Shown piece by piece: positions 1 to 64,000 of a DNA stretch of 64,000 bases. The stretch comes from Candidatus Acidiferrum typicum. Lineage in GTDB: Bacteria > Acidobacteriota > Terriglobia > Acidiferrales > UBA7541. The stretch lies in contig JAOAPV010000005.1 in NCBI GenBank assembly GCA_025463055.1, forward strand, positions 124,001-188,000, read 5' to 3'. Position 1 is the first letter of the stretch, and each line of letters opens with the position of its first letter. The position numbers and the translations under genes are program-made. The notes below the pieces were generated by a model. That model had not been told where the DNA came from and did not search any database. It was given only the letters and a program-made list of their open reading frames with translations.

Positions 1-1
1 A

Positions 2-685
2 GCAGCGGCGGTTGCTGCGGAGCGCGGACGCAAGCAGTTCGAACAGTCTTGCGGCTTCTGTCATGGCGCGGATGCGACGGGCGCTCGCGGGCCGGATCTT
101 GTGCGTTCGCCGCTTGTGGCGCATGACGTGAAGGGCGAGCAGATTAGCGAGGTAATACGGCAGGGGCGCCCGGATAGGGGGATGCCACCGCTGCCGCTAA
201 GCGATTTGCAAATTCAGGACGTTTCCGCATTCTTGCATGCGCGTGCAGCGGAGGCTTTACATTCGGCGAGCGTGCCGAAGGCGTATCCGGTGGAGAAGCT
301 GCTTACGGGCAACGCCGAGGCCGGGAAAGCGTTCTTTAACGGAGCGGGCGGCTGCGACAAATGCCACTCGCCGGCGGGCGATCTGGCGGGCATCGCCGGA
401 AAGCACACTCCTATTAATCTCGAGGCGCGGATGCTCTATCCCGGAGGGAAGCACACGACGGCGGTGGTGACGCTGCATTCCGGAGAACAGGTGAAAGGCT
501 TGGTGGAACACGCTGACGATTTTGTGATTGCGCTGCGTGACGAAAATGGCTGGTACCGTTCGTTCCGGCGGGATAGCGTGAACGTGGAGTTGCAAGACGG
601 GCTTGCGGCGCATCGCGAACTGCTGAACAAGCTGACGCAGGCAGATGTGCACAACCTTTTTGCGTATATCGAAACATTGAAATAG
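2..685 (+). CDS. di-heme cytochrome c (5' end outside window)
   Basis: The reading frame is already open at the first bases, so the start codon lies upstream and 227 residues are visible. Two c-type heme motifs are present, CGFCH near the visible N-terminus and CDKCH about 100 residues later, so the protein should carry two covalent hemes and work in the periplasm. An internal GTG at 101 would remove the first heme motif and is not a credible start. The gene ends 35 bases before a PQQ-dependent dehydrogenase, and such dehydrogenases pass electrons to cytochrome c, so this is probably its electron acceptor (inference from adjacency). The last ~80 residues after the second heme have no motif I recognise. 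Confidence 0.85.
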   Translation, partial: AAAVAAERGRKQFEQSCGFCHGADATGARGPDLVRSPLVAHDVKGEQISEVIRQGRPDRGMPPLPLSDLQIQDVSAFLHARAAEALHSASVPKAYPVEKLLTGNAEAGKAFFNGAGGCDKCHSPAGDLAGIAGKHTPINLEARMLYPGGKHTTAVVTLHSGEQVKGLVEHADDFVIALRDENGWYRSFRRDSVNVELQDGLAAHRELLNKLTQADVHNLFAYIETLK

Positions 686-720
686 CGATACGGAATAGTG
701 ACACGAAGACAGGAGCCAGA

Positions 721-2364
721 ATGCTTTCTCAGTTCCGCAGAAATTCAAGATTTTGCGCGATGCTTTTCGCTCTTCTTTTTCTGCTGTCTCTTGGGGCGCC
801 TTTCGCTGCGGCGCAGGGGCTTGACGCTGCGGCTCTGCTGAAACCGGCGACAGACACCTGGCCGACTTACAACGGAGATTATTCAGGTAAACGCTACAGC
901 ACGCTAAACCAAATCAATGCCAGCAACGTCAACTCGCTTACGCTCGCCTGGGCTTTCCATACGCACACTGCCGTGATCAAGTCCACGCCGCTGGAAGTGA
1001 ACGGGATTCTCTATTTCTCGACGCCGGACAATGTGTGGGCGATTGACGCGCGCTTTGGGCGGCAGATCTGGCATTACCAGCGCACTTCCGAGGGCGACCA
1101 TATCGGGCACCGCGGTCTGGGAATGTACAAGAACTGGCTGTACTTCACGACTCCGGACGCGCATTTGGTTTGCCTGGACGCCAAAGATGGCAAAGTGCAT
1201 TGGGACGTGGAACTTGCGGACGTGAAGCTGGGCTATTTTTCGACAATGGCACCGCTAGTCATTCGAGATCACGTAATTGTGGGAGTCTCCGGCGATGTTA
1301 CCGATGTGCGGGGGTATCTCAAGTCCATCGATCCGGAAACAGGAAGCACGCAGTGGACCTGGTATACCGACCCCGATCCGGGTCAACCGGGCTCGGAGAC
1401 GTGGCCGAAGGACAGCGATGCGATCTTGCACGGCGGCGGCATGACGTGGATGACGGGTACTTACGATCCGGAGTTGAACTTGCTTTACTGGGGCACAGGC
1501 AATCCCAATCCTGTAATGGCCGGCGAGGGTCGTCCCGGCGACAATCTTTATACGTGTTCCATTGTGGCACTGAATCCGGATACCGGAAAACTGGTGTGGC
1601 ATTTCCAACCATCTCCGCATGACGTGCACGACTGGGACGCAGTGGAGACGCCGGTTTTGCTGGACGCCGAATACAAAGGGAAGCCGCGCAAGCTGCTGGC
1701 GCAGGCCAGCCGCAACGGGTTTTATTTTCTTCTGGATCGGACGAATGGAACGTATTTGGCAGGGGCGCCGTTTATCGATCAGACGTGGGCTACGGGACTT
1801 GACGCGCACGGACGACCGATTCCTAAACCAGACGCAGCACCGAGCCCGGACGGTACGCTGATCACACCTGGTTCGGACGGAGCGACGAACTGGATGGCCC
1901 CAAGCTTCGATCCGCAGACGAATTTGTTTTACGTTACGGCGCGGCGTGTTTTTAGCATTTACTACCTGACAGTAACGGGAAAAGCGGAAGGGTGGGGAGG
2001 ACGAGACCAAAACCTTTGGGCAAACTCCACGATCCGCGCACTCGATTATCGCACCGGAAAAGTGATATGGAACCATGAGACGGGTGAGAGCGAAAACGGC
2101 GCTGGAATTCTGACTACCGCCGGCCATCTTCTCTTTACCGCGGATACTTCGGGCAATCTGTTGGCGCTCGATCCGGCGACGGGCAAAACCCTGTGGCACC
2201 TCAATGCGGGAGGCCACATGGCCGCGTCACCAATGACATACCAGCTCGACGGTCGGCAGTACTTGATCGCTGCCGTGCAGGATGTTCTCTACGCATTTGC
2301 GCTGCCGGAGATTACCGAGAGCTCGGCGGCTCTCACGCAGTCGGGACACGCTGCAAATCAATAG
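721..2364 (+). CDS. PQQ-dependent alcohol dehydrogenase-type quinoprotein
   Basis: A 547-residue secreted beta-propeller of the methanol/ethanol dehydrogenase family. Residues 1-32 form a signal peptide ending AAAQG, and AGGAG precedes the ATG by about 6 bases. Repeated W-motifs such as GTGNPNP, RPGDN and DPDTG-like turns mark the propeller blades. Asp306, in HDWDAV, aligns with the catalytic Asp of methanol dehydrogenase, and the residue two positions on is Val, whereas lanthanide-type XoxF enzymes have Asp there. The adjacent-cysteine pair that sits over PQQ in classical enzymes is absent: the matching stretch (EGDHIGHRG) has no Cys. The enzyme should oxidise an alcohol or sugar in the periplasm and pass electrons to the cytochrome c encoded just upstream. 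The substrate cannot be read from sequence. Confidence 0.88.
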   Translation: MLSQFRRNSRFCAMLFALLFLLSLGAPFAAAQGLDAAALLKPATDTWPTYNGDYSGKRYSTLNQINASNVNSLTLAWAFHTHTAVIKSTPLEVNGILYFSTPDNVWAIDARFGRQIWHYQRTSEGDHIGHRGLGMYKNWLYFTTPDAHLVCLDAKDGKVHWDVELADVKLGYFSTMAPLVIRDHVIVGVSGDVTDVRGYLKSIDPETGSTQWTWYTDPDPGQPGSETWPKDSDAILHGGGMTWMTGTYDPELNLLYWGTGNPNPVMAGEGRPGDNLYTCSIVALNPDTGKLVWHFQPSPHDVHDWDAVETPVLLDAEYKGKPRKLLAQASRNGFYFLLDRTNGTYLAGAPFIDQTWATGLDAHGRPIPKPDAAPSPDGTLITPGSDGATNWMAPSFDPQTNLFYVTARRVFSIYYLTVTGKAEGWGGRDQNLWANSTIRALDYRTGKVIWNHETGESENGAGILTTAGHLLFTADTSGNLLALDPATGKTLWHLNAGGHMAASPMTYQLDGRQYLIAAVQDVLYAFALPEITESSAALTQSGHAANQ

Positions 2365-2391
2365 GTACAGACTCTCTACTCGGAGGTGAGG

Positions 2392-4335
2392 ATGCGTACA
2401 AGATTTATCTTGCTTGTGATTGCGACGGCGATCGTGTCGATCGCGGCGACTTCGCCGGACACGCGCGAGATAACCGACCCTAAGAAGATCACGTCGGCAG
2501 ACGTGGCGGGAGCAGGAGCTGTGCCGATTGACGATCTTTTCTATACGCGATCGACGGGAGGCGGAGCGTGGTCCCCAGACGGCAAAGAGATTGCGTTCTC
2601 CTCGAATTTGACGGGACGATTCAACCTCTGGAGGGTTAGCGCGGCCGGCGGCTGGCCGATTCAGCTCAGCCAATCGGATGACCGGCAGGGCGACGCGGTC
2701 TGGTCACCCGACGGAAAGTGGATCCTCTACCAATCGGATCGCGGCGGTGCGGAAACCTACGACCTGTTTGCTATTCCAAGCGGCGGAGGCAAAGCGGAAA
2801 ACCTGACTAAGACGGACGATATTTCGGAGACGGCACCGCGGTGGTCGCCGGACGGGAAACAGCTTGCCATCTCTTACAAGGAAAAAACGGCGCCGGTGAC
2901 GGACGTTGCGGCGATGGATTGGAGCACGCGAGCGGTGCGGAATCTGACAAATGAAGCAACAGCCGATCATCTCTGGTCGGGGCATGTGTGGGCACCCGAC
3001 GGAAAGGCTTTGTATGCGACGCGCGTTAATGCGGGCTTTACGGACGCCAGCGTGTACCGGATTGATGCGGCGACCGGTAACAAAGAGGAACTCACACCGC
3101 ACGAGGGGCAGAGCCGCACGAATGTTTCGACGGTCTCACCGGACGGCAAAACGCTGCTGGTGACGGCGGACCGTCCTGGAGGGTACCCGAATGTCGCCCT
3201 GCTAGACCCGATGACGAAGAAGCTGACATGGGTGACGGATCTGAAATGGGAAGCGGAGGCGGGCGAGTTTTCGCCGGATGGGAAGTGGTTCACGTACCTG
3301 GTGAACGAGGACGGGCGCACCGATGCATACCTGGCTGATGCCGGCACGCGTAACGCAGCAAAGTTGAATTTGCCGGCAGGTTTGAATGGATTTTCGGGCA
3401 ATCCGAGCACATTTTCGCCGGATGGAAAACGCATGCTGGTCAGCCACCAGAGCTCGACGCAGCCGGGGGACTTGTGGGTATACGACGCGGCGGCGAAGCA
3501 CGCAACACAGCTTAGCTTCAGTGCGATCGCAAGCCTTACGGCAGCGAAATTGCCGACATCGCAACTTGTGCACTACAAAAGCTTCGACGGGAAGATTATC
3601 AGCGCGTTTCTATGGGTGCCGTACAACTTGAAGCGCGACGGCACGCACCCGGGAATTGTGTTGCCGCATGGCGGGCCGACGGGACAGACGGTCGACTCGT
3701 TCAACCGGTTTGCCGCGGCGCTAGCCTCACGTGGATACGTGTGCATCGCGCCTAATGTGCGCGGCTCGACCGGCTTTGGAATGGAGTTTCAAAAGGCTAA
3801 CGTGAAGGACCTTGGCGGAGGCGACTTGGAGGATGAAGTCTATGCGACGAAGCTGCTGGTAGCGACGGGCTTTGTGGACGAGAAGAAGATCGGCATTACC
3901 GGTGGGTCTTACGGCGGCTACATGACGCTGATGGCGATTGGCAAAAAGCCGGACGTATGGGCGGCGGGCGTCGAACAGTACGGGATCATCAACTGGATGA
4001 CAATGCTGGAGCACGAAGACCCTTTCCTGCAGGAATACGAGAAATCGCTGCTGGGCGACCCGGTGAAAGATCGCGAAATTTACGATAATGCTTCGCCGAT
4101 CAAATTTCTGCGTCAAGCGAAGGCACCCCTGTTGGTTCTGCAGGGTGAGAACGATATTCGCGTGCCGAAGGAAGAAGCCGAGCAGGTGGTAGCGATTTAC
4201 AAAGAGAGTGGAAAGACGGTGGACTCGCATTTCTATGCGCAGGAAGGACACGGGTTTGCCAAGCGGGAGAATCAGATTGACGCGATCACGCGGACGGTGG
4301 CTTGGTTTGACCGCTATTTGAAGAACACTAATTAA
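2392..4335 (+). CDS. S9 family prolyl oligopeptidase-type peptidase
   Basis: A 647-residue secreted serine peptidase. I chose ATG 2392 rather than GTG 2386 because GGAGG at 2382-2386 is then correctly spaced and would otherwise overlap the start. A signal peptide of about 22 residues is followed by a TolB/WD40-like propeller with repeated WSPDGK or FSPDGK strands (about residues 40-380), then an alpha/beta-hydrolase domain. The triad is visible: Ser506 in GGSYGGY, Asp588 in GENDIRVP and His620 in QEGHGF. Family members remove dipeptides or acyl-amino acids from short peptides. It lies 27 bases after the PQQ dehydrogenase and could share its transcript, but no functional link is evident. Confidence 0.9.
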   Translation: MRTRFILLVIATAIVSIAATSPDTREITDPKKITSADVAGAGAVPIDDLFYTRSTGGGAWSPDGKEIAFSSNLTGRFNLWRVSAAGGWPIQLSQSDDRQGDAVWSPDGKWILYQSDRGGAETYDLFAIPSGGGKAENLTKTDDISETAPRWSPDGKQLAISYKEKTAPVTDVAAMDWSTRAVRNLTNEATADHLWSGHVWAPDGKALYATRVNAGFTDASVYRIDAATGNKEELTPHEGQSRTNVSTVSPDGKTLLVTADRPGGYPNVALLDPMTKKLTWVTDLKWEAEAGEFSPDGKWFTYLVNEDGRTDAYLADAGTRNAAKLNLPAGLNGFSGNPSTFSPDGKRMLVSHQSSTQPGDLWVYDAAAKHATQLSFSAIASLTAAKLPTSQLVHYKSFDGKIISAFLWVPYNLKRDGTHPGIVLPHGGPTGQTVDSFNRFAAALASRGYVCIAPNVRGSTGFGMEFQKANVKDLGGGDLEDEVYATKLLVATGFVDEKKIGITGGSYGGYMTLMAIGKKPDVWAAGVEQYGIINWMTMLEHEDPFLQEYEKSLLGDPVKDREIYDNASPIKFLRQAKAPLLVLQGENDIRVPKEEAEQVVAIYKESGKTVDSHFYAQEGHGFAKRENQIDAITRTVAWFDRYLKNTN

Positions 4336-4485
4336 AAAAACCGACACAGGATAGACGCTAACTTCGCTTAGGTGCGAGAAGAAACGCGAGGCGGAAGAAC
4401 AAGGATATGCGGTTACAGGTGCTTGGAGCTTGCGCTTAAGCTTGAAAAGCGGCAGCAAGAGTGCCGTATGCCGTACTCCAAAGCT

Positions 4486-4504
4486 GCGGCGGCATTACCG
4501 CCGC
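4486..4504. terminator. stem-loop between convergent genes
   Basis: A perfect 7-bp stem (GCGGCGG / CCGCCGC) with a 5-base loop lies between the S9 peptidase (+) and the epimerase (-). No T-run follows on either strand, so a role as a bidirectional terminator is only suggested by position. The rest of 4336-4527 shows no gene. Confidence 0.35.
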
Positions 4505-4527
4505 TAACATAGGCAATGGTGCCTGTG

Positions 4528-5523
4528 CTACCTGACTGCCGCGGCGTGAGGGGCGGGTTCGGATTTAGATTGGAAGTAGGCGGTTACTCGATCAATGATT
4601 TCACTTAGCGGGGTTTGCGGGCGGAAGGCAGTAAGGGCTTGCAGTTTCTCGACGCTGGGGACGCGGCGCATCATGTCTTCGAATCCGGGTTCATAGGCCT
4701 GATCGTAGGGAATGAATTCAATTGGTGAAGAGCTGCGCGTGCGTTCCTTGACGCGGTGAGCGAGGGCTTCGATGGAAATTTCCTCAGTGTTGCCTACGTT
4801 GACGACCTCACCGATCGAGCGCGGAGTGTCAATCAGGCGAACGAGAGCTTCCACGGTGTCGCGCACATCGCAAAAGCAGCGGGACTGCTGGCCATTGCCG
4901 TAGACGCTGATGGGTTTGCCATCGAGTGCAGCTTTCACGAAGTTAGGCAGTACCATGCCGTAGCGGCCGGTTTGGCGCGGGCCCACGGTGTTGAATAGAC
5001 GGACGACGATAACGGGCAGCTTCTTTTCCTTCCAGTAAGACAAAGCCAAAAATTCATCGAGCGCTTTCGAGGCAGCATAACTCCAGCGGCCCTTGGTAGT
5101 GGGGCCGAGGACGAGGTCGGCATCTTCGTGGAACGGCACGTTGACGTTCTTGCCGTAGACCTCGGAAGTGGAAGCAGTGAGCACGAGCTTGCGCTTTTTG
5201 CAGGCGGTCTCCAAGACGAGCTGGGTGCCGTTTACGTTGGTCTCGATAGTGCGCACGGGGCTCTCGACGATGAGCTTGACCCCGACAGCGGCGGCCAGAT
5301 GCACGATGACATCGGCGTCGTCGACCAGCTCGGCAAGCAGCTGGCGATTCTCGATGTTGTCCAGGTGATAGGTCAGGCGCTCGGAGGACTTCAGGTGGCG
5401 GATATTATCCATGCTGCCGGTGGATAGGTTGTCGAGCAGGACGACGGTGTCGCCGCGTTGAAGAAGGCGTTCAGCCAAATGGGAGCCGATGAAACCGGCA
5501 CCGCCGGTGATTAAAAAGCGCAA
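4528..5523 (-). CDS. NAD-dependent nucleotide-sugar epimerase/dehydratase
   Basis: A 331-residue extended short-chain dehydrogenase/reductase. The Rossmann motif GGAGFIGSH is at residues 7-15 and the catalytic Tyr149/Lys153 pair sits in SYAASK, with a Ser/Thr-rich stretch (TASTSEVYG) before it. These enzymes alter UDP- or GDP-sugars (GalE, UDP-glucuronate decarboxylase, dTDP-glucose dehydratase types). The asparagine-rich turn DNLSTG after strand 2 is typical of UDP-sugar enzymes. It is the last gene of the exopolysaccharide operon, 9 bases behind the tyrosine kinase, so it probably supplies a sugar precursor. The exact sugar is unknown. Confidence 0.85.
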   Translation of the reverse strand: MRFLITGGAGFIGSHLAERLLQRGDTVVLLDNLSTGSMDNIRHLKSSERLTYHLDNIENRQLLAELVDDADVIVHLAAAVGVKLIVESPVRTIETNVNGTQLVLETACKKRKLVLTASTSEVYGKNVNVPFHEDADLVLGPTTKGRWSYAASKALDEFLALSYWKEKKLPVIVVRLFNTVGPRQTGRYGMVLPNFVKAALDGKPISVYGNGQQSRCFCDVRDTVEALVRLIDTPRSIGEVVNVGNTEEISIEALAHRVKERTRSSSPIEFIPYDQAYEPGFEDMMRRVPSVEKLQALTAFRPQTPLSEIIDRVTAYFQSKSEPAPHAAAVR

Positions 5524-5532
5524 TTATCCTCC

Positions 5533-7860
5533 TCAGAGTTCCTGATCGTCGTCATGATCGTGAACGGCGACTTTGTGACGGGCCTCGTGACCTTCGTCGG
5601 AAGGCGGGGTTTCCGAGTGCTCCTGAGGGCCGTAGCCCTCCGAATAAGGATAGTACCGATAGGAATAATAATAGTCCGGGGCGCTGGAATCCACAGCATT
5701 TAGAACGACACCAAGCAGACGGCACTTCACGCTACGGAGCAGATCGCAGGTGCGCGTGAAGGCTTCCTTGGGAGTTTCCCCGCTGCGCACGACAAGAAGA
5801 ACGCCATCGGCTTTGACGGATAGGATGACGGCGTCGGTGGCAGCCATGATGGGAGGTGAATCGATGACGATGAACTTGAACTTGGTGCGAAGCTCCGCGA
5901 TGGCCTCGGTCAGCCTGTGCGAAGAGAGCAGATCGGCAGGATTCGGCGGCAGCGGGCCGGTGGGAATGGCGGATAGGTTAGCGACAGCAGGATGCTGAAT
6001 GGTGACAAGATCGAGACTGGAAACTCCGGCGAGATAAGAGCTGAGGCCGGCATACTTTCCACTGCCCAGGCTTAGGAGACGCCCGATGCCGGGCTTGCGG
6101 AGATCGGCGTCGATGAGCAAGGTGCGATCGCCAAGTTGCGCGAGGGTGACCGCGAGATTGGCGGCGGCGGTGGTCTTGCCTTCTCGAGGTAAAGCGCTGG
6201 TCACGAGGATAACTTGCGGAGGGTGATCGGCCTGCGAAAGAAGCAGAGCCGTGCGGAGGGCGCGGAATGCTTCGGACATTTGCGACTTGGGAAGATGTTG
6301 GGCAACGAGTTCGATGCGCTTTTCGTGACCATTGCTCGAAGCACCCTTAAGCAATTTGGAACGCGGGCGGTCACCGTTCGATTCGGAAAAACCGGGAACC
6401 ACGGCGAGCGAAGGCAAGCGGACGAGGGTTTCGATGTCGTCGGGACTCTTAACGGTATTATCCATGTACTCGCGAAGCAACGCCAAACCGATACCGCCGA
6501 CCAAGCCGATTACGAACGACAATGCAATGTTGCGAGTTTTTGCTGGGCGCGCGGGATAAGTGGGAACCATAGCGGGATCGACCACGCGTATATTGGAAGA
6601 GCGCAAGCCAGCGGAGATGCCGGCCTCTTTTAATTTGGTGAGCAGGCCATCGTACAGGGCTTTGTTGGCTTCCGCTTCGCGCTTGAGAATGCTGTATTGC
6701 ACCATGCGCTCGGACATCTGATTGACTTCGGCTTTCTGCTGATCGAGCGCGTGCGTGAGGAGCTCTTCGCGCTGGCGCGCTTCGCGGTACTCACTATCCA
6801 ACCGGGCAATGACGGCCTTCTTTTCCTTGTCAGCGGCGGCTTCGAGCTCCTTGAGCTGCGCCTGAAGGCGCTGCACCTTTGGAAAATTGGGACCATACTG
6901 ATTTAACGCCTCTGTGTATTGATTATTGATATCGGAGTGTTTGCGAGCGAGATCCTGGACGGCAGGGTTGTCGCGAATCTGCGGAACGGAGTCTATGTCG
7001 CCGGCCTTGGCAAACTCGAACAAGGACTGTTTGCGCATGCGCTCGCTCTGCGCCTCGGTTAGTTGCTTGTTGAGATCGCCAAAACGCTGGGTGGTTACGT
7101 TTTGCTTGTCATCGAGAGCCCAGATTTGATTTTGGCGCTCATAGGTGATGCGGGCGTCTTCCGCTTTCTCGACGCGAATCTTTAACTCGTTGAGCTGATC
7201 GGTGAGCCAGGTGGAAGCACGGGTGGTCGCTTCATAGCGGCTCTGGAAATTTTGTTCTACGAAGTTCTTTATGTGGGCGTTGACGATCTGCGCGGCTTGA
7301 AGCGGGCTGGTGGATTCAAAGCTGATGTCCAGCAAACGACTGTTGGGCACGCGCTTGACGCTCAAGCTGGCGAGAAAAGCGCCCATCTCCGGGGGAGGCT
7401 TCAGGTTCGCCAGGCTGCCGGTAGCGAAAGCATCGGAAGCGGAAGGGTCGCTGGCAAAATCGGTTTGACCTGAGAGGATGCCACTGCGGATGGTCTGTAG
7501 CGCAAGCGTTTCGCTGGTGAGAATTTTAGATTGCGTCTCGATATAGTTTTCCAGATCCATCATGTAGTCGTCGGTATTCTGGAAGGGCAGGATATTGGAA
7601 TTTTCGCGATCGATCTCGATTCGAGACGTAGCGATATACACGGGCTGCATGCGAAATGTGCCGATCGCGGTGATGCTCACGACGGCGAGCATGAACGAGA
7701 GGATGAGCCATTGGTGCTTGCGAAGGATGAGGAGGTAATCATAAAGATGGGGCTCGCGCGGAGAAAGATCCCAAGCCGGCAAGCGGGAGGGACCGTGGAT
7801 TAGCTCCACGGCGACGTTGGAGCCGTTTTCACGCGGGATGATCCTATTATCGTCGGCCAT
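5533..7860 (-). CDS. polysaccharide chain-length regulator / tyrosine autokinase (Wzc-like)
   Basis: A 775-residue inner-membrane bacterial tyrosine kinase fused to a Wzz chain-length domain. The Wzz region with its first membrane helix is near residues 40-75, long coiled coils fill about 200-430, and a second membrane helix lies around 450-470. The BY-kinase domain has Walker A (PREGKTT, about 558-564), Walker A' (LLIDAD, 582-587) and Walker B (FIVIDSPP). The C-terminal tail has the expected tyrosine cluster (about 730-744, nine Tyr) that is autophosphorylated in trans. It drives and sizes exopolysaccharide polymerisation together with the SLBB outer-membrane protein encoded 3 bases upstream. 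An acidic/His-rich tail follows the Tyr cluster. Confidence 0.93.
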   Translation of the reverse strand: MADDNRIIPRENGSNVAVELIHGPSRLPAWDLSPREPHLYDYLLILRKHQWLILSFMLAVVSITAIGTFRMQPVYIATSRIEIDRENSNILPFQNTDDYMMDLENYIETQSKILTSETLALQTIRSGILSGQTDFASDPSASDAFATGSLANLKPPPEMGAFLASLSVKRVPNSRLLDISFESTSPLQAAQIVNAHIKNFVEQNFQSRYEATTRASTWLTDQLNELKIRVEKAEDARITYERQNQIWALDDKQNVTTQRFGDLNKQLTEAQSERMRKQSLFEFAKAGDIDSVPQIRDNPAVQDLARKHSDINNQYTEALNQYGPNFPKVQRLQAQLKELEAAADKEKKAVIARLDSEYREARQREELLTHALDQQKAEVNQMSERMVQYSILKREAEANKALYDGLLTKLKEAGISAGLRSSNIRVVDPAMVPTYPARPAKTRNIALSFVIGLVGGIGLALLREYMDNTVKSPDDIETLVRLPSLAVVPGFSESNGDRPRSKLLKGASSNGHEKRIELVAQHLPKSQMSEAFRALRTALLLSQADHPPQVILVTSALPREGKTTAAANLAVTLAQLGDRTLLIDADLRKPGIGRLLSLGSGKYAGLSSYLAGVSSLDLVTIQHPAVANLSAIPTGPLPPNPADLLSSHRLTEAIAELRTKFKFIVIDSPPIMAATDAVILSVKADGVLLVVRSGETPKEAFTRTCDLLRSVKCRLLGVVLNAVDSSAPDYYYSYRYYPYSEGYGPQEHSETPPSDEGHEARHKVAVHDHDDDQEL

Positions 7861-7863
7861 AGC

Positions 7864-9072
7864 TCATCGAACGATGCGATAGATCGCAACAGCGCTACCG
7901 ATTGCGATACTTAGTTCTGCGGCCTTGATCAGGGCTTGCTTGGCGGCACTCTTGGGGATGTAAAGAACGTCGCTGGGCTGGAGCCGGATGTCTTCGGCTT
8001 CGAATTTCATGACTTTTTTGAGATCCACTTCTACTTCGTGCTGCTGGCCATTGCTATCGTGACGAACGATAACGGCGTGATCGGACTTTGCGGTACGCTC
8101 GAGACCACCGGCGAGAGAAAGCAGCTTGAGAGTAGTGAGTTGGCCGCGATCATTGGCAATTACGAAGCCGCCTGGGCGTGAGACGGCGCCAAGTGCGTAA
8201 ACAATCCCGGCATGGGGCACAGTGACTACGTCACCGGGCTGCAGAACAATGTTGCCGGAAGTGTCGCCGGTCTCAAGAATACGCCCGAGATTGACGGTGA
8301 TCGTGTTTGCGATGGGAGGCGGCAAAGGATCAGGGGGATCGATACTCTTTGCTGAAGTGGCCCTTGAGGAGGCGCTTGCCGCGGCGCGACCGGTGTCATC
8401 TGGAGAAGGCGAATCGGTTGGCCCTCCGGAAGCCAGTGGATCGGCTGGAGCAGAATTTGCGTTCACTTTTGGGAGCGGCGTGGGACTGGCGTCGCTCGAG
8501 TTGATAGCCGGTGGCTCGGAGTCCGATACGGGATCGGTCTGGAGTCGTGAAATGATGACCGTGTCGCCTGCATCGTTGGATATGCCGCCAGCCTCGGCAA
8601 GAACTTCAATCAAAGAAACCTGACGGTCTGCCTGATATACCATCGGGTGCGCGACCGCGCCAACAACTGTAATGGGTTTGCTTTTGTGTTCTTTCACGGT
8701 CACGCTGACGTCCGGGTGCGAAACCAAGCCATTGGCCTCGAGCACTTCGGCAATCTTGAGCTGCGCTTGAGTTTCGGTTAGTCCCGAGATGTGCAGTCGG
8801 ACGGGGACCAACGGAATGCCGATTGTGCCGGTCTGGCTGACGCGGACTTCGCGACTGAGCTCCTGCACATCGAACACCTGGACGGCAAGTAAGTCTCCAT
8901 TGCCAATGACGTAATCGTGAGGAGGAAGAGCGCGAGAAGCCACGGAGAGCGCTCGGATGCGATCGTTGGTCTGCTCAGATGTTTCGACGGTCTGCGCGCT
9001 GCTGCGTAGTGCCGCTACAGATACAGTGGAGACGAGACACAACACCCACGCACCCAGTCTGGCTGGCTGCAT
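7864..9072 (-). CDS. polysaccharide export outer-membrane protein (Wza-like, SLBB)
   Basis: A 402-residue secreted protein. After a signal peptide (about residues 1-27) comes the polysaccharide biosynthesis/export domain (DYVIGNGDLLAVQVFDV, about residues 53-145) and then an SLBB domain. A low-complexity Pro/Ser/Ala/Asp-rich linker (about residues 190-255) splits it from a second SLBB-like repeat (about 285-375). A hydrophobic C-terminal helix near 380-398 may cross the outer membrane, as in Wza. Family members form the channel through which the capsule or exopolysaccharide leaves the cell. The long linker between SLBB repeats is unusual relative to the compact Wza of enterobacteria. Confidence 0.88.
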   Translation of the reverse strand: MQPARLGAWVLCLVSTVSVAALRSSAQTVETSEQTNDRIRALSVASRALPPHDYVIGNGDLLAVQVFDVQELSREVRVSQTGTIGIPLVPVRLHISGLTETQAQLKIAEVLEANGLVSHPDVSVTVKEHKSKPITVVGAVAHPMVYQADRQVSLIEVLAEAGGISNDAGDTVIISRLQTDPVSDSEPPAINSSDASPTPLPKVNANSAPADPLASGGPTDSPSPDDTGRAAASASSRATSAKSIDPPDPLPPPIANTITVNLGRILETGDTSGNIVLQPGDVVTVPHAGIVYALGAVSRPGGFVIANDRGQLTTLKLLSLAGGLERTAKSDHAVIVRHDSNGQQHEVEVDLKKVMKFEAEDIRLQPSDVLYIPKSAAKQALIKAAELSIAIGSAVAIYRIVR

Positions 9073-9097
9073 ACGAATAGATGACCCCCGATGACGA

Positions 9098-10387
9098 TTA
9101 TACAGCGGTTAAGCTCTTAACACTCACGGATTTCGTCTGTATGGCTGTGCTGGACCGAGAGCGCCGGTGCGAGGGACTCTGAGGGATTTCGGCGGTGGCG
9201 AGGTTGGCCATTAGAAGGAAAAGCAGGGCGTTTCCCGGCATGTGTAAATTGAAATCCACCAAGCTGTGCACCAAAAAGCCGCAACACGCCACAAGTCCAG
9301 AGAGATGCAGCGCGGCGGCAAAGGGTTTGTCGGTGACCAGCAACTGCTTCAGAGAGCGGAAGAACAACACAGCCAAGAACCAGGCGCAACAGAAGGCCCC
9401 GGCCAGGCCCGTATCCGCCAACATCTCGAGGTAATCATTGTGTGCGTGATTGACAACTCTTCCGTCATAAAGAGTTTCGTACGCGGGAAATACCATGGGT
9501 AGCGTGCCCAGGCCGGTGCCAGTCCAGGGATGATCGCGAAAAATATGCCAAGCGTCGTGACGCATGGAGGCGCGTTTGCCCAGGGACACTTCGAGAGTTT
9601 GCATGGAAGAAAAACGCTCGAGGATCTGCCGGACTCCCAGCCACGATACAAGCATGAAAGCAAGCAGCAAGACCAGACCACCCGCCAAAATGTGGCGGCC
9701 TCCGGCGCGTCGCAATATCATGAGAAGGGTGACAACGCCGATTTCCGCGGCAAAACTGACAAGGCCGCCGCGGGAAGCTGAGAGAAACAGAGCGACGATC
9801 GGAACCAATGCGAAAATGCCCACAGCCAACCATCGCTCGCGACGAACTTTGCCCAGGATCAGGGGAACCAGAGCGACGGGAATAACCAATTCCGCAAATC
9901 CCGCGAAATGATTGCGATTTACATAGGGGCCAAAGGGAATGCCACCGTAACGCATTTCGCGAAACCAATAGAGCTTGCCGTTGAAGGTAAGGTGCTGGAG
10001 AATGCCGAAAATGGCGACGAGAAACCCGAAGAACATCACAAACCAAACAAACCGGCGCCAGTCATCTGCTACGCGGAACGCCTGGGCAGCAAGGAACAAA
10101 ATGATGGTGTATGCGAGTATGAGTTGAAGTTCAAGCCGTGTGTTGAAAGGTGACGCTGTGTCATGAAAAACAAGCTGCCCGAGCGCGACCAGGCAAAGGG
10201 AGAGCAGCGGCGGAAGAAGAGGAGAAATTACAATTTCCCGATCCATCAAATACACCTGCACAGCCCACACCACGAATAAGAGGCCAGCACCGGTTTCCAG
10301 AACGGCGCGCGCCCAGTCTTCCACAGCGCCATGGGAAAGAATGCCAAAGGCAACGAGCGCACATATGCCGATGCGCAAGACGTTCAT
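9098..10387 (-). CDS. O-antigen ligase / Wzy-type polymerase family protein
   Basis: A 429-residue membrane protein with about ten hydrophobic segments. The Wzy_C/RfaL signature region is visible as a periplasmic loop with HDAWHIFRDHPWTGTGLGT and VVNHAHNDYLEMLADTG, whose His/Asn/Asp pattern is characteristic of the family. In this operon a polymerase role is more likely than ligation of O-antigen to lipid A, because Wzc- and Wza-like partners are adjacent. The start codon overlaps the end of the TPR gene by 4 bases (ATGA), which indicates translational coupling. Confidence 0.88.
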   Translation of the reverse strand: MNVLRIGICALVAFGILSHGAVEDWARAVLETGAGLLFVVWAVQVYLMDREIVISPLLPPLLSLCLVALGQLVFHDTASPFNTRLELQLILAYTIILFLAAQAFRVADDWRRFVWFVMFFGFLVAIFGILQHLTFNGKLYWFREMRYGGIPFGPYVNRNHFAGFAELVIPVALVPLILGKVRRERWLAVGIFALVPIVALFLSASRGGLVSFAAEIGVVTLLMILRRAGGRHILAGGLVLLLAFMLVSWLGVRQILERFSSMQTLEVSLGKRASMRHDAWHIFRDHPWTGTGLGTLPMVFPAYETLYDGRVVNHAHNDYLEMLADTGLAGAFCCAWFLAVLFFRSLKQLLVTDKPFAAALHLSGLVACCGFLVHSLVDFNLHMPGNALLFLLMANLATAEIPQSPSHRRSRSSTAIQTKSVSVKSLTAV

Positions 10388-11700
10388 GGCCGAGGGCTTC
10401 CCGCCGCGTCCGGGATGAGCGCGACGTCATCTATCCAGGCGCTGCCGTGGATTTGGCTATCGAACTTACCGCTGGTGTAGCGGACCGCGCAAACGCGCGC
10501 GTAGCGAACGTCTTTGCCCGAGGTCCAGGGACTTTCGACAAGGGTCCAAGGCTGAGTCCCTTTCACATCGGCAGTCACGGCCGAACTTGCCGCGTGTGAA
10601 TCGGAATATGAATTGGGATCGGAATAGGAGTTGAGAAGCAGCCGAACACCTTGGTCGGTGGTCAGCCCTTGTGTGCGTACCCACGCAGAGAGATGGTAAC
10701 TCGTTTCGGGGCGAACTTCTGCATTGTTACAGACGCCTGCAAAGTTTACGTTGTGGCGCCCGTCAAAGGTAAGCCGCAGAGAATAGTTGCCGGAATGTTT
10801 CTGCCGCGAGTCAACACCAATTTGCACGCCGCCGGACGGGGCGGCAAAAACCCACGCGAAGGCGCCGCCACGCACGCCGGTTTCAAATCCACCGTCCCAA
10901 AGCGCCGAGCTGGCAGCATCGATATTTTGCGGCATGTTGGAGAGGCGTAGAGCATCATTCCAGACGCGGCGAGCATCGCGCATCTGATGCTTTTGGATGA
11001 GGAGCTCGGAGAAAGGAATGACATCGGAGAGCTTCAGTGCTGGGTGGATAGAAACCAAACGCTGCCAAACGGTCAGTGCGGGAGCGATTTGCGTCTGCGT
11101 GTCGAGTTCGCGAATGACATCCAGATAGCCGTCGCGGTCCGGGGGAAGAACGGCGTCAAGGATAGCATTTATGTCGGGATCGACGCGCCAGCAGCGTGAG
11201 AACGCTTCGGCGCTGCGCTTAGGGTCCGCGTAAGCGGCGCGGCGAATTTCGGCAAAGGCCTGCGGCACTTCGTCCTGCCGCAGAAGAAAATTTCCGTAAC
11301 GCCACGAGACAGCGGCGGATAGCGGATAGACGCGCTTGGCCTGGAGAAATGCGTTTCGGGCATTCTGTAGATCGCCTTCGGACTCGTAGGCCGTGGCGAG
11401 ATCCAGCCAAGTGTCAGCGGAGCCGGGATTCAGCAAGAGCGCGTGGCGATAATTTTTAATGGCGAGGGGAGGGTTGGGCTCATCGAGCGTGTACTGCCAA
11501 TAGCGGCCGAGGAAATACCAATTCTCGGCGTTCTGCGGCTCCAGGCGAGCGGCGGTTTCGTAGCCGAGGCGCGTGCTGCGGCTTGCGGCAATAACCGCGC
11601 GGGCATTGCGGACGCTCAGGTACGTGAGCGTCGCGGCCAGGGTTATCGCCAGGAAAACAGCGGCGATCCGCGCCGGGACATTAGGGAGGCGCAAAATCAT
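10384..11700 (-). CDS. membrane-anchored TPR protein with C-terminal carbohydrate-binding-like domain
   Basis: A 438-residue protein of unproven function. One N-terminal membrane segment (about residues 11-30) is followed by TPR repeats (YETAARLEPQNAENWYFLG, YRHALLLNPGSADTWLDLA, LQAKRVYPLSAAVSWRYG). The C-terminal ~160 residues look like a beta-sandwich carbohydrate-binding module (WDGGFETG..., NYSLRLTFDGRHN, YHLSAWVRTQG, WIDDVALIP), similar to the CBM4/9 jelly-roll pattern. A short repeat (NSYSDP NSYSDS) lies in that domain. Its place in the operon, overlapping the polymerase gene, suggests it binds the polymer or the polymerase during assembly. That role is inference. Confidence 0.8.
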   Translation of the reverse strand: MILRLPNVPARIAAVFLAITLAATLTYLSVRNARAVIAASRSTRLGYETAARLEPQNAENWYFLGRYWQYTLDEPNPPLAIKNYRHALLLNPGSADTWLDLATAYESEGDLQNARNAFLQAKRVYPLSAAVSWRYGNFLLRQDEVPQAFAEIRRAAYADPKRSAEAFSRCWRVDPDINAILDAVLPPDRDGYLDVIRELDTQTQIAPALTVWQRLVSIHPALKLSDVIPFSELLIQKHQMRDARRVWNDALRLSNMPQNIDAASSALWDGGFETGVRGGAFAWVFAAPSGGVQIGVDSRQKHSGNYSLRLTFDGRHNVNFAGVCNNAEVRPETSYHLSAWVRTQGLTTDQGVRLLLNSYSDPNSYSDSHAASSAVTADVKGTQPWTLVESPWTSGKDVRYARVCAVRYTSGKFDSQIHGSAWIDDVALIPDAAGSPRP

Positions 11701-11746
11701 AGCAAGGTACTGTGCCTAGAGCTTATTAGAGATGCAAGACGAAAAG

Positions 11747-13219
11747 TTATTTGCCGATTGCCGCCGTAAAAGTCTCGTCGGCGCGGCCGCGGCGGCGGAC
11801 GTCAATGCCAAGGCGCTTAATCTTTTGATTGAGCGTGGAGAGCGGGATCATGAAGCGCTCGGCAGCTTCGGTCTGGTTCCAAGCGGTGCGTTCAAGCATG
11901 TCGATAATGATGCGGCGCTCGATCTCGTCCATGATCTGGAACAGCGAAGGATTTGGATGGTCGGCTCCAGACCGCGAACCCGGTTCACCCGGCAGCGGCG
12001 GAAGGAATTCGGAAAGCTGCAAGCGGACGCCGCGGACGATTTCCTTGCTGCGAATATTTTCGGGAAGCAGATCGACGTCAACACGCTCTTGCGTGGACAG
12101 GACGACCGCGCGCTCCACCACGTTTTCGAGTTCACGTACATTGCCCGGCCAATCGTAGTCCATCAAAAGCTTCAATGACGCGGGCGTGAAATTGCGCAGA
12201 GGCTTATTGTTCTCCTGGCAGTAGCGAGTCAGGAAATGAGCGAGGAGCGAAGGAACATCTTCGCGACGGTCGCGCAACGGCGGTAATACCAAGTGAATGA
12301 CATTCAGGCGGTGATACAGATCTTCGCGGAAGCGGCCTTCGCGAACGAGAGTGAGAAGCTCGACGTTCGAAGCCGCGACAATGCGCACGTCGACTTTAAT
12401 TTGCTCTGTGCCACCGAGGCGCATGAATTCGCGCTCTTGAATTACGCGGAGAAGCTTGGCTTGCGTTTCTGGACTGATGGTGGCGATTTCGTCGAAAAAG
12501 ATGGTGCCTTGATCAGCGACCTCAAAAAGCCCTTTCTTGGAGGCGACCGCGCTGGTGAAGGCGCCCTTTACGTGACCGAAGAGTTGAGACTCGAGGAGAT
12601 CGACAGGGATAGATCCGGTGTTAACCGGCACAAACGCTTTATCCGCGCGCGTGGAGGCCGAATGAATGGCTTTGGCGATGAGCTCCTTGCCGGTGCCGCT
12701 TTCACCGCTGATCAGCACGGTGGAGCGCGAGGGCGCAACTTGCGTGACGAGATCGAACAGGGTCAGCATCTTCTCGCTCTTGCCGATGATGCTGGGGAAA
12801 CTGAAGCGCTGCTTGAGGGCCCGCTTGAGCTGGACGTTTTCTTCGCGCAACCGATGAGATTCCACGGCTTGCGCCACCTGCGCGAGCAGCTCGTCGTTGG
12901 ACCAGGGCTTGGTGATGTAATCGAGAGCGCCACTTTTGAACGCGGCGCGCGCCATATCGATGGAACCGTAAGCAGTGATCAGCACGACGGAAAGACCAGG
13001 ATCGCGGCGGCGGACTTCTTTCAGAAGGTCGAGACCACTGCGGTCTGGAAGACTGACGTCCAGAAGCAGCAAGTCAAAGGGGCGCTCTTCAAGCTTGGCT
13101 AGGCCGGACTCGCCGGTACCCGCGCTGGTTACACCATACCCTTCGCTGGTGAGCAGCAGCTCGAGACCTTCGCGTATTTCAGATTCGTCGTCGACCACCA
13201 GGATCGAGCCCTTATGCAT
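11747..13219 (-). CDS. sigma-54-dependent response regulator (NtrC family)
   Basis: A 490-residue regulator. The start at 13219 overlaps the kinase stop by 8 bases (ATGCATAA); a longer frame reaching 13303 has only non-homologous residues in front of the receiver. The receiver domain occupies residues 1-120 with phosphoacceptor Asp54 and Lys104. The AAA+ domain has Walker A GESGTGKE (172-179), the sigma-54 contact loop GAFTSA (219-224) and Walker B FFDE. The C-terminus carries a Fis-type helix-turn-helix (WNQTEAAERFMIPLSTLNQKIKRLG). The loop is normally GAFTGA, so the Gly-to-Ser change is worth noting. It should activate sigma-54 promoters for polysaccharide genes, like PrsR in PEP-CTERM/exopolysaccharide loci. 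Confidence 0.93.
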   Translation of the reverse strand: MHKGSILVVDDESEIREGLELLLTSEGYGVTSAGTGESGLAKLEERPFDLLLLDVSLPDRSGLDLLKEVRRRDPGLSVVLITAYGSIDMARAAFKSGALDYITKPWSNDELLAQVAQAVESHRLREENVQLKRALKQRFSFPSIIGKSEKMLTLFDLVTQVAPSRSTVLISGESGTGKELIAKAIHSASTRADKAFVPVNTGSIPVDLLESQLFGHVKGAFTSAVASKKGLFEVADQGTIFFDEIATISPETQAKLLRVIQEREFMRLGGTEQIKVDVRIVAASNVELLTLVREGRFREDLYHRLNVIHLVLPPLRDRREDVPSLLAHFLTRYCQENNKPLRNFTPASLKLLMDYDWPGNVRELENVVERAVVLSTQERVDVDLLPENIRSKEIVRGVRLQLSEFLPPLPGEPGSRSGADHPNPSLFQIMDEIERRIIIDMLERTAWNQTEAAERFMIPLSTLNQKIKRLGIDVRRRGRADETFTAAIGK

Positions 13220-16031
13220 GGACTGCTTTCCTGAGCGCGGGGAATTCAACGTGGAAGGACGTGCCTTTTCCGGGGGTCGACCGTACATCGATTTTTCCTG
13301 CATGCTCTTTGATTATACCGTAGCTGACGGACAAGCCCAGGCCGGTGCCGCGTCCGTTGGATTTGGTCGTGAAAAATGGGTCGAAAATGCGATGAATATG
13401 CTCGCGGGGAATACCTGCGCCCGTGTCGGCGACTTCGACCTCCACGCTGCCATTGTGGGCGGCCGTGCGGACTTCAAGCATGCCGCCGCCCGGCATGGCG
13501 TCGCGAGCATTTAGAAACAGATTCAGGAAAACTTGCTGGAGTTTGTTGGCCGAGCCGCGCACGGGCGGAAGCGACTCGCCCAACTGCTTAACAATGTGGA
13601 TTTGAGAAGTCTTGAGCGGGTGCGCGACGAGAGAGAGAGTTTCTTCCACCACCCGATTCACATCGATATCCGTTAATTCGGCGGCGCCGGTGCGCGAGAA
13701 ATTCAGAAGGTTGTTTACGATTTCGCTGGCGCGGAACGTCTGCTTAACAATTTTGTCGATGATGTTGTGCCGCGGATCGTCTTCCGGCATTTGCTTCGCA
13801 AGCATTTGAATGTAATTGGAGATAACCGCGAGCGGAGTATTGACTTCATGCGCCACACCGGCGGCGAGAAGGCCGAGAGAAGTGAGCTTCTCCGTCTGCG
13901 TCATCTGCTCTTCCATACGCTCGCGCTGCGTCACATCGTCGAAAAGCAAGAGACGCCCGATGCGCTCACCGGATTTGCTGACCAGCGGAGTAATGGAAAC
14001 GTTGAGAGTGAGGAATTTGCCTTGGTGATGCAGCCGCTGCTTGTAAATACCGGTAATCTGCTCTTCTTCGCGGCGCGCGGCAATTTCCGCGGCAAGCTCT
14101 TCTGGAAGTAGCGCGCGGAGTTGATGGCCCACTGCATCCTGGCGTTTCACGCCGAAGAGCTGCTCCATGCGCGTGTTCCAAGACTCGACCATGCCGCCGA
14201 GATCAACGGCAAGCACACCCACGTTCAGGGATTCGACGATGTTTTCGCTGAAATCCTTGAGGCGCGCAATTTCCAGTGCCTTTTGCTCTAGTGACGAGTA
14301 GAGCTGGGCATTGTCCAGGGCCACCGCGACGTAGCCGGCGATGGTTTGCACCAACTCGACGTCGTCGCTGGAGAGGAAATCGCCATCAACGGTCTTGCCC
14401 AGACCGAGGAGAGCGACGGTGTGCTCGCGAATGCGGCAAGGCACAAAATAGTTCAGGTCCAACTGCTCAAGCGTCTCGCGGACGGAATCGGAGACGTCTC
14501 TCGCCGCGCGGGGCGACTCAAAAAAGAGCGCCCCACGGGCGAACTCGGGCCGGGCCGGCTCGAGGAAGCTAAGATCCATAGGTTCCGAGAGGCGCACGCC
14601 CATGGAACGAGCGAGGCGCATCCGACCAGGATGCATCGGATCTTCCATGAAGATGGCGATGCGATCGACGAGCAGGGTCTGGGAGAGACGGTCCATCACC
14701 GAGCCGAGCATGGGATCGAAGCGCACTTCATTGGTCAGCGTGCGGCCGAACTCGATGAGCGTCCGGCGATAGTCCAGGCGGTCGCGGTAGAAGAAGCGAT
14801 CGAGACGGGCCTGAATCCATTCCCGGAAGGGCTGAAAGAGAAACGCAGCGATTACGATGGCGATCATGCCGCCAGCTGGGCCGGAAGTCTGTGCGTGAAA
14901 GATATCGGCGATCAGCGCGACCAAAGCAAAATAGACGGCGGCGACCGCGGCAGTGGCGGCAGTGTAGGCCAAACCGCGCTTAAAGATGATGTCCACGTCC
15001 ATCAGGCGGTAGCGAATGATGGCGTAGCCGAAGCAGAGCGGAATTAGCACCAAGCTCAGAACGGAGCTTCTCATCCAGGAGCGCGTCGCGGCGTCGAAGA
15101 CGAACGGCACGATATAGAAGAGCGCGAACGGAAGGCTGCCAGCGATGGTCCCGCCGGTAAGCCACTTCAACTGCTGACGAAGCACACCGGAAGGCGCTTC
15201 ACGGAAATTTTTGTAGAAAACAAGACCAGCGGCAAGGAAGTACATGCCAAGGTAGCTTAGCTCGATCTTGTCGAGCAGAAGGCGGGAGCCGAGCCAGGGC
15301 ACAAATCCAAGCATGTTGAACGCAGTGCTGACGTGGAAAAACAGCAAGGCGACGGCAGGCCCGTAGACCAGCGTCAACTTGGACATCGAGCGAACGCGCC
15401 CTTCGGCGCGCTCTGGAAAAACCAGCGCGAAATGAAGCAGAAGGGCCGGAGCGAGCAAACGTGCGACGATTCGAGCCCAATACACTTCATAGTCGAAAGC
15501 GTCTAGTTTGCCGCTGTACTGGAAGGAGTACAGAATGAAGGAGACCAGACAGAACACGTAGAAATGAACGGCGCGCGGCGCATTCCACCGGCGCACGAAA
15601 ATGAACATCCCGATGAAGAGGTAAAGCAGGCCGACGAAGCGGCCGTAATTTTCGATGGAAGCCGGCTTCTCGGCCGGGACAGTGACGATGGGAGTCTCAA
15701 ACTCGCGGCCGTTGCGAGACAGCTTGTAACGCACCTGGCTCCACAGGCCGGCATGCCAGAGCCGCCGGGTGACTTGTACCTGGGAGGTAACAGGAACGTT
15801 GTTGATGGCGATCAGGACGTCGCCAGGGCGGATACCAGCCTGGGCGGCGGGCGAATTGGGGGCCAGCTTCCAAGCTTGGGCGCCACCGGTCGTATCCAAC
15901 CAGGCCACCCCGTCGTCCGGCGTGTCAAAGGTCTCGCGCTGGACGAAGTTCAGCCACGCAAAGATCATCGCGGCCAGCGTGGCAAGCGCTAGAACGACCG
16001 CTCCGAGACTCACCCGAAGATTCTGCTTCAT
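13212..16031 (-). CDS. membrane sensor histidine kinase with PDZ, GAF and PAS domains
   Basis: A 939-residue kinase and partner of the downstream regulator. I chose ATG 16031, which opens directly with a membrane segment; GTG 16049 would add six residues. In order there is TM1 (about 8-30), a periplasmic PDZ domain (APNSPAAQAGIRPGDVLIAINN, about 50-105), seven or so further TM helices (about 125-400), a GAF domain (about 420-560), PAS (about 590-690), HisKA with the phospho-His in AAGVAHEVNTP, and an HATPase_c domain with NLFLNARDAM, DTGAGIP and GRGTGLGLSVS boxes. A PDZ domain outside the cytoplasm could sense exposed protein C-termini or envelope stress (inference). It heads the exopolysaccharide operon. 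Confidence 0.92.
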   Translation of the reverse strand: MKQNLRVSLGAVVLALATLAAMIFAWLNFVQRETFDTPDDGVAWLDTTGGAQAWKLAPNSPAAQAGIRPGDVLIAINNVPVTSQVQVTRRLWHAGLWSQVRYKLSRNGREFETPIVTVPAEKPASIENYGRFVGLLYLFIGMFIFVRRWNAPRAVHFYVFCLVSFILYSFQYSGKLDAFDYEVYWARIVARLLAPALLLHFALVFPERAEGRVRSMSKLTLVYGPAVALLFFHVSTAFNMLGFVPWLGSRLLLDKIELSYLGMYFLAAGLVFYKNFREAPSGVLRQQLKWLTGGTIAGSLPFALFYIVPFVFDAATRSWMRSSVLSLVLIPLCFGYAIIRYRLMDVDIIFKRGLAYTAATAAVAAVYFALVALIADIFHAQTSGPAGGMIAIVIAAFLFQPFREWIQARLDRFFYRDRLDYRRTLIEFGRTLTNEVRFDPMLGSVMDRLSQTLLVDRIAIFMEDPMHPGRMRLARSMGVRLSEPMDLSFLEPARPEFARGALFFESPRAARDVSDSVRETLEQLDLNYFVPCRIREHTVALLGLGKTVDGDFLSSDDVELVQTIAGYVAVALDNAQLYSSLEQKALEIARLKDFSENIVESLNVGVLAVDLGGMVESWNTRMEQLFGVKRQDAVGHQLRALLPEELAAEIAARREEEQITGIYKQRLHHQGKFLTLNVSITPLVSKSGERIGRLLLFDDVTQRERMEEQMTQTEKLTSLGLLAAGVAHEVNTPLAVISNYIQMLAKQMPEDDPRHNIIDKIVKQTFRASEIVNNLLNFSRTGAAELTDIDVNRVVEETLSLVAHPLKTSQIHIVKQLGESLPPVRGSANKLQQVFLNLFLNARDAMPGGGMLEVRTAAHNGSVEVEVADTGAGIPREHIHRIFDPFFTTKSNGRGTGLGLSVSYGIIKEHAGKIDVRSTPGKGTSFHVEFPALRKAVHA

Positions 16032-16214
16032 GGTACGACCGGAGTACACTCCGACCTATTCAGAATATAAGGTGCAAACCGATGTCCACATCGAGCAAAC
16101 GGTCAGCACCAGGAACTGCAATGTCTTCTTAAGGTTAGGGGATTGGCGGGAAGGTCAAGCCGTTAGTATCCACTTTATGGAAGGACACCTACAGCTTTCC
16201 GAACCTTAAAAGTC

Positions 16215-17957
16215 TCAAAACTGCACGCTCAATCCACCCCGGAACGTTCGGAAGGCGGGAACCAAGACCGCGCGGCCGTCCTGCGTGTTCACCGAAACAT
16301 AGCCTTGGGCGAAGAGGTTGTCGCAATTCGCGATAGCTTCCCAGTGGCCGGGGGCAAACTTTGGCAGGGCCTGACGCACACCTATATGGAGAAAGGGATC
16401 CATTTGAAAGAGAGATTCGCCATAAGCGTCTAAGCGCGACACGGCTTCTCCGCTGACCCATTTGTAGCCGGCATTTACCTTCGTGCCCGTGCGCGGCACC
16501 TTGGTGGAAACATTGGCGCCCAGGGAGTTGTGCATCGTATTGCGCAACATGTCGCGCGTCGCCGCGTCGATTACAGCCGATGGGCTAAGCGCACCGGCGT
16601 AGGCGTAAACGGCAGTGAGTTCGATTGCGTCCGAGAGCTTTTCGCGAATAGCAAGACGCATGCCCCAATTGCCGGAAGCGCCGCCATCGTAGGCAAACCC
16701 GTTTGAGAAGTAATCCTGGAAGTAATCGGTGGCGGGAAGGCCATTGCCACGGCCGAAAACAGCTACGTGACGATTGTCGTCGTGGAAAGCCGCAACTTGG
16801 ATTTTGCCGCTCGAACCCAGCCTGCGCTCCGCGGCAATTTCCTCGTGCCAACCGCCCTCGAGCACCGGACGGCCACCTCGCCACAGCATGGTTGGGAAAG
16901 AATCGAGTTCGTTGAGAGCGGCAGCCAGTTCGCCTCCCACTTCGCGCTCGTCGGACTCGAGAGGAGTCGCGGCGCCAGGTTCCTCTGCAAAGATGAGGGC
17001 CGTGCGCCAAGCGTCGGAAACCCGCGTATCGAGTTCGAGACGCGGGCGAAGTGACGTTGCTGACTTGAGCATGCCGACGAGTACGTATTCCGCCCCGTAA
17101 CGGAGCACTGCGCGATCACCGAATGCAATAGCGCCACCCTGCTCAAGCCGAACACCGCGGAAGGTTGGGCCGCCGGGGCCAAGCTGAGATTCGCGCAGGA
17201 CGAGCGCGCTATGCGGGCCGGTGGCGAGTGACCCGGTCGGTAGCCAGACCGTTGCAATGCCGCCGCCAGCGATTTGGCTTTGGTAATTTACCTGGCCGGC
17301 AAGCAGCAGGCGGCTCGGCCCGCCCAGTTTTTGGTCATACGCAAACGCTGTGGCCGGAGCCGAAGGCAGATTCGAAGCGGAACCAGGGCGGCGAGCTCCA
17401 TCGGTGAAATCCAAGCGGGCGCGCGGCTGCACGACTTCGGCACTCAACGCATTGTCCTCTGCCGATGAAGAGTCGTCTTCGTTCCACTGCAGCACGGGCC
17501 GCGTCACAGATGCGGAACGAAGTACCCACTTCCAGTCATCGCTTTCGACGCTGGAGGAGGAGGGTTGGCGGCGAAGTTGGTCGAGAGAAGCGAACATTGA
17601 CTCGAGCTCAACCCGCACGACAGTTGTCAGGTGCGCACTAATACGCACATGCTGCTGAATAGTGGGCAGGAAGCCGGCGAGAGTCACGCGAACGGTGTAA
17701 AAACCCGGCGACAAGCGGTCGCCGTGGAAAATTCCTTGTGTGTTGGTTAGCAGGCCTAGCGAAGCGGCCTTGACGGCTGCTTCGGGAACAATCTCCACAG
17801 TCGCGCCCATTTGCGGTGTGCCAGTGGAGTCACGCACAACTCCAGAGAGCTTGCCGGCGGCAGCTTTTGCTTGTGCCGCTGACGTATTTGCTCCAGCAGA
17901 GAAGCACGTCAGCATCACGATGAAAGCCCCCCAGGTTCGGAGGCGTTCCTGTTTCAC
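16215..17957 (-). CDS. secreted carboxypeptidase-regulatory/outer-membrane beta-barrel protein
   Basis: A 580-residue protein. Residues 1-30 are a signal peptide ending in AAQA. Residues about 35-120 match the carboxypeptidase-regulatory/TonB-plug-adjacent fold (LSGVVRDSTGTPQMGATVEI, FYTVRVTLAGFLP, VRVELE). The remainder is rich in alternating-hydrophobicity strands and ends in a C-terminal Phe (GLSVQF), the usual outer-membrane barrel sorting signal. It resembles short versions of the acidobacterial TonB-dependent-receptor-like proteins, but I see no TonB box and it is much shorter than the usual ~1000 residues. It lies 6 bases behind the GWxTD gene, so the two are co-transcribed. Confidence 0.72.
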   Translation of the reverse strand: MKQERLRTWGAFIVMLTCFSAGANTSAAQAKAAAGKLSGVVRDSTGTPQMGATVEIVPEAAVKAASLGLLTNTQGIFHGDRLSPGFYTVRVTLAGFLPTIQQHVRISAHLTTVVRVELESMFASLDQLRRQPSSSSVESDDWKWVLRSASVTRPVLQWNEDDSSSAEDNALSAEVVQPRARLDFTDGARRPGSASNLPSAPATAFAYDQKLGGPSRLLLAGQVNYQSQIAGGGIATVWLPTGSLATGPHSALVLRESQLGPGGPTFRGVRLEQGGAIAFGDRAVLRYGAEYVLVGMLKSATSLRPRLELDTRVSDAWRTALIFAEEPGAATPLESDEREVGGELAAALNELDSFPTMLWRGGRPVLEGGWHEEIAAERRLGSSGKIQVAAFHDDNRHVAVFGRGNGLPATDYFQDYFSNGFAYDGGASGNWGMRLAIREKLSDAIELTAVYAYAGALSPSAVIDAATRDMLRNTMHNSLGANVSTKVPRTGTKVNAGYKWVSGEAVSRLDAYGESLFQMDPFLHIGVRQALPKFAPGHWEAIANCDNLFAQGYVSVNTQDGRAVLVPAFRTFRGGLSVQF

Positions 17958-17963
17958 GTAGTA

Positions 17964-19658
17964 CTACCTCCCGGGCGCTGCGTTAGCGGCGCTCTTTGTT
18001 TCCAACGGAGCCTTTACGGTAAACTCCGCCGTCTTGGAAACGGTCTTATTCGAGAGCGTATCCGTAGCTAAAACCTCGAGCGAATACTTCCCAGGCGTCA
18101 AAGTTACCAGCGGCAGCAAACGCTCAATAGTTACTTGCTCGCCTGTTTGCTTCATCTCTTCCGAGGTTTCCTTGAACTGCATCACCTGCTCATTGCCCTT
18201 CTTCACTGTGTATTGGAAGGTGGCATTGGACTTGTGCGTTTTCTCGTCTGGCTTGAGGTTGTAGACCTGCATGTAAATGCCAAGCTTTATGTTTGAAGGG
18301 AATTCGCCATCCAGTTTCGGTCGAACTTTGGAGGAGCCAAGCACGAACTGACCGGTGCCGATCTGCTTCGCCGGTACGTGCTCGAGCTGGTCGGCAAGAA
18401 TCAGGGAGCTAGCTTCCAGCGTGTCGTCGTCAAACTTCGGAACTTGCAGGCGCGTGTTAATTACGCCGACGTTGCCGCTCTTCACGTCCTTGATCACGAT
18501 ATCCAGCCGGTACAGACCGGGCCGCAGCGGGACAGCCTTCTGGTAGATAGACTGCAGCTTGAGCGATTTCTGGAACAAACTCTCCGGGAAATCCCGGCTG
18601 ACAGGATCTTCAAATGTTTGCACAACGCGGCCAGTGAGCGTGCTGACGCGTCCAAAAATATTCATGGTCGCGGAGTGCACACCATCCTTGTTGTCGAACG
18701 AGAGCTGATTATTGGGAATTTGCACGGTCACGGGGACGAGCACCGTGTCGTTAGTCACCTTCAGATAATCGGTGCGATACGTGAAGTGAACCTGGTCGCG
18801 GACGATCCGCGCGGTGACCAAGGCTTCTAGATCTTTGTATTTAACGGCTGGCGGGCGGAACGCTTTGGAGTACTGCTCGAGCCGGTTGAACTCATTCATG
18901 CTGGATGGTTCGCCACCCATGGAACGCGGAAGGTTAGTGCCATCAGAGCGAGTGAAGCGATCGGTTTTGGAGGCCATCCCCATGGATTCCATTAAGCTCA
19001 AGCCCGCGCCAGGGACGTGCAATAGGGCGTCTTTTTCCGAGGGGTCCATGGTGAGGCGATACTCACCAGACCCACTGGGATCGACAAATTCCCAGATCAC
19101 GTTTTCGCCGATGCCTTCCATGTAGCGATAACGCCAGGTTTCAAATGGATAAGTGGACGTCGATCCGCCGCCCTCTTCCATTGGCCGATCATACGTCCCA
19201 CCAGTCGGATGGGATTCGACCTCGTCCGCGGGGCCCCACATGATGTACATGCGGCCGCGATCCGTTTTCCAACCGGGGATTCCGGAAGCGTAATGCTCAT
19301 TCGCGTACGCTATGCGCCGGTAGTGTTCCTCTTTGAAATCGTTGTCCGGAAGATCGGGATTGCTGCTACGACGCAGCCAAAATTGTTCGATGAACTGCTC
19401 GCGCTCTTCGTTGGTATCCAATTGCAGAAAAGCTTGTCGCTCTTCAGGAGAAATAATGTAAACGACGTCTTCGTTGAGCCACTGCTTGTACGGTGTATCC
19501 AGTTCTTTAAGAGTTTTCTTAAGTTTTCGCTTCTGTTCCTTGTCGAGTCTCTGCTGAGTCGGCGCAGGATTGGGATCGCGGTCTTGCGCGGGAAGCGCGG
19601 GAGCGATGACGGCAAAAGAAAGGATTGAAAAGACCGTGGTACGGGCTACCCGCAACAT
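17964..19658 (-). CDS. GWxTD domain-containing secreted protein
   Basis: A 564-residue exported protein. A signal peptide (about residues 1-24, APALPAQD) precedes a Lys-rich helical stretch and the GWxTD domain. The name-giving motif is GWKTDRGRMYIMWGPADEV near residue 130, with the usual preceding FWLRR and EHYRRIAYANEHY. The C-terminal half is beta-rich and includes Ig/bacterial-surface-like strands (TLTPGKYSLEVLATDTLSNKTVSKTAEF). The family is common in Acidobacteriota and Bacteroidota-related bacteria and has no established function. It is the first gene after a clear promoter at 19687-19715 and is coupled to the barrel gene downstream. Confidence 0.9.
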   Translation of the reverse strand: MLRVARTTVFSILSFAVIAPALPAQDRDPNPAPTQQRLDKEQKRKLKKTLKELDTPYKQWLNEDVVYIISPEERQAFLQLDTNEEREQFIEQFWLRRSSNPDLPDNDFKEEHYRRIAYANEHYASGIPGWKTDRGRMYIMWGPADEVESHPTGGTYDRPMEEGGGSTSTYPFETWRYRYMEGIGENVIWEFVDPSGSGEYRLTMDPSEKDALLHVPGAGLSLMESMGMASKTDRFTRSDGTNLPRSMGGEPSSMNEFNRLEQYSKAFRPPAVKYKDLEALVTARIVRDQVHFTYRTDYLKVTNDTVLVPVTVQIPNNQLSFDNKDGVHSATMNIFGRVSTLTGRVVQTFEDPVSRDFPESLFQKSLKLQSIYQKAVPLRPGLYRLDIVIKDVKSGNVGVINTRLQVPKFDDDTLEASSLILADQLEHVPAKQIGTGQFVLGSSKVRPKLDGEFPSNIKLGIYMQVYNLKPDEKTHKSNATFQYTVKKGNEQVMQFKETSEEMKQTGEQVTIERLLPLVTLTPGKYSLEVLATDTLSNKTVSKTAEFTVKAPLETKSAANAAPGR

Positions 19659-19686
19659 GTAGACACCTCAACGTCTAGGACACGGG

Positions 19687-19715
19687 ATTGTAACTTGGGG
19701 GAAAGTTCCCGTCAA
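19687..19715 (-). promoter_or_regulatory. sigma-70-type promoter for the GWxTD operon
   Basis: On the minus strand TTGACG (19715-19710) and TACAAT (19692-19687) are separated by exactly 17 bases, which is 5/6 and 5/6 to consensus. The predicted transcript would begin about 22 bases before the GWxTD start codon and includes TTGAGGTG as a ribosome binding site. Confidence 0.65.
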
Positions 19716-19893
19716 TCAGCGAATCTCCTGCATTATGTGACACTTGTGCCCCCGGCTGAGGTTAGAAAGCAGAACAATGAATATGGTTGCCTGACAGTTT
19801 TTGACCTGTCTCGTCGTACAGCCCGCGTTATTGGAAGTGGATCAAGCCAGATTCGCCTGGGGACAATTTATTCGATGAACGACCAATCTTGAA

Positions 19894-20181
19894 CTACTGA
19901 ACACGCTGCTGCTGCCCGTCCCACCCGACAAGCGTGTCGAAGATCGCGAGGACGTGACGGCGGTATTCAACCATGCGGGAAAAAATGTCGCGTAGCCCCG
20001 GCTCGCGCTCGGCTTCGCGATGCCATTTGGCGAGGACTGCGGGCGGCACTTCAATATCGCGGCGGAGTTGCTCCGCGGAATGGCCGCGAAGAAAGAGGCC
20101 ATAGAAGAACGCGGCTTCCCGCTGGGGGAAATCGAAGTCCAGCGGGACTTCCGTCGGAACAAATTGTGCCATTGTGGCCAT
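19894..20181 (-). CDS. small hypothetical protein
   Basis: A 95-residue protein that I do not recognise. I chose ATG 20181; a second in-frame ATG at 20172 is equally possible, while the longer frame up to 20655 is antisense to the EcsC gene and has the composition of a shadow. The sequence is mostly helical with LDFDFPQREAAFFYGLFLRGHSAEQLRRDIEVPPAVLAKW... character: an aromatic N-terminal segment, then a possible helix-turn-helix (SAEQLRRDIEVPPAVLAKWHREA). That pattern suggests a DNA- or protein-binding role, but this is a guess. It is divergent from the EcsC gene. Confidence 0.55.
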   Translation of the reverse strand: MATMAQFVPTEVPLDFDFPQREAAFFYGLFLRGHSAEQLRRDIEVPPAVLAKWHREAEREPGLRDIFSRMVEYRRHVLAIFDTLVGWDGQQQRVQ

Positions 20182-20353
20182 GGCGAAAGGGCAGTTTACA
20201 GAAAAGCATTCCGGCGTCAAGTAGTACCCTGCTTTGGATGCTACGTGCCGGGCAACACCGTACAAAAACCGGATATTAGATGCAAGTTGCGCCTCACGGA
20301 TACAACGCCGGTATTGCTTGGGCGGCTCTAAGCGTCTTAGGATGGGAGGGGTG

Positions 20354-21055
20354 ATGTCCGAATTTCGTAAAATGCAACGGGGATCGGCGGTCGGGCGCGG
20401 ATTAAACCGGGTGCTCCGCTTTGGAGTGCGTCGTGGCTTGCGCTCGGTAGAGGTGAACCCCGAAGACTTTCGGCGGCAGCTTGCGGATAAACACGCGCTT
20501 TGGGTGCCGAATTTCAGTCGTATGCACGACGTACCGCTTGAGCGGTTGGACGCCATTGCGCAAAAGCTGATCCGCGATGCGGAGCGGCTGGCGTTGGCCG
20601 AGGGTGCCGGATTTGGGCTTGGCGGCATGATGACCCTGCTGCCGGACGCGAGCATTCTGACGGCGATTACCCTGCGTTTGATTCAGCGGCTCTGTCTACT
20701 CTACGGATTTGAGACGCGCGGTCCGGACGAGCGGCTGCAGTTATGGCTGGCTGTCGCAACGGCGACCGGAGTGGACTACGGAAAGGACCTGGTCGAGAAG
20801 CAGATGTTCGAAAAATTGGCCCCGCGCATTGCGCAGAGGCTGGCCGTGAAACTAGGTGCGGAGACAGCCGAGAAATGGGTCGGACGAATGATCCCGGTGG
20901 CTAGCTCGGCCATCGGCGGCATCCTGAACTTTTCATTTGTGCGCACATGGGGCCGGCGTGTGCAACGCAATTTGCGGGAGAAACACCTGGCTCGACGCGC
21001 CTCGAACGCAAGGGCTGCGCTGGCGTTTCCTGCTTCCGATCCAAATCTGAATTAA
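20354..21055 (+). CDS. EcsC family protein
   Basis: A 233-residue protein of the EcsC family. I chose ATG 20354 because GGGAGGGG ends three bases before it; the upstream extension to 20234 has no homologous character. Family hallmarks are the glycine-rich hydrophobic stretch after the first helices (EGAGFGLGGMMTLLPDASILTAITLRLIQRL split over residues 95-130) and a second small-residue-rich segment (IPVASSAIGGILNFSF). EcsC proteins are linked in Bacillus to the EcsAB ABC transporter, but no transporter lies next to this one, so its role here is unknown. It probably associates with the membrane through the two hydrophobic stretches. Confidence 0.78.
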   Translation: MSEFRKMQRGSAVGRGLNRVLRFGVRRGLRSVEVNPEDFRRQLADKHALWVPNFSRMHDVPLERLDAIAQKLIRDAERLALAEGAGFGLGGMMTLLPDASILTAITLRLIQRLCLLYGFETRGPDERLQLWLAVATATGVDYGKDLVEKQMFEKLAPRIAQRLAVKLGAETAEKWVGRMIPVASSAIGGILNFSFVRTWGRRVQRNLREKHLARRASNARAALAFPASDPNLN

Positions 21056-21144
21056 ATCTTTGGTGGAAACTTTGATTTGGCATGAGTAAAGTGGATGCGG
21101 TCGTGTAGACGCGCGGCGCGTTATTGCGCATCACGGAGTGTGGT

Positions 21145-21615
21145 ATGAGGGCGAAGAACAGAATCATTTGCGGCGTGATCCTCTGCGCGGTGGCGCTCGC
21201 AATATCGGTTGTCGCCCCGCGCGCGGCTTCGCGCGCTGGGCAGGGCACCGAAGAGCCGGTGCCGGCTTTTCATACAACAGCGCCGCAAGGCCAGGTTCCG
21301 GAGACGCTTAGCCCTTCAGAGTTCACCGATGTTGTGGTGCAAAACGCGTACATCCTTGCGGCGCGAGTAAGAAAAGTTCTCTATCAGCAGCCATGCTATT
21401 GCCACTGCGACCGCAGCCAGGGCCACACCAGCTTGCTGGACTGCTTCGCCAGCAAGCACGGCGCGGGCTGCGGTGTGTGCATGCGGGAAGCGATCTACTC
21501 GTATGAACAGTCTCACAAGGGCAAGACGGCCGCGCAGATTCGTACGGGTATCGAGCGCGGCGAATGGCGCGACGTGGATATGTCCAAATATGCCGCGCCT
21601 CTACCAGCTAAGTAA
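21145..21615 (+). CDS. PCYCGC-motif-type secreted protein
   Basis: A 156-residue exported protein. ATG 21145 has GGAG about 6 bases upstream and gives a clean signal peptide (residues 1-28); the frame could extend seven residues further back. The central motif PCYCHCDRSQGHTSLLDCF followed by GAGCGVCMREA contains seven cysteines in the arrangement of the PCYCGC family, with His in place of Gly. The last part (SYEQSHKGKTAAQIRTGIERGEW) also fits that family. The Cys/His cluster suggests metal binding outside the cytoplasm. It stands alone between EcsC and the PA2779-like pair. Confidence 0.72.
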   Translation: MRAKNRIICGVILCAVALAISVVAPRAASRAGQGTEEPVPAFHTTAPQGQVPETLSPSEFTDVVVQNAYILAARVRKVLYQQPCYCHCDRSQGHTSLLDCFASKHGAGCGVCMREAIYSYEQSHKGKTAAQIRTGIERGEWRDVDMSKYAAPLPAK

Positions 21616-21761
21616 GACTCGGGGCAGGCACAACGCGTGCTACGATTTTCACCTCAACACCTCTGATTAACCTTTGTCGTGAGTTCGCAGTCTAATCCGC
21701 AGTCGGAACTCGGCCGATCAATGGCAATCGACAAACCTCAGCCCCATAAACAGGAGGAAGT

Positions 21762-22172
21762 ATGAATGTGTCCGTGAGGTTGTGGGTCTCGATGCTGGGT
21801 ATGGCCGTGTGCCTGGGTGGCGCGGCTTTGCCGGCGAGAGCGCAGGAGCAGGGAACGCAGCAGCACGTTGTTACTTCTGAGGAGTTAAACAAGCAAGCCG
21901 CGCGGCCAGCCGAGACCCGGCAGACGAATGAAGATGCGATCCGGCACTTGCTGTCGTCCGAGGAGGGGCAGAAGGCGTTGAAATCCGCCAGTGTCGATTA
22001 CCAGCGGGTGGACAAAGCGATCGGGCAATTGAGCGATGAAGAAGTGGCGAAGCTTGCGGACCGCTCGCGGCAAACGGAAAGCGACTTTGCGGCGGGATTC
22101 CTTTCGCCAAAAACGCTGGCGTATATCATCATCGCGATCGTTATTATCGTGGTGATTGCCGTCTTGGTTTGA
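21762..22172 (+). CDS. PA2779-like small membrane-anchored protein, copy 1
   Basis: A 136-residue protein with an ideal ribosome binding site (CAGGAGG). A signal peptide (about residues 1-28) is followed by a helical periplasmic part (VTSEELNKQAARPAETRQTN...) and a C-terminal membrane helix made almost only of Ile/Val (about 116-136). The layout matches the PA2779 family, whose genes sit beside PA2778-like C39 peptidases, as here two genes on. The next gene is a paralogue with the same AARPAETRQxNE core. Family function is not established. Confidence 0.78.
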   Translation: MNVSVRLWVSMLGMAVCLGGAALPARAQEQGTQQHVVTSEELNKQAARPAETRQTNEDAIRHLLSSEEGQKALKSASVDYQRVDKAIGQLSDEEVAKLADRSRQTESDFAAGFLSPKTLAYIIIAIVIIVVIAVLV

Positions 22173-22294
22173 GTCCCTAAGCATCCCGTGCCGTATAATG
22201 CGTCGAAAAATTTTCAGCAAAGCTCCTTGTCAACGTCCGCTGTAATTCCGTAAACTTTGGTAGCCCAGACAACAAACGGATTACAGGAGGATGG

Positions 22295-22729
22295 ATGAAG
22301 GTTTGCGGGAAGTGGTGTGGTCGGGCGAAGTGGTGTGGTCGGGCGTTCGCAGCGGTGCTTTTGCCATGCTTTGCACTGAGCCCTGCGCGAGTGCAGGCGC
22401 AAGATAAACACGTCGTATCCGTCGAGGAACTGAGCAAGGACGCTGCGCGGCCAGCCGAAACGCGCCAAGCCAACGAAGCCGCGCTGAAACAAATCTTTTC
22501 CTCTCCAGAGGCGCAGCAAGCGGTCAAGTCCGCAAATATCGATTACAGCAAAGTCGAAAAAGCCGTCGGTCAGCTAACGGATGAGGATGCGGCGAAGCTG
22601 GCTGCGCGTTCCCGTCAACTGCAAGGAAATTTCGCGGCCGGACGCGCGGGCAGTCTATCGGACCGAGACTTGCTGATCATTATCATCATTGCGGTACTGG
22701 TGATCGCTCTAGTAGCCGTGCTGCACTGA
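22295..22729 (+). CDS. PA2779-like small membrane-anchored protein, copy 2
   Basis: A 144-residue paralogue of the gene just upstream: both share VVSVEEL/VVTSEEL, the AARPAETRQxNE block, the DYxxVxKAxGQLxDE block and an Ile/Val C-terminal membrane helix ending in a charged or His residue. The N-terminal signal region contains a duplicated KWCGRA hexapeptide, coded by an 18-base tandem repeat. CAGGAGG lies before the ATG. The C39 peptidase gene follows after 30 bases, so the peptidase could act on, or be tethered by, either copy (inference). Confidence 0.78.
   Translation: MKVCGKWCGRAKWCGRAFAAVLLPCFALSPARVQAQDKHVVSVEELSKDAARPAETRQANEAALKQIFSSPEAQQAVKSANIDYSKVEKAVGQLTDEDAAKLAARSRQLQGNFAAGRAGSLSDRDLLIIIIIAVLVIALVAVLH
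22310..22345 (+). repeat. 18-base perfect tandem duplication in a signal-peptide coding region
   Basis: Two adjacent identical copies of AAGTGGTGTGGTCGGGCG encode KWCGRA twice near the N-terminus of the second PA2779-like protein. The first copy is absent from the paralogue upstream. The unit length keeps the frame, so copy number could change without breaking the gene. Confidence 0.9.
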
Positions 22730-22759
22730 GGATCACCGACTCGAACCTGAAAGACCTTG

Positions 22760-23329
22760 ATGTTCCGTGCATTCGCAGGTTTCCTGCTAAGCATTCTCCC
22801 GGCGCTGCTTGCGCAAGCAGCGCCGGCGAAGAGCTCGGGCGTGTGGCTCGAGGTGCCGTATGTAAAGCAAACGGAAGACGGATGCGGCTCGGCATCAATT
22901 GCGATGCTGCTGCAATATTGGGGCGATCACGGTACGCCGATCCCAGGCGGCAGGGCGGATGCTGCGTCCATTCAGAAACGGCTCTATTCGCGAAAAGCTC
23001 GAGGAATTTTCGCTTCCGACATGGAACGCTACTTTCGCGAGTCTGGCTTTCGCGAATTTGCCATACGCGGCGAGTGGAGTGATTTACGGCAGCACCTCGA
23101 GCAGGGAAGACCGCTGATCGTAAGCATACAAGTCAGCTCCCAACCGGGCGGCTCGAAGGTGCCCCTCCATTACGTGGTTGTGACGGGGATGGATTGGGAG
23201 CGAGAAGCCGTTTTCGTCAACGATCCGGCGCGCGGGAAGCTTTTGCGCATCGAGCGACAGGAATTCGAGAAAGAATGGGAAGCTGCGCGAAAGTGGATGC
23301 TCCTCGCCGTGCCCGCTGCTGCAAACTGA
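22760..23329 (+). CDS. PA2778-like C39 family cysteine peptidase
   Basis: A 189-residue exported papain-fold peptidase of the C39 type. The start is ATG 22760. A signal peptide (about residues 1-22, LLAQAAPA) precedes the peptidase domain. Catalytic residues are visible: Cys42 in DGCGSAS, His137 in PLHYVVVTG and Asn154/Asp155 in VFVNDPARG. Related domains cleave double-glycine leaders in bacteriocin exporters; stand-alone PA2778-type proteins have no proven substrate. No ABC transporter is attached, so it likely acts in the periplasm. Its 3' end overlaps the start of the TPR/barrel gene by 37 bases. Confidence 0.82.
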   Translation: MFRAFAGFLLSILPALLAQAAPAKSSGVWLEVPYVKQTEDGCGSASIAMLLQYWGDHGTPIPGGRADAASIQKRLYSRKARGIFASDMERYFRESGFREFAIRGEWSDLRQHLEQGRPLIVSIQVSSQPGGSKVPLHYVVVTGMDWEREAVFVNDPARGKLLRIERQEFEKEWEAARKWMLLAVPAAAN

Positions 23330-25008
23330 TTCTGCTCTTTCTTTTGCTTGTGCTCCCCTCGGCTGGGTCCGCACAGCAATTCTCATCGGACGACGCGCGC
23401 CTTGCCGCCGCACAAAAAGCTTTTGATTCAGGACAGTGGGAAGAAGCGGCGAAGTTATCGCAAGGTCCTCAAGGGCAGCCTGCGGAGCTGGATTTTCTGC
23501 GCGGGTTGGCGCTCGCCAGAAAGCAGCAGTGGAATGAATCCCGCCAGGCGTTCGCTGCAGGGCATCTGAAAAGCCTTAGCGATCCGCGATTCCTGGTGGA
23601 GCTAGCCGGCATTGATTACAAGCAGAACGATTTTTCGGCCGCCAAGCGAAATCTGCACGCCGCTTTGCGCTTGGGTTCGCGAGATAACTACGCGTTCGAT
23701 TTCCTGGGCACCATTTACTTTTTGCAAGGCAACCTCGAAGCGGCGCTGAAATACTGGAACGCCATCGACAAACCGCGCTTGCGGAATGTCGCCGTGCAAC
23801 CGCCACCGCGTCTTGACGAAACGCTTCTACACCGAGCGATCGCGTTCAACGCGCCGCAAGTCTTGACTGGCGATGCTTTGCTTCTGACGCGCGCTCGGCT
23901 TGAAAATCTTGGAGTGTTCTCCCATGAGCGCGTGGAGCTGACGCCCGCAGGGGAACATTTTGATGCGACGCTGCATCTCGCGGAACGCAACGGTTGGGGC
24001 GATAGCAAGCTGGAAGGCGTGATCGCGCTATTCAGCGGCGTGCCCTACGCTACCGTTTATCCCGAAATCTACAACATCCGACACCGCGCGGTGAACCTCA
24101 CTTCGTTACTGCGGTGGGATTCGCAGAAGCGCCGGGCCTTCGGCGCGCTTTCGACGCCGCTATTCGACAACCCCTCTCGCCGCTTGCAGATGTATTTCGA
24201 CGCGCGCAACGAAAATTGGAACCTGAGCAATACGTTTTTCGGCGGCAGCACGCCGGTCAGCGACCTGAACTTGCGCCGTTTTGCGGGAGGAGTCGAGCTG
24301 CATTCGGTGACGAACGCCCGGTGGACCTGGAGCACGGGTGCGGAAGTTGCGAGCCGCTCGTTCCGCAACTTGCCGGGAATCAGCTCCGCCGTAGCGAAGA
24401 CTTTCTTTACCGACGCTACATCGTTCGCGTATTGGCTTCGCGCGGAGCGTTCGCTCCTGCGCGTGCCCGAACATCGCTTCACGCTGGACGCAGAGGCCGA
24501 GGGGCGGCTCGGACGAACATTCGCGGAAAATCTAGGAGCGTTTGGTACGGCGCGCGGCTCGTTGGACGCACACTGGCTGCCGCGCGCCAGCGGCGACGAT
24601 TACGAAATGCGGACCCGAGTTCGCGCCGGCGCCACGGTGGGCAACGTTCCGCTGGACGAACTTTTTCAGCTCGGCGTCGAGCGCGACAACGATTTGTGGC
24701 TGCGGGGACACGCGGGCACCTCCGGCGGGCGCAAGGGCGCGGCTCCACTTGGGCGCCGCTATTTTCTGGTGAACTGGGAAATCGACAAAAACGTTTACAG
24801 TAACGGTCTCTTCACTGTGAAACTTGGCCCGTTCCTCGATACCGGAAAAATTACGGACGCTTCCGGCTTGTTCGGCTCGCGAGAATGGTTGTGGGACACG
24901 GGCGCGCAATGCAAAGTGCGCGTGCTTGGAAGCGTCACCGTCGTACTGATCTACGGGCGCGATCTGCGCGGCGGCCACAATGTTGTCTATTCCACTGCCG
25001 TCCACTAA
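23293..25008 (+). CDS. TPR plus outer-membrane beta-barrel protein
   Basis: A 571-residue exported protein. The likely start is GTG 23293 (MDAPRRARCCKLILLFLLL...), which gives a signal peptide ending AGSAQQ; the upstream part of the frame overlaps the peptidase and looks like shadow. TPR-like helices fill about residues 35-150 (AAQKAFDSGQWEEAAKL, AKRNLHAALRLGSRDNYAFDFLG). A POTRA-like stretch follows (LTRARLENLGVFSHERVELTP), then a 16-strand-like barrel region resembling BamA/TamA, ending in YGRDLRGGHNVVYSTAVH. No C-terminal aromatic is present. The overlap with the C39 peptidase suggests a shared surface-assembly task (inference). Confidence 0.7.
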   Translation: MDAPRRARCCKLILLFLLLVLPSAGSAQQFSSDDARLAAAQKAFDSGQWEEAAKLSQGPQGQPAELDFLRGLALARKQQWNESRQAFAAGHLKSLSDPRFLVELAGIDYKQNDFSAAKRNLHAALRLGSRDNYAFDFLGTIYFLQGNLEAALKYWNAIDKPRLRNVAVQPPPRLDETLLHRAIAFNAPQVLTGDALLLTRARLENLGVFSHERVELTPAGEHFDATLHLAERNGWGDSKLEGVIALFSGVPYATVYPEIYNIRHRAVNLTSLLRWDSQKRRAFGALSTPLFDNPSRRLQMYFDARNENWNLSNTFFGGSTPVSDLNLRRFAGGVELHSVTNARWTWSTGAEVASRSFRNLPGISSAVAKTFFTDATSFAYWLRAERSLLRVPEHRFTLDAEAEGRLGRTFAENLGAFGTARGSLDAHWLPRASGDDYEMRTRVRAGATVGNVPLDELFQLGVERDNDLWLRGHAGTSGGRKGAAPLGRRYFLVNWEIDKNVYSNGLFTVKLGPFLDTGKITDASGLFGSREWLWDTGAQCKVRVLGSVTVVLIYGRDLRGGHNVVYSTAVH

Positions 25009-25132
25009 CGTATTTCAAGAACCGCAACGAAACTAGCGTGTGATTCGGCTCGTCCTTTGGCAATTTGTTGTTGCGATGTGCCCAAATCTTTGTAGAATGC
25101 CTCTACTACCAGCCTGAGGAGAGATTCCCATC

Positions 25133-25966
25133 ATGAAATTTCTAGCTAGAGTTGTGTTGTGCTGTGCCCTTCTGCTGGTCGCCTCCAACCTCCGCGCCCA
25201 AGAAGAAGAAAAGCAGCAGGATGCCGAAGGCTGCAAGGATTCTCCGCTCGTTACCCGATTCCCAGGCAGCACCATTCACTCCTGCGAGAATAAAGAATAC
25301 GAACAAGCGGACTTGCCACTGGGCACCGACAAAGACGGCACCGCGCTCACCAAGCACGTCGAAGGCGACTTCCATTCCTGGGACATTGGGACTCGTCAGG
25401 GCACCAGCCAAATTCAAGTCTTCCGCAATTTCCAAACCGCGTTAAAGAGCGCCGGTTTCGGAATTGATTACGCGAATTCTCCCGGAGAAATCGTCGCCCA
25501 CAAAGGCAGCACCTGGATTTACATCGATAACAAAGGCGAGTTCTACTATCAGACCATCGTCACGGAAAAAGAGATGCAGCAGGAAGTTGCCGCGGACGCC
25601 TCATCGCTCGGCGACGAAATCAACAAGACTGGCCACGTCGCCGTCTACGGCATTCATTTCGATACTGGCAAGGCTACAATCCAGCCCGATTCCGAAAAGA
25701 CTCTAAGCGAAATCGCGAAGCTCCTCCAACAGAACGCCGACCTGAAACTTCGCGTGGAAGGTCACACGGACAATCAAGGCAACACTACAGCTAATCAGAC
25801 TCTATCCGAGAAGCGCGCGCAGGCCGTAGTTGTCTGGCTCACCGGCCATAATGTCCCCGCCGGGCGCCTCACCGCAAAAGGCCTCGGCCAGGCTCAGCCG
25901 GTCGCTGACAATTCCAGTGAAGACGGGCGCGCGAAAAACCGCCGCGTAGAGTTGGTCAAACAGTAG
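25133..25966 (+). CDS. OmpA family outer-membrane/peptidoglycan-binding protein
   Basis: A 277-residue exported protein with a strong ribosome binding site (GAGGAGAG). The signal peptide is residues 1-22. Residues about 30-160 form an N-terminal domain of unknown fold containing two Cys (GCKDSP, HSCENK). The C-terminal OmpA domain (about 165-277) has the peptidoglycan-binding pattern IHFDTGKATIQPDSEKTL, VEGHTDNQG, LSEKRAQAVVVWL and DGRAKNRRVEL, with the Asp and Arg that hold diaminopimelate. It tethers the outer membrane to the cell wall. Its last 11 bases overlap the end of the convergent sugar-binding-type gene. Confidence 0.9.
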   Translation: MKFLARVVLCCALLLVASNLRAQEEEKQQDAEGCKDSPLVTRFPGSTIHSCENKEYEQADLPLGTDKDGTALTKHVEGDFHSWDIGTRQGTSQIQVFRNFQTALKSAGFGIDYANSPGEIVAHKGSTWIYIDNKGEFYYQTIVTEKEMQQEVAADASSLGDEINKTGHVAVYGIHFDTGKATIQPDSEKTLSEIAKLLQQNADLKLRVEGHTDNQGNTTANQTLSEKRAQAVVVWLTGHNVPAGRLTAKGLGQAQPVADNSSEDGRAKNRRVELVKQ

Positions 25967-26903
25967 GCGCGACTTTCTCGGTCTTGGCTGTAAGGTTGTC
26001 GCTCTTCACCGTAAGTTTCTCGATCGGCGGAAAGGACTCCGGCACGGTAAACGATCGTTCCGGCACATCTCTGCCGGTTTGCAGGGCTTCCACCAGCATC
26101 GATATCGCTTGGCCCGCGTTCGTCGGCACGACGATCGTTGCAGCCAGCGTGCCTCTGCGTACCCAAGCCTGACCGGTCTTCGCCAGCCCGTCGACCCCCG
26201 TAAACGGAAGCCCCAGCCATTTTTCACGATCCGCGATACTGGACACACCCTCGAACGCTTTCCTCCCGCCAAGAGCCATCAAATCGTTTTGCGCGCCCAC
26301 TACATCAATCTGCGTTTTGTTCGACGTGTTCAGCCGCAGCCACGATTCCACCGCCCGTTGCGCGCTCTCTTCTGTCCAGCGCCCGCGCAGCGAAACAATC
26401 TGCACATTGTTCGGAACCGTCATCTGCATCCCAGCCGTGCGATCCCGCGCCGCCGAATTTTCCGACGGCCCCTGAATGTACAGCACGCTTCCGCCGCTTG
26501 GCAGCAACGCCGCGAATTGCCGCCCTTGAATGCGGCCGATCTCCTTGTGGTCAGAACTCACGCTGAACACTGGCAGCTTCGTCTTCTTGCGCAGTTGCGG
26601 GATGTAATCGGCCTCGCGATTCAGCGCCGCCCACGCGATCTTCGCGCTCACCGCCGCCTGCGCCACCTGCGGAAAAGCCGTGCCCCCCACAGGCTCAAAA
26701 ATGATCGCCTGCGGGCGCATCGGCGCCTCTGCCTGAATTGCCTTCAGCAGTTGTGTGCTCTGCGTGATCGCGTCGTTATCGGCATACAAGATCTGCACGT
26801 CGACGCCGAGCTTGTGCGCCGCGGCCTGCGCCGAGGCAGCCTGCTCAACCTGGTAATCGTTCTCTTTCGTGATCAGGGAAACGATAAAGCGCAAATTCGC
26901 CAT
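25956..26903 (-). CDS. sugar-binding periplasmic-protein-fold protein without signal peptide
   Basis: A 315-residue protein of the type I periplasmic binding/LacI ligand-domain superfamily (Peripla_BP_4 type). Typical blocks are FIVSLITKENDYQVEQAASAQAAAHKLGVDVQILYADND near the N-terminus, AIIFEPVGGTAFPQVAQAAV, GRIQGRQFAAL and DVVGAQNDLMALGGRKA. The N-terminus is not a signal peptide, and no ABC permease or ATPase is adjacent. It may therefore be a cytosolic ligand sensor or a protein that lost its export signal. AGAAAGG precedes the start, which supports this N-terminus. The gene converges on ompA and overlaps its end by 11 bases. Confidence 0.75.
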   Translation of the reverse strand: MANLRFIVSLITKENDYQVEQAASAQAAAHKLGVDVQILYADNDAITQSTQLLKAIQAEAPMRPQAIIFEPVGGTAFPQVAQAAVSAKIAWAALNREADYIPQLRKKTKLPVFSVSSDHKEIGRIQGRQFAALLPSGGSVLYIQGPSENSAARDRTAGMQMTVPNNVQIVSLRGRWTEESAQRAVESWLRLNTSNKTQIDVVGAQNDLMALGGRKAFEGVSSIADREKWLGLPFTGVDGLAKTGQAWVRRGTLAATIVVPTNAGQAISMLVEALQTGRDVPERSFTVPESFPPIEKLTVKSDNLTAKTEKVAPTV

Positions 26904-27061
26904 TCGCGCCTTTCTTCGCTCAGATTTGGAGGACCCTACAAGAAGAGTATCGAATTTGCTTTGCTGCTCATCAAATCGTTCTAACTTTGTGCTATATCGT
27001 GAACCTCGTGCTGCCCGGCGCAGTTAAATTACCAGTTAATCTGTGGCGTCAAATCGTGCGT

Positions 27062-27331
27062 CTAATCCGCCGAATAGAGCTTGCCATCCTGCCCCCGCGT
27101 CTCCCACTCAATGCGCACCAACCAATCAAAGTGCATGCCTTCCGTCTTCAGCCACGCCTCCAGCGCCTCCCGAGACTCCGCCCGAAACTCCACAAACATT
27201 TTCCCCTCCAACATATTGACCATCACGCGCTCGGCACGCGCCACGCCGCCGGCCTGCATTTTTTGCGCAAGATTTTCCGCCCCCTGCCGCGTGAGGCAAG
27301 CAAGCGTGTGCTGCGTAAGATACCGAGCCAT
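27062..27331 (-). CDS. small ferredoxin-fold-like hypothetical protein
   Basis: An 89-residue soluble protein without recognised domain name. The pattern MARYLTQHTLACLT...MLEGKMFVEFRAESREALEAWLKTEGMHFDWLVRIEWE, i.e. strand-helix-strand-strand-helix, resembles small dimeric alpha/beta-barrel or DUF4242-like proteins. There is one Cys (residue 12) and no membrane segment. It stands alone between the sugar-binding gene and a coiled-coil fragment. Coding character is good because the frame carries sensible helices and strands rather than shadow composition. Confidence 0.6.
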   Translation of the reverse strand: MARYLTQHTLACLTRQGAENLAQKMQAGGVARAERVMVNMLEGKMFVEFRAESREALEAWLKTEGMHFDWLVRIEWETRGQDGKLYSAD

Positions 27332-27456
27332 AAGAACTCTCCAGATTGAATCGAGCTTTCAAGTATTTCATATCGAGTCCCGGTCCGCACGGTACCGCCT
27401 CGGTTCGGCGGTCTCTGCGTGTCGTAACTTTTTTGCGCGACATACAACGTGCATAG

Positions 27457-27792
27457 AGATATCTTGCATCTGGATTAACAAGGCAGTTACTTCACTCACG
27501 GGTGGTGGTCCGCAGGGGCACCGCAAAGCTCGAAGAAGAAATGGAGAACCGCCAGAAGGACATCGAGCGCATTGTCGACGACCAAGGCCGCCTGCGCGAA
27601 AACATGAAGGCTCTCCGCGGCAGCGCCGAAGAAAAAGCCTTGCTCCAGCGCTATACCCGGCAACTTGACGAGCAGGAAACCCGCCTCGATGCCCTGCGCA
27701 AAAAAATCGAGCAGACGGAAGCGCAGCGCGATCAAGCTAACGATTTGCTCGGAAAAATGATCGACGACCTACAACTCGAAGCAACGCTCTAA
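27457..27792 (+). pseudogene. orphan coiled-coil C-terminal fragment, probable DUF4139-type remnant
   Basis: The frame is open from 27457 (a TAG lies at 27454), with a possible GTG start at 27502 giving 96 residues. The sequence is a helical hairpin (KLEEEMENRQKDIERIVDD, DQGRLRENMKALRGSAEEK, LDEQETRLDALRKKIEQTE) ending LQLEATL. This looks like the C-terminal end of long DUF4139-type (mucoidy-inhibitor-like) proteins, whose beta domains should precede it. No such domain is present upstream in any frame. I read it as the surviving tail of a deleted gene, though a small free coiled-coil protein cannot be excluded. Confidence 0.45.
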
Positions 27793-27853
27793 AGCATCTA
27801 TGGCTGGAAACTCGCGGAGCGGCTAACGACAGTTTTCTCCGCTGAATGACGCG

Positions 27854-28264
27854 CTAAAGCAGGTTCTTCCGCTTATACAGCGCAAAGCCGCGGCTCGTCA
27901 GCCGCGCCAATTCACGAAACAGCGGCGCATCCGGCGCCGAAAAATTAAAGCAAGTCTTCCCCTGCATGCGTTTGCTGAGATTTGCCGAAATGCCTTTTGC
28001 CAACGAAGGTTCCCAGTAAAGCGGCATCAGGTGAAAGCTGACGTACGCTCGCCCGCGAAGCACCGCTCCGAAAAAGAGCGGGTTCCCGTTGTAGCTGGGC
28101 GAACGCGTTTCCAAATAATATTTTTCCCGCGTATCCGCGGTAACTTGCAGATGCTTCTCATACTTCGCGAAGACCATCTTCAGTCCGTAAAACGCCTTCG
28201 CAAAGTCGTCAGCGCGGTCCGGCACGTCTTCGCTCGCGCGCCGAACCCGGTTCTTACCGGGCAT
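27854..28264 (-). CDS. hypothetical protein, possible DUF1801/YdhG-like fold
   Basis: A 136-residue soluble protein. A basic N-terminus is followed by FAKAFYGLKMVFAKYEKHLQV and a core with KYYLETRSPSYNGNPLFFGAVLRGRAYVSFHLMPLYWEP and KRMQGKTCFNFSAPD. The phrase around YVSFHLMPLY with the later GKTCFNF resembles the small iron-chaperone-like DUF1801 group, where a platform of aromatic residues and a single Cys recur. The resemblance is partial. It has no operon partner: the genes on both sides are separated or on the other strand. Confidence 0.6.
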   Translation of the reverse strand: MPGKNRVRRASEDVPDRADDFAKAFYGLKMVFAKYEKHLQVTADTREKYYLETRSPSYNGNPLFFGAVLRGRAYVSFHLMPLYWEPSLAKGISANLSKRMQGKTCFNFSAPDAPLFRELARLTSRGFALYKRKNLL

Positions 28265-28420
28265 TGCTCTCTCCTAACAACCCCACTACAGTGCCCGGAG
28301 TATACTGTCCGCCCGCAACCGTGGAAACCCCGTAACTCCGCAATCACGTAGCGCCTAGCAGCCACACGCGATCTCGAAGGCGACGGTGGTGTTTAGGCTG
28401 AACCTTGAATAGCCGAAGTC

Positions 28421-28470
28421 TATGGAGTGCGGCGGTCTTGCCACCGCTTTCACGGCGCGAGCCCAGCCCA
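28421..28470. repeat. REP-like intergenic hairpin
   Basis: The stretch TATGGAGTGCGGCGGTCTTG followed by CCACCGCTTTCACGGCGCGAGC can fold into a GC stem of about 7 bp with one G-T pair. It sits just past the end of the secreted CCPF-motif gene. Its GGTCT...CCGC core resembles the units in the repeat cluster at 46.3-46.7 kb. The rest of 28265-28475 shows no gene. Confidence 0.4.
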
Positions 28471-28475
28471 GGCTT

Positions 28476-28925
28476 CTACTTCGCAGCTACGGGAAATTCC
28501 GACCGAATGAACGCCTTAATCCCCTCTGCACCCGTCAATCGCAAGCACAGCAGTGTGCCCTCTCGTTCTAAGTCGATGTGAAAATCAAAAAACGGGCAGC
28601 ACTTTCCCTCGGCAACCACCCAATCCGCCAACTCCAAGAGCGAAACGTCCGATGGGCTGTACTGAAATTCGTAGCCCTTCTCCGTTTCTACGACCTCCCT
28701 ACGTATGCTCGTCAGCTTATCGGTTAATTGCTTGTGACGCGCCCGCTCCGCCGGCTGCAACGCCTTGGTATTGCAGTAGAACTTGCTTTGCGTTGTAACG
28801 ATTTGCTTCTCTTGCTCGGCTGCCCGAGCTGAATCGAGCGCTCCCAAGCTCGCTTTCCCTCCGCCCACGGTCAGCGCCGCCAGGCTCATTCCCGTGGCAA
28901 CTACCAACTTCTTTGCCGTATCCAT
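28476..28925 (-). CDS. small secreted CCPF-motif protein, MerR-controlled
   Basis: A 149-residue protein with an N-terminal hydrophobic stretch (about residues 10-32) serving as signal peptide or anchor. The core shows helical ALQPAERARHKQLTDKLTSI, then YEFQYSPSDVSLLELADWVVAEGKCCPFFDFHIDLE and LCLRLTGAEGIKAFI. A vicinal Cys pair (CCPF) plus one upstream Cys (FYCNTKAL) suggests soft-metal or redox binding; the function is not established. GGAGG precedes the start. The gene is divergent from a MerR regulator, and a 19-bp-spaced promoter with an internal dyad lies between them, so metal- or stress-induced expression is likely. Confidence 0.7.
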   Translation of the reverse strand: MDTAKKLVVATGMSLAALTVGGGKASLGALDSARAAEQEKQIVTTQSKFYCNTKALQPAERARHKQLTDKLTSIRREVVETEKGYEFQYSPSDVSLLELADWVVAEGKCCPFFDFHIDLEREGTLLCLRLTGAEGIKAFIRSEFPVAAK

Positions 28926-28963
28926 GCGATTCCTCCGAAAATGTTTGCCACCTACAGTTCGGA

Positions 28964-28994
28964 ATGCTAAAACTTAAAGTCAGCTCTAAGTCAA
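28964..28994 (-). promoter_or_regulatory. MerR-type promoter (19-bp spacer) with operator dyad
   Basis: On the minus strand TTGACT (28994-28989) and TAGCAT (28969-28964) are separated by 19 bases, the over-long spacing that MerR regulators correct by twisting DNA. The spacer overlaps an inverted repeat on the plus strand, ACTTAAAG TCAG CTCTAAGT (28972-28991), with one mismatch in 8-bp arms. The promoter points at the CCPF-motif gene, whose ATG is about 32 bases past the predicted start site. Confidence 0.7.
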
Positions 28995-29024
28995 AGCCTT
29001 TCTGGCAGCGTCACAGAGAGGAAA

Positions 29025-29432
29025 ATGAAGATTGGGGAACTTGCAGGCCGGGCGAATATCAAAGCATCCGCGATTCGCTACTACGAAAAGATGGGCATTC
29101 TCGCAGCACCGCACCGCGTAAGCGGTCAGCGGCGCTATCCGGTCGACGCTTTGGACCGCGTGCTCCTGATCCGTTTCGCCGGCGAAATGGGCTTCACGCT
29201 CGCCGAAATCAAAATCTTCCTGGCCGGCCTGCGTGATAGCTCACCGGTAGGTCCGCGGTGGAAAAAATTGGCGAATGCCAAGATCAAGCACGTCGACGAC
29301 TCCATCAAGCGATCCCGCCAATTGAAATCTCTCCTCGAACACTTGCTCCATTGCCGCTGCCCTTCCCTGCAAGTCTGCGTGCAGCGCCTATCGCTCAGCC
29401 CCACCATGAAAAAGCTAGACACCCGAACGTAG
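29025..29432 (+). CDS. MerR family transcriptional regulator
   Basis: A 135-residue regulator. Residues 1-70 form the winged helix of the family (MKIGELAGRANIKASAIRYYEKMGIL, VSGQRRYPVDALDRVLLIRFAGEMGF), followed by the dimerisation helix (about 85-110). The C-terminus carries Cys residues in HCRCPSLQVC, a likely effector site for a soft metal or oxidant. The Cys that begins the dimerisation helix in MerR/ZntR proteins is not present, so the ligand may differ from Hg or Zn. It is divergently transcribed from the CCPF gene and probably represses and activates the promoter at 28964-28994. Confidence 0.88.
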   Translation: MKIGELAGRANIKASAIRYYEKMGILAAPHRVSGQRRYPVDALDRVLLIRFAGEMGFTLAEIKIFLAGLRDSSPVGPRWKKLANAKIKHVDDSIKRSRQLKSLLEHLLHCRCPSLQVCVQRLSLSPTMKKLDTRT

Positions 29433-29537
29433 GACAGCCGATCAGAATTCCGTTACGGTTAGACTCCGATTAATTGAATTAGCGCATATACTTCCCCGCT
29501 GGGACGCTACTATTAACAACGTCCGCCCAAATCAAAC

Positions 29538-32500
29538 ATGAGAATTGAATCCGAGCAAGTTCGGCTGGCCGCTACGGACCTCAGCAATCATTTGGCGTGC
29601 CGCCATCTCACCTCGCTCGACCTCAGCGTCGCGCGCGGACAGCGCCGCGCTCCAGACTGGCGCTCCCCCGATCTCAAAGTCATTCAAGAGCTAGGGCTAC
29701 GCCACGAAGCGGCATATCTGCAGTCGCTGCGCGACGCGGGCCTGTCATTCGTGGATCTGCGCGAAACGGGCGAAAAGGAACAAGTCAAGGAAACGCTCGC
29801 GCGCATGCACCAGGGAGTCGAAGTCATCGCTCAAGGCAGCATCACCTTCGGCCGATGGTTTGGCCGACCGGACGTGCTGCGCAAAGTCCCAAAGAGAGGC
29901 CGCTTGGGAGACTGGTCGTACGAAGTGTACGACTGCAAGTTGGCTCGCGAGACGAAAGCCACGACCATCCTTCAACTTGCCCTGTATTCATCTCTGCTGG
30001 CAGAGATCCAAGGAGAAACGCCGGAATTCATGTACGTAGTTCCTGCAGGAAAGCAATTCCAGGCAGAGCCCTATCGCTTTGCGGAATATGCCGCCTACTA
30101 CCGATATGTAAAAGCGCGGCTCGAAAAAGTTTGCAACAACGGACACGGCGAGCAAACGTATCCAGAACCGTGCCAGCATTGCGATGTATGCCGCTGGTTC
30201 GCTGTATGTGACTCACAGCGCCGCGCCGACGATCATCTCTCACTCGTTGCAGGAATCCGAAAACAGCGTCGAATCCAGTTGGAAGCCTGGGATACGCCAA
30301 CAGTGGCCAAGCTCGGCGTGCTGCCGCTCCCCCTGAAACAAAAGCCCCTTCACGGCTCGAGAGAAGGCATAGAGCGCGTCCGCGAGCAAGCCCGCGTCCA
30401 AGTGCAGGCGCGAACCTCTCAGCAACCTGTGTACGAATTGCTTCCCGTCGCGGAAGGAACCGGTTTCTACAATCTTCCCGAACCGTCACAATTCGATATG
30501 TTCGTCGATTTAGAGGGCGATCCATTTGCCGGTGTAGGCGGCCGCCAATATCTTTTTGGCTTGCTGACGACGCCCGAACAGAATCGACAGCTCTACCAAA
30601 AACGATGGTGCCTCTCGGCCGAGCAGGAGAAACAAGGCTTCGAATGGTTGATGGACGAAATCATGCGCGCGTGGCTGGCAGCGCCAGACATGCATGTCTA
30701 CCATTTCGGAGCCTACGAACCATCGAAATTCAAATTCCTGATGGGAAGGTACGCCACACGAGAAGACGAAGTAGACAGAATGTTGCGCGCCGAACTGTTC
30801 GTTGACCTTCACACAATCTTCAAGCAAGCCGCACGCGCTGGCGTCGAAGAATACTCTTTGAAAGCTCTGGAAATTTTTCATTCTTTTTCCCGACAAACCC
30901 CGCTAGCGGAATCTCGCGAAGCCATGCGCTACATCGAGCACTGGTTGGAACTAGGCTGGGATGGAGAGCTGCCGCAAGACCTGTGCGCGGCCATGGAGGC
31001 ATATAACCATGACGATTGCCGATCCACCGCTTCTCTAAGAGATTGGCTGGAACAAAAACGAGTGGAGCTGGAACACAGCGGAACGGTAATTCCCCGGCCG
31101 CCCATTGGTGATGGTGCTCCGTCCGAAGATTTGGACGAGCGCCAAAAACGCGTAGCTGCGCTGGTAGAACAACTCGCCGGCGGTATCTCCCTCAATCCCG
31201 CAGAGCGCTCAAGCGAGCAAGAGGCGCGGTGGATGTTGGCACAGCTCCTGGATTGGCACCGTCGAGAGAACAAAGCGAGCTGGTGGGAAGGGTATCGATT
31301 GGCTGAACTGGATGACGACGCTTTGCTGGACGAGCGCGTCGCCTTGGCAGGCCTGCGCTTCGTCGAAAAAGTAGGCATGCAGGGCCAGCTCCCAGTGGAG
31401 CGCTATGCCTACGACAAGCAAGAAACCGAAGTTCGCTCTGGAAAAGATTTGCATCACCAGGGAGAAAAATTTGGCTGTGTGGAAGCAATCGATCCCGTCC
31501 AGCGAATCATCGATATCAAGAAGACCAGGAAGTCCGCAGGCTTTCATCCGACCAGCATCTATATGTGGGATCCTCCCCGCCGCATCAATGAACATGCGGA
31601 CGCCTTGTCTCGAATCGCGGAGTGGGTAAACGGCAATGTTATCGACGCACCCGGTCGATATCGTTCCGCCCGCGACCTGTTATTGCGAAGAGCGCCGCGC
31701 CTGCCCCGTGGAGAAAGCGTTGCTTCGGTGCCAGGCGAAGAACCGGTGGAGACCGCTTGCCGAATCGTCTCGGCTTTAGACAATTCGGTGTTTGCGATTC
31801 AAGGGCCGCCAGGCGCCGGCAAGACCTACACCGGGGCCCGCATGATTTGCCAATTGCTCAAGCAAGGCAAGAAAATCGGCATCACCGCCCTGAGCCACAA
31901 GGTGATTCGGAAACTCCTTGGCGAAGTCGTGGATGCAGCTCACGACGGTGGCTTTGAAGGTGCCAAGTGCATGCAGCGGTCGGACGACCAAGAAGAAACC
32001 CCGGAGATTGCAGTCGCGCGAGACAACGTCATTCCCTTACGCGCTCTCCAGTCAGGCGTCGCCAACGTCCTTGGAGGAACATCCTGGCTCTGGTCACGGC
32101 CAGAGTATTTTGAGGCCGTGGATGTACTGTTCATCGATGAGGCCGGACAAATGGCCTTGGCGGATGTCATCGCGGTAGCGCAAGCCGCCAAGAGCTTGGT
32201 GTTGATTGGAGATCCCCAGCAATTGGAACGGCCCTTAAAGGGCAGTCATCCTCCCGGTGCCGAGAAGTCCGCGCTGCAGTATTTGCTTGGCGACCACAAG
32301 ACAATTCCCGAAACAATGGGTTTGTTGCTGCCCGAAACTTGGAGAATGCACCCGTCGATTTGTGAATTTACGTCGGAGTTGTTTTACGACGGGCGCCTCG
32401 GAACGAGGAATTTTACTCAGCATCGGATTTTGCAAGGGCACCCTTGGCTGAATGGAGCAGGATTGTGGTTCGTCCCCGTCGTGCATGAAGGCAATCGAAA

Positions 32501-32957
32501 CTCTTCGAGAGAGGAAATCGAAGTCATCGCGAGAATCGTTGAGAGTTTGCTGCAGGCTGGAGTGATCTGGTTTCGCAACGCGACCAGTAGTCGGCCTATC
32601 GAACTCAAAGACATTCTGATCGTGGCGCCCTACAACGCACAAGTTTCCGATCTTCTCGCCCGATTGCCCTCTGGAGCGCACGTCGGCACGGTCGACAAGT
32701 TCCAAGGCCAGGAAGCCCCGATAGTTGTCTACTCGCTTACCACCTCGTCGCCCGAGGACGCCCCGCGAGGGATGGAATTTCTTTACAGCCTCAACCGCTT
32801 GAACGTAGCCACCTCTCGCGCAATGTCAAATGTCATCCTGGTAGGCTGCCCGCGCCTCTTTGAACCCGAGTGCCGCAATCCGCGTCAAATCCAGCTCGCC
32901 AACGCCCTCTGCTGGTACTTGGAACGGGCAACTACCGTCGATCCACAAGGCATTTAA
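29538..32957 (+). CDS. TM0106-type RecB-like nuclease / RNase H-like / SF1 helicase
   Basis: A 1139-residue cytoplasmic protein. The N-terminal part holds a PD-(D/E)XK nuclease core (YEVYDCKLARETKA; Asp132 and Lys134) and a four-Cys cluster CQHCDVCRWFAVC (Cys212, 215, 218, 224) of the type that binds Fe-S in Cas4/AddB-like nucleases. A 3'-5' exonuclease/RNase H-like domain follows (FVDLEGDPF, 322-330; Asp324 and Glu326). The C-terminal half is a superfamily 1 helicase similar to Dna2/Upf1 with Walker A GPPGAGKT (756-763), FIDEAGQM and VDKFQGQEAP. Family role is not established but points to DNA processing or defence against foreign nucleic acid. It stands alone, and no cas gene is near. Confidence 0.85.
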   Translation: MRIESEQVRLAATDLSNHLACRHLTSLDLSVARGQRRAPDWRSPDLKVIQELGLRHEAAYLQSLRDAGLSFVDLRETGEKEQVKETLARMHQGVEVIAQGSITFGRWFGRPDVLRKVPKRGRLGDWSYEVYDCKLARETKATTILQLALYSSLLAEIQGETPEFMYVVPAGKQFQAEPYRFAEYAAYYRYVKARLEKVCNNGHGEQTYPEPCQHCDVCRWFAVCDSQRRADDHLSLVAGIRKQRRIQLEAWDTPTVAKLGVLPLPLKQKPLHGSREGIERVREQARVQVQARTSQQPVYELLPVAEGTGFYNLPEPSQFDMFVDLEGDPFAGVGGRQYLFGLLTTPEQNRQLYQKRWCLSAEQEKQGFEWLMDEIMRAWLAAPDMHVYHFGAYEPSKFKFLMGRYATREDEVDRMLRAELFVDLHTIFKQAARAGVEEYSLKALEIFHSFSRQTPLAESREAMRYIEHWLELGWDGELPQDLCAAMEAYNHDDCRSTASLRDWLEQKRVELEHSGTVIPRPPIGDGAPSEDLDERQKRVAALVEQLAGGISLNPAERSSEQEARWMLAQLLDWHRRENKASWWEGYRLAELDDDALLDERVALAGLRFVEKVGMQGQLPVERYAYDKQETEVRSGKDLHHQGEKFGCVEAIDPVQRIIDIKKTRKSAGFHPTSIYMWDPPRRINEHADALSRIAEWVNGNVIDAPGRYRSARDLLLRRAPRLPRGESVASVPGEEPVETACRIVSALDNSVFAIQGPPGAGKTYTGARMICQLLKQGKKIGITALSHKVIRKLLGEVVDAAHDGGFEGAKCMQRSDDQEETPEIAVARDNVIPLRALQSGVANVLGGTSWLWSRPEYFEAVDVLFIDEAGQMALADVIAVAQAAKSLVLIGDPQQLERPLKGSHPPGAEKSALQYLLGDHKTIPETMGLLLPETWRMHPSICEFTSELFYDGRLGTRNFTQHRILQGHPWLNGAGLWFVPVVHEGNRNSSREEIEVIARIVESLLQAGVIWFRNATSSRPIELKDILIVAPYNAQVSDLLARLPSGAHVGTVDKFQGQEAPIVVYSLTTSSPEDAPRGMEFLYSLNRLNVATSRAMSNVILVGCPRLFEPECRNPRQIQLANALCWYLERATTVDPQGI

Positions 32958-33009
32958 GCCCACCGGGAGCGCACAAACTCCAGCAACGAAAGCACTTACA
33001 AGTAAATAC

Positions 33010-33037
33010 TTGACAGATTGTACCAATTGTGTATAAT
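33010..33037 (+). promoter_or_regulatory. consensus sigma-70 promoter in a gene-free stretch
   Basis: TTGACA (33010-33015) and TATAAT (33032-33037) both match consensus fully, with a 16-base spacer. Transcription would begin near 33044. No convincing coding region follows on this strand, so the product may be a non-coding RNA. Confidence 0.7.
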
Positions 33038-33190
33038 GCATTCATCTCTGGCGCGGAGGATACCAGAAGGAGTTGTTCCTTGTCCGCGCCGTCCAACAAC
33101 ATCGCCGCTTTCAGTCCTCTGCCCAAACGAGTTAGCCCGCTCTGTTCTGCTGCGGGAACGTCTTTCCTCACATCACCGAAGCACGCCGCC

Positions 33191-33330
33191 AAGCCCTTTG
33201 TTTTTTATTACATGCTTGTAAACCATCTGTTTTCATTAAATTACACACTCTTTGGCGTAACGGCGCGCCAGTTACTCCTTTGTTTTCATGAGATTGCGCA
33301 CTCTTTTAGTCGCGACGGGGGGTGGGGGGG
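33191..33330 (-). repeat. acidobacterial C-tract plus tandem AAAGG-type repeat array
   Basis: Read on the minus strand, a C7-A-C6 tract (33330-33317) is followed by three imperfect units about 30-50 bases apart: GCGCAATCTCATGAAAACAA + AGGAGTAA, GTGTAATTTAATGAAAACAG + ATGGTTTA, and CATGTAATAAAAAACAAAGG + GCTTG. Each unit has a GYGYAA-like head and an AACAAAGG-nnTT tail. The same design recurs at 40684-40982. The function is unknown. Confidence 0.65.
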
Positions 33331-33361
33331 TATCAACGTACTTCAACGAGGAGAGGAGCAA

Positions 33362-33385
33362 CAGGGCACGCGGCCGCGTGCCCTG
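33362..33385. repeat. 24-base perfect palindrome
   Basis: CAGGGCACGCGG at 33362-33373 is followed directly by its exact reverse complement (33374-33385) with no loop. It lies 13 bases past the STAS stop codon on the minus strand and could act as a terminator hairpin or a dimeric-protein binding site. No T-run follows on either strand. Confidence 0.7.
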
Positions 33386-33398
33386 CCAACAATTTCGA

Positions 33399-33758
33399 CT
33401 ACGCGCCGGCGCCTTTCGAGAAGCTGCCCACCGCTTCCGCTTCCGTGTTGTACACGTCGAATACCGTCAGGAGCTTGGTGATTTGAAGAACTTCCTGAAA
33501 CTTGGCGCCCAAATGGCACAGCTTAAGCCCAGCCCCTTGCGTCTTCGCGCTGTGATGCGCGGCCACCAGCGTACCCAACCCGGCGCTGTCGATGAACGTC
33601 ACGTTATTCATGTTCAGAATGATCTTCTTTTTGCCACCGGCTATCAGGCTCTTCACTTTTTCGCGCAGCGCGTTGCTTTCTTCGCCCAGCACGATGCGCC
33701 CGTCCAGCGCCACCACTGCCACGCCATCCACTTCGCGGTTCGTCATCTTCAGTGCCAT
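33399..33758 (-). CDS. STAS-domain anti-sigma factor antagonist
   Basis: A 119-residue single-domain protein of the SpoIIAA/RsbV type. The phosphorylation site is visible as IDSAGLGTLVAAH, with the Ser after Asp as the target of an anti-sigma kinase, and the N-terminal strands VDGVAVVALDGRIVLGEES are standard. GAGGAGAG precedes the ATG. No anti-sigma kinase or sigma factor gene is adjacent, so the partner is encoded elsewhere. It would release a sigma factor or a signalling output through partner switching. Confidence 0.88.
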   Translation of the reverse strand: MALKMTNREVDGVAVVALDGRIVLGEESNALREKVKSLIAGGKKKIILNMNNVTFIDSAGLGTLVAAHHSAKTQGAGLKLCHLGAKFQEVLQITKLLTVFDVYNTEAEAVGSFSKGAGA

Positions 33759-33818
33759 ATCATTCTCTCCTCGTCAAAAGCGGCTCCAGCGGCAACCGGG
33801 CTGGACCCGCAAAGCATA

Positions 33819-34037
33819 TCAGTAATAATCGGCGCAAGACATGTAATAGCCGCACACCGCGCAGATCAGTTTGCAGCGCCGCGATTCCAGCCGCTGGGAA
33901 CAGACGGGACAATATCGCGAAGCGTCTTCATACTGGGCGACTGCGCGCTGTTCCGCGTGCGGCGCAACATGGGAAGATGCGTTCCCCGCAGTTTCCGGCA
34001 GAACCGGCGCCACCCCTGGTTTCACGGCATGTTCCAC
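33819..34037 (-). CDS. small zinc-ribbon protein
   Basis: The C-terminal 32 residues of a longer minus-strand frame hold a clear two-knuckle zinc ribbon, YCPVCSQRLESRRCKLICAV followed by CGYYMSCADYY. I recall this Cys pattern from small conserved proteins in Acidobacteriota. The start is uncertain: GTG 34037 would give 72 residues, and the frame stays open upstream where the sequence overlaps the opposite-strand secreted gene. No good ribosome binding site is seen before 34037. The ribbon probably binds Zn; partner and role are unknown. It lies 60 bases upstream of the STAS start on the same strand. Confidence 0.5.
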   Translation of the reverse strand: MEHAVKPGVAPVLPETAGNASSHVAPHAEQRAVAQYEDASRYCPVCSQRLESRRCKLICAVCGYYMSCADYY

Positions 34038-34260
34038 GGCGGGGACGGTTATAGCACATCCCCCCGCAAGGGAAAAGCAACAGTAGCAGCTTCCTGCTTG
34101 CGCCGAAACGTCACGCACGCCGAGGCTGAATTGTGGGTTCACGATGCGATGAAACGAAACCCTCGCGGGGCGCATCTTTATAATAAGAGCAAATGGAGAT
34201 AGAGCAAACAGCGTAGCTATACGAAGGTATAAGAAGCACGTAGAGAAACGAGTTTTGGCC

Positions 34261-35055
34261 ATGAGAAAACATTCGGTAATGGGTCGATTTTCAATCACAG
34301 CGGTAATGGCATTAGCGCTTCCGGCGTTCGCGGCAGCGCAGCATGGTGGCGGCTTTGGCGCACACGGTTCCGCGCCCGTAGCGGCTGGGCGCTCCGGCGC
34401 GATGATGTCTCGAGCGGGCTCAGCTCCAGCACACGTCGCCGTTCGTGGGAGCGGGCATGGCGGCGCTCGGGTTGGCACGCCGATCGCGGGTGCTCGATCT
34501 TCCGGCCGCATAAACCGCGGCGGCAACCGAACAAATTCAGGATTCAATGGGACAGACTTCAATGGCACAAGTTTTCAAAATGTTCCCGGCTTGGGATTTG
34601 ATTATCCCCACCTCGCCGCGGTCAACGGAAATCGACGCGGACGCGGCGGTAGATTTGACGGAGCTCCATTCGGATTCGGCGGTTTCCTCTTGGATTCTCC
34701 AGGGATTATCGAAGTTCCGAGTGGCGATTCGGGCGTAGCGGAAGATCAAATCCCCAACGACCCGCCTATCGATGATGGCACTGATGTGGCAGCCGCGCCG
34801 CGGCGCTCGCGAGCCCCGCGTGAGCCTGTCCAGCCGGAAGCAGCCCCTGCGCCACCCGAGGATGTCGAACAATATGTTCTAGTGCGCCAAGACGGAGGAC
34901 TCGTCTTTGCCGTCGCTTACACCTGGCAAAACGGAACGCTGCGCTACATAACTCCGGATGGTCTCCGCCACACCATTAAGCGCGATGCGCTCGACCTGAA
35001 CGCCACACAACAATTCAACGAACAACGCGGCCTAAACTTCCAGGCCCCCGCATAA
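34261..35055 (+). CDS. secreted Gly/Ala-rich hypothetical protein
   Basis: A 264-residue exported protein. ATG 34261 is preferred over the TTG six bases earlier. A signal peptide (about residues 1-28, FAAAQ) is followed by a Gly/Ala/Arg-rich low-complexity region up to about residue 140, an acidic stretch, and a Pro/Ala-rich linker. The last ~60 residues form a short beta-rich domain (EQYVLVRQDGGLVFAVAYTWQNGTLRYITPDGLRHTIKRDALDL), a pattern often seen at the end of acidobacterial secreted proteins. The function is unknown. It is monocistronic and divergent from the zinc-ribbon/STAS pair. Confidence 0.65.
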   Translation: MRKHSVMGRFSITAVMALALPAFAAAQHGGGFGAHGSAPVAAGRSGAMMSRAGSAPAHVAVRGSGHGGARVGTPIAGARSSGRINRGGNRTNSGFNGTDFNGTSFQNVPGLGFDYPHLAAVNGNRRGRGGRFDGAPFGFGGFLLDSPGIIEVPSGDSGVAEDQIPNDPPIDDGTDVAAAPRRSRAPREPVQPEAAPAPPEDVEQYVLVRQDGGLVFAVAYTWQNGTLRYITPDGLRHTIKRDALDLNATQQFNEQRGLNFQAPA

Positions 35056-35142
35056 ACGCAACTTGGCGCTGGCAAGGTCGGCCGCTCGGTAATTTTTCCG
35101 GTTCCGGCATCGTCAGTCGCGCGCAATCTCGGGCAACACGAT

Positions 35143-36150
35143 CTATTTTTTCGCGGGTTCCGGCATCACGTAACCGGAGGTTGCCGGCAGCCCAGCGCGC
35201 TCCAGTTGCACGGTCGTGTGCTCGATCTGAAAACTCTTCGCTGCTTTTTCCTGAATCGAAATCAAAATGCGCTCGCATTCATCCATGTGCATGTCCGGAA
35301 CACGCGCATGCAAACTGAGCGCATGGTGTCCTCCACCCAGCGACCAAATGTGTACGTCGTGAACTTCCTGCACGCCTTCGATTGTAAGAATCGCGCGCGC
35401 CACTTCCTCCACATGCATTTCGCGCGGGCGGCCTTCCAATAAAATGTGCGCGGATTCGCGCAGAATTCCGATGCTGGACCATAGGACGAGAATGCCTATG
35501 GCGAGACCGAGGATGGGATCGAGCCACTCTGCGCCGGTCATTCGAATGGCTATAGCGCCGGCGATGATCGCGATATTGGACACAGCATCGCCGAAATTGT
35601 GAATGAGAATGCTACGCAGATTTAAATCGTTGCGGCCGCGGACGAGCGCAAGGGTGATGCCGCCATTCACAGCAAGCGCGGCGGCAGAGGTCCAGATCAT
35701 CCAGCTTTCGACGACGTGGACGGGAGCGCGGAGACGTTGGAACGCTTCGTAGCCCAGCCACGCTGAAAGAAAGACGAGGACCAGTGCGTTGGTGAACGCG
35801 GCGAGCGTGCCGGCGCGATGATAGCCGTAGGTTTTCTCGGAGTCAGCAGGCCGCTCCGCCCAACGCATGGCTAGCCAGGAAATGCCCAGAGCGGGAACAT
35901 CAGACAGGTTGTGGACCGCGTCATTGAGCAGAGCGACGGAGTGCCCTAGAAAACCGCCAACAATTTCGACGGCGACCAGGCCGAGAGTGGCAACCATGGC
36001 CCAGCCGAGCACGGAAGGCTTCAACGTGTGATGCGAGTGCGTATGAGGGTGGCCGTGATGCGAGTGAGCGGAAAGACCGTGGCCGTGCTGGTACGTGGAT
36101 TCGGAAGAATCGCAGGGTTGCGCCGCCGGTCCTTGAGATTGCTGGTGCAT
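35143..36150 (-). CDS. cation diffusion facilitator (Zn/Co/Cd efflux, CzcD type)
   Basis: A 335-residue inner-membrane transporter. I chose ATG 36150; the longer frame adds 16 residues of non-family sequence. A His-rich N-terminal segment (HGHGLSAHSHHGHPHTHSHH, about residues 22-41) precedes six membrane helices. The metal site motifs are HNLSD in helix 2 and HNFGD in helix 5, the HxxxD pairs of zinc-type CDF proteins. The C-terminal ferredoxin-like cytoplasmic domain (VEEVARAILTIEGVQEVHDVHIWSL) is complete. It expels divalent metal in exchange for protons. It is divergent from the MBL-PilZ gene across about 180 bases. Confidence 0.9.
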   Translation of the reverse strand: MHQQSQGPAAQPCDSSESTYQHGHGLSAHSHHGHPHTHSHHTLKPSVLGWAMVATLGLVAVEIVGGFLGHSVALLNDAVHNLSDVPALGISWLAMRWAERPADSEKTYGYHRAGTLAAFTNALVLVFLSAWLGYEAFQRLRAPVHVVESWMIWTSAAALAVNGGITLALVRGRNDLNLRSILIHNFGDAVSNIAIIAGAIAIRMTGAEWLDPILGLAIGILVLWSSIGILRESAHILLEGRPREMHVEEVARAILTIEGVQEVHDVHIWSLGGGHHALSLHARVPDMHMDECERILISIQEKAAKSFQIEHTTVQLERAGLPATSGYVMPEPAKK

Positions 36151-36333
36151 CCTGAAATAGTCTAACGCCTTTCGAACGACCCTGTGCAGCAGCAGCACAG
36201 GCTTATTACGCAGTTTGACACTTCGCCGCCTTGATTTCGTTGACGCTCCGGGGCTTCGCTGCCAACATCGATAAAGCTTCCTATCAAACGCGTACGCGCG
36301 TAGCTGTAAGTGCGCGAGGCCGGTACGCGGAGA

Positions 36334-37506
36334 ATGATGACCGCTCCCTTTGCAAAGCTAAGCTTCTGGGGTGTAAGAGGCTCCACGCCAACGGTGGATC
36401 CGACGACGTGGCGCTATGGCGGAAACACGCCGTGCCTGGAGCTGATTGCGCCGGACGGGACCCAATTCATTCTGGATTGCGGTACGGGATTGCGCATGCT
36501 CGGGAACCGTGGAGGGTTGCCTAGCACCGGGAGCTCCTTCGAAACACACATTCTTGTGACCCATTATCACTGGGACCACATTCAGGGGATTCCTTTCTTC
36601 GCGCCACTCTACGCGGAGAATAACGAGTTCCACTTCTATAGCTACCGTTCGAAATTTTTGGGACGGGACAGCCTGAAGCAAGTTTTCGAGGCGCAAATGG
36701 CAGTGCCGTACTTTCCTGTGGACCTGTCCGCCATGAGTGCGAAACGGAAGTTTAAGGAGGTGGATGGCGGCGACACTTTCAGGATTGGGGACAATGAGAT
36801 TACGACTGCGTGGCTGAATCATCCGCAAGGGTGCCTGGGTTTTCGAATCGAGACACCCGCAGGATCGGTGGTATACGCGACGGATAATGAGCCAGGCGAC
36901 GCGAAGTTGGACCAGAGTCTGCGGGAATTGGCGGCGGGTGCGGACATTTTCATCAATGATGCGCAGTACACGCCGGAGCAACTGGCGAGCACGCGACGGG
37001 GATGGGGACATTCGAGTTGGCTCGATGGCGCGCGCGTCGCGAAGGAAGTGGGGGCGAAGACGCTGGTGTTGTTTCATCATGATCCGGATTCGACGGATCG
37101 AACCGTGGATACGATTTTGAAGCATGCGCGACAGGAGTTTGATTCCGTATTCGCGGCGAGCGAAGGTATGGTGATTACGCTGGGAGCGCCCGGCGAACCG
37201 GTGGAAGCGCATATGCCGGGAAGCCGCACGGCGTTGCGGCGAGAAGCTCAGTTCCGTGCGCACGTCTGCGGAGTCACAGAAGGCGGGCACGCGTTTGAAG
37301 AGGACACGGTGGTAAAGGATATATCGTTGCAGGGTGCTCTGATCTCACTGAAGCATAGTCCCCGGCTGCAGTCCGAGCTGCAGGTGACCATGGAGACGCC
37401 GGGAGTAAACGGGATGCAACAGATGCACCTGCGCGGGTACGTGGTGAGAATCGATGGGGAGACGGAGAAAGGCCAGACGGCCGTAGGCGTGGTGTTCACG
37501 GACTAG
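36334..37506 (+). CDS. metallo-beta-lactamase-fold hydrolase fused to a PilZ-like domain
   Basis: A 390-residue protein. CGGAGA precedes ATG 36334 (the next codon, 36337, is also ATG). The N-terminal ~280 residues are an MBL-fold domain of the phosphoribosyl-cyclic-phosphate/ribonuclease-Z-like type, starting KLSFWGVRGSTP with the metal motif THYHWDH (HxHxDH) and later DNEPGD and LFHHDPD. The last ~90 residues resemble PilZ: an Arg cluster LRREAQFR (from residue 301) and DISLQGA (DxSxxG). The arginines are spaced one residue wider than the canonical RxxxR, so binding of c-di-GMP is uncertain. The fusion suggests a hydrolase under second-messenger control. Confidence 0.82.
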   Translation: MMTAPFAKLSFWGVRGSTPTVDPTTWRYGGNTPCLELIAPDGTQFILDCGTGLRMLGNRGGLPSTGSSFETHILVTHYHWDHIQGIPFFAPLYAENNEFHFYSYRSKFLGRDSLKQVFEAQMAVPYFPVDLSAMSAKRKFKEVDGGDTFRIGDNEITTAWLNHPQGCLGFRIETPAGSVVYATDNEPGDAKLDQSLRELAAGADIFINDAQYTPEQLASTRRGWGHSSWLDGARVAKEVGAKTLVLFHHDPDSTDRTVDTILKHARQEFDSVFAASEGMVITLGAPGEPVEAHMPGSRTALRREAQFRAHVCGVTEGGHAFEEDTVVKDISLQGALISLKHSPRLQSELQVTMETPGVNGMQQMHLRGYVVRIDGETEKGQTAVGVVFTD

Positions 37507-37578
37507 ATGCGTTTTTTATGGTCGCCCCTATGGCGCATCCCCCGATTCGATTCTGGCGTATAATTCGGTTCGACGTAC

Positions 37579-37791
37579 ATGAAACTAGCGGACTATAAAA
37601 CCGTGCTTTATAGGCAGCAAGACGGCGCATGGGTCGCCGAGATTCCCGCGATTGCGGGTTGCTATGCGTTAATGGACACGCGGGAAGCAGCACTTGCAGA
37701 ATTGAGCAGAGTTTTCGACATGATCGCGGATGAGTATCGGGAAAAGGGTCTTACCCTCCCCTCGGACACAACCGAGATAGTGAATGCCTAG
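37579..37791 (+). CDS. hicB: HicB-like antitoxin
   Basis: A 70-residue protein of the HicB/UPF0150 fold. The pattern YKTVLYRQQDGAWVAEIPAI, AGCYALMDTREAALAEL and the following helix match the partly degraded RNase H-like fold of HicB. No C-terminal DNA-binding domain is present, as in the short class. A TATAAT box is at 37559-37564 without a good -35. In intact modules HicB blocks the HicA ribonuclease; here the next gene, overlapping by 8 bases, is a broken hicA, so the antitoxin appears to lack a working toxin. Confidence 0.82.
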   Translation: MKLADYKTVLYRQQDGAWVAEIPAIAGCYALMDTREAALAELSRVFDMIADEYREKGLTLPSDTTEIVNA

Positions 37792-37898
37792 CGCGACCGC
37801 GCGCGACTTCCAACGCGTTGCCCGTCTACTGGGATTTGTTCCACAAAATCCTGCGACAGTTGGGAATCTCCTTGGAAGAATTCGGAAAACTGCGCTAG
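37784..37898 (+). pseudogene. hicA: hicA remnant with internal deletion and frame change
   Basis: ATG 37784 overlaps the hicB stop by 8 bases. The first frame gives MPSATARDFQRVARLLGFV, the usual HicA N-terminal helix. From about 37839 a different frame gives HKILRQLGISLEEFGKLR and a stop at 37896, which is the usual HicA C-terminal helix. The middle of the family (the strands with the catalytic GSH motif and the VPxH segment) is missing, so about 30 residues were deleted with a change of frame. The product cannot be an active ribonuclease. Confidence 0.72.
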
Positions 37899-37985
37899 CT
37901 GTACCACGTTGATCTCTCCCCTGAAGTGCCCTCGGGGAATGTTATTGTTTCTCAAGCGAGATTCACGCCGGTGGGTTTGACGCGC

Positions 37986-39095
37986 ATGAGTGAGAAGAAC
38001 GTAAATTTTGTGCCGGTTAGCGCGCTGGATAAACGCATGGTGGTGAGGCGCGTGCCTTCGAGGGGCGAGCTGTTGCGCGGGCTCGTGCGGCAGGCGCCTT
38101 TTGTGGCGAAGAATTTTCGGCTTTATTTTCGGAATGGGTGGCGGCGGCATGTTTTGCGGACGAAGGTCGTGGCGCCTTATGCGGTTACGTTTTATGTGAC
38201 GCACAAATGCAATCTCGCTTGTTCGTATTGCACGCAGAAGGAGCCGGACGTCTTCAGCGAGGAACTGGGCACCGCGGATACGATTCGCTTGCTACGGAAG
38301 ATTCGCAAGGAGAGCGACTCGATTGTGATTACCGGCGGGGAGCCGACACTTCGCAGCGATATTGAAGAAATCGTGAGCGCCGCGCGATTTGAGTGCAAAT
38401 TTCGGTCCGTGTTGCTGATTACGAATGGAACGCTGCTGGATCGCAAGGCGGGAATTCTTACGGGAGTGACCGGACTGGTGGTGAGCCTGGATGCGTTGGC
38501 GGCAGATCCGACTAACCCTCTGTCAAAACCGGCGGCTCTACCGAAGGTGATGGAGAATCTCGAGTTTGCGAAGGACCGCCTTGGAAGCGCGCGGCGAATT
38601 ACCATCAGCACCGTGATTGAGGAGTGGAACATCGGAGAAGTGGAGCGGCTGCTGGATTGGTGCGGGGAACAGGGGTTTGTGTTTGCGGCGCAGTCGGCGC
38701 AGATGGAGAAGATGCCGAACCTGGCGTTGTTGCGTAATGCGAAGTACCAAGCGCTGGTCGACAAAATCATCGCGCGGCGTCGAGCAGGGACGCAGGCGAT
38801 CAACGGAACGCCGAAGACGATTGAAACGCTGCTGCGATTTCGGGATTTCCAGTGTTATCCGACGATGTTTCCGCGCGTGTATCCGAACGGCGACGTGTTT
38901 TATCCTTGCGAACCTTTGCGTAAGATTGCGGGGAATTTGCTGCGCGATGGATCTTTGCGAAAGATTTTCGCGAACGGCAAAAAGATGTACGGCGACATTC
39001 CGCCTTGCCAGGGGATCTGCTATTTATTCGGGAATGTGCTCTCGCACTATTACGTGAATGATTTTTGGGGTTTGGCCGGGGACTTCATTCGTTAA
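37986..39095 (+). CDS. radical SAM protein with SPASM-like C-terminus
   Basis: A 369-residue iron-sulfur enzyme. I chose ATG 37986, where the conserved part begins; the frame could extend to 37926. The radical SAM cluster motif is CNLACSYC (CxxxCxxC), followed by the GGEPTL element and LLITNGTLL, VVSLDAL strands. The C-terminal third has further Cys (FQCYP, FYPCEPL, PPCQGICY) in the manner of SPASM auxiliary-cluster domains. The substrate cannot be named; such proteins modify peptides, lipids or anaerobic sulfatases. No short precursor-peptide gene is evident nearby. Confidence 0.85.
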   Translation: MSEKNVNFVPVSALDKRMVVRRVPSRGELLRGLVRQAPFVAKNFRLYFRNGWRRHVLRTKVVAPYAVTFYVTHKCNLACSYCTQKEPDVFSEELGTADTIRLLRKIRKESDSIVITGGEPTLRSDIEEIVSAARFECKFRSVLLITNGTLLDRKAGILTGVTGLVVSLDALAADPTNPLSKPAALPKVMENLEFAKDRLGSARRITISTVIEEWNIGEVERLLDWCGEQGFVFAAQSAQMEKMPNLALLRNAKYQALVDKIIARRRAGTQAINGTPKTIETLLRFRDFQCYPTMFPRVYPNGDVFYPCEPLRKIAGNLLRDGSLRKIFANGKKMYGDIPPCQGICYLFGNVLSHYYVNDFWGLAGDFIR

Positions 39096-39145
39096 AAGGA
39101 AAAAGATTCAACGCAGGCCGGCGCGCAGAGCATGCGCGGAGAAGA

Positions 39146-39391
39146 CTAGGATAGGTCGGAGATTTTTTTGTCCAGGTGGGCGAGGGCGGCTTCCAGAGAT
39201 TTGCGGTGATTGGGGTGGGTGGCGGTAGCGAGGTCGTTTGCGATGCGGGTGCGCGATAGTTGCAGTTGCTGGATGGCTTGCTCGCGAACCTGTTCCTCAG
39301 CACTCTTAGGATCGCGTTCCGATGAGGCCTTGGGGCTTTCTTTGGATTCGACCTGTGCTTCTACGTCTTTGCTTTCCCAGCCTCTCGCCAT
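39146..39391 (-). CDS. small charged hypothetical protein
   Basis: An 81-residue protein beginning MARGWESKDVEAQVESKESP. A Ser/Glu/Lys-rich N-terminus is followed by helical QVREQAIQQLQLSRTRIANDLATATHPNHRKSLEAALAHLDKKISDL. I recall the MARGWESK opening from conserved small proteins in Acidobacteriota, with no known function. The frame continues upstream to 39925 but that part is shadow of the neighbouring gene. The coiled-coil-like C-terminus suggests oligomerisation. Confidence 0.6.
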   Translation of the reverse strand: MARGWESKDVEAQVESKESPKASSERDPKSAEEQVREQAIQQLQLSRTRIANDLATATHPNHRKSLEAALAHLDKKISDLS

Positions 39392-39492
39392 AGATCTATA
39401 TTTTGACACAGATGGTGAAAATCCGCCGGTGTTTGTCGCGGAAAGTTTTGACCCGACCAACCCGAATGGTAGCGCATTTGTGTGTGTGGGCA

Positions 39493-40137
39493 TTACGCGG
39501 TGGCGGCGCGTTTTTGCGGGAGGACCGGCAGAGGCGGGTGAATGACGCTGCGCAACGTCGATTCGGCGACGCGGGCCAGATGCTCCGCGAAGATGCCGCG
39601 ATAGTGGAAGTCGGCGGCGTGTTCGTCCCAGCGAATTCGCATTATCCAGTCGCCGGCGGACTCCGACGCAATGGCGGACACAATTTGCGAGGTCGGAATT
39701 ACAAGTAGCGGACGCAGGTGAGAATCGAGAGCCCAGATGCGATCGGGACAGATGAAGAGCTGCACTGTCGAGGGCTCGACATCTCCCGGTTGGTAGCCGC
39801 CGCCGTTGACGATGACCAGGGCTCCGAGCTGCGCTGCGGTATCGGCCAGGCTCGTGTCCGGCTTGGCTGCGGGGAGCAGGATGGCGGCGAGGAACATGGC
39901 GAGGCCAGCGATTCCGGCGGTCCAACTGTTCCAGAGACTGAGCGGCAGAATCACGAGCGAAGCGCCGGCGAAGGCGAGGACGATGCGGAAGGCGAGCCAG
40001 CTTCGGGGGTCGCGGCGCAGGTTGAGCAGCTTAGGCAGGAGCAGCACGAGCGCAAAAAGGGCGCTGCGGCCGAGATTGCGGAGCCGGGTCGCTACGGATT
40101 CCTGCTGGGGTGCGATGGGAGTTGACGTCGTGCTCAT
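39493..40137 (-). CDS. two-helix membrane hypothetical protein
   Basis: A 214-residue protein. I chose ATG 40137 (MSTTSTPIAPQQES...); an in-frame ATG at 40230, two bases past the AhpD-like stop, would add 31 residues and would make the genes coupled. Two to three hydrophobic segments lie at about 25-105 (LFALVLLLPKLL, FRIVLAFAGASLVILPLSLW, AGIAGLAMFLAAILLPA). The C-terminal ~100 residues are soluble and beta-rich (LGALVIVNGGGYQPGDVEPSTVQLFICPDRIWAL...), similar to a PH-like/bPH fold (inference). The role is unknown. Confidence 0.62.
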   Translation of the reverse strand: MSTTSTPIAPQQESVATRLRNLGRSALFALVLLLPKLLNLRRDPRSWLAFRIVLAFAGASLVILPLSLWNSWTAGIAGLAMFLAAILLPAAKPDTSLADTAAQLGALVIVNGGGYQPGDVEPSTVQLFICPDRIWALDSHLRPLLVIPTSQIVSAIASESAGDWIMRIRWDEHAADFHYRGIFAEHLARVAESTLRSVIHPPLPVLPQKRAATA

Positions 40138-40231
40138 TACTTTGCGTGCTGGTGCTGGGCACTGTTTTAGCATTGCACGCGGAAAAAACAAAAGCAATTC
40201 GTGGGCAATTTCATTAGAAAGAGTGTTCATG

Positions 40232-40585
40232 TCAGGAGTTCTTGAGGCCATCGATCTCGCGCATGCGGGCGAAGGCGCGGCGGACGTGCGGGATGGTGAT
40301 GGAACCGCCGACAATCAGGGCGACGTTTAGGGCGTCGATGACCTCTTCGCGCTTCCAACCTTCGTCGCCGCAGCGCACGAGGTGGTAGGTGATGCAGTCG
40401 TCGCAGCGCAGGACGGCGCTGGCGACGAGGCCGAGGAGTTCCTTGGTCTTGGTGCCGAGCGAGCCGGGCTCGTAGGCTTGATGGTCGAGGGCGAAGAAGC
40501 GCTTGATGCCGAGATGGCCGCAGCCGAGAATTTCTTCGTTGAGGTCGGCGCGAGTTTTCTGGAAGTCATCGAGATCGTTGGGCAT
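40232..40585 (-). CDS. AhpD-like carboxymuconolactone decarboxylase family protein
   Basis: A 117-residue protein. AGGAGG directly precedes ATG 40585; the upstream frame to 41116 runs through repeats and is not coding. The family motif is CDDCITYH (Cys61, Cys64, His68), the CxxCxxxH redox site of AhpD-like alkylhydroperoxidases. An N-terminal helix (FFALDHQAYEPGSLGTKTKELLGLVASAV) and the following VIDALNVALIVGGSITIPHVRRAF are typical. It probably reduces peroxides or acts as a thiol-disulfide enzyme. A CCTGCC/GGCAGG hairpin ends just upstream of its Shine-Dalgarno sequence. Confidence 0.85.
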   Translation of the reverse strand: MPNDLDDFQKTRADLNEEILGCGHLGIKRFFALDHQAYEPGSLGTKTKELLGLVASAVLRCDDCITYHLVRCGDEGWKREEVIDALNVALIVGGSITIPHVRRAFARMREIDGLKNS

Positions 40586-40683
40586 GGTTCCTCCTGCCTG
40601 CGGGAGGCAGGCGGGTGGGATTTTGCCATAGGTGCAGTGACTGGTGAATTGTGACTGGTGACTGATGCGCGCTGCCGCGGGCA

Positions 40684-40783
40684 CCCCCCTCCCCCCGGTT
40701 TTTGCGTAAGTGTTCATTCTAAAGGTAGTTAAAGTCCTTTGTTTTGATACACTTTTGCAAGTGTTCATTTTAAAGCTACTTAG
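40684..40783 (+). repeat. C-tract plus AAAGG-type repeat array A
   Basis: A C6-T-C6 tract (40684-40696) is followed by GCGTAAGTGTTCATTCTAAA + GGTAGTTA (40704-40731), a reversed unit (AAAGTCCTTTGTTTTGATAC, 40731-40750) and TTTTGCAAGTGTTCATTTTA + AAGCTACTTAG (40753-40783). The design matches the array at 33.2-33.3 kb read on the other strand. No coding region lies here. Confidence 0.65.
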
Positions 40784-40895
40784 CAAAGCGTAAAATTCGC
40801 GCTTGCGGATAGTAATTTTGGAGAGAATCCGGGGGAAGGATGGGCGGGTCCCGTGAGGGGTGACTCGCGATTGGCGAAGACCGACGCATTGATAC

Positions 40896-40982
40896 CCCAC
40901 ACCCCGGTGTGTTTGCGTAAATGCGGTAGATAAAGGGGTTAGCGAGCGATTCGGCGTAAAAGCGGTAGATAAAGGACTTAGC
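40896..40982 (+). repeat. AAAGG-type repeat array B with hairpin head
   Basis: A CACACC-CC-GGTGTG hairpin is followed by two 29-base units, 40915-40943 and 40954-40982, that differ at three positions; each has a GCGTAA head and a GATAAAGGnnTTAGC tail. The stretch 40983-41290 behind it, up to the end of the PLD-like gene, shows no gene or further clear structure. Confidence 0.7.
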
Positions 40983-41290
40983 AGGCAGAGAGTGGATGGT
41001 GAGCAGTGGGTAGTGAGTAGTCTCTCGGCGCTGGCGCTACGTGACTGGCTGCAAGAATTGACAGACTGCGAAAACACGCCGGGTTGCGGGGAAAAGGAGG
41101 GACGAAACGGGGACACTGTCAGCAGAACCTTGGGTTAGAGATTACCGCATCCGTTACTATTTGTCAAGTGAGAAATTAAGGGCTGTGGATTGAATGGGTT
41201 GCAGCCTTGGCGAAGCTGGTAACGAGCCAAACGACCCGATATCGTAATTGTTTCAGAAGGCGGTCCTCGCCAGCCTTATTTTGGATAGCA

Positions 41291-42883
41291 CTAGATTGTC
41301 ACGAAATTGAAGCTTAGTTTTTGACCCAAATGTTCTCTCTTGAGTCTTTTTAAATACTCGTCCGCTTCATTCTGACGGTCAATCACTTCAGCCTGTGTCA
41401 GGAGCGAGAGCTCCGACCCGCCTTTCAATCCTAAGGCATTGAACGATGTTCCCAAACGAATGCCGGAGTTCTGAGTCAACCACCATCGATCATGAATCGG
41501 TAATTCCCCCGTTATTTGGGTCCCAACGATAGCAAGTTCCGTGTGAGGAGGTTCCTGATCTGAGAAATGCTTGTGCCAATATTCCCTATAGGCTTTCTGG
41601 TAGTCGGGCAAAACTCCGTCGTCATTCTGTTTTTTTCTACTGGTGAGGACGGTCACCTCCACAGCGGGCGCAACTTCGAGAATCAGCTTAAGGACCTCCA
41701 GGTCTTCAACACCAAACCACGGATCGCAAATCTGCAGGAATGAATCTGCGTTTGTTTCCAGCCACTGCTTTAGATACTCGAGCGCAATTGGGCGCTCGCC
41801 AGCGTGTACGAATAATTTCGACGGTTGCTCAGCCACTATTGGCGCCTTACTGGGACGAACTAGTCCGCTATGTCGGGTTGCAATTGCAGCTACCAGATCG
41901 CAGCTCGCAATCGACGCGTCACATAGCTCCCTGAGAAGAAGGCGACCGTCAGAGGCGGTCGACAGTCTGCAGATCGCGTTTTCTATGGCAAACGAGAAGA
42001 CAGGGTAGGCTCTCTTAAGCGACTCGGCAGAAGCCAACTTGATCCAATCGCGCAGCGTTTTGACGTGGCGCGTTGATATCCGATTAGCATTCAAACGTCC
42101 GAGCAATACGTTTGCGACTTCAGCCAGTCTGCGAAAGTCGGTGCCCAACTCCTCGGCTTGCTCATGCTTTTTGTTCAGCAAACTGTCGCGAAACTCATTG
42201 TATTGAATTCGTTCTCTCGCTCTTCGGCGTGCCTCATCAGTATCGAGCGATGATGCAAGCGATGAAGCCGCATCCGGATCTATTCGATAGGCCAAGTCCA
42301 CTAGTCGCCGCTGGATCGGCTCAGTCTCGGGGTCATTAGTGCGCAGCAGCACGTCTCTAGCGTCATTGAGCATCTTCTTCGCTAAAGGCTTGTCAATGTC
42401 AGCCGCAAACGATGCCAAAATTTGGAGCCTGCCTAATTTATCTTGCAGACTTGGTATGGAATGAGCCAATTCATAAGCCTCGTCGAGCAAGGCCACTTTC
42501 TTTGGCCACAAATCGTTGGGAAGTGCTCTTGCCATAATTCCCAGTACATACACTCGATCGCAGACATTAGGAATTGACCTGCCCAAGTTAATGAGATTTT
42601 CCCAGTCGGGCGTTTTATGTTTTTGCAGTTTGGCCGCTTGAGCGGAGGAGATAACTGCAAAGCCGTTGTGGGTGATGAACCGAGGATTTGGGAATTTATC
42701 TGCTATCAGCTTCGTCAACCGTTGCTCCAACTCATTTCGCTGTTCTCGCGTCAGTGGGGTTTCATTATGGTTCCAGATCGCGTCTGCACTAGCGTCTCGA
42801 TATGGCTGTAGATGAGTGAGTCGCTGTCCATCAGAGAGAGCAACGTACATATGTCGCCAGCTGACGCCCAGTCTAGGTTGCAT
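41291..42883 (-). CDS. TPR-like protein with C-terminal phospholipase-D-like domain (probably 3' part of a frameshifted gene)
   Basis: The open frame gives 530 residues, but the first ~35 lie inside the preceding NTPase gene and look like shadow. Meaningful sequence begins around IWNHNETPLTREQRNELEQR. Helical repeats fill about residues 40-330 (YVLGIMARALPNDLWPKKVALLDEAYEL...). The last ~150 residues resemble a PLD fold: FLQICDPWFGVEDLEVLKLIL, VEVTVLTSRKK and IHDRWWLTQNSG.RLGTSFNALG. His464 and Arg466 occupy the HxK places; the Asp of a full HKD is Gln. One inserted base near 42778 would join this to the NTPase. It is probably the effector end of the same protein. Confidence 0.65.
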   Translation of the reverse strand: MQPRLGVSWRHMYVALSDGQRLTHLQPYRDASADAIWNHNETPLTREQRNELEQRLTKLIADKFPNPRFITHNGFAVISSAQAAKLQKHKTPDWENLINLGRSIPNVCDRVYVLGIMARALPNDLWPKKVALLDEAYELAHSIPSLQDKLGRLQILASFAADIDKPLAKKMLNDARDVLLRTNDPETEPIQRRLVDLAYRIDPDAASSLASSLDTDEARRRARERIQYNEFRDSLLNKKHEQAEELGTDFRRLAEVANVLLGRLNANRISTRHVKTLRDWIKLASAESLKRAYPVFSFAIENAICRLSTASDGRLLLRELCDASIASCDLVAAIATRHSGLVRPSKAPIVAEQPSKLFVHAGERPIALEYLKQWLETNADSFLQICDPWFGVEDLEVLKLILEVAPAVEVTVLTSRKKQNDDGVLPDYQKAYREYWHKHFSDQEPPHTELAIVGTQITGELPIHDRWWLTQNSGIRLGTSFNALGLKGGSELSLLTQAEVIDRQNEADEYLKRLKREHLGQKLSFNFVTI

Positions 42884-45800
42884 TGGTCTTCGCGATTATC
42901 AAAGGGATCACCCGGCGGAACTCGACGAAATACAAATTCCACCATAAGGTCCAAACTGACGTCCCGCCAGTCGCGTGGTAGACGGTTGACAAGTTCTAAA
43001 GCAGAGGCGGCGTGTGCCTGATAGAGTGCGGGGCTGGCAGTAACGACCGCCCGCTTCCAAAGCGAATAGTCCTGCTTCTCCAATATCGCCAGCAAGGGTT
43101 GGATATACTGACTGACCGTCTTCCGTGCGTCATCACTTCGCTTAGCTTTGAAGTATCGCAGCGACACTTCCGTCCACAGGCGCACTCGAGAGATTAGGCT
43201 TGGGATGCGATTGATAGCACTGGCGATATTCGACAGGTCATCTCCGGTTTCAAGCCGACTAGCAAATAGCCCGGAAAACGCGCGAATAGCCAGCCGAAGG
43301 CTGGAAATATAGACCGGACGCCCGCAATCCAGTTGTGGGTCACGCTTGAGTTCGTGGCCTTTCTCCAGGTAGAACAAAGCTTCGGCACGGGCATCACTTG
43401 CGAGCAAACTCGTCAATTTGTAGGCTGAGTCGATTTTCTCAATACCACCATCCATCGATTCCCAGGTGGATCTCAGTACTTGAAAGATTTTTTCTTTCAG
43501 CCCCTGATAGCTTGGGTCTCCGGCCCGAGCGAGGAGCGCTGCCGACCACCCACACGCTTTTCGCCGAAGAACTACATCAGTAAGTTTGGAAGATCTAACG
43601 ATAAAGGGAACTAATTCAGTTAGGCTGGCCTGTATGGTTGAGGTATCCGCTTCCTGAGCGCGATGCAGGATTCTTTCTACCGCTTGATCTACTAAATCAA
43701 CGTCCACAATCTTATCAATTACGGCGCCGAGAAACCTAAATGGGACTGATTCCAAGGGCTGACTCAGCGCTGCTTTTATAAGGTCCAGTTTGGCTCTGTC
43801 GCGTCTTGGTTCTGCGTTAAGGGACTCTGTAAGAGCCATTCCTCGGTTCGGAAGGGAAGTTGCCAAGACTTCGATCATGCTGCGGGTGACTTTCACATGT
43901 TCGGCGGTAGAGCCCAACAGTTCGTCGACCTCCTTTTGGAATTCCTCCTCCACGAGCATTGCGATAATCGAGGTGTCCTGAAGCCTATTTTGCGGATCGA
44001 TTGCAGGCAGGGCAGCCATGAGGCGAGCCGTGCAACCCGTCCTGACTTCGAGGTCTTTAACAGCTCTGATTTCGAGATAAACTTCTTGTAGTCGCTTACT
44101 CGCGCCCTCAGGGTCGATGTTAGCTTGGGCTTGGGCGAGCGTGAGTTGTAATTGTATGTAGTCTTGGGTGGGCCCTTGCGTTCTTAATACGCCCCGCTGA
44201 GTATCGAACGTCGAGATAAGTCTCTCAAGTTTCTCTCTGTCCTTTATGAAAGGCAGTGGGGTCGCTAATTCACGAACGTCTTTGGCAGTAGGGGCATATT
44301 CACTAGTGTTGATCACTAGCTTCAGGGCGTGCTCGATCACCTCAGCGGCATTTTCTCTATCGCCCGTATACAATGCCCACAGTCGCAGCATGAATATCTT
44401 TTCCGAAGGTGTTGAGAGCTTTTGAACTTCGGCCAGGATGTCGTTAACTGAGTATGTGCCAAGCACGAATGACATAGCGACAGAGAACTGACGCGCTAGT
44501 GGATGTTTAATTCGCTGTCGAAAGGATTCAGAGACCGAGTCAATCCCGACCTTGTCCTTCTGAGCGTTGACTAGCGCCTCGACTGAGAGTCGCGCGAAGG
44601 TCCAGTCGGTGACTGAATCGTCATTGGCTACAGCCGGTAGGCGCTCGGCCAACTTGATTCCGAGATCTGGTCTTGAATACATCAAGTCGGACGCAAGACG
44701 AACCGCGCCTTTCCCAAGCTCTTCCGGAGTGACCTGGTCATATAACAGGCTAATTTGTTCTAAGAGCTCTGGCTTGGGCGTCAATCCATTTTCTTTTTGA
44801 AAGCGAGCAATCGTCGCTAGGAGTCCAAGCCGATGTTGTTTTAGAATTGCTGCCTGAGCGACGCTCACGGCCTCAGCATATTCTCCGAGCGACATCCACG
44901 CTCGAACTTCAGACCTTAGGGTCGAAAACCCATCAAATTCTTGCAATGCAGCGTTCTGAATTCCAAAACGTAGTAGGTCTCCGTCCCTCCCCAGGCGGAA
45001 AGCGGTCGATACTCCTGCCGTGGCGCTTTGGCGCACTGGCAAGAGGGACCCACTCCGGCTGACCATGGTGCTGAAGTGTTCAGGAGAGAGGTACGCAACT
45101 AGTTCTTCCAATTTTCCCGCCTGCTCCAAATATGTTGGAAGCAGGGCCAGGGCACCGTCTGTTTCTGGATTTTGCAGGAAATACTCAATTGCCATTTGGC
45201 GGACTAAAGGGCGCCGCGGCAGCAACCGATCCTCGACGTATCGTCGAAAACGATCAGATACGAATTCCGCGACTTCTTGGTCGGTCTTCGGAAGACGCAC
45301 GAAAGCCAGTGGCGCTAGAGACTGCCGGGCCTGTTCAGGCGATTGCCTTGTGATCAAGGCAAGGTCCGCGACAGAATGCTTCGGTGTTGGCTGTGAGGCT
45401 AATGCAAGGAGGTTGAGCAAGGGTTCATTGCTCTGATCGACCGTTTTCCATTCAAGATCAAAGAGGTTCGGTAATTTTTCTGGGAGCTCATTCAACAATG
45501 ACTCAGGAGTCGCCCCTGCTTCCAGCAGGCGCCTAATGCTGGCGATCTGTCCTGGAATTCCTCTGCTAGATATCTTGTAGAGTTCTTCGAAAAATTGCCG
45601 ATCGATTTGCAAATCCGAAAAGTAGGCAAAGGTTTCCTCGAGACCGAAGCCGGACAGAATATAGGGCTTGTGTTGTACGCGCCCTCTTATGTAGCGGAGC
45701 ATGTACTCCGGTCGAGTGGCGATCAGACACTTAATATGCGGAACTCCTACCGGTAGTAACCCGAAGATCGCGGACTTGGCGTGAGCTTCGTCTGGCACAC

Positions 45801-46260
45801 CTTCGATTCCGTCGACAACAAAATAAAAGTCAGCGTTCTTACGAGCGGCCAAACGTGCCAATCCGAACACTAGTTGACGGTAATAAGATTCATCTGTGTG
45901 TTCGTCTTCCTTTAGCTCCGTCCCTTGCAGGATAAAGTGCATTTGATTGCACATTTCCCTGAGGAGAATTTGAAGATCATACGAAAACCAGCTCATGGGT
46001 TTGATAAAAAGACTTATTGTCTTAGTGGGGTGTCTCTTCGCGAATTGAGCAAGCAGAGTGGTCTTACCGATCTCTTCCGCGCCTTCAACCGTGAGCAGCT
46101 GAATTCCACTCTGAAACATGTCATCTAGGGTAGACAAAATGTTCTCACGGAGGACTTGTTTGGATGGAAGTTCAGGCAGAGTTGTCGCGACGGCAGTGAC
46201 ATCGCCTGCGACGGTGCGTTCCAATGGAAATCCGCGAAAATCGGTCAGCTGTTGAGTCAT
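42751..46260 (-). CDS. STAND-type P-loop NTPase with long helical-repeat region
   Basis: A 1169-residue protein. The N-terminal NTPase has Walker A GAEEIGKTT (Lys66, Thr67), Walker B FYFVVDG (Asp150) and the STAND-like sensor CLIATRPEYM (Arg183). About 250-400 looks like a winged-helix linker, and the rest is alpha-helical solenoid of TPR/HEAT character with no recognised family. There is no membrane segment or signal peptide. The start lacks a Shine-Dalgarno and lies only a few bases from a predicted transcription start, so translation may be leaderless. The stop falls 132 bases inside the next frame, where the PLD-like module continues. One hand-counted line (44461-44520) is 29/60 GC against 36/60 at 48001-48060 in the AsmA gene. 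Confidence 0.7.
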   Translation of the reverse strand: MTQQLTDFRGFPLERTVAGDVTAVATTLPELPSKQVLRENILSTLDDMFQSGIQLLTVEGAEEIGKTTLLAQFAKRHPTKTISLFIKPMSWFSYDLQILLREMCNQMHFILQGTELKEDEHTDESYYRQLVFGLARLAARKNADFYFVVDGIEGVPDEAHAKSAIFGLLPVGVPHIKCLIATRPEYMLRYIRGRVQHKPYILSGFGLEETFAYFSDLQIDRQFFEELYKISSRGIPGQIASIRRLLEAGATPESLLNELPEKLPNLFDLEWKTVDQSNEPLLNLLALASQPTPKHSVADLALITRQSPEQARQSLAPLAFVRLPKTDQEVAEFVSDRFRRYVEDRLLPRRPLVRQMAIEYFLQNPETDGALALLPTYLEQAGKLEELVAYLSPEHFSTMVSRSGSLLPVRQSATAGVSTAFRLGRDGDLLRFGIQNAALQEFDGFSTLRSEVRAWMSLGEYAEAVSVAQAAILKQHRLGLLATIARFQKENGLTPKPELLEQISLLYDQVTPEELGKGAVRLASDLMYSRPDLGIKLAERLPAVANDDSVTDWTFARLSVEALVNAQKDKVGIDSVSESFRQRIKHPLARQFSVAMSFVLGTYSVNDILAEVQKLSTPSEKIFMLRLWALYTGDRENAAEVIEHALKLVINTSEYAPTAKDVRELATPLPFIKDREKLERLISTFDTQRGVLRTQGPTQDYIQLQLTLAQAQANIDPEGASKRLQEVYLEIRAVKDLEVRTGCTARLMAALPAIDPQNRLQDTSIIAMLVEEEFQKEVDELLGSTAEHVKVTRSMIEVLATSLPNRGMALTESLNAEPRRDRAKLDLIKAALSQPLESVPFRFLGAVIDKIVDVDLVDQAVERILHRAQEADTSTIQASLTELVPFIVRSSKLTDVVLRRKACGWSAALLARAGDPSYQGLKEKIFQVLRSTWESMDGGIEKIDSAYKLTSLLASDARAEALFYLEKGHELKRDPQLDCGRPVYISSLRLAIRAFSGLFASRLETGDDLSNIASAINRIPSLISRVRLWTEVSLRYFKAKRSDDARKTVSQYIQPLLAILEKQDYSLWKRAVVTASPALYQAHAASALELVNRLPRDWRDVSLDLMVEFVFRRVPPGDPFDNREDQCNLDWASAGDICTLLSLMDSDSLIYSHIETLVQTRSGTIMKPH

Positions 46261-46269
46261 AAGGTAATT

Positions 46270-46298
46270 AATGTATGCTTACAGGGGCTCAGAATCAA
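46270..46298 (-). promoter_or_regulatory. candidate promoter of the STAND gene
   Basis: On the minus strand TTGATT (46298-46293) and TACATT (46275-46270) are separated by 17 bases. Transcription would begin about 3 bases before the start codon, consistent with the lack of a ribosome binding site. The -10 box matches consensus at only four positions. Confidence 0.4.
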
Positions 46299-46304
46299 CG
46301 GTTG

Positions 46305-46740
46305 GTTGGCGATGAGGGGAAGCACGGATAGCGGCCAGCCTAAAGGCCGCCGCTACGTAACGGCGAATGAGCTACGGAGCCCGCTTCAGAAAGCGGGCGC
46401 TACACGGGAAAATGCAAGAGCCCGCGACGGTCCGCGGCCGCTACATTCGGAAAAACGCAAAGCAGAAAAGCAGATTCCTCACCCGCCAAAATTCGGCGAG
46501 TTCGGAATGACAACAGGGAGCTTCGGTCTGGAGACCGCTCCGACCCGCCTAAGAGAGCGCTCGAGGACTTGCGCTGCGCCAGTCTGAAGACCGCCGCTAC
46601 GTAACGGCGAATAAGCCTAAACCCGCGCACGTCGTTTATCAGCAAAGGGTATTAGCAAAGGGCGTGCACGGGAAAAAGCTGGGTCGCTTTGCCCGCCCGT
46701 GGCGGGCAGGATCAGGACGACAATTTTCTTCGTCGTGGTT
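46305..46740. repeat. cluster of REP-like palindromic repeats
   Basis: No gene is seen here. The block CCGCCGCTACGTAACGGCGA + ATRAGC occurs twice (46347-46372 and 46591-46616), 244 bases apart. Between and around them are short stems of the form GCCTAAAGGC, CCGCTTCAGAAAGCGG, GGTCCGCGGCC and AGTCTGAAGACC, most followed by CGCTAC, and a stretch ending TTCGGAATGACAA of a kind common in acidobacterial intergenic DNA. An 8-bp perfect stem (TGCCCGCC CGT GGCGGGCA, 46690-46708) lies 36 bases past the GlsB stop and may terminate it. Confidence 0.6.
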
Positions 46741-46743
46741 CGA

Positions 46744-47007
46744 TCAGGCTCTTGATGGGAGGCGGCGAATAAAGAAGCGGTAGAGCAAGAGTAGCAGCAT
46801 CGCTCCTAAGATTGACATGATGAAGCCGGCGGACTGGCCTGTTGCGTACCAGCCGAGCGCTCGCCCCAAGTATGTGGCAATCAAGGAGCCGGCAACTCCC
46901 AGGGCCATCGTTATCCAGATGCCGCCTGGGTCTTTGCCTGGCATGAGGAGCTTTGCTATGGCGCCCACAATCAGACCGATGATAAGTGCTCCGATTAAGG
47001 AAAACAT
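46744..47007 (-). CDS. GlsB/YeaQ/YmgE family membrane protein
   Basis: An 87-residue inner-membrane protein with three hydrophobic helices separated by short Gly-rich turns. The opening FSLIGALIIGLIVGAIAKLLMPGKDPGGIWITM is the family signature (transglycosylase-associated protein family). CAGGAGGTGG precedes the ATG. Family members are small stress-linked membrane proteins of unsettled function. It is the last minus-strand gene before the repeat cluster. Confidence 0.9.
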   Translation of the reverse strand: MFSLIGALIIGLIVGAIAKLLMPGKDPGGIWITMALGVAGSLIATYLGRALGWYATGQSAGFIMSILGAMLLLLLYRFFIRRLPSRA

Positions 47008-47200
47008 TGGGCCACCTCCTGAGTTTAACGTGTCACTGTTCGCGGGGAAGGGCCATACGGCGGTTTGGGTATTGGGATTGAGGAGGCCGAGGGTGGGGCC
47101 CCAGCAGGATTGCTACTGCGGCGGAAGAGGTGAAAACGGCTGCAGCGCGTGGGGGCGCGATTGATCCGACGGGATAGGAACTTCGGAGGAAAGAGGCCCA

Positions 47201-47246
47201 CCCTTTGAAAACCGCAAAGGGTAGGGCACCCTGGCACAGATGTGCC
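47201..47246. repeat. pair of intergenic hairpins
   Basis: A stem CCCTTTG-AAAACCG-CAAAGGG (47201-47221) is followed by GGCACA-GA-TGTGCC (47233-47246), downstream of the AsmA-like stop on the minus strand. No T-run follows. The pair resembles dispersed acidobacterial intergenic hairpins and may serve as a terminator. The remaining 47008-47272 shows no gene. Confidence 0.45.
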
Positions 47247-47272
47247 GTACCCCTACACGGCAAGTGAGGGAG

Positions 47273-48829
47273 TTAATTTTTGTTGGAGTTGTGGAATAGG
47301 TCGAGGGCGAATTTGGGGTTGTCGCGGGTGCCGGAGATGTGGATGGGGACTACGGAGCCGGCGCCGTCTTTTTTGAAGAAGGGATCGGCTAGCTTTAGGA
47401 AGAAGGATTTCTTGCCGGTGACGGTTTGCGAGAGTTTGGCTTGCATGCGGAGGTTGCCGCGGAAGTCGAGCATTTCATCGGGGAGATTGTAGCTGCCGGT
47501 CAGGCGGACTTCGGCGCCGGGGATGCTGAAGCTGAGGCGAGGAAATTTGGCGAGGTCGTGCTCGAGACGGAAGTGGCCGAGAAGGTCGGTGACGGCGCTG
47601 CCGGCGTCTTCGTTATTGGGCTTGCCGAGGGCGTGGCGGCTGAGGGATTCGAGCTTGTCGCGAACTTCGACGCTGGCAAATTCCGCGTCGTTGACGCCGA
47701 AATCGCCGTCGAGCGTAAGGCGGTGAATGACTTTTTCCTTGCCGGGGGTGAGAAGCATTTTCGTTCGCAGATTGACGGTGCCGGTCATGACTGGCTCGGT
47801 GGATTTTGTGGCGAGGCGAAGAATGTCCTGGAGGCGGGCGTTGGGAGCGTAGACGTTGAGGGAGATGATGTGACCGTGCTTGCCGGAGGCGCGGACTACG
47901 CTGCCGTTGGCGATGATGAGCGAATGGATAAGCGTGGCACGGACGGGATGGAGGTAGGTGTCGCCGTCGGTGCCGTCCACGGTGGCGGAAAATTCGGTGT
48001 GTAGAGGAACGGGGCGGCCGATGGGATCGAGAGAGAAATTGGGCGTGTCGGTTTCGCCTTGAACCTCGATCTGATTGAGATGGCCGTTGTATTTTCCGGT
48101 GGAGGAAAGAGTGCCGCCGATGCCGGCGAAGGGGTCGAGGTCGGCGTTCGCGAAACTGTAGTTGCCGGAGACGGGAGTGAAGGCGGGATCTTCGGCGTTC
48201 CATGGGCCGAAGGTGCCGCGCGTGGCGATTTCTCCTTTGGGCTTGGCGTTGGTGAGGGTGCCGTGGAAATCAAAGGGCTTTTGGTCGCCGACATTTTTTA
48301 GGACGAGATCGTGGATTTCGAAATCGAGCGGGTCCTTACCTGCTTTTTTCGGCAGGATGATGAGAGTGGTGTCGTTGCACACGATTTCGTTAAAGGTGAC
48401 GCGTGGGACGGCGGCGGATTTTTGAGCGGGCGGGGGTGTGGCGTCGGGATCGCGGGGCGGGATGGTGATAATCATATTTTCGACGTAGACACCTTTCACG
48501 TGGCGCGGAACGTGAATGATGCCGAGGACGCCGAGGTTGAACGAGAAGCGCGCGATTTGAATTAGCGGCGGAACGTCGGTGCGGTTGCGATAGCGGAGGG
48601 TGAGACCTTCGCCGGTGACTTGCATGCGCGGCGTGGTTTCTACGTGGAGGCTTTGTAGCTCGACCTGGCTGTCGAAATGCGCGCTGAGCTCGCTGATGAC
48701 CCATTCACGCGTGCGGTCGTCGATGTGGCGAGCGCCGAGGTAGACGAAGAGGACCAGGCCGACACAGAGGCCGATCAGGATTCCGAGCAGGTAAGGCCAA
48801 AGGCGAAATGCGCGAGCGGGTTCCGTCAT
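47273..48829 (-). CDS. AsmA-like protein
   Basis: A 518-residue protein. I chose ATG 48829 over TTG 48832. One N-terminal membrane helix (about residues 10-32) anchors a long periplasmic beta-rich region with repeated amphipathic strands, typical of the AsmA/YhdP bridge family (VYVENMIITIPPRDP, FHGTLTNAKPKGEIATRGTFG, GKYNGHLNQIEVQGETDTP, VRLTGSYNLPDEMLDFRGNLRM near the C-terminus). Family members are implicated in lipid transport and outer-membrane homeostasis. It is 23 bases behind the DsbD-alpha gene, at the end of the cytochrome/thiol operon. Confidence 0.82.
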   Translation of the reverse strand: MTEPARAFRLWPYLLGILIGLCVGLVLFVYLGARHIDDRTREWVISELSAHFDSQVELQSLHVETTPRMQVTGEGLTLRYRNRTDVPPLIQIARFSFNLGVLGIIHVPRHVKGVYVENMIITIPPRDPDATPPPAQKSAAVPRVTFNEIVCNDTTLIILPKKAGKDPLDFEIHDLVLKNVGDQKPFDFHGTLTNAKPKGEIATRGTFGPWNAEDPAFTPVSGNYSFANADLDPFAGIGGTLSSTGKYNGHLNQIEVQGETDTPNFSLDPIGRPVPLHTEFSATVDGTDGDTYLHPVRATLIHSLIIANGSVVRASGKHGHIISLNVYAPNARLQDILRLATKSTEPVMTGTVNLRTKMLLTPGKEKVIHRLTLDGDFGVNDAEFASVEVRDKLESLSRHALGKPNNEDAGSAVTDLLGHFRLEHDLAKFPRLSFSIPGAEVRLTGSYNLPDEMLDFRGNLRMQAKLSQTVTGKKSFFLKLADPFFKKDGAGSVVPIHISGTRDNPKFALDLFHNSNKN

Positions 48830-48852
48830 CAAGAGTGCCTACAGAAAAGATG

Positions 48853-49404
48853 CTAGTGGGCGGCGAAAAGTTCCGGATGGGCGGGGCGGGAATTGGCGGC
48901 GTTTGCGGCGACGGTGACTGGAGCCTCGACATCGAGAGTGACGGGCGGGAGGCAGACTTCTTGGCTGCAGGCTTGGTAGCGAAGCTTGAGCGGAATCTTT
49001 TGGGCGCCGAGTGGCGCGTCGGGTTGGGCAGTGAGCGGCACGCGAAGAATGACTTTGTCTTCGTAAACGTTCAGCGGAGTTTTGGTGAAGGCGAACGTGT
49101 GGAGCTCACCTTTGGGATAAGCGATTTCGCCGGCGGACTTGAAACCGGCGGGAAGATTGACGCGTAGGTCCGTGGGGATGAGGTACTCGGCAGAAGGCTT
49201 GCGCGCGTTGATGTGGAAACCGTTGCGGATTTTGAGAACGATGGCGAGTTGGAAGGAGCTGCCGCGCGCTACGGGCTCTAGCGAAACGTAGGCGGAGGGA
49301 GCAACGACTTCGCGGCCGGAAGGGATTTGCGGATGCGCTGAGGGCAGCGCGGAGACGATGATCAGCAGCAGAGCTGCGCTGACGATGGCTGCGCCGAGCT
49401 TCAC
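48853..49404 (-). CDS. DsbD N-terminal (alpha) domain-like periplasmic protein
   Basis: A 183-residue exported protein. After a signal peptide (about residues 1-25) it has the immunoglobulin-like fold of DsbD-alpha: AYVSLEPVARGSSFQLAIVLKIRNGFHINARKP, IAYPKGE, then RYQACSQEVCLPP with the redox Cys pair. The signal peptide and the lone domain show that the DsbD function is divided among genes here: CcdA supplies the membrane part and TlpA the thioredoxin-like part, both upstream in the same operon. The start overlaps the frataxin stop by 4 bases. Confidence 0.85.
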   Translation of the reverse strand: MKLGAAIVSAALLLIIVSALPSAHPQIPSGREVVAPSAYVSLEPVARGSSFQLAIVLKIRNGFHINARKPSAEYLIPTDLRVNLPAGFKSAGEIAYPKGELHTFAFTKTPLNVYEDKVILRVPLTAQPDAPLGAQKIPLKLRYQACSQEVCLPPVTLDVEAPVTVAANAANSRPAHPELFAAH

Positions 49405-49733
49405 AGGCTCACCTGCTGGCCGAGTTGTTGGGAGACGACGCGGCTCATGACTTCCAGGAGATTTTCGCCTGTTTTTTCCGAGATGAAGGTGTTTTTGGTG
49501 TCGGACCAGCCAAGCTTGAAACTGGTGGAGAGCGCGGAGATCCAGATTTCGCGGATAGGAGTGTTGGGCGACACGACAAACTTGGCTTCTTCGGGCTCCT
49601 CGAAAATAACTTCGAGCTTGCCGCTTTCACCTTCAACATCGAAACCGTGCTCGTCACCGAGGGTGAGTAAGCGGCGTTTCAGGTCGTCGAAGGCAGCATC
49701 GGCCTTTCGTTGGAAGTCTCTTTCGTCAAGCAT
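49401..49733 (-). CDS. cyaY: frataxin / CyaY-like iron-binding protein
   Basis: A 110-residue cytoplasmic protein. The pattern FQRKADAAFDDLKRRLLTL, an acidic first helix (DVEGESGKLEVIFEEPEE) and the sheet strands FVVSPNTPIREIWISALSTSFKLGWSD are characteristic, including the conserved Trp of strand 4 and the acidic ridge that binds iron. Frataxins regulate iron delivery to Fe-S cluster assembly. Its placement between tlpA and dsbD-alpha, overlapping the latter by 4 bases, is unusual because no isc or suf gene is near. Confidence 0.85.
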   Translation of the reverse strand: MLDERDFQRKADAAFDDLKRRLLTLGDEHGFDVEGESGKLEVIFEEPEEAKFVVSPNTPIREIWISALSTSFKLGWSDTKNTFISEKTGENLLEVMSRVVSQQLGQQVSL

Positions 49734-49745
49734 TGAGTCAGAGTA

Positions 49746-50321
49746 TCAGAGTTGCGATTCGATGGATTTGGAGATTTCTTCGTAGCTGATGAGACCGGTA
49801 ATGCGCTTGACGATTTTGCCGTCGCGCGTGACTAGGACGCTGGTGGGATAGCCGAGCAGGCCTCCGAACTTGTCGGCAGCGGCGTCATTGCCAATCACGA
49901 TGGGATAATTCATCTGAGATTTTGTGCCGTTGACGTCGAAGCGCTCTTTTTGGACCCAAGGAGTTACGACGCTGGCGCCTTCCTCATCCATGGCAATGCC
50001 GAGCACGGTGAAGCCTTTGGCGGCGTACTTTTGCTGCATTTCGATCAGCCAGGGAATTTCCACCTGGCAGGGCTCGCACCAAGTGGCCCAGAAATTGACG
50101 AGGACGACTTTGCCCTTGTACTGAGCGAGGGAGAGATCTTTGCCGTCGAGATCTCTTAGAGTGATGTCGGGAGCAGGCTTTGGAGCCTTCGGGCTGCCGG
50201 CAGAATTGATAGCGTTTACGGTGAGGATACCTTTTCGGGGCTGGCGCGTGGCGCGATCGGCCAGATAAGTGGCGGCGACTACGGCGACGACCGCGATGAT
50301 GACCAGCAGAGATTTCTTCAA
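49746..50321 (-). CDS. TlpA-type periplasmic thiol-disulfide oxidoreductase
   Basis: A 191-residue protein with an N-terminal membrane anchor (about residues 4-22) and a thioredoxin fold. The redox motif is WCEPC (Cys82 and Cys85) in NFWATWCEPCQVEIPWL, followed by GIAMDEEG and the cis-Pro loop GYPTSVLVTRDGKIV. It would reduce periplasmic thiols, for example apocytochrome c or the DsbD-alpha partner, drawing electrons from CcdA encoded next upstream (68-base gap). The frataxin gene follows after 12 bases. Confidence 0.92.
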   Translation of the reverse strand: MKKSLLVIIAVVAVVAATYLADRATRQPRKGILTVNAINSAGSPKAPKPAPDITLRDLDGKDLSLAQYKGKVVLVNFWATWCEPCQVEIPWLIEMQQKYAAKGFTVLGIAMDEEGASVVTPWVQKERFDVNGTKSQMNYPIVIGNDAAADKFGGLLGYPTSVLVTRDGKIVKRITGLISYEEISKSIESQL

Positions 50322-50389
50322 CTTTCGACTCCTTCAGCTTTAACTCTCTCATTATCTCGCAGCTTGGCAAGTACGGCAAAAGTGGAACT

Positions 50390-51286
50390 TCATTTCGCGC
50401 CGGTCAACGATCTCTCCAGCCATAGAACGATGCTGTTGAGAAAGCCGAGCTTTCCGGCCATCCACGTTAGGCGGTTGACGAAGACAAGACCGCCGACAAA
50501 AAGGAGCAACGCGCCGCTGAAAAGTTCGACGGCGTGAAGATGTTTTCGGAAGCGCTGGTAGAAGCGCAGGAACTGGCCGATGCCGAGCGCGGTAAGCAGG
50601 AAGGGAACGGCTAGTCCGGCGGAATAGACCGCGAGGAGAAGAACACCGCGGGCGATTGTGTCACTGGCGGCGGCGAGCGCGAGTACCGTGGCGAGGATCG
50701 GGCCGATGCAGGGCGTCCAACCGAAGGCAAAGGCGAAGCCGAGGAGGAAGCCGCTCCAGATGCCCGGCTGTGTGCTGCTGGTGCGGAGGCGAACGTCGCG
50801 ATTGAGCCAGCGCGTCATGGCGGGACCGAAAAAGCCGATCAGGGAAAGCGAGAAAAAATGAACGTAGCCGAAACCCGCGAAGAGAGGTCCGCCGCGCAGA
50901 AGCGAGACCAGGCCAAGAAGCGCGAGCACCGCGCCGAGGATCAGGCCGGTGCGGACTGTCAGCTTGATGAGAATGCCGAGAAGATGCAGGCCGAAGAGTA
51001 GGATCAGTGCGCCGGCGATGGGAGCGAGGAAGGAACGGTTTTCACGAAGGAAAGTGCCAACAGCGCTGGCGGAGGCGCCGAAGGAAATGAAGACGACCGA
51101 AAAACCGATCACGAAAGCGACGGAGGAGGCGAAGAGGCCGGCACGGGGCGGCTGCCCTTGGCGGAGCTGCTCCATGCCGATGCCGGAGAGCATGGAAATG
51201 TAGCCGGGAACGAGGGGGAGAACGCAGGGGGAGAGAAAGGACACCAATCCAGCTAAGAAGGCCCCTAAGAGTGAGACGTCCGTCAT
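50390..51286 (-). CDS. ccdA: cytochrome c biogenesis / thiol-transfer membrane protein CcdA
   Basis: A 298-residue inner-membrane protein with six to seven helices. The two redox Pro-Cys motifs are visible: SPCVLPLVPGYI (Cys21) in the first helix and WTPCIGPIL later, the pair that passes electrons across the membrane from cytoplasmic thioredoxin. It is the first gene of the minus-strand operon ccdA-tlpA-cyaY-dsbD-alpha-asmA and supplies reductant for cytochrome c maturation or envelope thiols. The C-terminal region after the seventh helix is short and carries no thioredoxin domain. Confidence 0.93.
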   Translation of the reverse strand: MTDVSLLGAFLAGLVSFLSPCVLPLVPGYISMLSGIGMEQLRQGQPPRAGLFASSVAFVIGFSVVFISFGASASAVGTFLRENRSFLAPIAGALILLFGLHLLGILIKLTVRTGLILGAVLALLGLVSLLRGGPLFAGFGYVHFFSLSLIGFFGPAMTRWLNRDVRLRTSSTQPGIWSGFLLGFAFAFGWTPCIGPILATVLALAAASDTIARGVLLLAVYSAGLAVPFLLTALGIGQFLRFYQRFRKHLHAVELFSGALLLFVGGLVFVNRLTWMAGKLGFLNSIVLWLERSLTGAK

Positions 51287-51734
51287 TCGCGTTTGGTCCT
51301 TCGTTGCATAAGAGTCTTGGCCTGCGCTGGCGATACAACTACTCTACGTTCGCCCCGCGTTTTCGGATTCCTTCTTGCGCTGAAAACTATCCTGACCCGC
51401 GGCCAACTGCTACAAGGAGCAGTATCGCGGCGCACTCTAAGCGCGGCGGCACCTAATCTGCAACCTCTTATTCTCGCACAAACTGCGCGAGCGCTTGCGC
51501 TGACCTGCGTTGACTGCGGCTATCGGTAGCCTCGCCCTCTGGGAATCTGGCCGCTGTGAGGGATGCCCTGACTGAGGCACTGAGTTATTCCCATACCCGA
51601 ACGATTATTTAGACGTGCGAGAACTCCGGCGCGGTAGCGAAAAGGCGACAGATGAAGGGATTTGACTTGCAGGCGGCGGTTGCCGGCCAACAGGGCATTC
51701 GTAAGTCACTGAGGTCGTTAAATTTAGTAGCGGG
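51287..51734. other. divergent intergenic region without gene
   Basis: The 448 bases between the start of ccdA (-) and the CDP-alcohol phosphotransferase (+) show no credible reading frame on either strand. They should hold the two divergent promoters; a TTGACT at 51661-51666 lies upstream of the phosphotransferase but has no recognisable partner box. Confidence 0.6.
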
Positions 51735-52448
51735 GTGAGTGGTTGCAGTCTTGCATTCTCTCTCGGCGAGGCCCTTGTGAGCTGGACGCCGAACAAAGTG
51801 ACGGCATTGCGAGTGGTGGTCGGATTTGCTGCGGTTGCTTTGTTTGGGCGCGGCGCTTGGGGAAATCTTGCGGCGGTGGTGTTGACGGTGGCTTCGATAG
51901 CCCTAGACGGGCTGGACGGGCACATCGCGCGTAAGCAGAAGCTGGCGACACCGATGGGAGCGCAGATCGACATCCTGGGCGACCGCATGATCGAGAACGT
52001 GTACTTCACATACTTTGCAGTGGTGGGGATGGTGTCGCTGTGGTTGCCGGTGTTTTTCTTTGCGCGTGGCGCTACCACGGATTTTCTGCGCGGCTTAGCT
52101 TTGCGGGCGGGGCATTCCGGGTGGGGAGCCAACGCGATGCTAAAGACATGGTGGGGACGCGCGCTGGTAGCTTCGCGATGGAGTCGCGGATTGTATGCAG
52201 TCATGAAGTGCCTTTGCTTTTGCTACTTGGGATTGGAGTTGGCGCTTACACGAGGGCCTGTGGCCTTGATCGGTGAGTTGGCGGGAGATGCGCAGACGCT
52301 TATTGCAGGGGCGGGGCAGGTGCTGACGTGGGCCACGGCGGGATTTTGCTTTGTGCGAGGGCTGCCGGTGCTAGTGGAAGGGTGGAAGTACTTCGCGGAT
52401 GGACTAGTCGTGCGTGGCGGGAAAGGCATTGCGAGGAAGATCGCATGA
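51735..52448 (+). CDS. CDP-alcohol phosphatidyltransferase family membrane enzyme
   Basis: A 237-residue integral membrane enzyme, start GTG 51735. The full catalytic signature is present: Asp58, Asp61-Gly62, Ala65-Arg66, Gly75, Asp79 and Asp83 (DG..DG..AR 8x G 3x D 3x D). These enzymes move a phospho-alcohol group from a CDP-activated donor, for example making phosphatidylinositol-phosphate. About six membrane helices are seen. The stop overlaps the next gene's start (ATGA). With a HAD phosphatase and a PAP2/Aur1-like gene directly behind, a role in inositol lipid synthesis is the best guess (inference). Confidence 0.85.
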   Translation: MSGCSLAFSLGEALVSWTPNKVTALRVVVGFAAVALFGRGAWGNLAAVVLTVASIALDGLDGHIARKQKLATPMGAQIDILGDRMIENVYFTYFAVVGMVSLWLPVFFFARGATTDFLRGLALRAGHSGWGANAMLKTWWGRALVASRWSRGLYAVMKCLCFCYLGLELALTRGPVALIGELAGDAQTLIAGAGQVLTWATAGFCFVRGLPVLVEGWKYFADGLVVRGGKGIARKIA

Positions 52449-53206
52449 GACCAAGTGAGATTAACAGTGGGGTGGCCGCGTTTTTTGATTTGGACGGGAC
52501 GCTCATACCGGGACCTTCCCTAGAGAGGCGACTTTTTAAGGACTTGCGGTACCGGAGGGCGATTCCTATCGGGAATTACTTTTTGTGGCTGGCGAGGGCG
52601 GCACGGCTTGCCACCGAAGGAATTCAAATGATGCGGCACGCCAACAAAATGTATTTGCGGGGCGTGCGCAGGGACGGAAGTGAATCCGCCTACGTAGGAG
52701 CGAAAAAGGGGGCTGTCCCACGGTTCTTCCCTGCAGCAATAGACCAAGTGGTCTGGCATGCGAAGCAAGGGCACGGAATTGTTTTGGTCAGCGGCACCTT
52801 GGCGCCATTGGCGAACGAGATGGCAGTGGCGCTGATAGTGCGACTGGCGGTGCGAGGAATTGAGGCATCAGTGGGGGTTTGCGCTACCCGGTTGGAAGAA
52901 AACGACGGTAGATGGACGGGGCGGATTATTGGGGATGCGGTCTGCGGCGAGGCGAAGGCGCGCGCGATACGGCGAATCGCCACGGAAAGAGAATTTGATT
53001 TGTCTCAGTGCTATGCGTACGGGGATTGCGCAAATGATCGCTGGATGCTCGAAGTAGTTGGGCGACCAGCGGCGGTGAACCCTTCGCGAGGAATGGCAAG
53101 GCTGGCGCGTCGGCGAGGGTGGCCGGTCTTGACTTGGGTTGAAGGGCGCAATCGAGCAGAAAGGTCGGAGGGAATGCAGGGAGATGAAGCAGAGAAGGTT
53201 GCATGA
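52445..53206 (+). CDS. HAD-superfamily phosphatase (SerB-like, subfamily IB)
   Basis: A 253-residue enzyme. ATG 52445 overlaps the previous stop by 4 bases; the longer frame up to 52328 is inside the neighbouring gene and is shadow. Motif I is FFDLDGTL (Asp15 nucleophile, Asp17), motif II is VSGT, motif III is Lys171 and motif IV is GDCAND (Asp194, Asp198). The helical cap lies between motifs I and II. SerB-like HAD enzymes remove a phosphate from small molecules or lipid phosphates. Between a CDP-alcohol phosphotransferase and a PAP2-type gene, it is likely to dephosphorylate the lipid intermediate. Confidence 0.85.
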   Translation: MRPSEINSGVAAFFDLDGTLIPGPSLERRLFKDLRYRRAIPIGNYFLWLARAARLATEGIQMMRHANKMYLRGVRRDGSESAYVGAKKGAVPRFFPAAIDQVVWHAKQGHGIVLVSGTLAPLANEMAVALIVRLAVRGIEASVGVCATRLEENDGRWTGRIIGDAVCGEAKARAIRRIATEREFDLSQCYAYGDCANDRWMLEVVGRPAAVNPSRGMARLARRRGWPVLTWVEGRNRAERSEGMQGDEAEKVA

Positions 53207-54291
53207 GTAGCGCGCCCAGACCGGATTTTCGCAAGAACGAACTGACGGTGCTATTAGAACGCGGAAGCGCGGTTCACGAACGCGAAGATCGCTTGCGTTT
53301 TCAGACGCGATCCGACCTTGGCGTTGGGAAAGCTTTTCTTGACGAAATGGCGGCAGTGTTCGCCTGCTGCGGCGCATTTGAGTGGGTGGCTCTGAGCTAC
53401 TTGGCGATTTCGAGCGTGCTGATCGGGATCTTCGCTCAGAATCTGTCACATCCGGTGCGATTGCTCAGCGTGCAGGCGCTCTTGGCGTTAGTGATCGTGG
53501 CGTTGTGCCGGGCTGAAGATAATGTCTGGACACAAACTTCGATCTCGCCAGCAAATAGGCACGGCGCGAGGCGAGGTCGTTGTGGCACCCTGACGCAAAG
53601 ATTTTGGCATTTTTGGCGGCACTGGTATCCGCACTTATTCTTCTTGTTTTGCTTTGAACAGTTAAGTGTGCTCGTTCATCTGGTCACGCCGCGATGGCAG
53701 GACGCCAAGCTGATTGTGTTCGATCACTGGTTAACCGGTGTGCATCCCTCGATTTGGCTGGAACAGTTTGCTACGCCGGGGCGCAACGAGTTCATGCAAT
53801 TCGCGTACTTGACGTATTTCGTTTACCTGCTGGTGCTCGGCGGGATTCTGTACTACCGCGAAGATTGGCACGGGTATTGGTCGGTGATGACGTACTCGGC
53901 GGTTGGATACGCGATCGGATATGTGATCGCGATTTTCTTCCCCATCGAGAGCCCATGGTTTGCCATGGCCGGCTCGTGGCACGGGGAATTGCATGGAGGG
54001 CCGTTTACGGCGGTGATCAATTTCATTGAGCACTATGGAAGAGTGCGCGGGGCGGCGTTTCCCTCCGAGCACGTGGCGGGGTCGTTTGCGGCGCTCTGGG
54101 GCGCATGGCGGCATCGGCGATGGCTGTTTTGGGTGATGCTGCCGCTAGTGTTGTGCATGTGCGTCTCGACTGTGTGGGGTCGCTATCACTACGTGGTGGA
54201 TATTTTTGGCGGAATGGTAACCGGGACACTGGGATATGTCATCGGGAACTGGCTGATGAAGAAGCAGGAAGAGGCTACGAACATCGGTTGA
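53203..54291 (+). CDS. PAP2/Aur1-like membrane lipid phosphotransferase
   Basis: A 362-residue membrane protein. The start overlaps the HAD stop by 4 bases. An N-terminal soluble stretch of about 60 residues precedes six or so helices. The PAP2 active site is visible as FPSEH (Ser288, His290) and GRYHYVVDIFGG (Arg327, His329, Asp333). The wide spacing and the EHYGRVRGAAFPSEH block resemble the inositolphosphoryl-ceramide synthase (Aur1) branch more than the simple phosphatase branch. It would transfer the inositol-phosphate head group to a ceramide or act as a lipid phosphatase. The first possibility fits the operon best. Confidence 0.8.
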   Translation: MSSAPRPDFRKNELTVLLERGSAVHEREDRLRFQTRSDLGVGKAFLDEMAAVFACCGAFEWVALSYLAISSVLIGIFAQNLSHPVRLLSVQALLALVIVALCRAEDNVWTQTSISPANRHGARRGRCGTLTQRFWHFWRHWYPHLFFLFCFEQLSVLVHLVTPRWQDAKLIVFDHWLTGVHPSIWLEQFATPGRNEFMQFAYLTYFVYLLVLGGILYYREDWHGYWSVMTYSAVGYAIGYVIAIFFPIESPWFAMAGSWHGELHGGPFTAVINFIEHYGRVRGAAFPSEHVAGSFAALWGAWRHRRWLFWVMLPLVLCMCVSTVWGRYHYVVDIFGGMVTGTLGYVIGNWLMKKQEEATNIG

Positions 54292-54343
54292 GAGACGAGG
54301 CACTGGAGCCATCGCTAGTTCGTCAATGATTAGCACTGCAGAC

Positions 54344-55765
54344 TTAGAGATTGGGCCTTCGGGCCACAGAAATAGTTTCTTCTACCATCTGAGCGATCCG
54401 GAGGAGAATTGGTTCACACGTGACGGGTCCGATCAGTTGAAGCCCGACCGGAAGACCCGCAGAGGTGAAGCCGCAAGGGACGGAGATAGCGGGGATCGCA
54501 GCCAAATTCGCCGGCCGATTCAAGCTAAGCAGAAGAGCGCGGGTGGGATGACTGGCGTTCCCGATGGGCGTGAACTCTTCGCTGATTAGCGGAGCGGCGA
54601 TTGGCGTTGTGGGAACGACCAGGGCGTCTACTTCGGCTTCGGCGATCGCCAGGTGAACTTGCTTGATAAATTTGTCCCGTGACTCGAGCGCGTGGAGATA
54701 GTCCGTCGCGGAAACCTTTGTGCCCATTTCGAGCCGCGTGCGAACGTCTTGACCATAGTCCGCGGAGTGCGCTGGGAACCAACCGGATTGCTGGTGGTGA
54801 TGCGTGGCTTCGGCCCACGCGATGAAATTGCCGGCCTCTTCCGTTTCGGCGAGACCGGGGATGGAGAGTTCCTTTAGCGTGGCGCCTCTTCTCTGCAATG
54901 AACGGGTCGCTTCACGAAAAGGGGCGTAAACGTCTTCCGAAATCACATCGAAGAAGAATTCCTTCGGCAAACCCAGGCGGAGCTTGCGCGTTTGCGGAGA
55001 ATTCTTGCGCGATGCCAAGAGGCTCACCTCTTTTTTGAGGCGCACAAAAACCGGATCCAGCATGAGTGCCGCGTCGGCGACCGTGCGCGCCAAAGGTCCA
55101 ACAAAATCGAGAGTTCGCGAAAGGGGTACGACACCTTCCGCAGAGACTCGGCCAAATCCCGGTTTTAAGCCGACAATGCCACAGAGAGCGGCGGGAATGC
55201 GGATCGAGCCGCCAGTGTCTGTACCGATGCCGCCGTAGCATATACCCGCGGCGATTGCTGCCGCGGAACCTCCGCTGGATCCGCCGGGGATGCGGCCGAG
55301 GTTCCAGGGATTGCGCGTGGGGCCGTAGTGTGGATTGTTCGTCGTGACACCGTAGGCGAATTCGTGCAGGTTGGTCTTGCCTAACAGGATCGCACCAGCT
55401 TCGCGCAGCTTCGCCCATACCGGTGCGTCATGTTGCGGAATGAAATCTTTCAAGATTTTCGAGCCTGCGGTGGTGCGGACTCCTTTCGTGTAGATGTTGT
55501 CTTTCAGTGAGATGGGGATGCCGTGAAGCGGGCCGCGGTCGCGGTGGCCCTTACGGCCGCGAGGACCGAAGAGCTCGGATTCGGCTTTTTTGGCTTGCGC
55601 GAGCGCAAGTTCGGCGGTGACGGTAATGTAGGCATTCAGTTTTGGGTTTAGTCGCTCGATGCGCGCGAGCATCAGCTTGGTTATTTCGACGGGCGACACC
55701 TTTCGCTTGCGATACAGGCGGGCGACTTCTTCGATGGAGGCAAAGGCTAGGTCGATGTCGGTCAT
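54344..55765 (-). CDS. amidase signature family protein (GatA-like)
   Basis: A 473-residue enzyme. I chose ATG 55765; the longer frame up to 55879 begins with shadow sequence. The Ser-cisSer-Lys triad is visible: Lys88 in GIPISLKDN, the cis-Ser in GGSSGGS (163-164) and Ser187 in GTDTGGSIR. The family hydrolyses amides or, as GatA, supplies ammonia to misacylated tRNA. No gatB or gatC gene is adjacent, so a metabolic amidase is as likely. It is 70 bases behind lptD on the same strand. Confidence 0.85.
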   Translation of the reverse strand: MTDIDLAFASIEEVARLYRKRKVSPVEITKLMLARIERLNPKLNAYITVTAELALAQAKKAESELFGPRGRKGHRDRGPLHGIPISLKDNIYTKGVRTTAGSKILKDFIPQHDAPVWAKLREAGAILLGKTNLHEFAYGVTTNNPHYGPTRNPWNLGRIPGGSSGGSAAAIAAGICYGGIGTDTGGSIRIPAALCGIVGLKPGFGRVSAEGVVPLSRTLDFVGPLARTVADAALMLDPVFVRLKKEVSLLASRKNSPQTRKLRLGLPKEFFFDVISEDVYAPFREATRSLQRRGATLKELSIPGLAETEEAGNFIAWAEATHHHQQSGWFPAHSADYGQDVRTRLEMGTKVSATDYLHALESRDKFIKQVHLAIAEAEVDALVVPTTPIAAPLISEEFTPIGNASHPTRALLLSLNRPANLAAIPAISVPCGFTSAGLPVGLQLIGPVTCEPILLRIAQMVEETISVARRPNL

Positions 55766-55835
55766 CGGCAAGCAAAGGAATCTAACACAGAGGGCACGGA
55801 GTCGACACAGAGGACGCAGAGAAGAAAAGGAGGAA

Positions 55836-58193
55836 TTAGAAGATTTTTTCTTGGTGGCGAAGATTTCCGAAGGTGCCAATATTGGCGACGATGAAGGCGA
55901 TACGGAACTGATTGTCCGTGCGCACTTGGCCGAGGGCGAAGCGGCGATATTCGAGGGCGAGGCCGCAACATTTTCCGTTGTAGCTGACTTGCACGAGCTG
56001 ATCTTGCAGAGCGCTGTTGGTTATGTCGTAGCTGATGCCGCTGGTGACATTGAAACCGCGGCGCGTTTCGCTGCCATAGCCCATGAGCACGCGCACTTGA
56101 TTGGAGAGAGGTTGCAGGATGGGATCGGCTTGCAACCGGAAATGGGCAATGGTGGCAAAAAACTCGCGATACGGTTTTATTTTCACCAACGTGCCGATGA
56201 CTGTGACTTTGTGGAGTTGCGGATCGTATTCGAGGGTTTGTTCGGTATCAAAGAGGCCGCCCGGATTGATCCTGATGTCGCTGACGATTGGTGAGGAGTT
56301 ACGCGGTCCGAGAGCGAAGGCGAAGGGCGTGACGGAATCGAGAGGCTCGAGAACGTTGCGCTGGCCATTGACAATTGCGCCGCCGAACGTGGGATCGAAA
56401 TAATGCTTCTGCACCAAGCGCCAGGAAACGAGCTCTTGTGGCTGGTCGTCGCCGGATTTCATCCAGAAACGCTGCGTAACGCCATATTCGACTTCGTTAG
56501 TGTTGGTGCGGGTAGCGTCAGCGTCAAAGCGGATGAATTGGAAGAAATTGTTAATGCCGGTGATATTGCGATAGGTGATGTGCGGCTCGATGGTGTGCTT
56601 GTACCGCCTCCTGGGTTTAGTCTTGTCGGACGAAATCGAGCCGAAGAAACGTTCCAGGGTCGGAGGACGAAGATCGAAAGTGAATTCGCCGTCGTTGCGC
56701 GTCAGGGATTGAGTGCTGACGGCACCGGCGGGAGTCAGGGAAGACCCGTAATAGGTAGTGCGAAAAGCGGCGGTAGTGGTGGCGCTAAGCCATGGTCCGA
56801 AATGGAGCGGCACCGTGACGCGCGGCGCGAACTCCAGCCGCGGAACAAAATCAGAAGTCGCGATCGGCACGAACGTGGCGGTGGGAGTAAAACCGACATC
56901 GTCGCGCTTTAGGGCGCCGGCCAATGCGTCAAAACCGAAATAGATCGGAAGACGCTCGAAAGGCGACTGCTCGACGGAGCCGAAACGCACTTGCGGCGCG
57001 TTACGCAGCGAGACGCTGGTCTGCGGATTCGTGGTAAGGAAGCTGCGGTCATTGAGCGACGCGACATTAAAACTGAAGCCCCGGAAATTGTGGGTGAGGA
57101 AGGTGGAGCTGCGAACTTCGGAGTTGATTGCTTCGCCGAAAGTGTCGGAGAAAGCAAGCCGGAAGGTAAGGGAAGAAAGCTCGTTGATGTCCGCAACGAA
57201 CCGCCAATTGTGCGGTAGGAGCGACTGCGCCGCTACGCGTTGTTCGTGGCCGCCCTGATGCAGGCGGTCAATCACGGCAAAATAGTTGTAGCGGATGGAA
57301 GTGTTTTCCCAAGGAGTGGCGCGGAACTGGCCGCGTTGGGCGGAGCCTCGCCTGCTGAAATATTCCGCGCCTAGGGTGGTGTCCATCCAAGTGACGGGCG
57401 CCCAGTAAAACTCGTCACCGAAAACAAAACCCTTGCTGGTGCTATTTCCGGCCACGGGAACGAGAATGCCCGACTGCCGGAGTTTTGGTCCGGCAGGCGC
57501 TGTGGCGTAGGGCGTCCAGATGATGGGAACGCGAAATAAACGGAAATTAGCATTGACCAGGGCCATCGTTTTGCCGAGCCGGAGGCGCGCGCGCGGCGCG
57601 TAGAACTGCCACTTGGGGCGGCGGGGATCGCAAACCGTGATCCACGCCTGATGAATGATATAGAAGTCGCTGCCGAGGCGCTCGATCTGCTGGGCTTCGA
57701 AATAGAGCGGATTGTCGGTCACGAGGATTGTAGGGTTGGGCCGACGCTCGATTTTTACCGTACCGCGAACGTTAAGAAATGTGCCGCGCCCGGTGGCGAC
57801 GTTGTAGTGCGCCTCGTCCGCTTCGAGATGCTGGTTTTCGAAGTCGTATTGCACGTGGCCGCGCGCGAAAGCTTCGTTAGTCTGGTCGTTGTATTCAATG
57901 TGATCGGCGCGAAGGTGCTGGCCGGCATAGTGGATGTCGACGTCGTCGTCGGCGATGAAGAGGTTTCCCTGCCGGCGTTGCGGCCCTTTCGCGGAAAGCT
58001 CGGCTACACCGCCTTTGGCCGCTGGCGGGTGAATTTGTTGCGCGTTTGCGGGCGCCCCCGCACCGAAGAAAAACAAGGCAAGAGGAAGCAACGTTGTCAG
58101 CAGAAGGAGTTGAAGCGTGAAAAAATTGCGAGCTTGAGAGTGGCGATTCACGCGGAGGATCTGGGCAATAGGATAAGTTCGATAGCCTAGCAT
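55836..58193 (-). CDS. lptD: LPS-assembly protein LptD
   Basis: A 785-residue outer-membrane protein. I chose ATG 58193, which gives a signal peptide (about residues 17-52, ending APANAQQ); the frame upstream is antisense to the VPS10 gene. The N-terminal OstA/LptA-like jelly-roll runs over about residues 75-195 (NLFIADDDVDIHYAGQHLRADHIEYNDQTNEAFARGHVQYD). The C-terminal barrel (about 220-785) has the long alternating strands of LptD and ends LRHQEKIF. It inserts lipopolysaccharide at the cell surface with LptE. A Cys pair (KCCGLALEYR) lies near the end. Confidence 0.92.
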   Translation of the reverse strand: MLGYRTYPIAQILRVNRHSQARNFFTLQLLLLTTLLPLALFFFGAGAPANAQQIHPPAAKGGVAELSAKGPQRRQGNLFIADDDVDIHYAGQHLRADHIEYNDQTNEAFARGHVQYDFENQHLEADEAHYNVATGRGTFLNVRGTVKIERRPNPTILVTDNPLYFEAQQIERLGSDFYIIHQAWITVCDPRRPKWQFYAPRARLRLGKTMALVNANFRLFRVPIIWTPYATAPAGPKLRQSGILVPVAGNSTSKGFVFGDEFYWAPVTWMDTTLGAEYFSRRGSAQRGQFRATPWENTSIRYNYFAVIDRLHQGGHEQRVAAQSLLPHNWRFVADINELSSLTFRLAFSDTFGEAINSEVRSSTFLTHNFRGFSFNVASLNDRSFLTTNPQTSVSLRNAPQVRFGSVEQSPFERLPIYFGFDALAGALKRDDVGFTPTATFVPIATSDFVPRLEFAPRVTVPLHFGPWLSATTTAAFRTTYYGSSLTPAGAVSTQSLTRNDGEFTFDLRPPTLERFFGSISSDKTKPRRRYKHTIEPHITYRNITGINNFFQFIRFDADATRTNTNEVEYGVTQRFWMKSGDDQPQELVSWRLVQKHYFDPTFGGAIVNGQRNVLEPLDSVTPFAFALGPRNSSPIVSDIRINPGGLFDTEQTLEYDPQLHKVTVIGTLVKIKPYREFFATIAHFRLQADPILQPLSNQVRVLMGYGSETRRGFNVTSGISYDITNSALQDQLVQVSYNGKCCGLALEYRRFALGQVRTDNQFRIAFIVANIGTFGNLRHQEKIF

Positions 58194-58343
58194 GGCGTTT
58201 GCGGGTTGTGTAGCGAGCGGCGAAACCGCACTGCAGCGGCGCGCGTCTTTCCAAGCACAGGACGGGGTCGTTTCCACAAACAAATGATGCATGTCCGAAG
58301 GCTGCGGAGTATGATGCCGGGCCGCGCGATGAAGGGGAGGATC

Positions 58344-61300
58344 ATGAAGCGAGTGCCGTCTGTTTTGAAGTTGGCTGTGGCCGCAGGGTTGTGTGGCGGA
58401 GCACTTTTTATTGGCGCGGAGGCTCGTTCTGCGGATCAGCCGAATCCTACGGACAAACTGAAAAATCTGGAGTTGCGCGAGATCGGCCCCGCGGTGATGG
58501 GCGGGCGCATCGATGACTTCGCGGTCGTCGAGAGCAATCCTAACATCGTTTTTGCGGGCGCGGCTTCCGGCGGCGTGTGGAAGACCACTAACAATGGCAC
58601 GACATGGACTCCGGTGTTCGACAAAGAGGCTGTGTCGACGATTGGCGACATTGCGATTGCCCCATCTGACCCTTCCGTCGTGTGGGTGGGAACGGGCGAG
58701 CCGAATAATCGCCAGAGCTCGTCGTGGGGCGATGGCGCGTACAAGTCCCTCGATGGCGGAAAGACCTGGCAGAACATGGGGCTGGCCGCGACGCGTCTTA
58801 TCGGGCGCATCGTGATTCATCCGCGAAATCCGGATGTAGTGTACGTGGCGGCGCTGGGCCACTTGTGGGGGTCGAATGCGGAACGCGGAGTTTACAAGAC
58901 GACCGATGGCGGAAAGACTTGGTCTCAAGTCTTGAAGATAAATAGTGATACTGGCGTCAGCGATATCGCCATGGACCCGCAGAGCCCGGATATTCTCTAC
59001 GCCGCTGCCTATGAGCGACGCCGCACGCCCTACGGATTCAACGGCGGCGGACCGGACGGCGGCATTTACAAGACGAGCGACGGCGGAGCAACTTGGAAGA
59101 AGCTGACCAAGGGATTGCCCTACGAAACTGGCGGCGGAGACATCGGCCGCATCGGCTTGGATATTTATCGCAAGGACCCGAACATCGTTTACGCGATTGT
59201 GCAGCACGAGAAGGGTGGGACGTACCGTAGCGAAGACAAAGGCGAGACTTGGAAAAAGATGGGCGACACGAATCCGCGGCCTTCCTACTACAGCCAGATT
59301 CGCATCGATCCAAATAATGATTTGCGCATCTGGGAACTGGGCGCGCAAATGTTTTACTCCGAAGACGGCGGAAAGAAATTTGCCACGGATCGTGTGAAGG
59401 GCATTCACGGCGATTATCACGCGATGTGGATTGATCCGGCGGATTCGAATCACATGATCGCGGGCAGTGACGGCGGAATTCACTGGAGCTACGACAGCGG
59501 GCGAAGCTGGGATTTCGTCAACACTCTTGCTATCGGTCAGTTTTACGAAATTTCTGTCGACAATGAGAGGCCGTACCACATTTGCGGCGGGTTGCAGGAT
59601 AACGGAAGCTGGTGCGGGCCGAGCCAGTCTATGACGCGCGACGGCATCACCAACGAAGATTGGAGTGTGATTCACGGCGGAGACGGATTTTACGCGGCGA
59701 TCGACCCCGTCGAACCGTGGACCGTGTACACGGAATCGCAGGACGGCAACATTGACCGGCGCGATTTGCGGACGCAGCAGCAGCGCTCGATATCACCGGA
59801 AGCGAAGTACGGCGACGCGCACTACAGGTATCAGTGGAATGCGCCGGTGGCCGTTTCCGTCTACAACCATACGACGATTTATTACGGCGGGAATTATTTG
59901 TTCAAGTCCATGGATCGCGGCGATACGTGGATGCGGCTCGGCGGGGACCTGACCACCGGTGCGGATCGCAACAAGCTCCAAATTTTTGGGAAGACGCCGG
60001 ACAAGACCACGTTGTCGCGGCACGATGGCGTCCAGGAATATCCCACAATCACCACGTTCAGCGAATCGCCCTTAACGCCGAACGTGCTGTGGGTTGGCAC
60101 GGACGACGGGAACCTGCAAGTCACGCGCGATGGGGGAAAGAGCTGGAAAAATGTAGCCTCGCGCGTTCCCGGCGTGCCCAAAGGTACGTACATCAGCCGC
60201 GTGGTGGCGTCAAAGGCTGGAGAGGGAGCGGCGCTTGCAACATTCGACGGGCATCGCGACGACGACTACGGAATCTACATTTTCGCCACTAACGACTACG
60301 GCGAGACCTGGAAAGCGATTCGCAATGGCATTCCGGATTCCGCCGGGAGCGTGCACGTGGTCCGGGAGCACCCCCGGAATCAGAACCTGCTGTTTGCCGG
60401 ATTGGAATTTGGGCTGTGGGTCTCCTGGGATCGCGGCGCAAACTGGACTGCACTGAAAAACAATTTTCCAACCGTGCCCGTCGACGATATCCAGATACAA
60501 GCACGGGAGAACGACCTGGTGTTGGCCACGCACGGGCGCTCGATATGGATTTTTGATGACATCACACCTCTCGAAAAGATGGACGCAAGCGTGTTAAACA
60601 GCGACTTGACCTTCTTTCCTCCGCATGGGGCTATCACTTTCAACATAAGAATGCGTCGCTGGAGCGGCGGGCAGAAGTTTTTCACAGCGAAGAATCCGCC
60701 TTACGGCGCGATTCTGAACTACTACTTAAAGGAGGCCCTGCCGCCGGAACTACCTAAGACCGAGGCGAAGGACGACAAGGACAAAGCCGCGTCAGCGAAT
60801 CCCGAGAAGGAAGAAAAGGGCAAGGGCACGATAGAGGAGAAGAGCAAATCCGCCACCGAACCAAAGAAAGAAGGCAAGGTCAAAATCACCGTCACCGACA
60901 AAGATGGCAAGGTGGTGCGGGAGTTTGACGGAGCGGGAGCCGCCGGCGTGAATCGCGCGAATTGGGACCTGCGCTACAATCCGGCGGCCGAACCCACGCC
61001 GGAACAGATGGAGGCCATCAGTGCGGGATATGGGGAAGGTCCGCGCGGCCCGCGAGTCGAACCCGGAAAGTACACGATCAAAATCAAGGCTGGCATGAAG
61101 GAAGCAACGCAGGAGGTAGTGGTCGAGGATGATCCGCACATTCAGCTTTCCCCGGAGGATCGGGCAGCGCGGCGCGCGGCCATTGACCAACTCTACGCAT
61201 TGGAAAAGACCACGGCCAAAGATCGCAAGACTATTCAAGGGCTGAAGGACGCGTTGAACGCAGCGCGGGGACAGTGGAAAGCCGATGCCGGCAAGCCTGA

Positions 61301-61691
61301 TGTACCAAAGATCCCTGAAGATATACAAAAATCAGCGGACGAACTGCAGAAGAAGGTGGACAAGGTCGCCGAGAAATACATCCACGAGCGCGAAGGGCTT
61401 GGCAATGCAGGCCCGCCGTTTGAATGGAAGCCCGATCCACTGCCCGACCAAGTGCAGGGTCTCTTGCAAGATCTGGACGGATTCGCGGCGACACCGGGCG
61501 GACAACAAAAGGAAAAACTCGCAGAATTAGGCCCGCTGGTCAGCGATGCCTCGGCACAACTGAAGAAATTGATAGACGAGGACCTGGCGGCGCTTAATAA
61601 AAAGATGAACGATGCCGGAATTCCGCATATCGTGCCAAAGCCGCCGGAGCATCGCCACGATGGCGTCGACGGCGAAGAACAAGATGAATAG
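58344..61691 (+). CDS. secreted VPS10/sortilin-type Asp-box propeller protein
   Basis: A 1115-residue exported protein. GGGGAGG sits before ATG 58344, ruling out the longer frame from 58206. A signal peptide (about residues 1-30) precedes Asp-box propeller repeats of the form SxDxGxTW (TTNNGTTWTP, SLDGGKTWQN, TTDGGKTWSQ, TSDGGATWKK, SEDKGETWKK, TRDGGKSWKN, TNDYGETWKA). After about residue 800 come a Lys/Glu-rich insert, a beta domain of the kind that follows sugar-binding propellers (VKITVTDKDGKVVREFDG), and a coiled-coil tail. Related proteins are called glycosyl hydrolases but the catalytic activity of this type is not shown. A secreted-polymer role is likely. Confidence 0.8.
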   Translation: MKRVPSVLKLAVAAGLCGGALFIGAEARSADQPNPTDKLKNLELREIGPAVMGGRIDDFAVVESNPNIVFAGAASGGVWKTTNNGTTWTPVFDKEAVSTIGDIAIAPSDPSVVWVGTGEPNNRQSSSWGDGAYKSLDGGKTWQNMGLAATRLIGRIVIHPRNPDVVYVAALGHLWGSNAERGVYKTTDGGKTWSQVLKINSDTGVSDIAMDPQSPDILYAAAYERRRTPYGFNGGGPDGGIYKTSDGGATWKKLTKGLPYETGGGDIGRIGLDIYRKDPNIVYAIVQHEKGGTYRSEDKGETWKKMGDTNPRPSYYSQIRIDPNNDLRIWELGAQMFYSEDGGKKFATDRVKGIHGDYHAMWIDPADSNHMIAGSDGGIHWSYDSGRSWDFVNTLAIGQFYEISVDNERPYHICGGLQDNGSWCGPSQSMTRDGITNEDWSVIHGGDGFYAAIDPVEPWTVYTESQDGNIDRRDLRTQQQRSISPEAKYGDAHYRYQWNAPVAVSVYNHTTIYYGGNYLFKSMDRGDTWMRLGGDLTTGADRNKLQIFGKTPDKTTLSRHDGVQEYPTITTFSESPLTPNVLWVGTDDGNLQVTRDGGKSWKNVASRVPGVPKGTYISRVVASKAGEGAALATFDGHRDDDYGIYIFATNDYGETWKAIRNGIPDSAGSVHVVREHPRNQNLLFAGLEFGLWVSWDRGANWTALKNNFPTVPVDDIQIQARENDLVLATHGRSIWIFDDITPLEKMDASVLNSDLTFFPPHGAITFNIRMRRWSGGQKFFTAKNPPYGAILNYYLKEALPPELPKTEAKDDKDKAASANPEKEEKGKGTIEEKSKSATEPKKEGKVKITVTDKDGKVVREFDGAGAAGVNRANWDLRYNPAAEPTPEQMEAISAGYGEGPRGPRVEPGKYTIKIKAGMKEATQEVVVEDDPHIQLSPEDRAARRAAIDQLYALEKTTAKDRKTIQGLKDALNAARGQWKADAGKPDVPKIPEDIQKSADELQKKVDKVAEKYIHEREGLGNAGPPFEWKPDPLPDQVQGLLQDLDGFAATPGGQQKEKLAELGPLVSDASAQLKKLIDEDLAALNKKMNDAGIPHIVPKPPEHRHDGVDGEEQDE

Positions 61692-61825
61692 GCCATCATT
61701 CTACGGATTGTGAACAGAAACACTTGCGTTCATGCGGCGTCTAAGAATGTTCAGAGATGGATGTCTGTGCACCGGGGCACGGGTCGTTGAATTCCTGATG
61801 TATTTATGAATTCGGAGGAATAAGG

Positions 61826-64000
61826 ATGAGCACTAAGCATTTGGCGCATGGTGTCGTTGCATGGATGGCGGTGCTTACTATGATGTTCGTACTGGGCGCA
61901 GAAAGTCTCTTTGGAGCGAACTTTGCCTTGAAGGAGAGCGGCGGAGCACAGGAAAAGAAGGACGACAAGAAGGATGAGAAAAAAGAAGAAAAGAAACTTT
62001 CGCTAAAGTCCGCTCGAAAGATCGAATTCACCACCGATGAAGGCACCTGGATTTCTCTGGACGTTTCGCCCGACGGGAAAACAATCGCGTTTGAATTGCT
62101 CGGCGATATCTACACCATGCCTATCGCGGGCGGTGAAGCAAAGCTGATCGCTGGCGGCATGGCATTTGATAGCCAGCCCAAATTTTCTCCCGATGGAAAA
62201 TCGATCGCGTTTCTTTCTGACCGCGACGGGAACGAAAACGTCTGGATTATGCACACGGACGGGAGCGACGCGAAACAACTTTCGAAGGATCCGACCGCCG
62301 AGTTCGCTTCGCCGAGTTGGTCGCCCGACGGGAATTACCTTTTTGTGTCCAAAGCCGGATTCGGCATCAATACGTTTGAAATTTGGATGTATCACGTGCA
62401 AGGCGGCTCGGGCGTGCAGGTTACGAAAGCCAAACCAGCGCCCAACACGCCGCGGGAACAACGCCACAATGCCATTGGTGTGGTGGCTTCCGCGGATGGA
62501 AAGTATCTCTATTACGCCATGCGTCATGGCGGCTTTGCTTACAATGCGCAGCTTCCGCTTTGGCAGATCGCGCGCCGGTACCGCAAGACAGGAGACGAGG
62601 ACGTTCTGCTCCAGCAGGTGGAAAGCAGCTTCCGGCCGGTCGTGTCGCCCGACGGAACCCAGATTTTATACGTAACGCGCTACGAGACAGAAAGTGGATT
62701 GCGGGTCCGCAATTTACAGACCGGCGACGATCGCTGGGTCAAGTACCCCATCACGCGCGATGACCAGGAATCGCGGTTCACGCGCGATCTTTTTCCTGGC
62801 TATGCATTTCTGCCCAATGGGAAAGAAGTTGTTTACAACCAGGATGGCAAGATTCGGCGGCTGAATCTCGCAACTGGAACGGACACCGTGATTCCGTTTA
62901 CCGCCAAAGTCTCGCAGGAGCTGGGGCCAAAACTGGATTTTCCGCAAAGGGTCGAGGAAGGCCCGGTAAAGGCGAGGCTGATTCAGGATCCTGTGGAATC
63001 CCCTGACGGCAAGCAACTAGCGTTTTCCGCGCTGACTCACCTTTATACCCTCGACCTGCCAACCGGAAAGCCGCGGCGCGTGACCACTGGCAGCGCTCGC
63101 GAATTTCAGCCCGCATGGTCGCCGGATGGCAAGATGCTCGTGTACGTAACTTGGTCGAATGAAGGCGGGCAGCTCTGGAAAGTGCCGGCGGCGGGAGGAA
63201 CGCCGCAACAATTGTCGAAGTCGGCCGGTGTCTACAGCAATCCAGCATGGTCGCCCGATGGCGCCAGAATCGTGGCGCTGCGCGGCAATGCCTATGATCG
63301 TGAAAACAGCGGATTCGATATCGGGCAGACTGCGAACGCGGATCTTGTATGGATTCCGGCGGATGGCGGCGACGCCAGCCTGATTTTGCCGGCTCGCGGC
63401 GCAGGCGGCCCGCATTTTACGCATGAAAAGGACCGCATTTACGTTTATACGCCGCAGGGTTTGGTTTCCCTGCGCTACGACGGCACCGACCGGCGCACGC
63501 ATCTTCAAGTCAAGGGCCAGGGAATATTCTTCGCGGAAGAACCAGTCTCCGCCGATGACGTGCAGCCCAGTCCGGACGGTCAGTGGGTGCTGGCGCATAT
63601 AAGCAATCAACTCTACCTAATCGCTATGCCCCTGGTCGGTGGGGAAGCGCCGACTGTGAATGTGGCTACTGCGTCGGTACCAGTTAAGCGGCTGACGGAT
63701 ATAGGCGCTGATTATTTTGCCTGGGCCGACGACGGCAAGACCATCACTTGGGCCGTGGGTGCCAGCCTTTTCCGTGAACCAGTGAGCGCGATTTCTTTCG
63801 AGCCGCCAAAGGAAGAGAAGAAGGAAGGCGACAAAGACAAGAAGGATGCCGAGAATAAGGGCGCTGCAGATAAGAAAGATGGCGGTGCCCCCGCGGGCGA
63901 AGTGAAGAAAGAAGAAAACAAAGAGCAGAGCAAAGAGGAGAAAAAAGAGGGGAAAAAAGAGGAAAAAAAATTCAAGGAGCAGGACAAGAACGTCGAAGAG
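61826..64000 (+). CDS. TolB-like propeller protein, probable amidohydrolase fusion (3' end outside window)
   Basis: The frame opens at ATG 61826 after GGAGGAATAAGG and runs 725 codons to the window end. A signal peptide (about residues 1-33) and a Lys/Glu/Asp-rich linker lead into WD40/TolB-like strands with WSPDG and VSPDGK turns repeated through residues 70-640. A second Lys/Glu-rich insert closes the visible part. In Acidobacteriota proteins of this plan commonly continue into a C-terminal amidohydrolase domain; that part is not in the window, so the fusion is a guess from the family. It follows the VPS10 gene by 134 bases in the same direction. Confidence 0.8.
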   Translation, partial: MSTKHLAHGVVAWMAVLTMMFVLGAESLFGANFALKESGGAQEKKDDKKDEKKEEKKLSLKSARKIEFTTDEGTWISLDVSPDGKTIAFELLGDIYTMPIAGGEAKLIAGGMAFDSQPKFSPDGKSIAFLSDRDGNENVWIMHTDGSDAKQLSKDPTAEFASPSWSPDGNYLFVSKAGFGINTFEIWMYHVQGGSGVQVTKAKPAPNTPREQRHNAIGVVASADGKYLYYAMRHGGFAYNAQLPLWQIARRYRKTGDEDVLLQQVESSFRPVVSPDGTQILYVTRYETESGLRVRNLQTGDDRWVKYPITRDDQESRFTRDLFPGYAFLPNGKEVVYNQDGKIRRLNLATGTDTVIPFTAKVSQELGPKLDFPQRVEEGPVKARLIQDPVESPDGKQLAFSALTHLYTLDLPTGKPRRVTTGSAREFQPAWSPDGKMLVYVTWSNEGGQLWKVPAAGGTPQQLSKSAGVYSNPAWSPDGARIVALRGNAYDRENSGFDIGQTANADLVWIPADGGDASLILPARGAGGPHFTHEKDRIYVYTPQGLVSLRYDGTDRRTHLQVKGQGIFFAEEPVSADDVQPSPDGQWVLAHISNQLYLIAMPLVGGEAPTVNVATASVPVKRLTDIGADYFAWADDGKTITWAVGASLFREPVSAISFEPPKEEKKEGDKDKKDAENKGAADKKDGGAPAGEVKKEENKEQSKEEKKEGKKEEKKFKEQDKNVEE

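Follow-up and report, generated by a model that had tools for sequence, protein, structure and literature searches.

A rare, probably defensive STAND protein with a predicted C-terminal PLD-fold domain, found as an apparently frameshifted copy in Candidatus Acidiferrum typicum

The effector of the AVAST STAND proteins (Avs) is placed at the N-terminus in an excerpt of PMC12931631. The introduction of PMC6468293 puts STAND effectors "at either protein end" and names the C-terminal DNA-binding domain of MalT, and predicted GT4 effectors are often C-terminal to STAND modules, according to an excerpt of PMC8195603. VPA1262, the namesake of a family of PLD-like proteins, is located in a genomic island of Vibrio (excerpt of PMC1464126).

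The locus described here lies in a 64,000-nucleotide stretch of contig JAOAPV010000005.1 from Candidatus Acidiferrum typicum, henceforth called the window. It probably represents a frameshifted copy of a STAND immune receptor, rare and horizontally spread, which is encoded by one gene, has ~1640 residues and ends in a PLD-fold effector. Among the matches listed in literature searches on the architecture, VPA1262, Menshen and the relatives, which covered open-access text without supplements, no description of this architecture was found. In the parts of PMC7159879 that were covered, PLD is not mentioned and phospholipase occurs only in one reference, and excerpts of PMC12839542 and PMC12799240 contain no match to the architecture.

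The locus and its frame break

An earlier note on this DNA had described a P-loop protein that includes a long stretch of helices, followed directly by a second part that ends in a PLD-like domain. Both ORFs exist on the minus strand at 41291-46260 (Table 1), and all the motifs quoted for them (GAEEIGKTT, FYFVVDG, ATRP, CDPWF, VLTS, HDRWW and GTSFNALG) are present in the translations. The second part does not follow directly, since P0002 overlaps P0001 by 133 bp in a different frame. The first ~38 residues of P0002 have no counterpart in relatives, and homology begins near residue 39. In the relatives, the two parts constitute one ORF of 1620-1673 codons in 25/25 intact copies, of which four are plasmid relatives and 21 were found by a related-locus search. 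(In the alignment of these relatives, the last residues of P0001 sat at wrong columns and were left unused.) Because the gene is a single ORF in all 25 relatives, the window copy is read as most likely a single gene whose frame was disrupted within the overlap, or whose assembly carries an error.

Table 1. Coordinates of the ORFs, domains and motifs of the locus within the window.
Feature	Position	Strand	Basis or remark
ORF P0001 (STAND NTPase core and first part of helical solenoid)	42751..46260	-	1169 aa
NTPase and winged-helix region, residues ~33-354	45199..46164	-	aligns with NLRs, Apaf-1, MalT, CED-4
Walker A, GAEEIGKT, residues 60-67	46060..46083	-	Lys in 21/25 relatives
Walker B, FVVDG region, residues 145-151	45808..45828	-	Asp in 25/25 relatives
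GxP motif, GIPG, residues 234-237	45550..45561	-	Pro in 24/25 relatives
Alpha-helical solenoid, residues ~336-1162, presumed arm and sensor	42775..45255	-	secondary structure of model; weak TPR profile matches
ORF P0002 (more helices, then PLD-like domain at end)	41291..42883	-	530 aa
Overlap of P0001 and P0002 frames; break point of relatives' single gene	42751..42883	-	
Second part of helical solenoid	41870..42748	-	model of C-part
PLD-fold domain with HDR motif, presumed effector	41294..41833	-	model, structure matches, conservation
DPWF motif	41714..41725	-	D387 and F390 invariant
HDR motif, residues 464-466	41486..41494	-	invariant in 26/26
GTSFN, residues 478-482	41438..41452	-	GTS invariant in 26/26, Asn in 20/26

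The copy in this genome is probably inactive, barring an assembly error or a bypass of the frame change. There is a little less than an even chance that it is a dead relic, acquired, then disabled and now idle, within a family that is itself real; this is compatible with the receptor reading, and the chances given to the two are not exclusive. Interruption is frequent in the family: besides the window, five other copies are broken (6/31 judged), and there are two remnants. Against the relic stands the sight of only one lesion, with no other stop in either ORF, which indicates that the break is recent or an assembly error.

The GC content of the locus is 0.50-0.53, compared with 0.55-0.63 in the flanks. 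The locus stands between two blocks that do not adjoin in 13/13 same-genus regions read on the corresponding side (5.4-19.6 kb), in none of which a right-flank gene lies beside the left-flank gene, and no clean empty site was found. It is therefore called a synteny break and not a mapped insertion.

Predicted folds of the two parts

Structure prediction had been set beforehand as a test that could refute the reading of the protein as a STAND NTPase with a PLD-like end; it returned both folds. The AlphaFold model of the first part has a pLDDT of 84.8 and a pTM of 0.68. Its best Foldseek matches are Avs3 (7.6e-10) and the STAND protein PH0952 (6mfv, 9.7e-9), followed by MalT (1.2e-6), Apaf-1 (6.6e-6) and Avs4 (6.6e-6), while VIA gives plant NRC2 (Z 13.5; 285 aligned, 4.8 A), Apaf-1 (Z 13.4; 391, 6.7 A) and MalT (Z 13.2; 366, 6.7 A), as expected from the STAND core and long solenoid that had been proposed. 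Judged by its motifs and model, the protein is a member of the STAND superfamily, with a Walker A, an hhhhDG Walker B, a GxP motif, a winged helix and superhelical repeats. The last Gly of Walker A is present in 25/25 relatives, and its Lys is replaced by Ala in 3/25 and by Arg in 1/25. The copy of Aromatoleum aromaticum is among those without this Lys.

By sequence, this part is much less conspicuous. Pfam finds only weak P-loop and TPR matches on P0001, and NACHT reaches 17.7 bits on the window, below the gathering score of 26.7, so that the protein is not assigned to the NACHT group. PDB searches with single proteins gave chance-level matches only, and the profile of the first part found consensus TPR proteins (best 1.1e-5), with P-loops weak. 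Residues 1-17 of P0001 are of low confidence in the model and the NTPase alignment starts from about residue 20-33, leaving no place for an N-terminal effector of the Avs kind.

The model of the C-part (pLDDT 83.7, pTM 0.42) predicts that its last 180 residues (~313-492) have a PLD fold, in agreement with the earlier note. The VIA matches of this region are NucT (Z 12.9; 144 aligned, 3.5 A), BJ-TSA-9 (Z 12.7; 152, 3.4 A), FAM83B (Z 12.2; 146, 3.2 A), Nuc (Z 11.9; 144, 3.1 A) and Zucchini (Z 11.9; 143, 3.4 A). The rank-1 VIA match of the whole C-part, Ton1535 (Z 14.8), was set aside, as it covers the helices of residues 9-201, where such a Z may arise by chance. Foldseek gave its best E-value to MITD1 (1.3e-4), at a TM-score of only 0.21/0.40 and an rmsd of 16.7 A, and TrmBL2, an archaeal DNA-binding protein, is also among its matches. 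The fold is nearly invisible by sequence: Pfam has no match on P0002, PLDc_2 appears in 1/22 members (0.0033, beside chance-like matches), and a PDB search with the profile of the PLD part gave chance-level matches only.

The D of the DP-F motif, the HDR and the GTS are identical in 26/26 sequences. Arg replaces the canonical HKD Lys in every one of the 26; where the HKD Asp would be, the window has Gln and only 2/25 relatives keep Asp. Measured against the catalytic motif HxK(x)4D(x)6G(S/T)xN, the family thus has the His in 26/26 and the Lys in 0/26, with the Asn replaced in 6/26. With the Lys absent, the Asp mostly lost and the Asn variable, catalysis by this domain is doubtful, as far as the motifs can tell. 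The HDR had been called degenerate, which is right in that Lys has become Arg; however, it is not decay, as the motif is invariant in the family and turns up again in other proteins, including defence-linked ones. The profile VPA1262_N_dom matches 24/26 members at E 0.1 or better (best 6e-21), and the PADLOC profile PDC-S05 matches the small relative L042 at 5.7e-15. The NsnC profile matches weakly, at 0.039 for the whole window ORF, 0.0061 for its domain and 4.8e-5 for the domain of the Paenibacillus castaneae member L016, and does not match member L007.

The same receptor might use a PLD-fold domain that is not an enzyme and that binds membrane, DNA or a partner, the oligomer acting by crowding or docking. 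FAM83 and MITD1 are PLD folds not known to be catalytic, and MITD1 is a eukaryotic ESCRT-linked membrane-binding protein that probably carries an HDR-like motif. The VIA scores of FAM83B and BJ-TSA-9, the Foldseek E-value of MITD1 and the replaced catalytic residues all favor such a role. It is nevertheless rather unlikely: across very divergent sequences, the His of the HDR and the GTS do not vary, a pattern that an active site would show. VIA scores NucT, Nuc and Zucchini equally high, and the 50 VIA matches listed for the C-part do not include MITD1. In the related proteins L041 and L042, an Asp follows seven residues downstream of the His of the HDR.

Gene organization, spread and neighborhood

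A genuine two-protein system, with the C-part translated separately from a start codon of P0002 or through -1 frameshifting, would account for the fact that both ORFs are fully open, retain all conserved motifs and have equal GC3, and the copy of Peribacillus (L013) is also split, not far from there in the gene. This possibility is nonetheless improbable. All 25 intact relatives are single ORFs, the start of P0002 is without a counterpart among them, and the break in L013 occurs at an A-run in a different spot. Furthermore, no XXXYYYZ slippery heptamer lies in frame within the overlap, which speaks against programmed frameshifting across it.

The large receptors form a family in which the STAND and PLD parts belong to one gene. 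The matches to four plasmid records lie far outside chance level, with E-values of 3e-53 to 1e-86 for P0001 and of 7e-11 to 2e-61 for P0002. The Walker B Asp, the HDR and the GTS are conserved jointly in 25/25 intact relatives. When a profile of the first part was used to look for receptors lacking the PLD part in 249 genomes (two candidates scored per genome), only the centre genome matched; at this depth, effectors may still be exchanged on this sensor. Trees of the first and last parts largely agree: 9/11 starred sets are common to both, including the window with L029 (100/100 and 100/99). The two starred first-part sets that are absent from the last-part tree are L003 with L006 and both of these with L016; in the last-part tree, L003 and L006 are placed close to the Bacteroidota rows (87/91).

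The family is rare and patchy, with members in 11 labelled phylum-level groups and copies on four plasmids and on viral contigs. With P0002 as the query, 0/60 other genomes near the window had a homologue, and a phylum survey found the domain in 4/297 genomes, the large form only in the window. A single-protein search of genome contigs found no relative, whereas an alignment-based search did; the Aromatoleum protein had no match in phage records.

The neighbors of homologues had been proposed as a place to look for defense genes, and both defense and mobile genes are indeed found near the copies: integrases, TniQ, type I, ISP and IIG restriction, AriA, AbiLi, CHAT, HNH and DUF262. Defense matches were enriched among the neighbors (292 families vs 49), a crude count of families and not of proteins, in which the controls held defense genes too and one OLD-type ATPase alone matched 51 families. 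The neighborhoods support the placement of the family in the pool of mobile and defense genes. No general partner gene emerged from an all-against-all BLAST (E 1e-5) of 517 neighbor ORFs, taken from up to 10 kb around 34 loci. The largest groups are recombinases (6 loci), two groups of 4 loci each, one of them ABC transporters, and one group in 3. In the same 517 ORFs, 21 of them from the window, phmmer with one NsnA-like and one NsnB-like query, which could miss divergent forms, found only L006 itself as NsnA-like and nothing NsnB-like.

A MalT-like STAND regulator of a host process, whose PLD-fold domain binds DNA as in TrmBL2, would have the order NTPase-solenoid-effector that MalT also has (PMC6468293) and would fit the Foldseek match to TrmBL2, but it is very improbable, given the 60 nearby genomes without a homologue, the lack of a conserved neighbor that could be a target operon, the copies on plasmids or viral contigs or in the vicinity of transposition and restriction genes, and the frequent decay of copies.

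Proposed mechanism and comparison with known systems

If the protein is an immune receptor, the solenoid would bind a molecule that betrays infection (probably a protein of a phage or plasmid), whereupon the NTPase core would open and oligomerize, bringing the C-terminal PLD-fold domains together. The active site of PLD enzymes consists of two half-sites, of which a single chain of this protein supplies one, so that an active site or a binding surface would be assembled by clustering. Once activated, the domain might cut nucleic acid, which is the first guess, or attack or bind the membrane or another target, and the infection would be stopped, probably at the cost of the cell. Bacterial NLR-like receptors could, in that case, be wired with the sensor first and the weapon last, opposite to Avs. 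A testable role would also be gained for the HDR-type PLD domain, shared by several proteins (defense-linked in part) for which no assigned activity was found.

Avs3 and Avs4 share the STAND core and long helical solenoid with the window protein, which differs from them in having no N-terminal effector and a predicted PLD-fold effector at the C-terminus. Among the PADLOC 2023 Avs models, none matches the window protein, in line with the earlier view that this is not a recognized named system, and Avs4 matches 1/22 members (9.5e-4). The reversal of sensor and effector that had been pointed out thus holds relative to Avs; it is not without precedent, as MalT and STAND-GT4 show. MalT and PH0952 have the same NTPase, arm and TPR-type sensor, and the effector of MalT is likewise C-terminal; however, it is a DNA-binding domain, and the solenoid of the window protein is about three times longer than the MalT sensor (residues 443-803). 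STAND-GT4 and similar predicted conflict proteins also often have the predicted effector C-terminal to the STAND module, but with a glycosyltransferase fold in place of PLD.

The nucleases NucT and Nuc, the latter of which works as a dimer, have the fold of the effector domain and, like it, one motif per chain, but the family has HDR in place of their HxK with its Asp. The C-terminal domain of MITD1 has the best Foldseek E-value but a low TM-score. The VPA1262 family (NCBIfam NF040700/NF040699) has a homologous HDR PLD-like domain; against its curated cut-offs, the window reaches 29.5 of 80 bits with the domain model and 11.2 of 325 with the family model, and the VPA1262-type L041, at 541 aa, is too short for the STAND-solenoid part. 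The PADLOC candidate PDC-S05 and, by weak matches, perhaps Menshen NsnC have a stretch of the same HDR domain, but are separate small proteins, and relatives of NsnA and NsnB are not conserved neighbors of the window family. The chances are about equal for and against the view that these receptors constitute an unnamed class of one-gene prokaryotic immune receptor, in which a minimal STAND switch and a very long solenoid control a C-terminal HDR PLD-fold effector that is active only on oligomerization, and whose HDR module is common to VPA1262-type proteins, PDC-S05 and perhaps Menshen NsnC.

A probably broken gene and its intact relatives

P0001 and P0002, whose coordinates are collected with those of other features in the table, are most likely one gene, broken in the window. 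All motifs quoted in the earlier note are found in their translations. The two open reading frames share a strand, as it said, but P0002 does not simply follow P0001: they overlap by 133 bp in different frames. The break sits within this overlap, which holds no slippery heptamer in frame, and nothing in the relatives corresponds to the first ~38 residues of P0002. GC3 is equal in both parts, and their nearest relative is the same acidobacterial copy, L029 (39% and 42%; both forks starred). The break is either a sequencing or assembly error or a recent mutation. A DNA search of the genome itself found the locus at one place.

Coordinates of the open reading frames and other features
Feature	Sequence	Position	Strand	Description
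P0001	window	46260-42751	minus	long ORF, 1169 aa
P0002	window	42883-41291	minus	long ORF, 530 aa
Small membrane protein ORF	window	46744-47007		right edge of low-GC stretch
Break at A-run	L013	13300-13800		Peribacillus copy
TniQ	L021	14998-16881		adjoins the copy
TniQ	L026	10691-12511		adjoins the copy
Two HDR proteins	L041	700-3003		VPA1262-type, then directly a smaller one
HNR protein and ATPase	L043	1399-3302		possible Menshen-like pair

Four plasmids, the same records for each ORF by tblastn, carry relatives (Carnobacterium inhibens, Aromatoleum aromaticum, Cytobacillus oceanisediminis and Exiguobacterium mexicanum), and in each of them both parts lie inside a single annotated CDS of 1633-1657 aa. 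With the alignment of these as query, 30 loci were found in genome contigs and three in viral contigs. Intact single-ORF copies number 25 (19 genomic, two distinct viral and four plasmid), of 1620-1673 codons. Five copies (L010, L013, L026, L028 and L030) carry disrupting frame changes or inserts (~1.4-1.6 kb), so that, with the window, six of the 31 copies judged are broken; this count leaves out three copies that begin close to a contig end (L019, L020 and L024), two taken as repeats since their matches are equal (L011 of L010, L039 of L038) and two C-terminal remnants (L035 and L036). In the Peribacillus copy, the break falls in the part of the gene where the window's also lies, at an A-run that is a possible slippage site.

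The STAND part and the HDR domain

In the AlphaFold2 model of the first part (22 sequences; pLDDT 84.8, pTM 0.68), a low-confidence N-terminal stretch leads into a P-loop NTPase, which is followed by a helical and winged-helix region and then by helices only (~336-1162). This bears out the P-loop protein with a long helical region that had been described from the sequence. Foldseek ranks Avs3, the TPR-STAND protein PH0952, MalT, Apaf-1, Avs4, NLRP9 and CED-4 at the head of its PDB matches for this model. In VIA, residues ~20-354 align with plant NLRs, Apaf-1, MalT and CED-4 at Z ~12-13.5 (NRC2: Z 13.5, 285 aligned, 4.8 Å), values that the tool warns are reachable by chance in helical proteins; nearly all leading rows are STAND or other AAA+-type NTPases. 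The Walker B Asp is conserved in all 25 relatives and the GxP Pro in 24. Since the Walker A Lys is kept in only 21, NTP hydrolysis may be dispensable in some members. It is replaced by Arg in one copy (L018) and by Ala in three (L004, L023 and L033), which form a clade of Pseudomonadota copies that retain the rest of the protein.

The AlphaFold2 model of the last part has a pLDDT of 83.7 and a pTM of 0.42, so the placement of the solenoid relative to the last domain is unsure. PLD folds match model residues ~313-492 (P0002 351-530), in agreement with the PLD-like domain proposed earlier. The VIA matches include NucT (Z 12.9, 144 residues, 3.5 Å), human BJ-TSA-9 (12.7, 152, 3.4 Å), FAM83B (12.2, 146, 3.2 Å), Nuc (11.9, 144, 3.1 Å), Zucchini (11.9, 143, 3.4 Å), E. 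coli phosphatidylserine synthase (11.9, 159, 3.7 Å) and SauUSI (10.6, 148, 3.2 Å). The best Foldseek E-value was for MITD1 (1.3e-4), with a low TM-score, and by sequence Pfam PLDc_2 matches only one of 22 members (0.0033). D387 and F390 (the DP-F motif), W436, H464-D465-R466 and G478-T479-S480 are invariant across 26 sequences. The canonical PLD Lys position is Arg in all of them, the canonical Asp position holds Asp in two of the 25 relatives, and 20 of 26 sequences retain the late Asn. The motif had been called degenerate; with HDR and GTS invariant, it is a conserved variant rather than a decayed motif.

Of the 26 members, 24 match VPA1262_N_dom of NCBIfam at E <=0.1 (best 6e-21); the window's match (3e-7, 29.5 bits) is below the cut-off of 80. 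Within the window's phylum, 297 genomes were scanned for the HDR domain, with four matches: the window itself, a 541-aa VPA1262-type protein (L041; 4.3e-74 to VPA1262_N_dom), a 237-aa protein matching PADLOC PDC-S05 at 5.7e-15 (L042), and a protein of 334 aa that carries an HNR variant (L043). The HNR protein has no PADLOC match itself, and adjoins an ATPase with matches to PDC-M55A and NsnB (about 1e-31 to 6e-31). At L041 the two HDR proteins stand as if half-sites were on two chains. Among 398 genomes of the phylum of L016, nine had a match (up to eight candidates per genome scored); the eight besides L016 sit in reading frames of 53-987 aa, which cannot accommodate the large form, and HDR is present in the four that were read (L071, L073, L074 and L075). 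The link to the Menshen NsnC profile is weak (window 0.0061, L016 4.8e-5, L007 none). Across these scans, the domain recurs in several architectures, some of them defence-linked, as effector modules do.

Spread and neighbours

Members of the family are rare. No copy of P0002 turned up in 60 other genomes close to the window (35 of the same genus), and the first-part profile, run on 249 genomes from the phylum of L022, found only L022 itself (two candidates per genome scored). One copy or remnant was present per genome in the 27 examined, which cover the genome-contig loci apart from L010, L011 and L019. The tree rows fall in 11 labelled phylum-level groups and are hardly clustered: the labels change 12 times versus a shuffled mean of 13.5, and as few changes arose in 24 of 200 shuffles. 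One copy from a deltaproteobacterium clusters with those of Verrucomicrobiota and Kiritimatiellota (100/100; metagenome bins). Since nine of the 11 sets starred in the first-part tree are starred again in the last-part tree (two are not), the two parts have for the most part moved as a unit.

The GC content of the window's copy is 0.50-0.53 versus 0.55-0.63 in its flanks. The flanking genes are each conserved in the genus (the right one with strong matches in nine of 35 other genomes), and they were adjacent in none of 13 left-flank regions from the same genus. By eye, the small membrane protein at the edge of the low-GC stretch resembles the GlsB/YeaQ family.

No partner gene is common to the ORFs around 34 loci, and recombinases recur at six of them. 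The earlier note pointed to the neighbours of homologues as the place to look for defence genes, and such genes are there: HsdR adjoins L029, a CHAT protein adjoins L005, and an NsnA-like DUF262 protein lies near L006. With this protein and the NsnB-like ATPase of L043 as phmmer queries, no other match was found among 517 neighbour ORFs, including 21 from the window. In 139 neighbour ORFs (taken nearest first from 203 eligible, excluding those of the window), PADLOC matched 292 families at 1e-8, versus 49 in 134 control ORFs (of 221, from places that we chose in 18 of the same genomes). These counts are of families, not proteins, and one ATPase alone can match 51, so the contrast gives no more than a rough sign of enrichment. 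The 25 neighbour families listed include AriA, AbiLi, type I and IIG restriction, HNH, TniQ and HerA in two to four members; of the 25 control families listed, 17 are single-member PD-T4-6 models, and others are DpdF, mad6, MkoA and a REase_II. mad3 is equally frequent in both (three and three). The adjoining TniQ genes suggest that the L021 and L026 copies are carried on Tn7-like elements. The halomonad copies L022 and L030 adjoin guaA, with an IMP dehydrogenase gene on the same upstream side; the L030 copy has an insert and a further frame change.

Proposed mechanism and known systems

In Nuc, the active site is built by two chains. The single motif per chain of the present family would be compatible with such a site. 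By analogy with STAND proteins, as presented in PMC6468293 and PMC12931631, the solenoid would sense, the NTPase would act as a switch, and the protein would multimerise and thereby bring the C-terminal PLD-fold domains together. That the effector then acts as a nuclease is a first guess, and non-catalytic binding by the PLD-fold domain is a strong rival.

None of the Pfam, NCBIfam or PADLOC models accounts for the protein as a whole, and the literature text searched holds no description of the STAND-solenoid-PLD architecture, in keeping with the first impression that the arrangement is not a named system. The presumed effector does follow the STAND part, as had been noted, but this order is not unprecedented: C-terminal STAND effectors are already known in MalT and, as predicted effectors in PMC8195603, in STAND-GT4. 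STAND receptors, C-terminal STAND effectors and PLD-fold effectors are thus each known separately; their fixed combination as a one-gene family appears to be unnamed in the portions of the sources searched.

Follow-up and report, generated by a model that had tools for sequence, protein, structure and literature searches.

Organization of the locus

The window, i.e., the whole stretch of 64,000 nucleotides that was analyzed, originates from an uncultured soil acidobacterium, the genome of which is 98.9% complete. It contains three overlapping genes on the plus strand:

51735..52448, plus strand: CDP-alcohol phosphotransferase (CDP-AP, P0001), PF01066 with E 1.9e-15
52445..52448, plus strand: ATGA start/stop overlap of genes 1 and 2, with ATG at 52445 and TGA ending at 52448
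52445..53206, plus strand: HAD-IB phosphatase (P0002), PF12710 with E 4.6e-26, and TIGR01490
53203..53206, plus strand: ATGA start/stop overlap of genes 2 and 3, with ATG at 53203 and TGA ending at 53206
53203..54291, plus strand: PAP2_3 / Aur1-like integral membrane protein (P0003), PF14378 with E 1.3e-16

The three coupled reading frames and their 4-base overlaps, which had been proposed in the initial annotation, were thus recovered, both junctions reading ATGA and the three Pfam domains being confirmed. Position 51735 is the start of the longest ORF of gene 1; the aligned orthologues begin with M(R/S)WTPNK, which matches the GTG at 51777 (VSWTPNK), and this codon, rather than 51735, is probably the true start of P0001. 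The operon is flanked by a DsbD/TlpA gene pair on one side and an amidase/LptD pair on the other, all encoded on the minus strand, opposite to the operon itself. A promoter and terminator scan performed no better than on shuffled sequence, and an Rfam search gave no match in the window.

Conservation and selection

The genus of the host was represented by public records named Acidobacteria gp2, Candidatus Acidiferrum, or Acidoferrales (Acidobacteria subdivision 2). A strong P0003 match was found in 20 of the 25 genus genomes searched, and the full three-gene set in the same order in 19 of them (the window and 18 others); in G005 the contig runs out inside the operon. A more distant acidobacterium, from groundwater (L092), contains the same three genes between the same flanking genes, and the set recurs with different flanks in a genome of another class (L125, genome G273). 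Comparison with near relatives yielded dN/dS values of about 0.14, 0.23, and 0.14 for genes 1, 2, and 3, respectively, and all three genes are under purifying selection. The three-gene arrangement is far beyond chance, because the same genes recur in the same order in 18 other genus genomes, L092, and L125, with low dN/dS. Moreover, the catalytic motifs of all three proteins are intact and kept in the aligned orthologues.

Two related MAGs (G015 and G017; 90% identical) have genes 1 and 2 joined in a single 507-aa ORF. In a third lineage, a small-genome Acidobacteria family, a homologous CDP-AP/HAD pair occurs with overlapping or abutting genes and no PAP2_3 gene nearby. Because of this fusion and of the occurrence of the pair without the PAP2 gene, the synthase plus the phosphatase looks like the core unit of the operon. 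The pair lacking PAP2_3 is conserved in the small-genome family (L180-L184, in G044, G086, G413, G278, and G059), where the genes preceding it encode uncharacterized membrane proteins and a radical SAM/SPASM protein, the latter typed in L181.

The CDP-alcohol phosphotransferase

P0001 carries an intact CDP-AP signature, D58xxDGxxAR...G75xxxD79xxxD83, of which D58, D61, G62, A65, R66, G75, D79, and D83 are invariant. It is one of five CDP-APs in the host genome, the other four being assigned by NCBIfam to PgsA, a ClsA/PgsA-like protein, PssA, and phosphatidylinositol-phosphate (PIP) synthase. The last of these is a canonical enzyme encoded elsewhere: the partial sequence in L058 scored 143 bits with the archaetidylinositol-phosphate synthase model and 128 bits with the BT_1523-type model, and the full ORF (L060:9018-9635, on G000 contig C135) contains SYARAR and ERPER boxes and matches the Mycobacterium tuberculosis (Mtb) PIP synthase with E 4e-24. 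This canonical gene adjoins genes judged by eye to be acyl-CoA synthetase-like, lipid-kinase-like, and PlsC-like acyltransferase genes, and L060:4997-9635 is likely a phospholipid cluster.

The initial annotation had compared the CDP-AP of the operon with the PIP synthase of Bacteroides thetaiotaomicron. For P0001, the archaetidylinositol-phosphate synthase model of NCBIfam scores level with or slightly above the pgsA model. The identification suggested by this score was rejected, as a real PIP synthase was found and profile, tree, and fold all disagree with it. The closest profile was that of PgsA (E 4e-6), and hhalign aligned P0001 with PgsA over 177 columns (1.8e-14) vs. 74 columns with PIP synthase (8e-10), for which the CDP half alone aligned. 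The structure models of P0001 and P0003 were built from 16-18 sequences, and the P0001 model (pLDDT 70) compared best with PgsA (Z 15.9), vs. 13.5 or less for other folds and 11.0 to 13.5 for PIP synthases. In addition, the R111..R119 pair of P0001 aligns with the R-x7-R of PgsA in the acceptor half, and by alignment P0001 lacks the two boxes that are typical of PIP synthases, SYxRAR and RPER. A tree was built from 38 CDP-APs, taken from eight Acidobacteria genomes and from other locus sequences; some of its branches are long, and its deep order is unsure. P0001 groups with its relatives in a single clade (95/97), to the exclusion of the PgsA, ClsA, PssA, and PIP synthase proteins of the same genomes. 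Sequence and model comparisons thus indicate that P0001 is not a PIP synthase but belongs to its own clade nearest PgsA.

P0001 shares with the Staphylococcus aureus PgsA (7drj/7drk) the CDP-AP signature, the fold, and the arginine spacing, but differs in its separate clade, a different start of TM5, and a greater length with an insert before TM5, the canonical PgsA being another gene of the genome. The PgsA equivalog TIGR00560 was not reached either, its cut-off being 109.1 bits and the scores 46 to 57 bits for the PAP2-linked CDP-APs and 71 for the family without PAP2. The acceptor of P0001 is probably a phosphorylated alcohol. In PIP synthases, mutants have shown that S132, K135, R155, and R195 (Mtb numbering) are used for inositol phosphate (PMC4634129). 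In P0001, the invariant R148xxR151 and R208 might bind phosphate in a manner similar to the PIP-synthase site, R151 and R208 being possible counterparts of R155 and R195.

The HAD-IB phosphatase

P0002 scored 121.5 bits with TIGR01490, above the cut-off of 98.3, and in the orthologue alignment its DxDGT motif, D15, D17, K171, and D198 are invariant. It resembles the other HAD-IB phosphatases of this model in score, but differs from them in being coupled or fused to a CDP-AP, a pairing for which no published description was found among open-licence papers. A phosphatase that is fused to a CDP-AP most simply strips the terminal phosphate from the product of that CDP-AP. PgpA is encoded outside the operon in the host genome and in 17 of the 18 other genomes tested, and with PgpA in 18 of 19 genomes P0002 is unlikely to be the sole phosphatidylglycerol-phosphate (PGP) phosphatase. 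Because PgsA and PgpA are already in the genome, the operon constitutes an extra branch.

The PAP2_3 protein

P0003 contains the motifs FPxxSP, FPSxH290, and STxxxRxH329YxxD333, with H290, H329, and D333 invariant. The third motif has ST, as in AUR1, in place of the phosphatase-type SR. Nearly all of the Acidobacteria PAP2_3 proteins examined have ST or AT at this place, so ST is not operon-specific, and because of this wide distribution the ST-type motif is no proof of transferase activity.

At the sequence level AUR1 was matched with E 2.5, phmmer of P0003 against the PDB gave no match, and Foldseek on the P0003 model (pLDDT 55) gave no significant match. Structural re-alignment of this low-confidence model ranked IPC synthase 9vj4 first (Z 9.6 over 252 residues), followed by Aur1-Kei1 (9.1), with SMSr (6.8), LpxE (6.6), and PgpB (6.4) at lower ranks. 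As far as this model can be read, P0003 resembles Aur1 more than PAP2 phosphatases and does not look like a plain undecaprenyl-pyrophosphate phosphatase, a placement that the initial annotation had named as evidence against its own reading. Likenesses to Aur1 / IPC synthase (9ivc, 9vj4) include the best fold match over 252-268 residues and the motifs FPxxxPW, FPSxH, and ST..HYxxD; P0003 differs in an identity of 14-16%, the lack of an adjacent partner-subunit gene, and the lack of a ceramide source found in the genome. The chances that P0003 catalyzes transfer or hydrolysis appear about even.

A predicted three-step pathway

The operon could encode a three-step head-group pathway, in which a polyol-phosphate phospholipid is formed, dephosphorylated, and used by an Aur1-like enzyme for transfer to a lipid alcohol other than ceramide; for the pathway as a whole the evidence is finely balanced. 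P0001 would use CDP-diacylglycerol, or else a related CDP-lipid, as the donor of a phosphatidyl group. The acceptor would be a phosphorylated alcohol, with glycerol phosphate or some other polyol phosphate as the most likely candidate, and the product a phospholipid with a terminal phosphate. P0002 would subsequently remove this phosphate. Finally, P0003 would take the resulting lipid as donor and, by means of the His/His/Asp site, pass its phospho-head-group on to another lipid alcohol, with release of diacylglycerol. The first two steps are predicted with fairly good confidence, and the substrate classes given for them are likely ones. A more far-reaching version combines a new CDP-AP subfamily and a coupled or fused HAD phosphatase producing an unusual phospholipid with Aur1-like head-group transfer to a non-ceramide lipid, i.e., a sphingolipid-free exchange and a lipid class undescribed in Acidobacteria; this version is put forward tentatively and has somewhat less than an even chance of being correct.

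Alternatively, the operon might be an accessory phosphatidylglycerol branch without head-group exchange, with P0001 as an additional PGP synthase, the HAD protein as a PGP phosphatase, and the PAP2 protein as a lipid phosphatase through which phosphatidic acid or prenyl pyrophosphate is recycled. The proximity of P0001 to PgsA by profile, fold, and arginine spacing is in agreement with such a branch, as is the fact that the PAP2 family also holds PGP and prenyl-pyrophosphate phosphatases. However, PgsA and PgpA are already in the genome, the P0001 clade is separate from PgsA, and the P0003 fold ranks Aur1 above PgpB and LpxE, which leaves this alternative rather unlikely. The role of the HAD protein in such a branch would presumably be comparable to that of E. 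coli PgpC.

Inositol genes

Transfer of phosphoinositol without ceramide was considered as well, with P0003 moving phosphoinositol to a non-sphingoid lipid from phosphatidylinositol that is made through the separate PIP synthase or by the operon. The myo-inositol-phosphate synthase (MIPS) gene that the initial annotation proposed to look for is indeed in the host genome (PF01658, E 3.6e-33, a 446-aa ORF unlinked to the operon), and together with the canonical PIP synthase, the AUR1-like fold of P0003, and the archaetidylinositol-phosphate synthase score of P0001 it is compatible with inositol use. However, MIPS was found in 38 of 41 relatives irrespective of the operon and is near universal in the class, while G010, a genome of the genus that is 98% complete and carries the operon, has no MIPS match. 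Because MIPS is common with or without the operon and lacking from G010, its presence has no bearing on the operon, and it was discarded as uninformative support for inositol use. This distribution and the missing SYxRAR and RPER boxes of the operon's own CDP-AP speak against phosphoinositol transfer, which is considered improbable. G010 does contain a PIP synthase, and may scavenge inositol or have MIPS missing from its assembly.

Sphingolipid genes

The initial annotation interpreted the operon as a route to inositol phosphoceramide as in Bacteroides thetaiotaomicron, or to a similar head-group exchange product, and proposed serine palmitoyltransferase (SPT) as a gene to search for. The sole match of the BioF/Kbl/SPT (AOS) family in the host genome exceeds the cut-off for glycine C-acetyltransferase and is encoded next to threonine dehydrogenase. 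Its match to TIGR01825 was rejected as SPT, since the gene adjoins threonine dehydrogenase (tdh) and its product clusters with Kbl. The nine other operon-bearing genomes of the genus that were searched contain a close Kbl relative and no SPT-grade match; the Kbl proteins of the operon-bearing genus genomes group together away from SPT, with threonine dehydrogenase beside most of them. In G273, which carries the whole operon in another class, the SPT model gave no hit at E 1e-20, and searches of ten operon-bearing genus genomes and of G273 revealed no bCerS-like relative. Ceramide as a substrate of P0003 in the host is therefore not supported by any known route, as judged from gene content.

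In other Acidobacteria, more distantly related PAP2_3 proteins (23-28% identical) adjoin or overlap a CerR-like epimerase gene in L127, L128, L135, L138, and L140, and in L129:7377-11861 (G316) such a relative is encoded near SPT, bCerS-like, and CerR-like genes. All six ceramide-linked genomes combine a bCerS-like protein with one of SPT grade (481-558 bits), a combination seen in none of the 16 others among the 22 tested. The names bCerS and CerR are putative assignments that follow from gene neighborhood and the pathway. This linkage suggests that the distant relatives are sphingolipid head-group enzymes, and PAP2_3 proteins elsewhere in the phylum may well act on ceramide. The P0003 clade is not nested inside any single ceramide-linked PAP2_3 group.

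Inositol-phosphoceramide synthesis by the operon, to which the superficially matching gene set, the Aur1-like P0003, and the ceramide-linked distant relatives lend some plausibility, is highly improbable and was rejected on the missing SPT and bCerS relatives and the placement of the CDP-AP, the difference in PIP phosphatase family adding to these; the hypothesis is already contradicted for known SPT-type sphingoid synthesis, and its rescue needs a non-SPT route or scavenged ceramide. What stands of the original interpretation is the set of three coupled lipid head-group genes, the Aur1-like PAP2 protein, and the weaker clause on a similar head-group exchange product, which is the best reading; the sphingolipid and inositol assignments and the equivalence of all three protein families do not hold.

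Relation to known systems

The inositol-lipid cluster BT_1522-1526 of B. thetaiotaomicron (PMC9246714, PMC8791184) likewise encodes, within one operon, a CDP-AP together with a phosphatase and a PAP2 protein of the Aur1-like kind, and follows the same logic of synthase, phosphatase, and head-group transfer. Unlike the operon described here, it includes MIPS and BT_1524, B. thetaiotaomicron has SPT, and the PIP phosphatase BT_1525 is PgpA-type, not HAD (PMC9246714), whereas that of the acidobacterial operon is HAD-IB. P0001 scored 16 of 350 bits with the NCBIfam model on BT_1523, and P0003 14 of 480 bits with the BT_1522 model. Bacteroides thus offers a precedent for the synthase/phosphatase/exchange logic; the acidobacterial operon departs from it in its CDP-AP subfamily, in the coupling and fusion of the HAD phosphatase, and in the apparent absence of ceramide. 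Among open-licence papers, neither a published description of the operon nor literature on Acidoferrales phospholipids was found.

By analogy with Bacteroides, routine annotation would assign a gene set of this type to inositol or sphingolipid synthesis, against which the genome data argue; they point to an Aur1-like enzyme that works without ceramide. Such an enzyme would bear on the origin of head-group exchange enzymes, and the Acidobacteria in which PAP2_3 relatives are encoded with ceramide genes form a natural counterpart in which acceptor choice can be compared. The small size of the operon allows its expression as a whole.

Other features of the window

On the minus strand, positions 42751-46260 encode a protein of 1169 aa that has no Pfam match at 1e-5 but an apparent P-loop close to its N terminus, and that is possibly a large STAND-like ATPase. 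In the longest ORF of the LptD-like gene at 55836-59675 (minus strand), the N-terminal extension is of low complexity and probably untranslated, the real start likely being located several hundred codons downstream.
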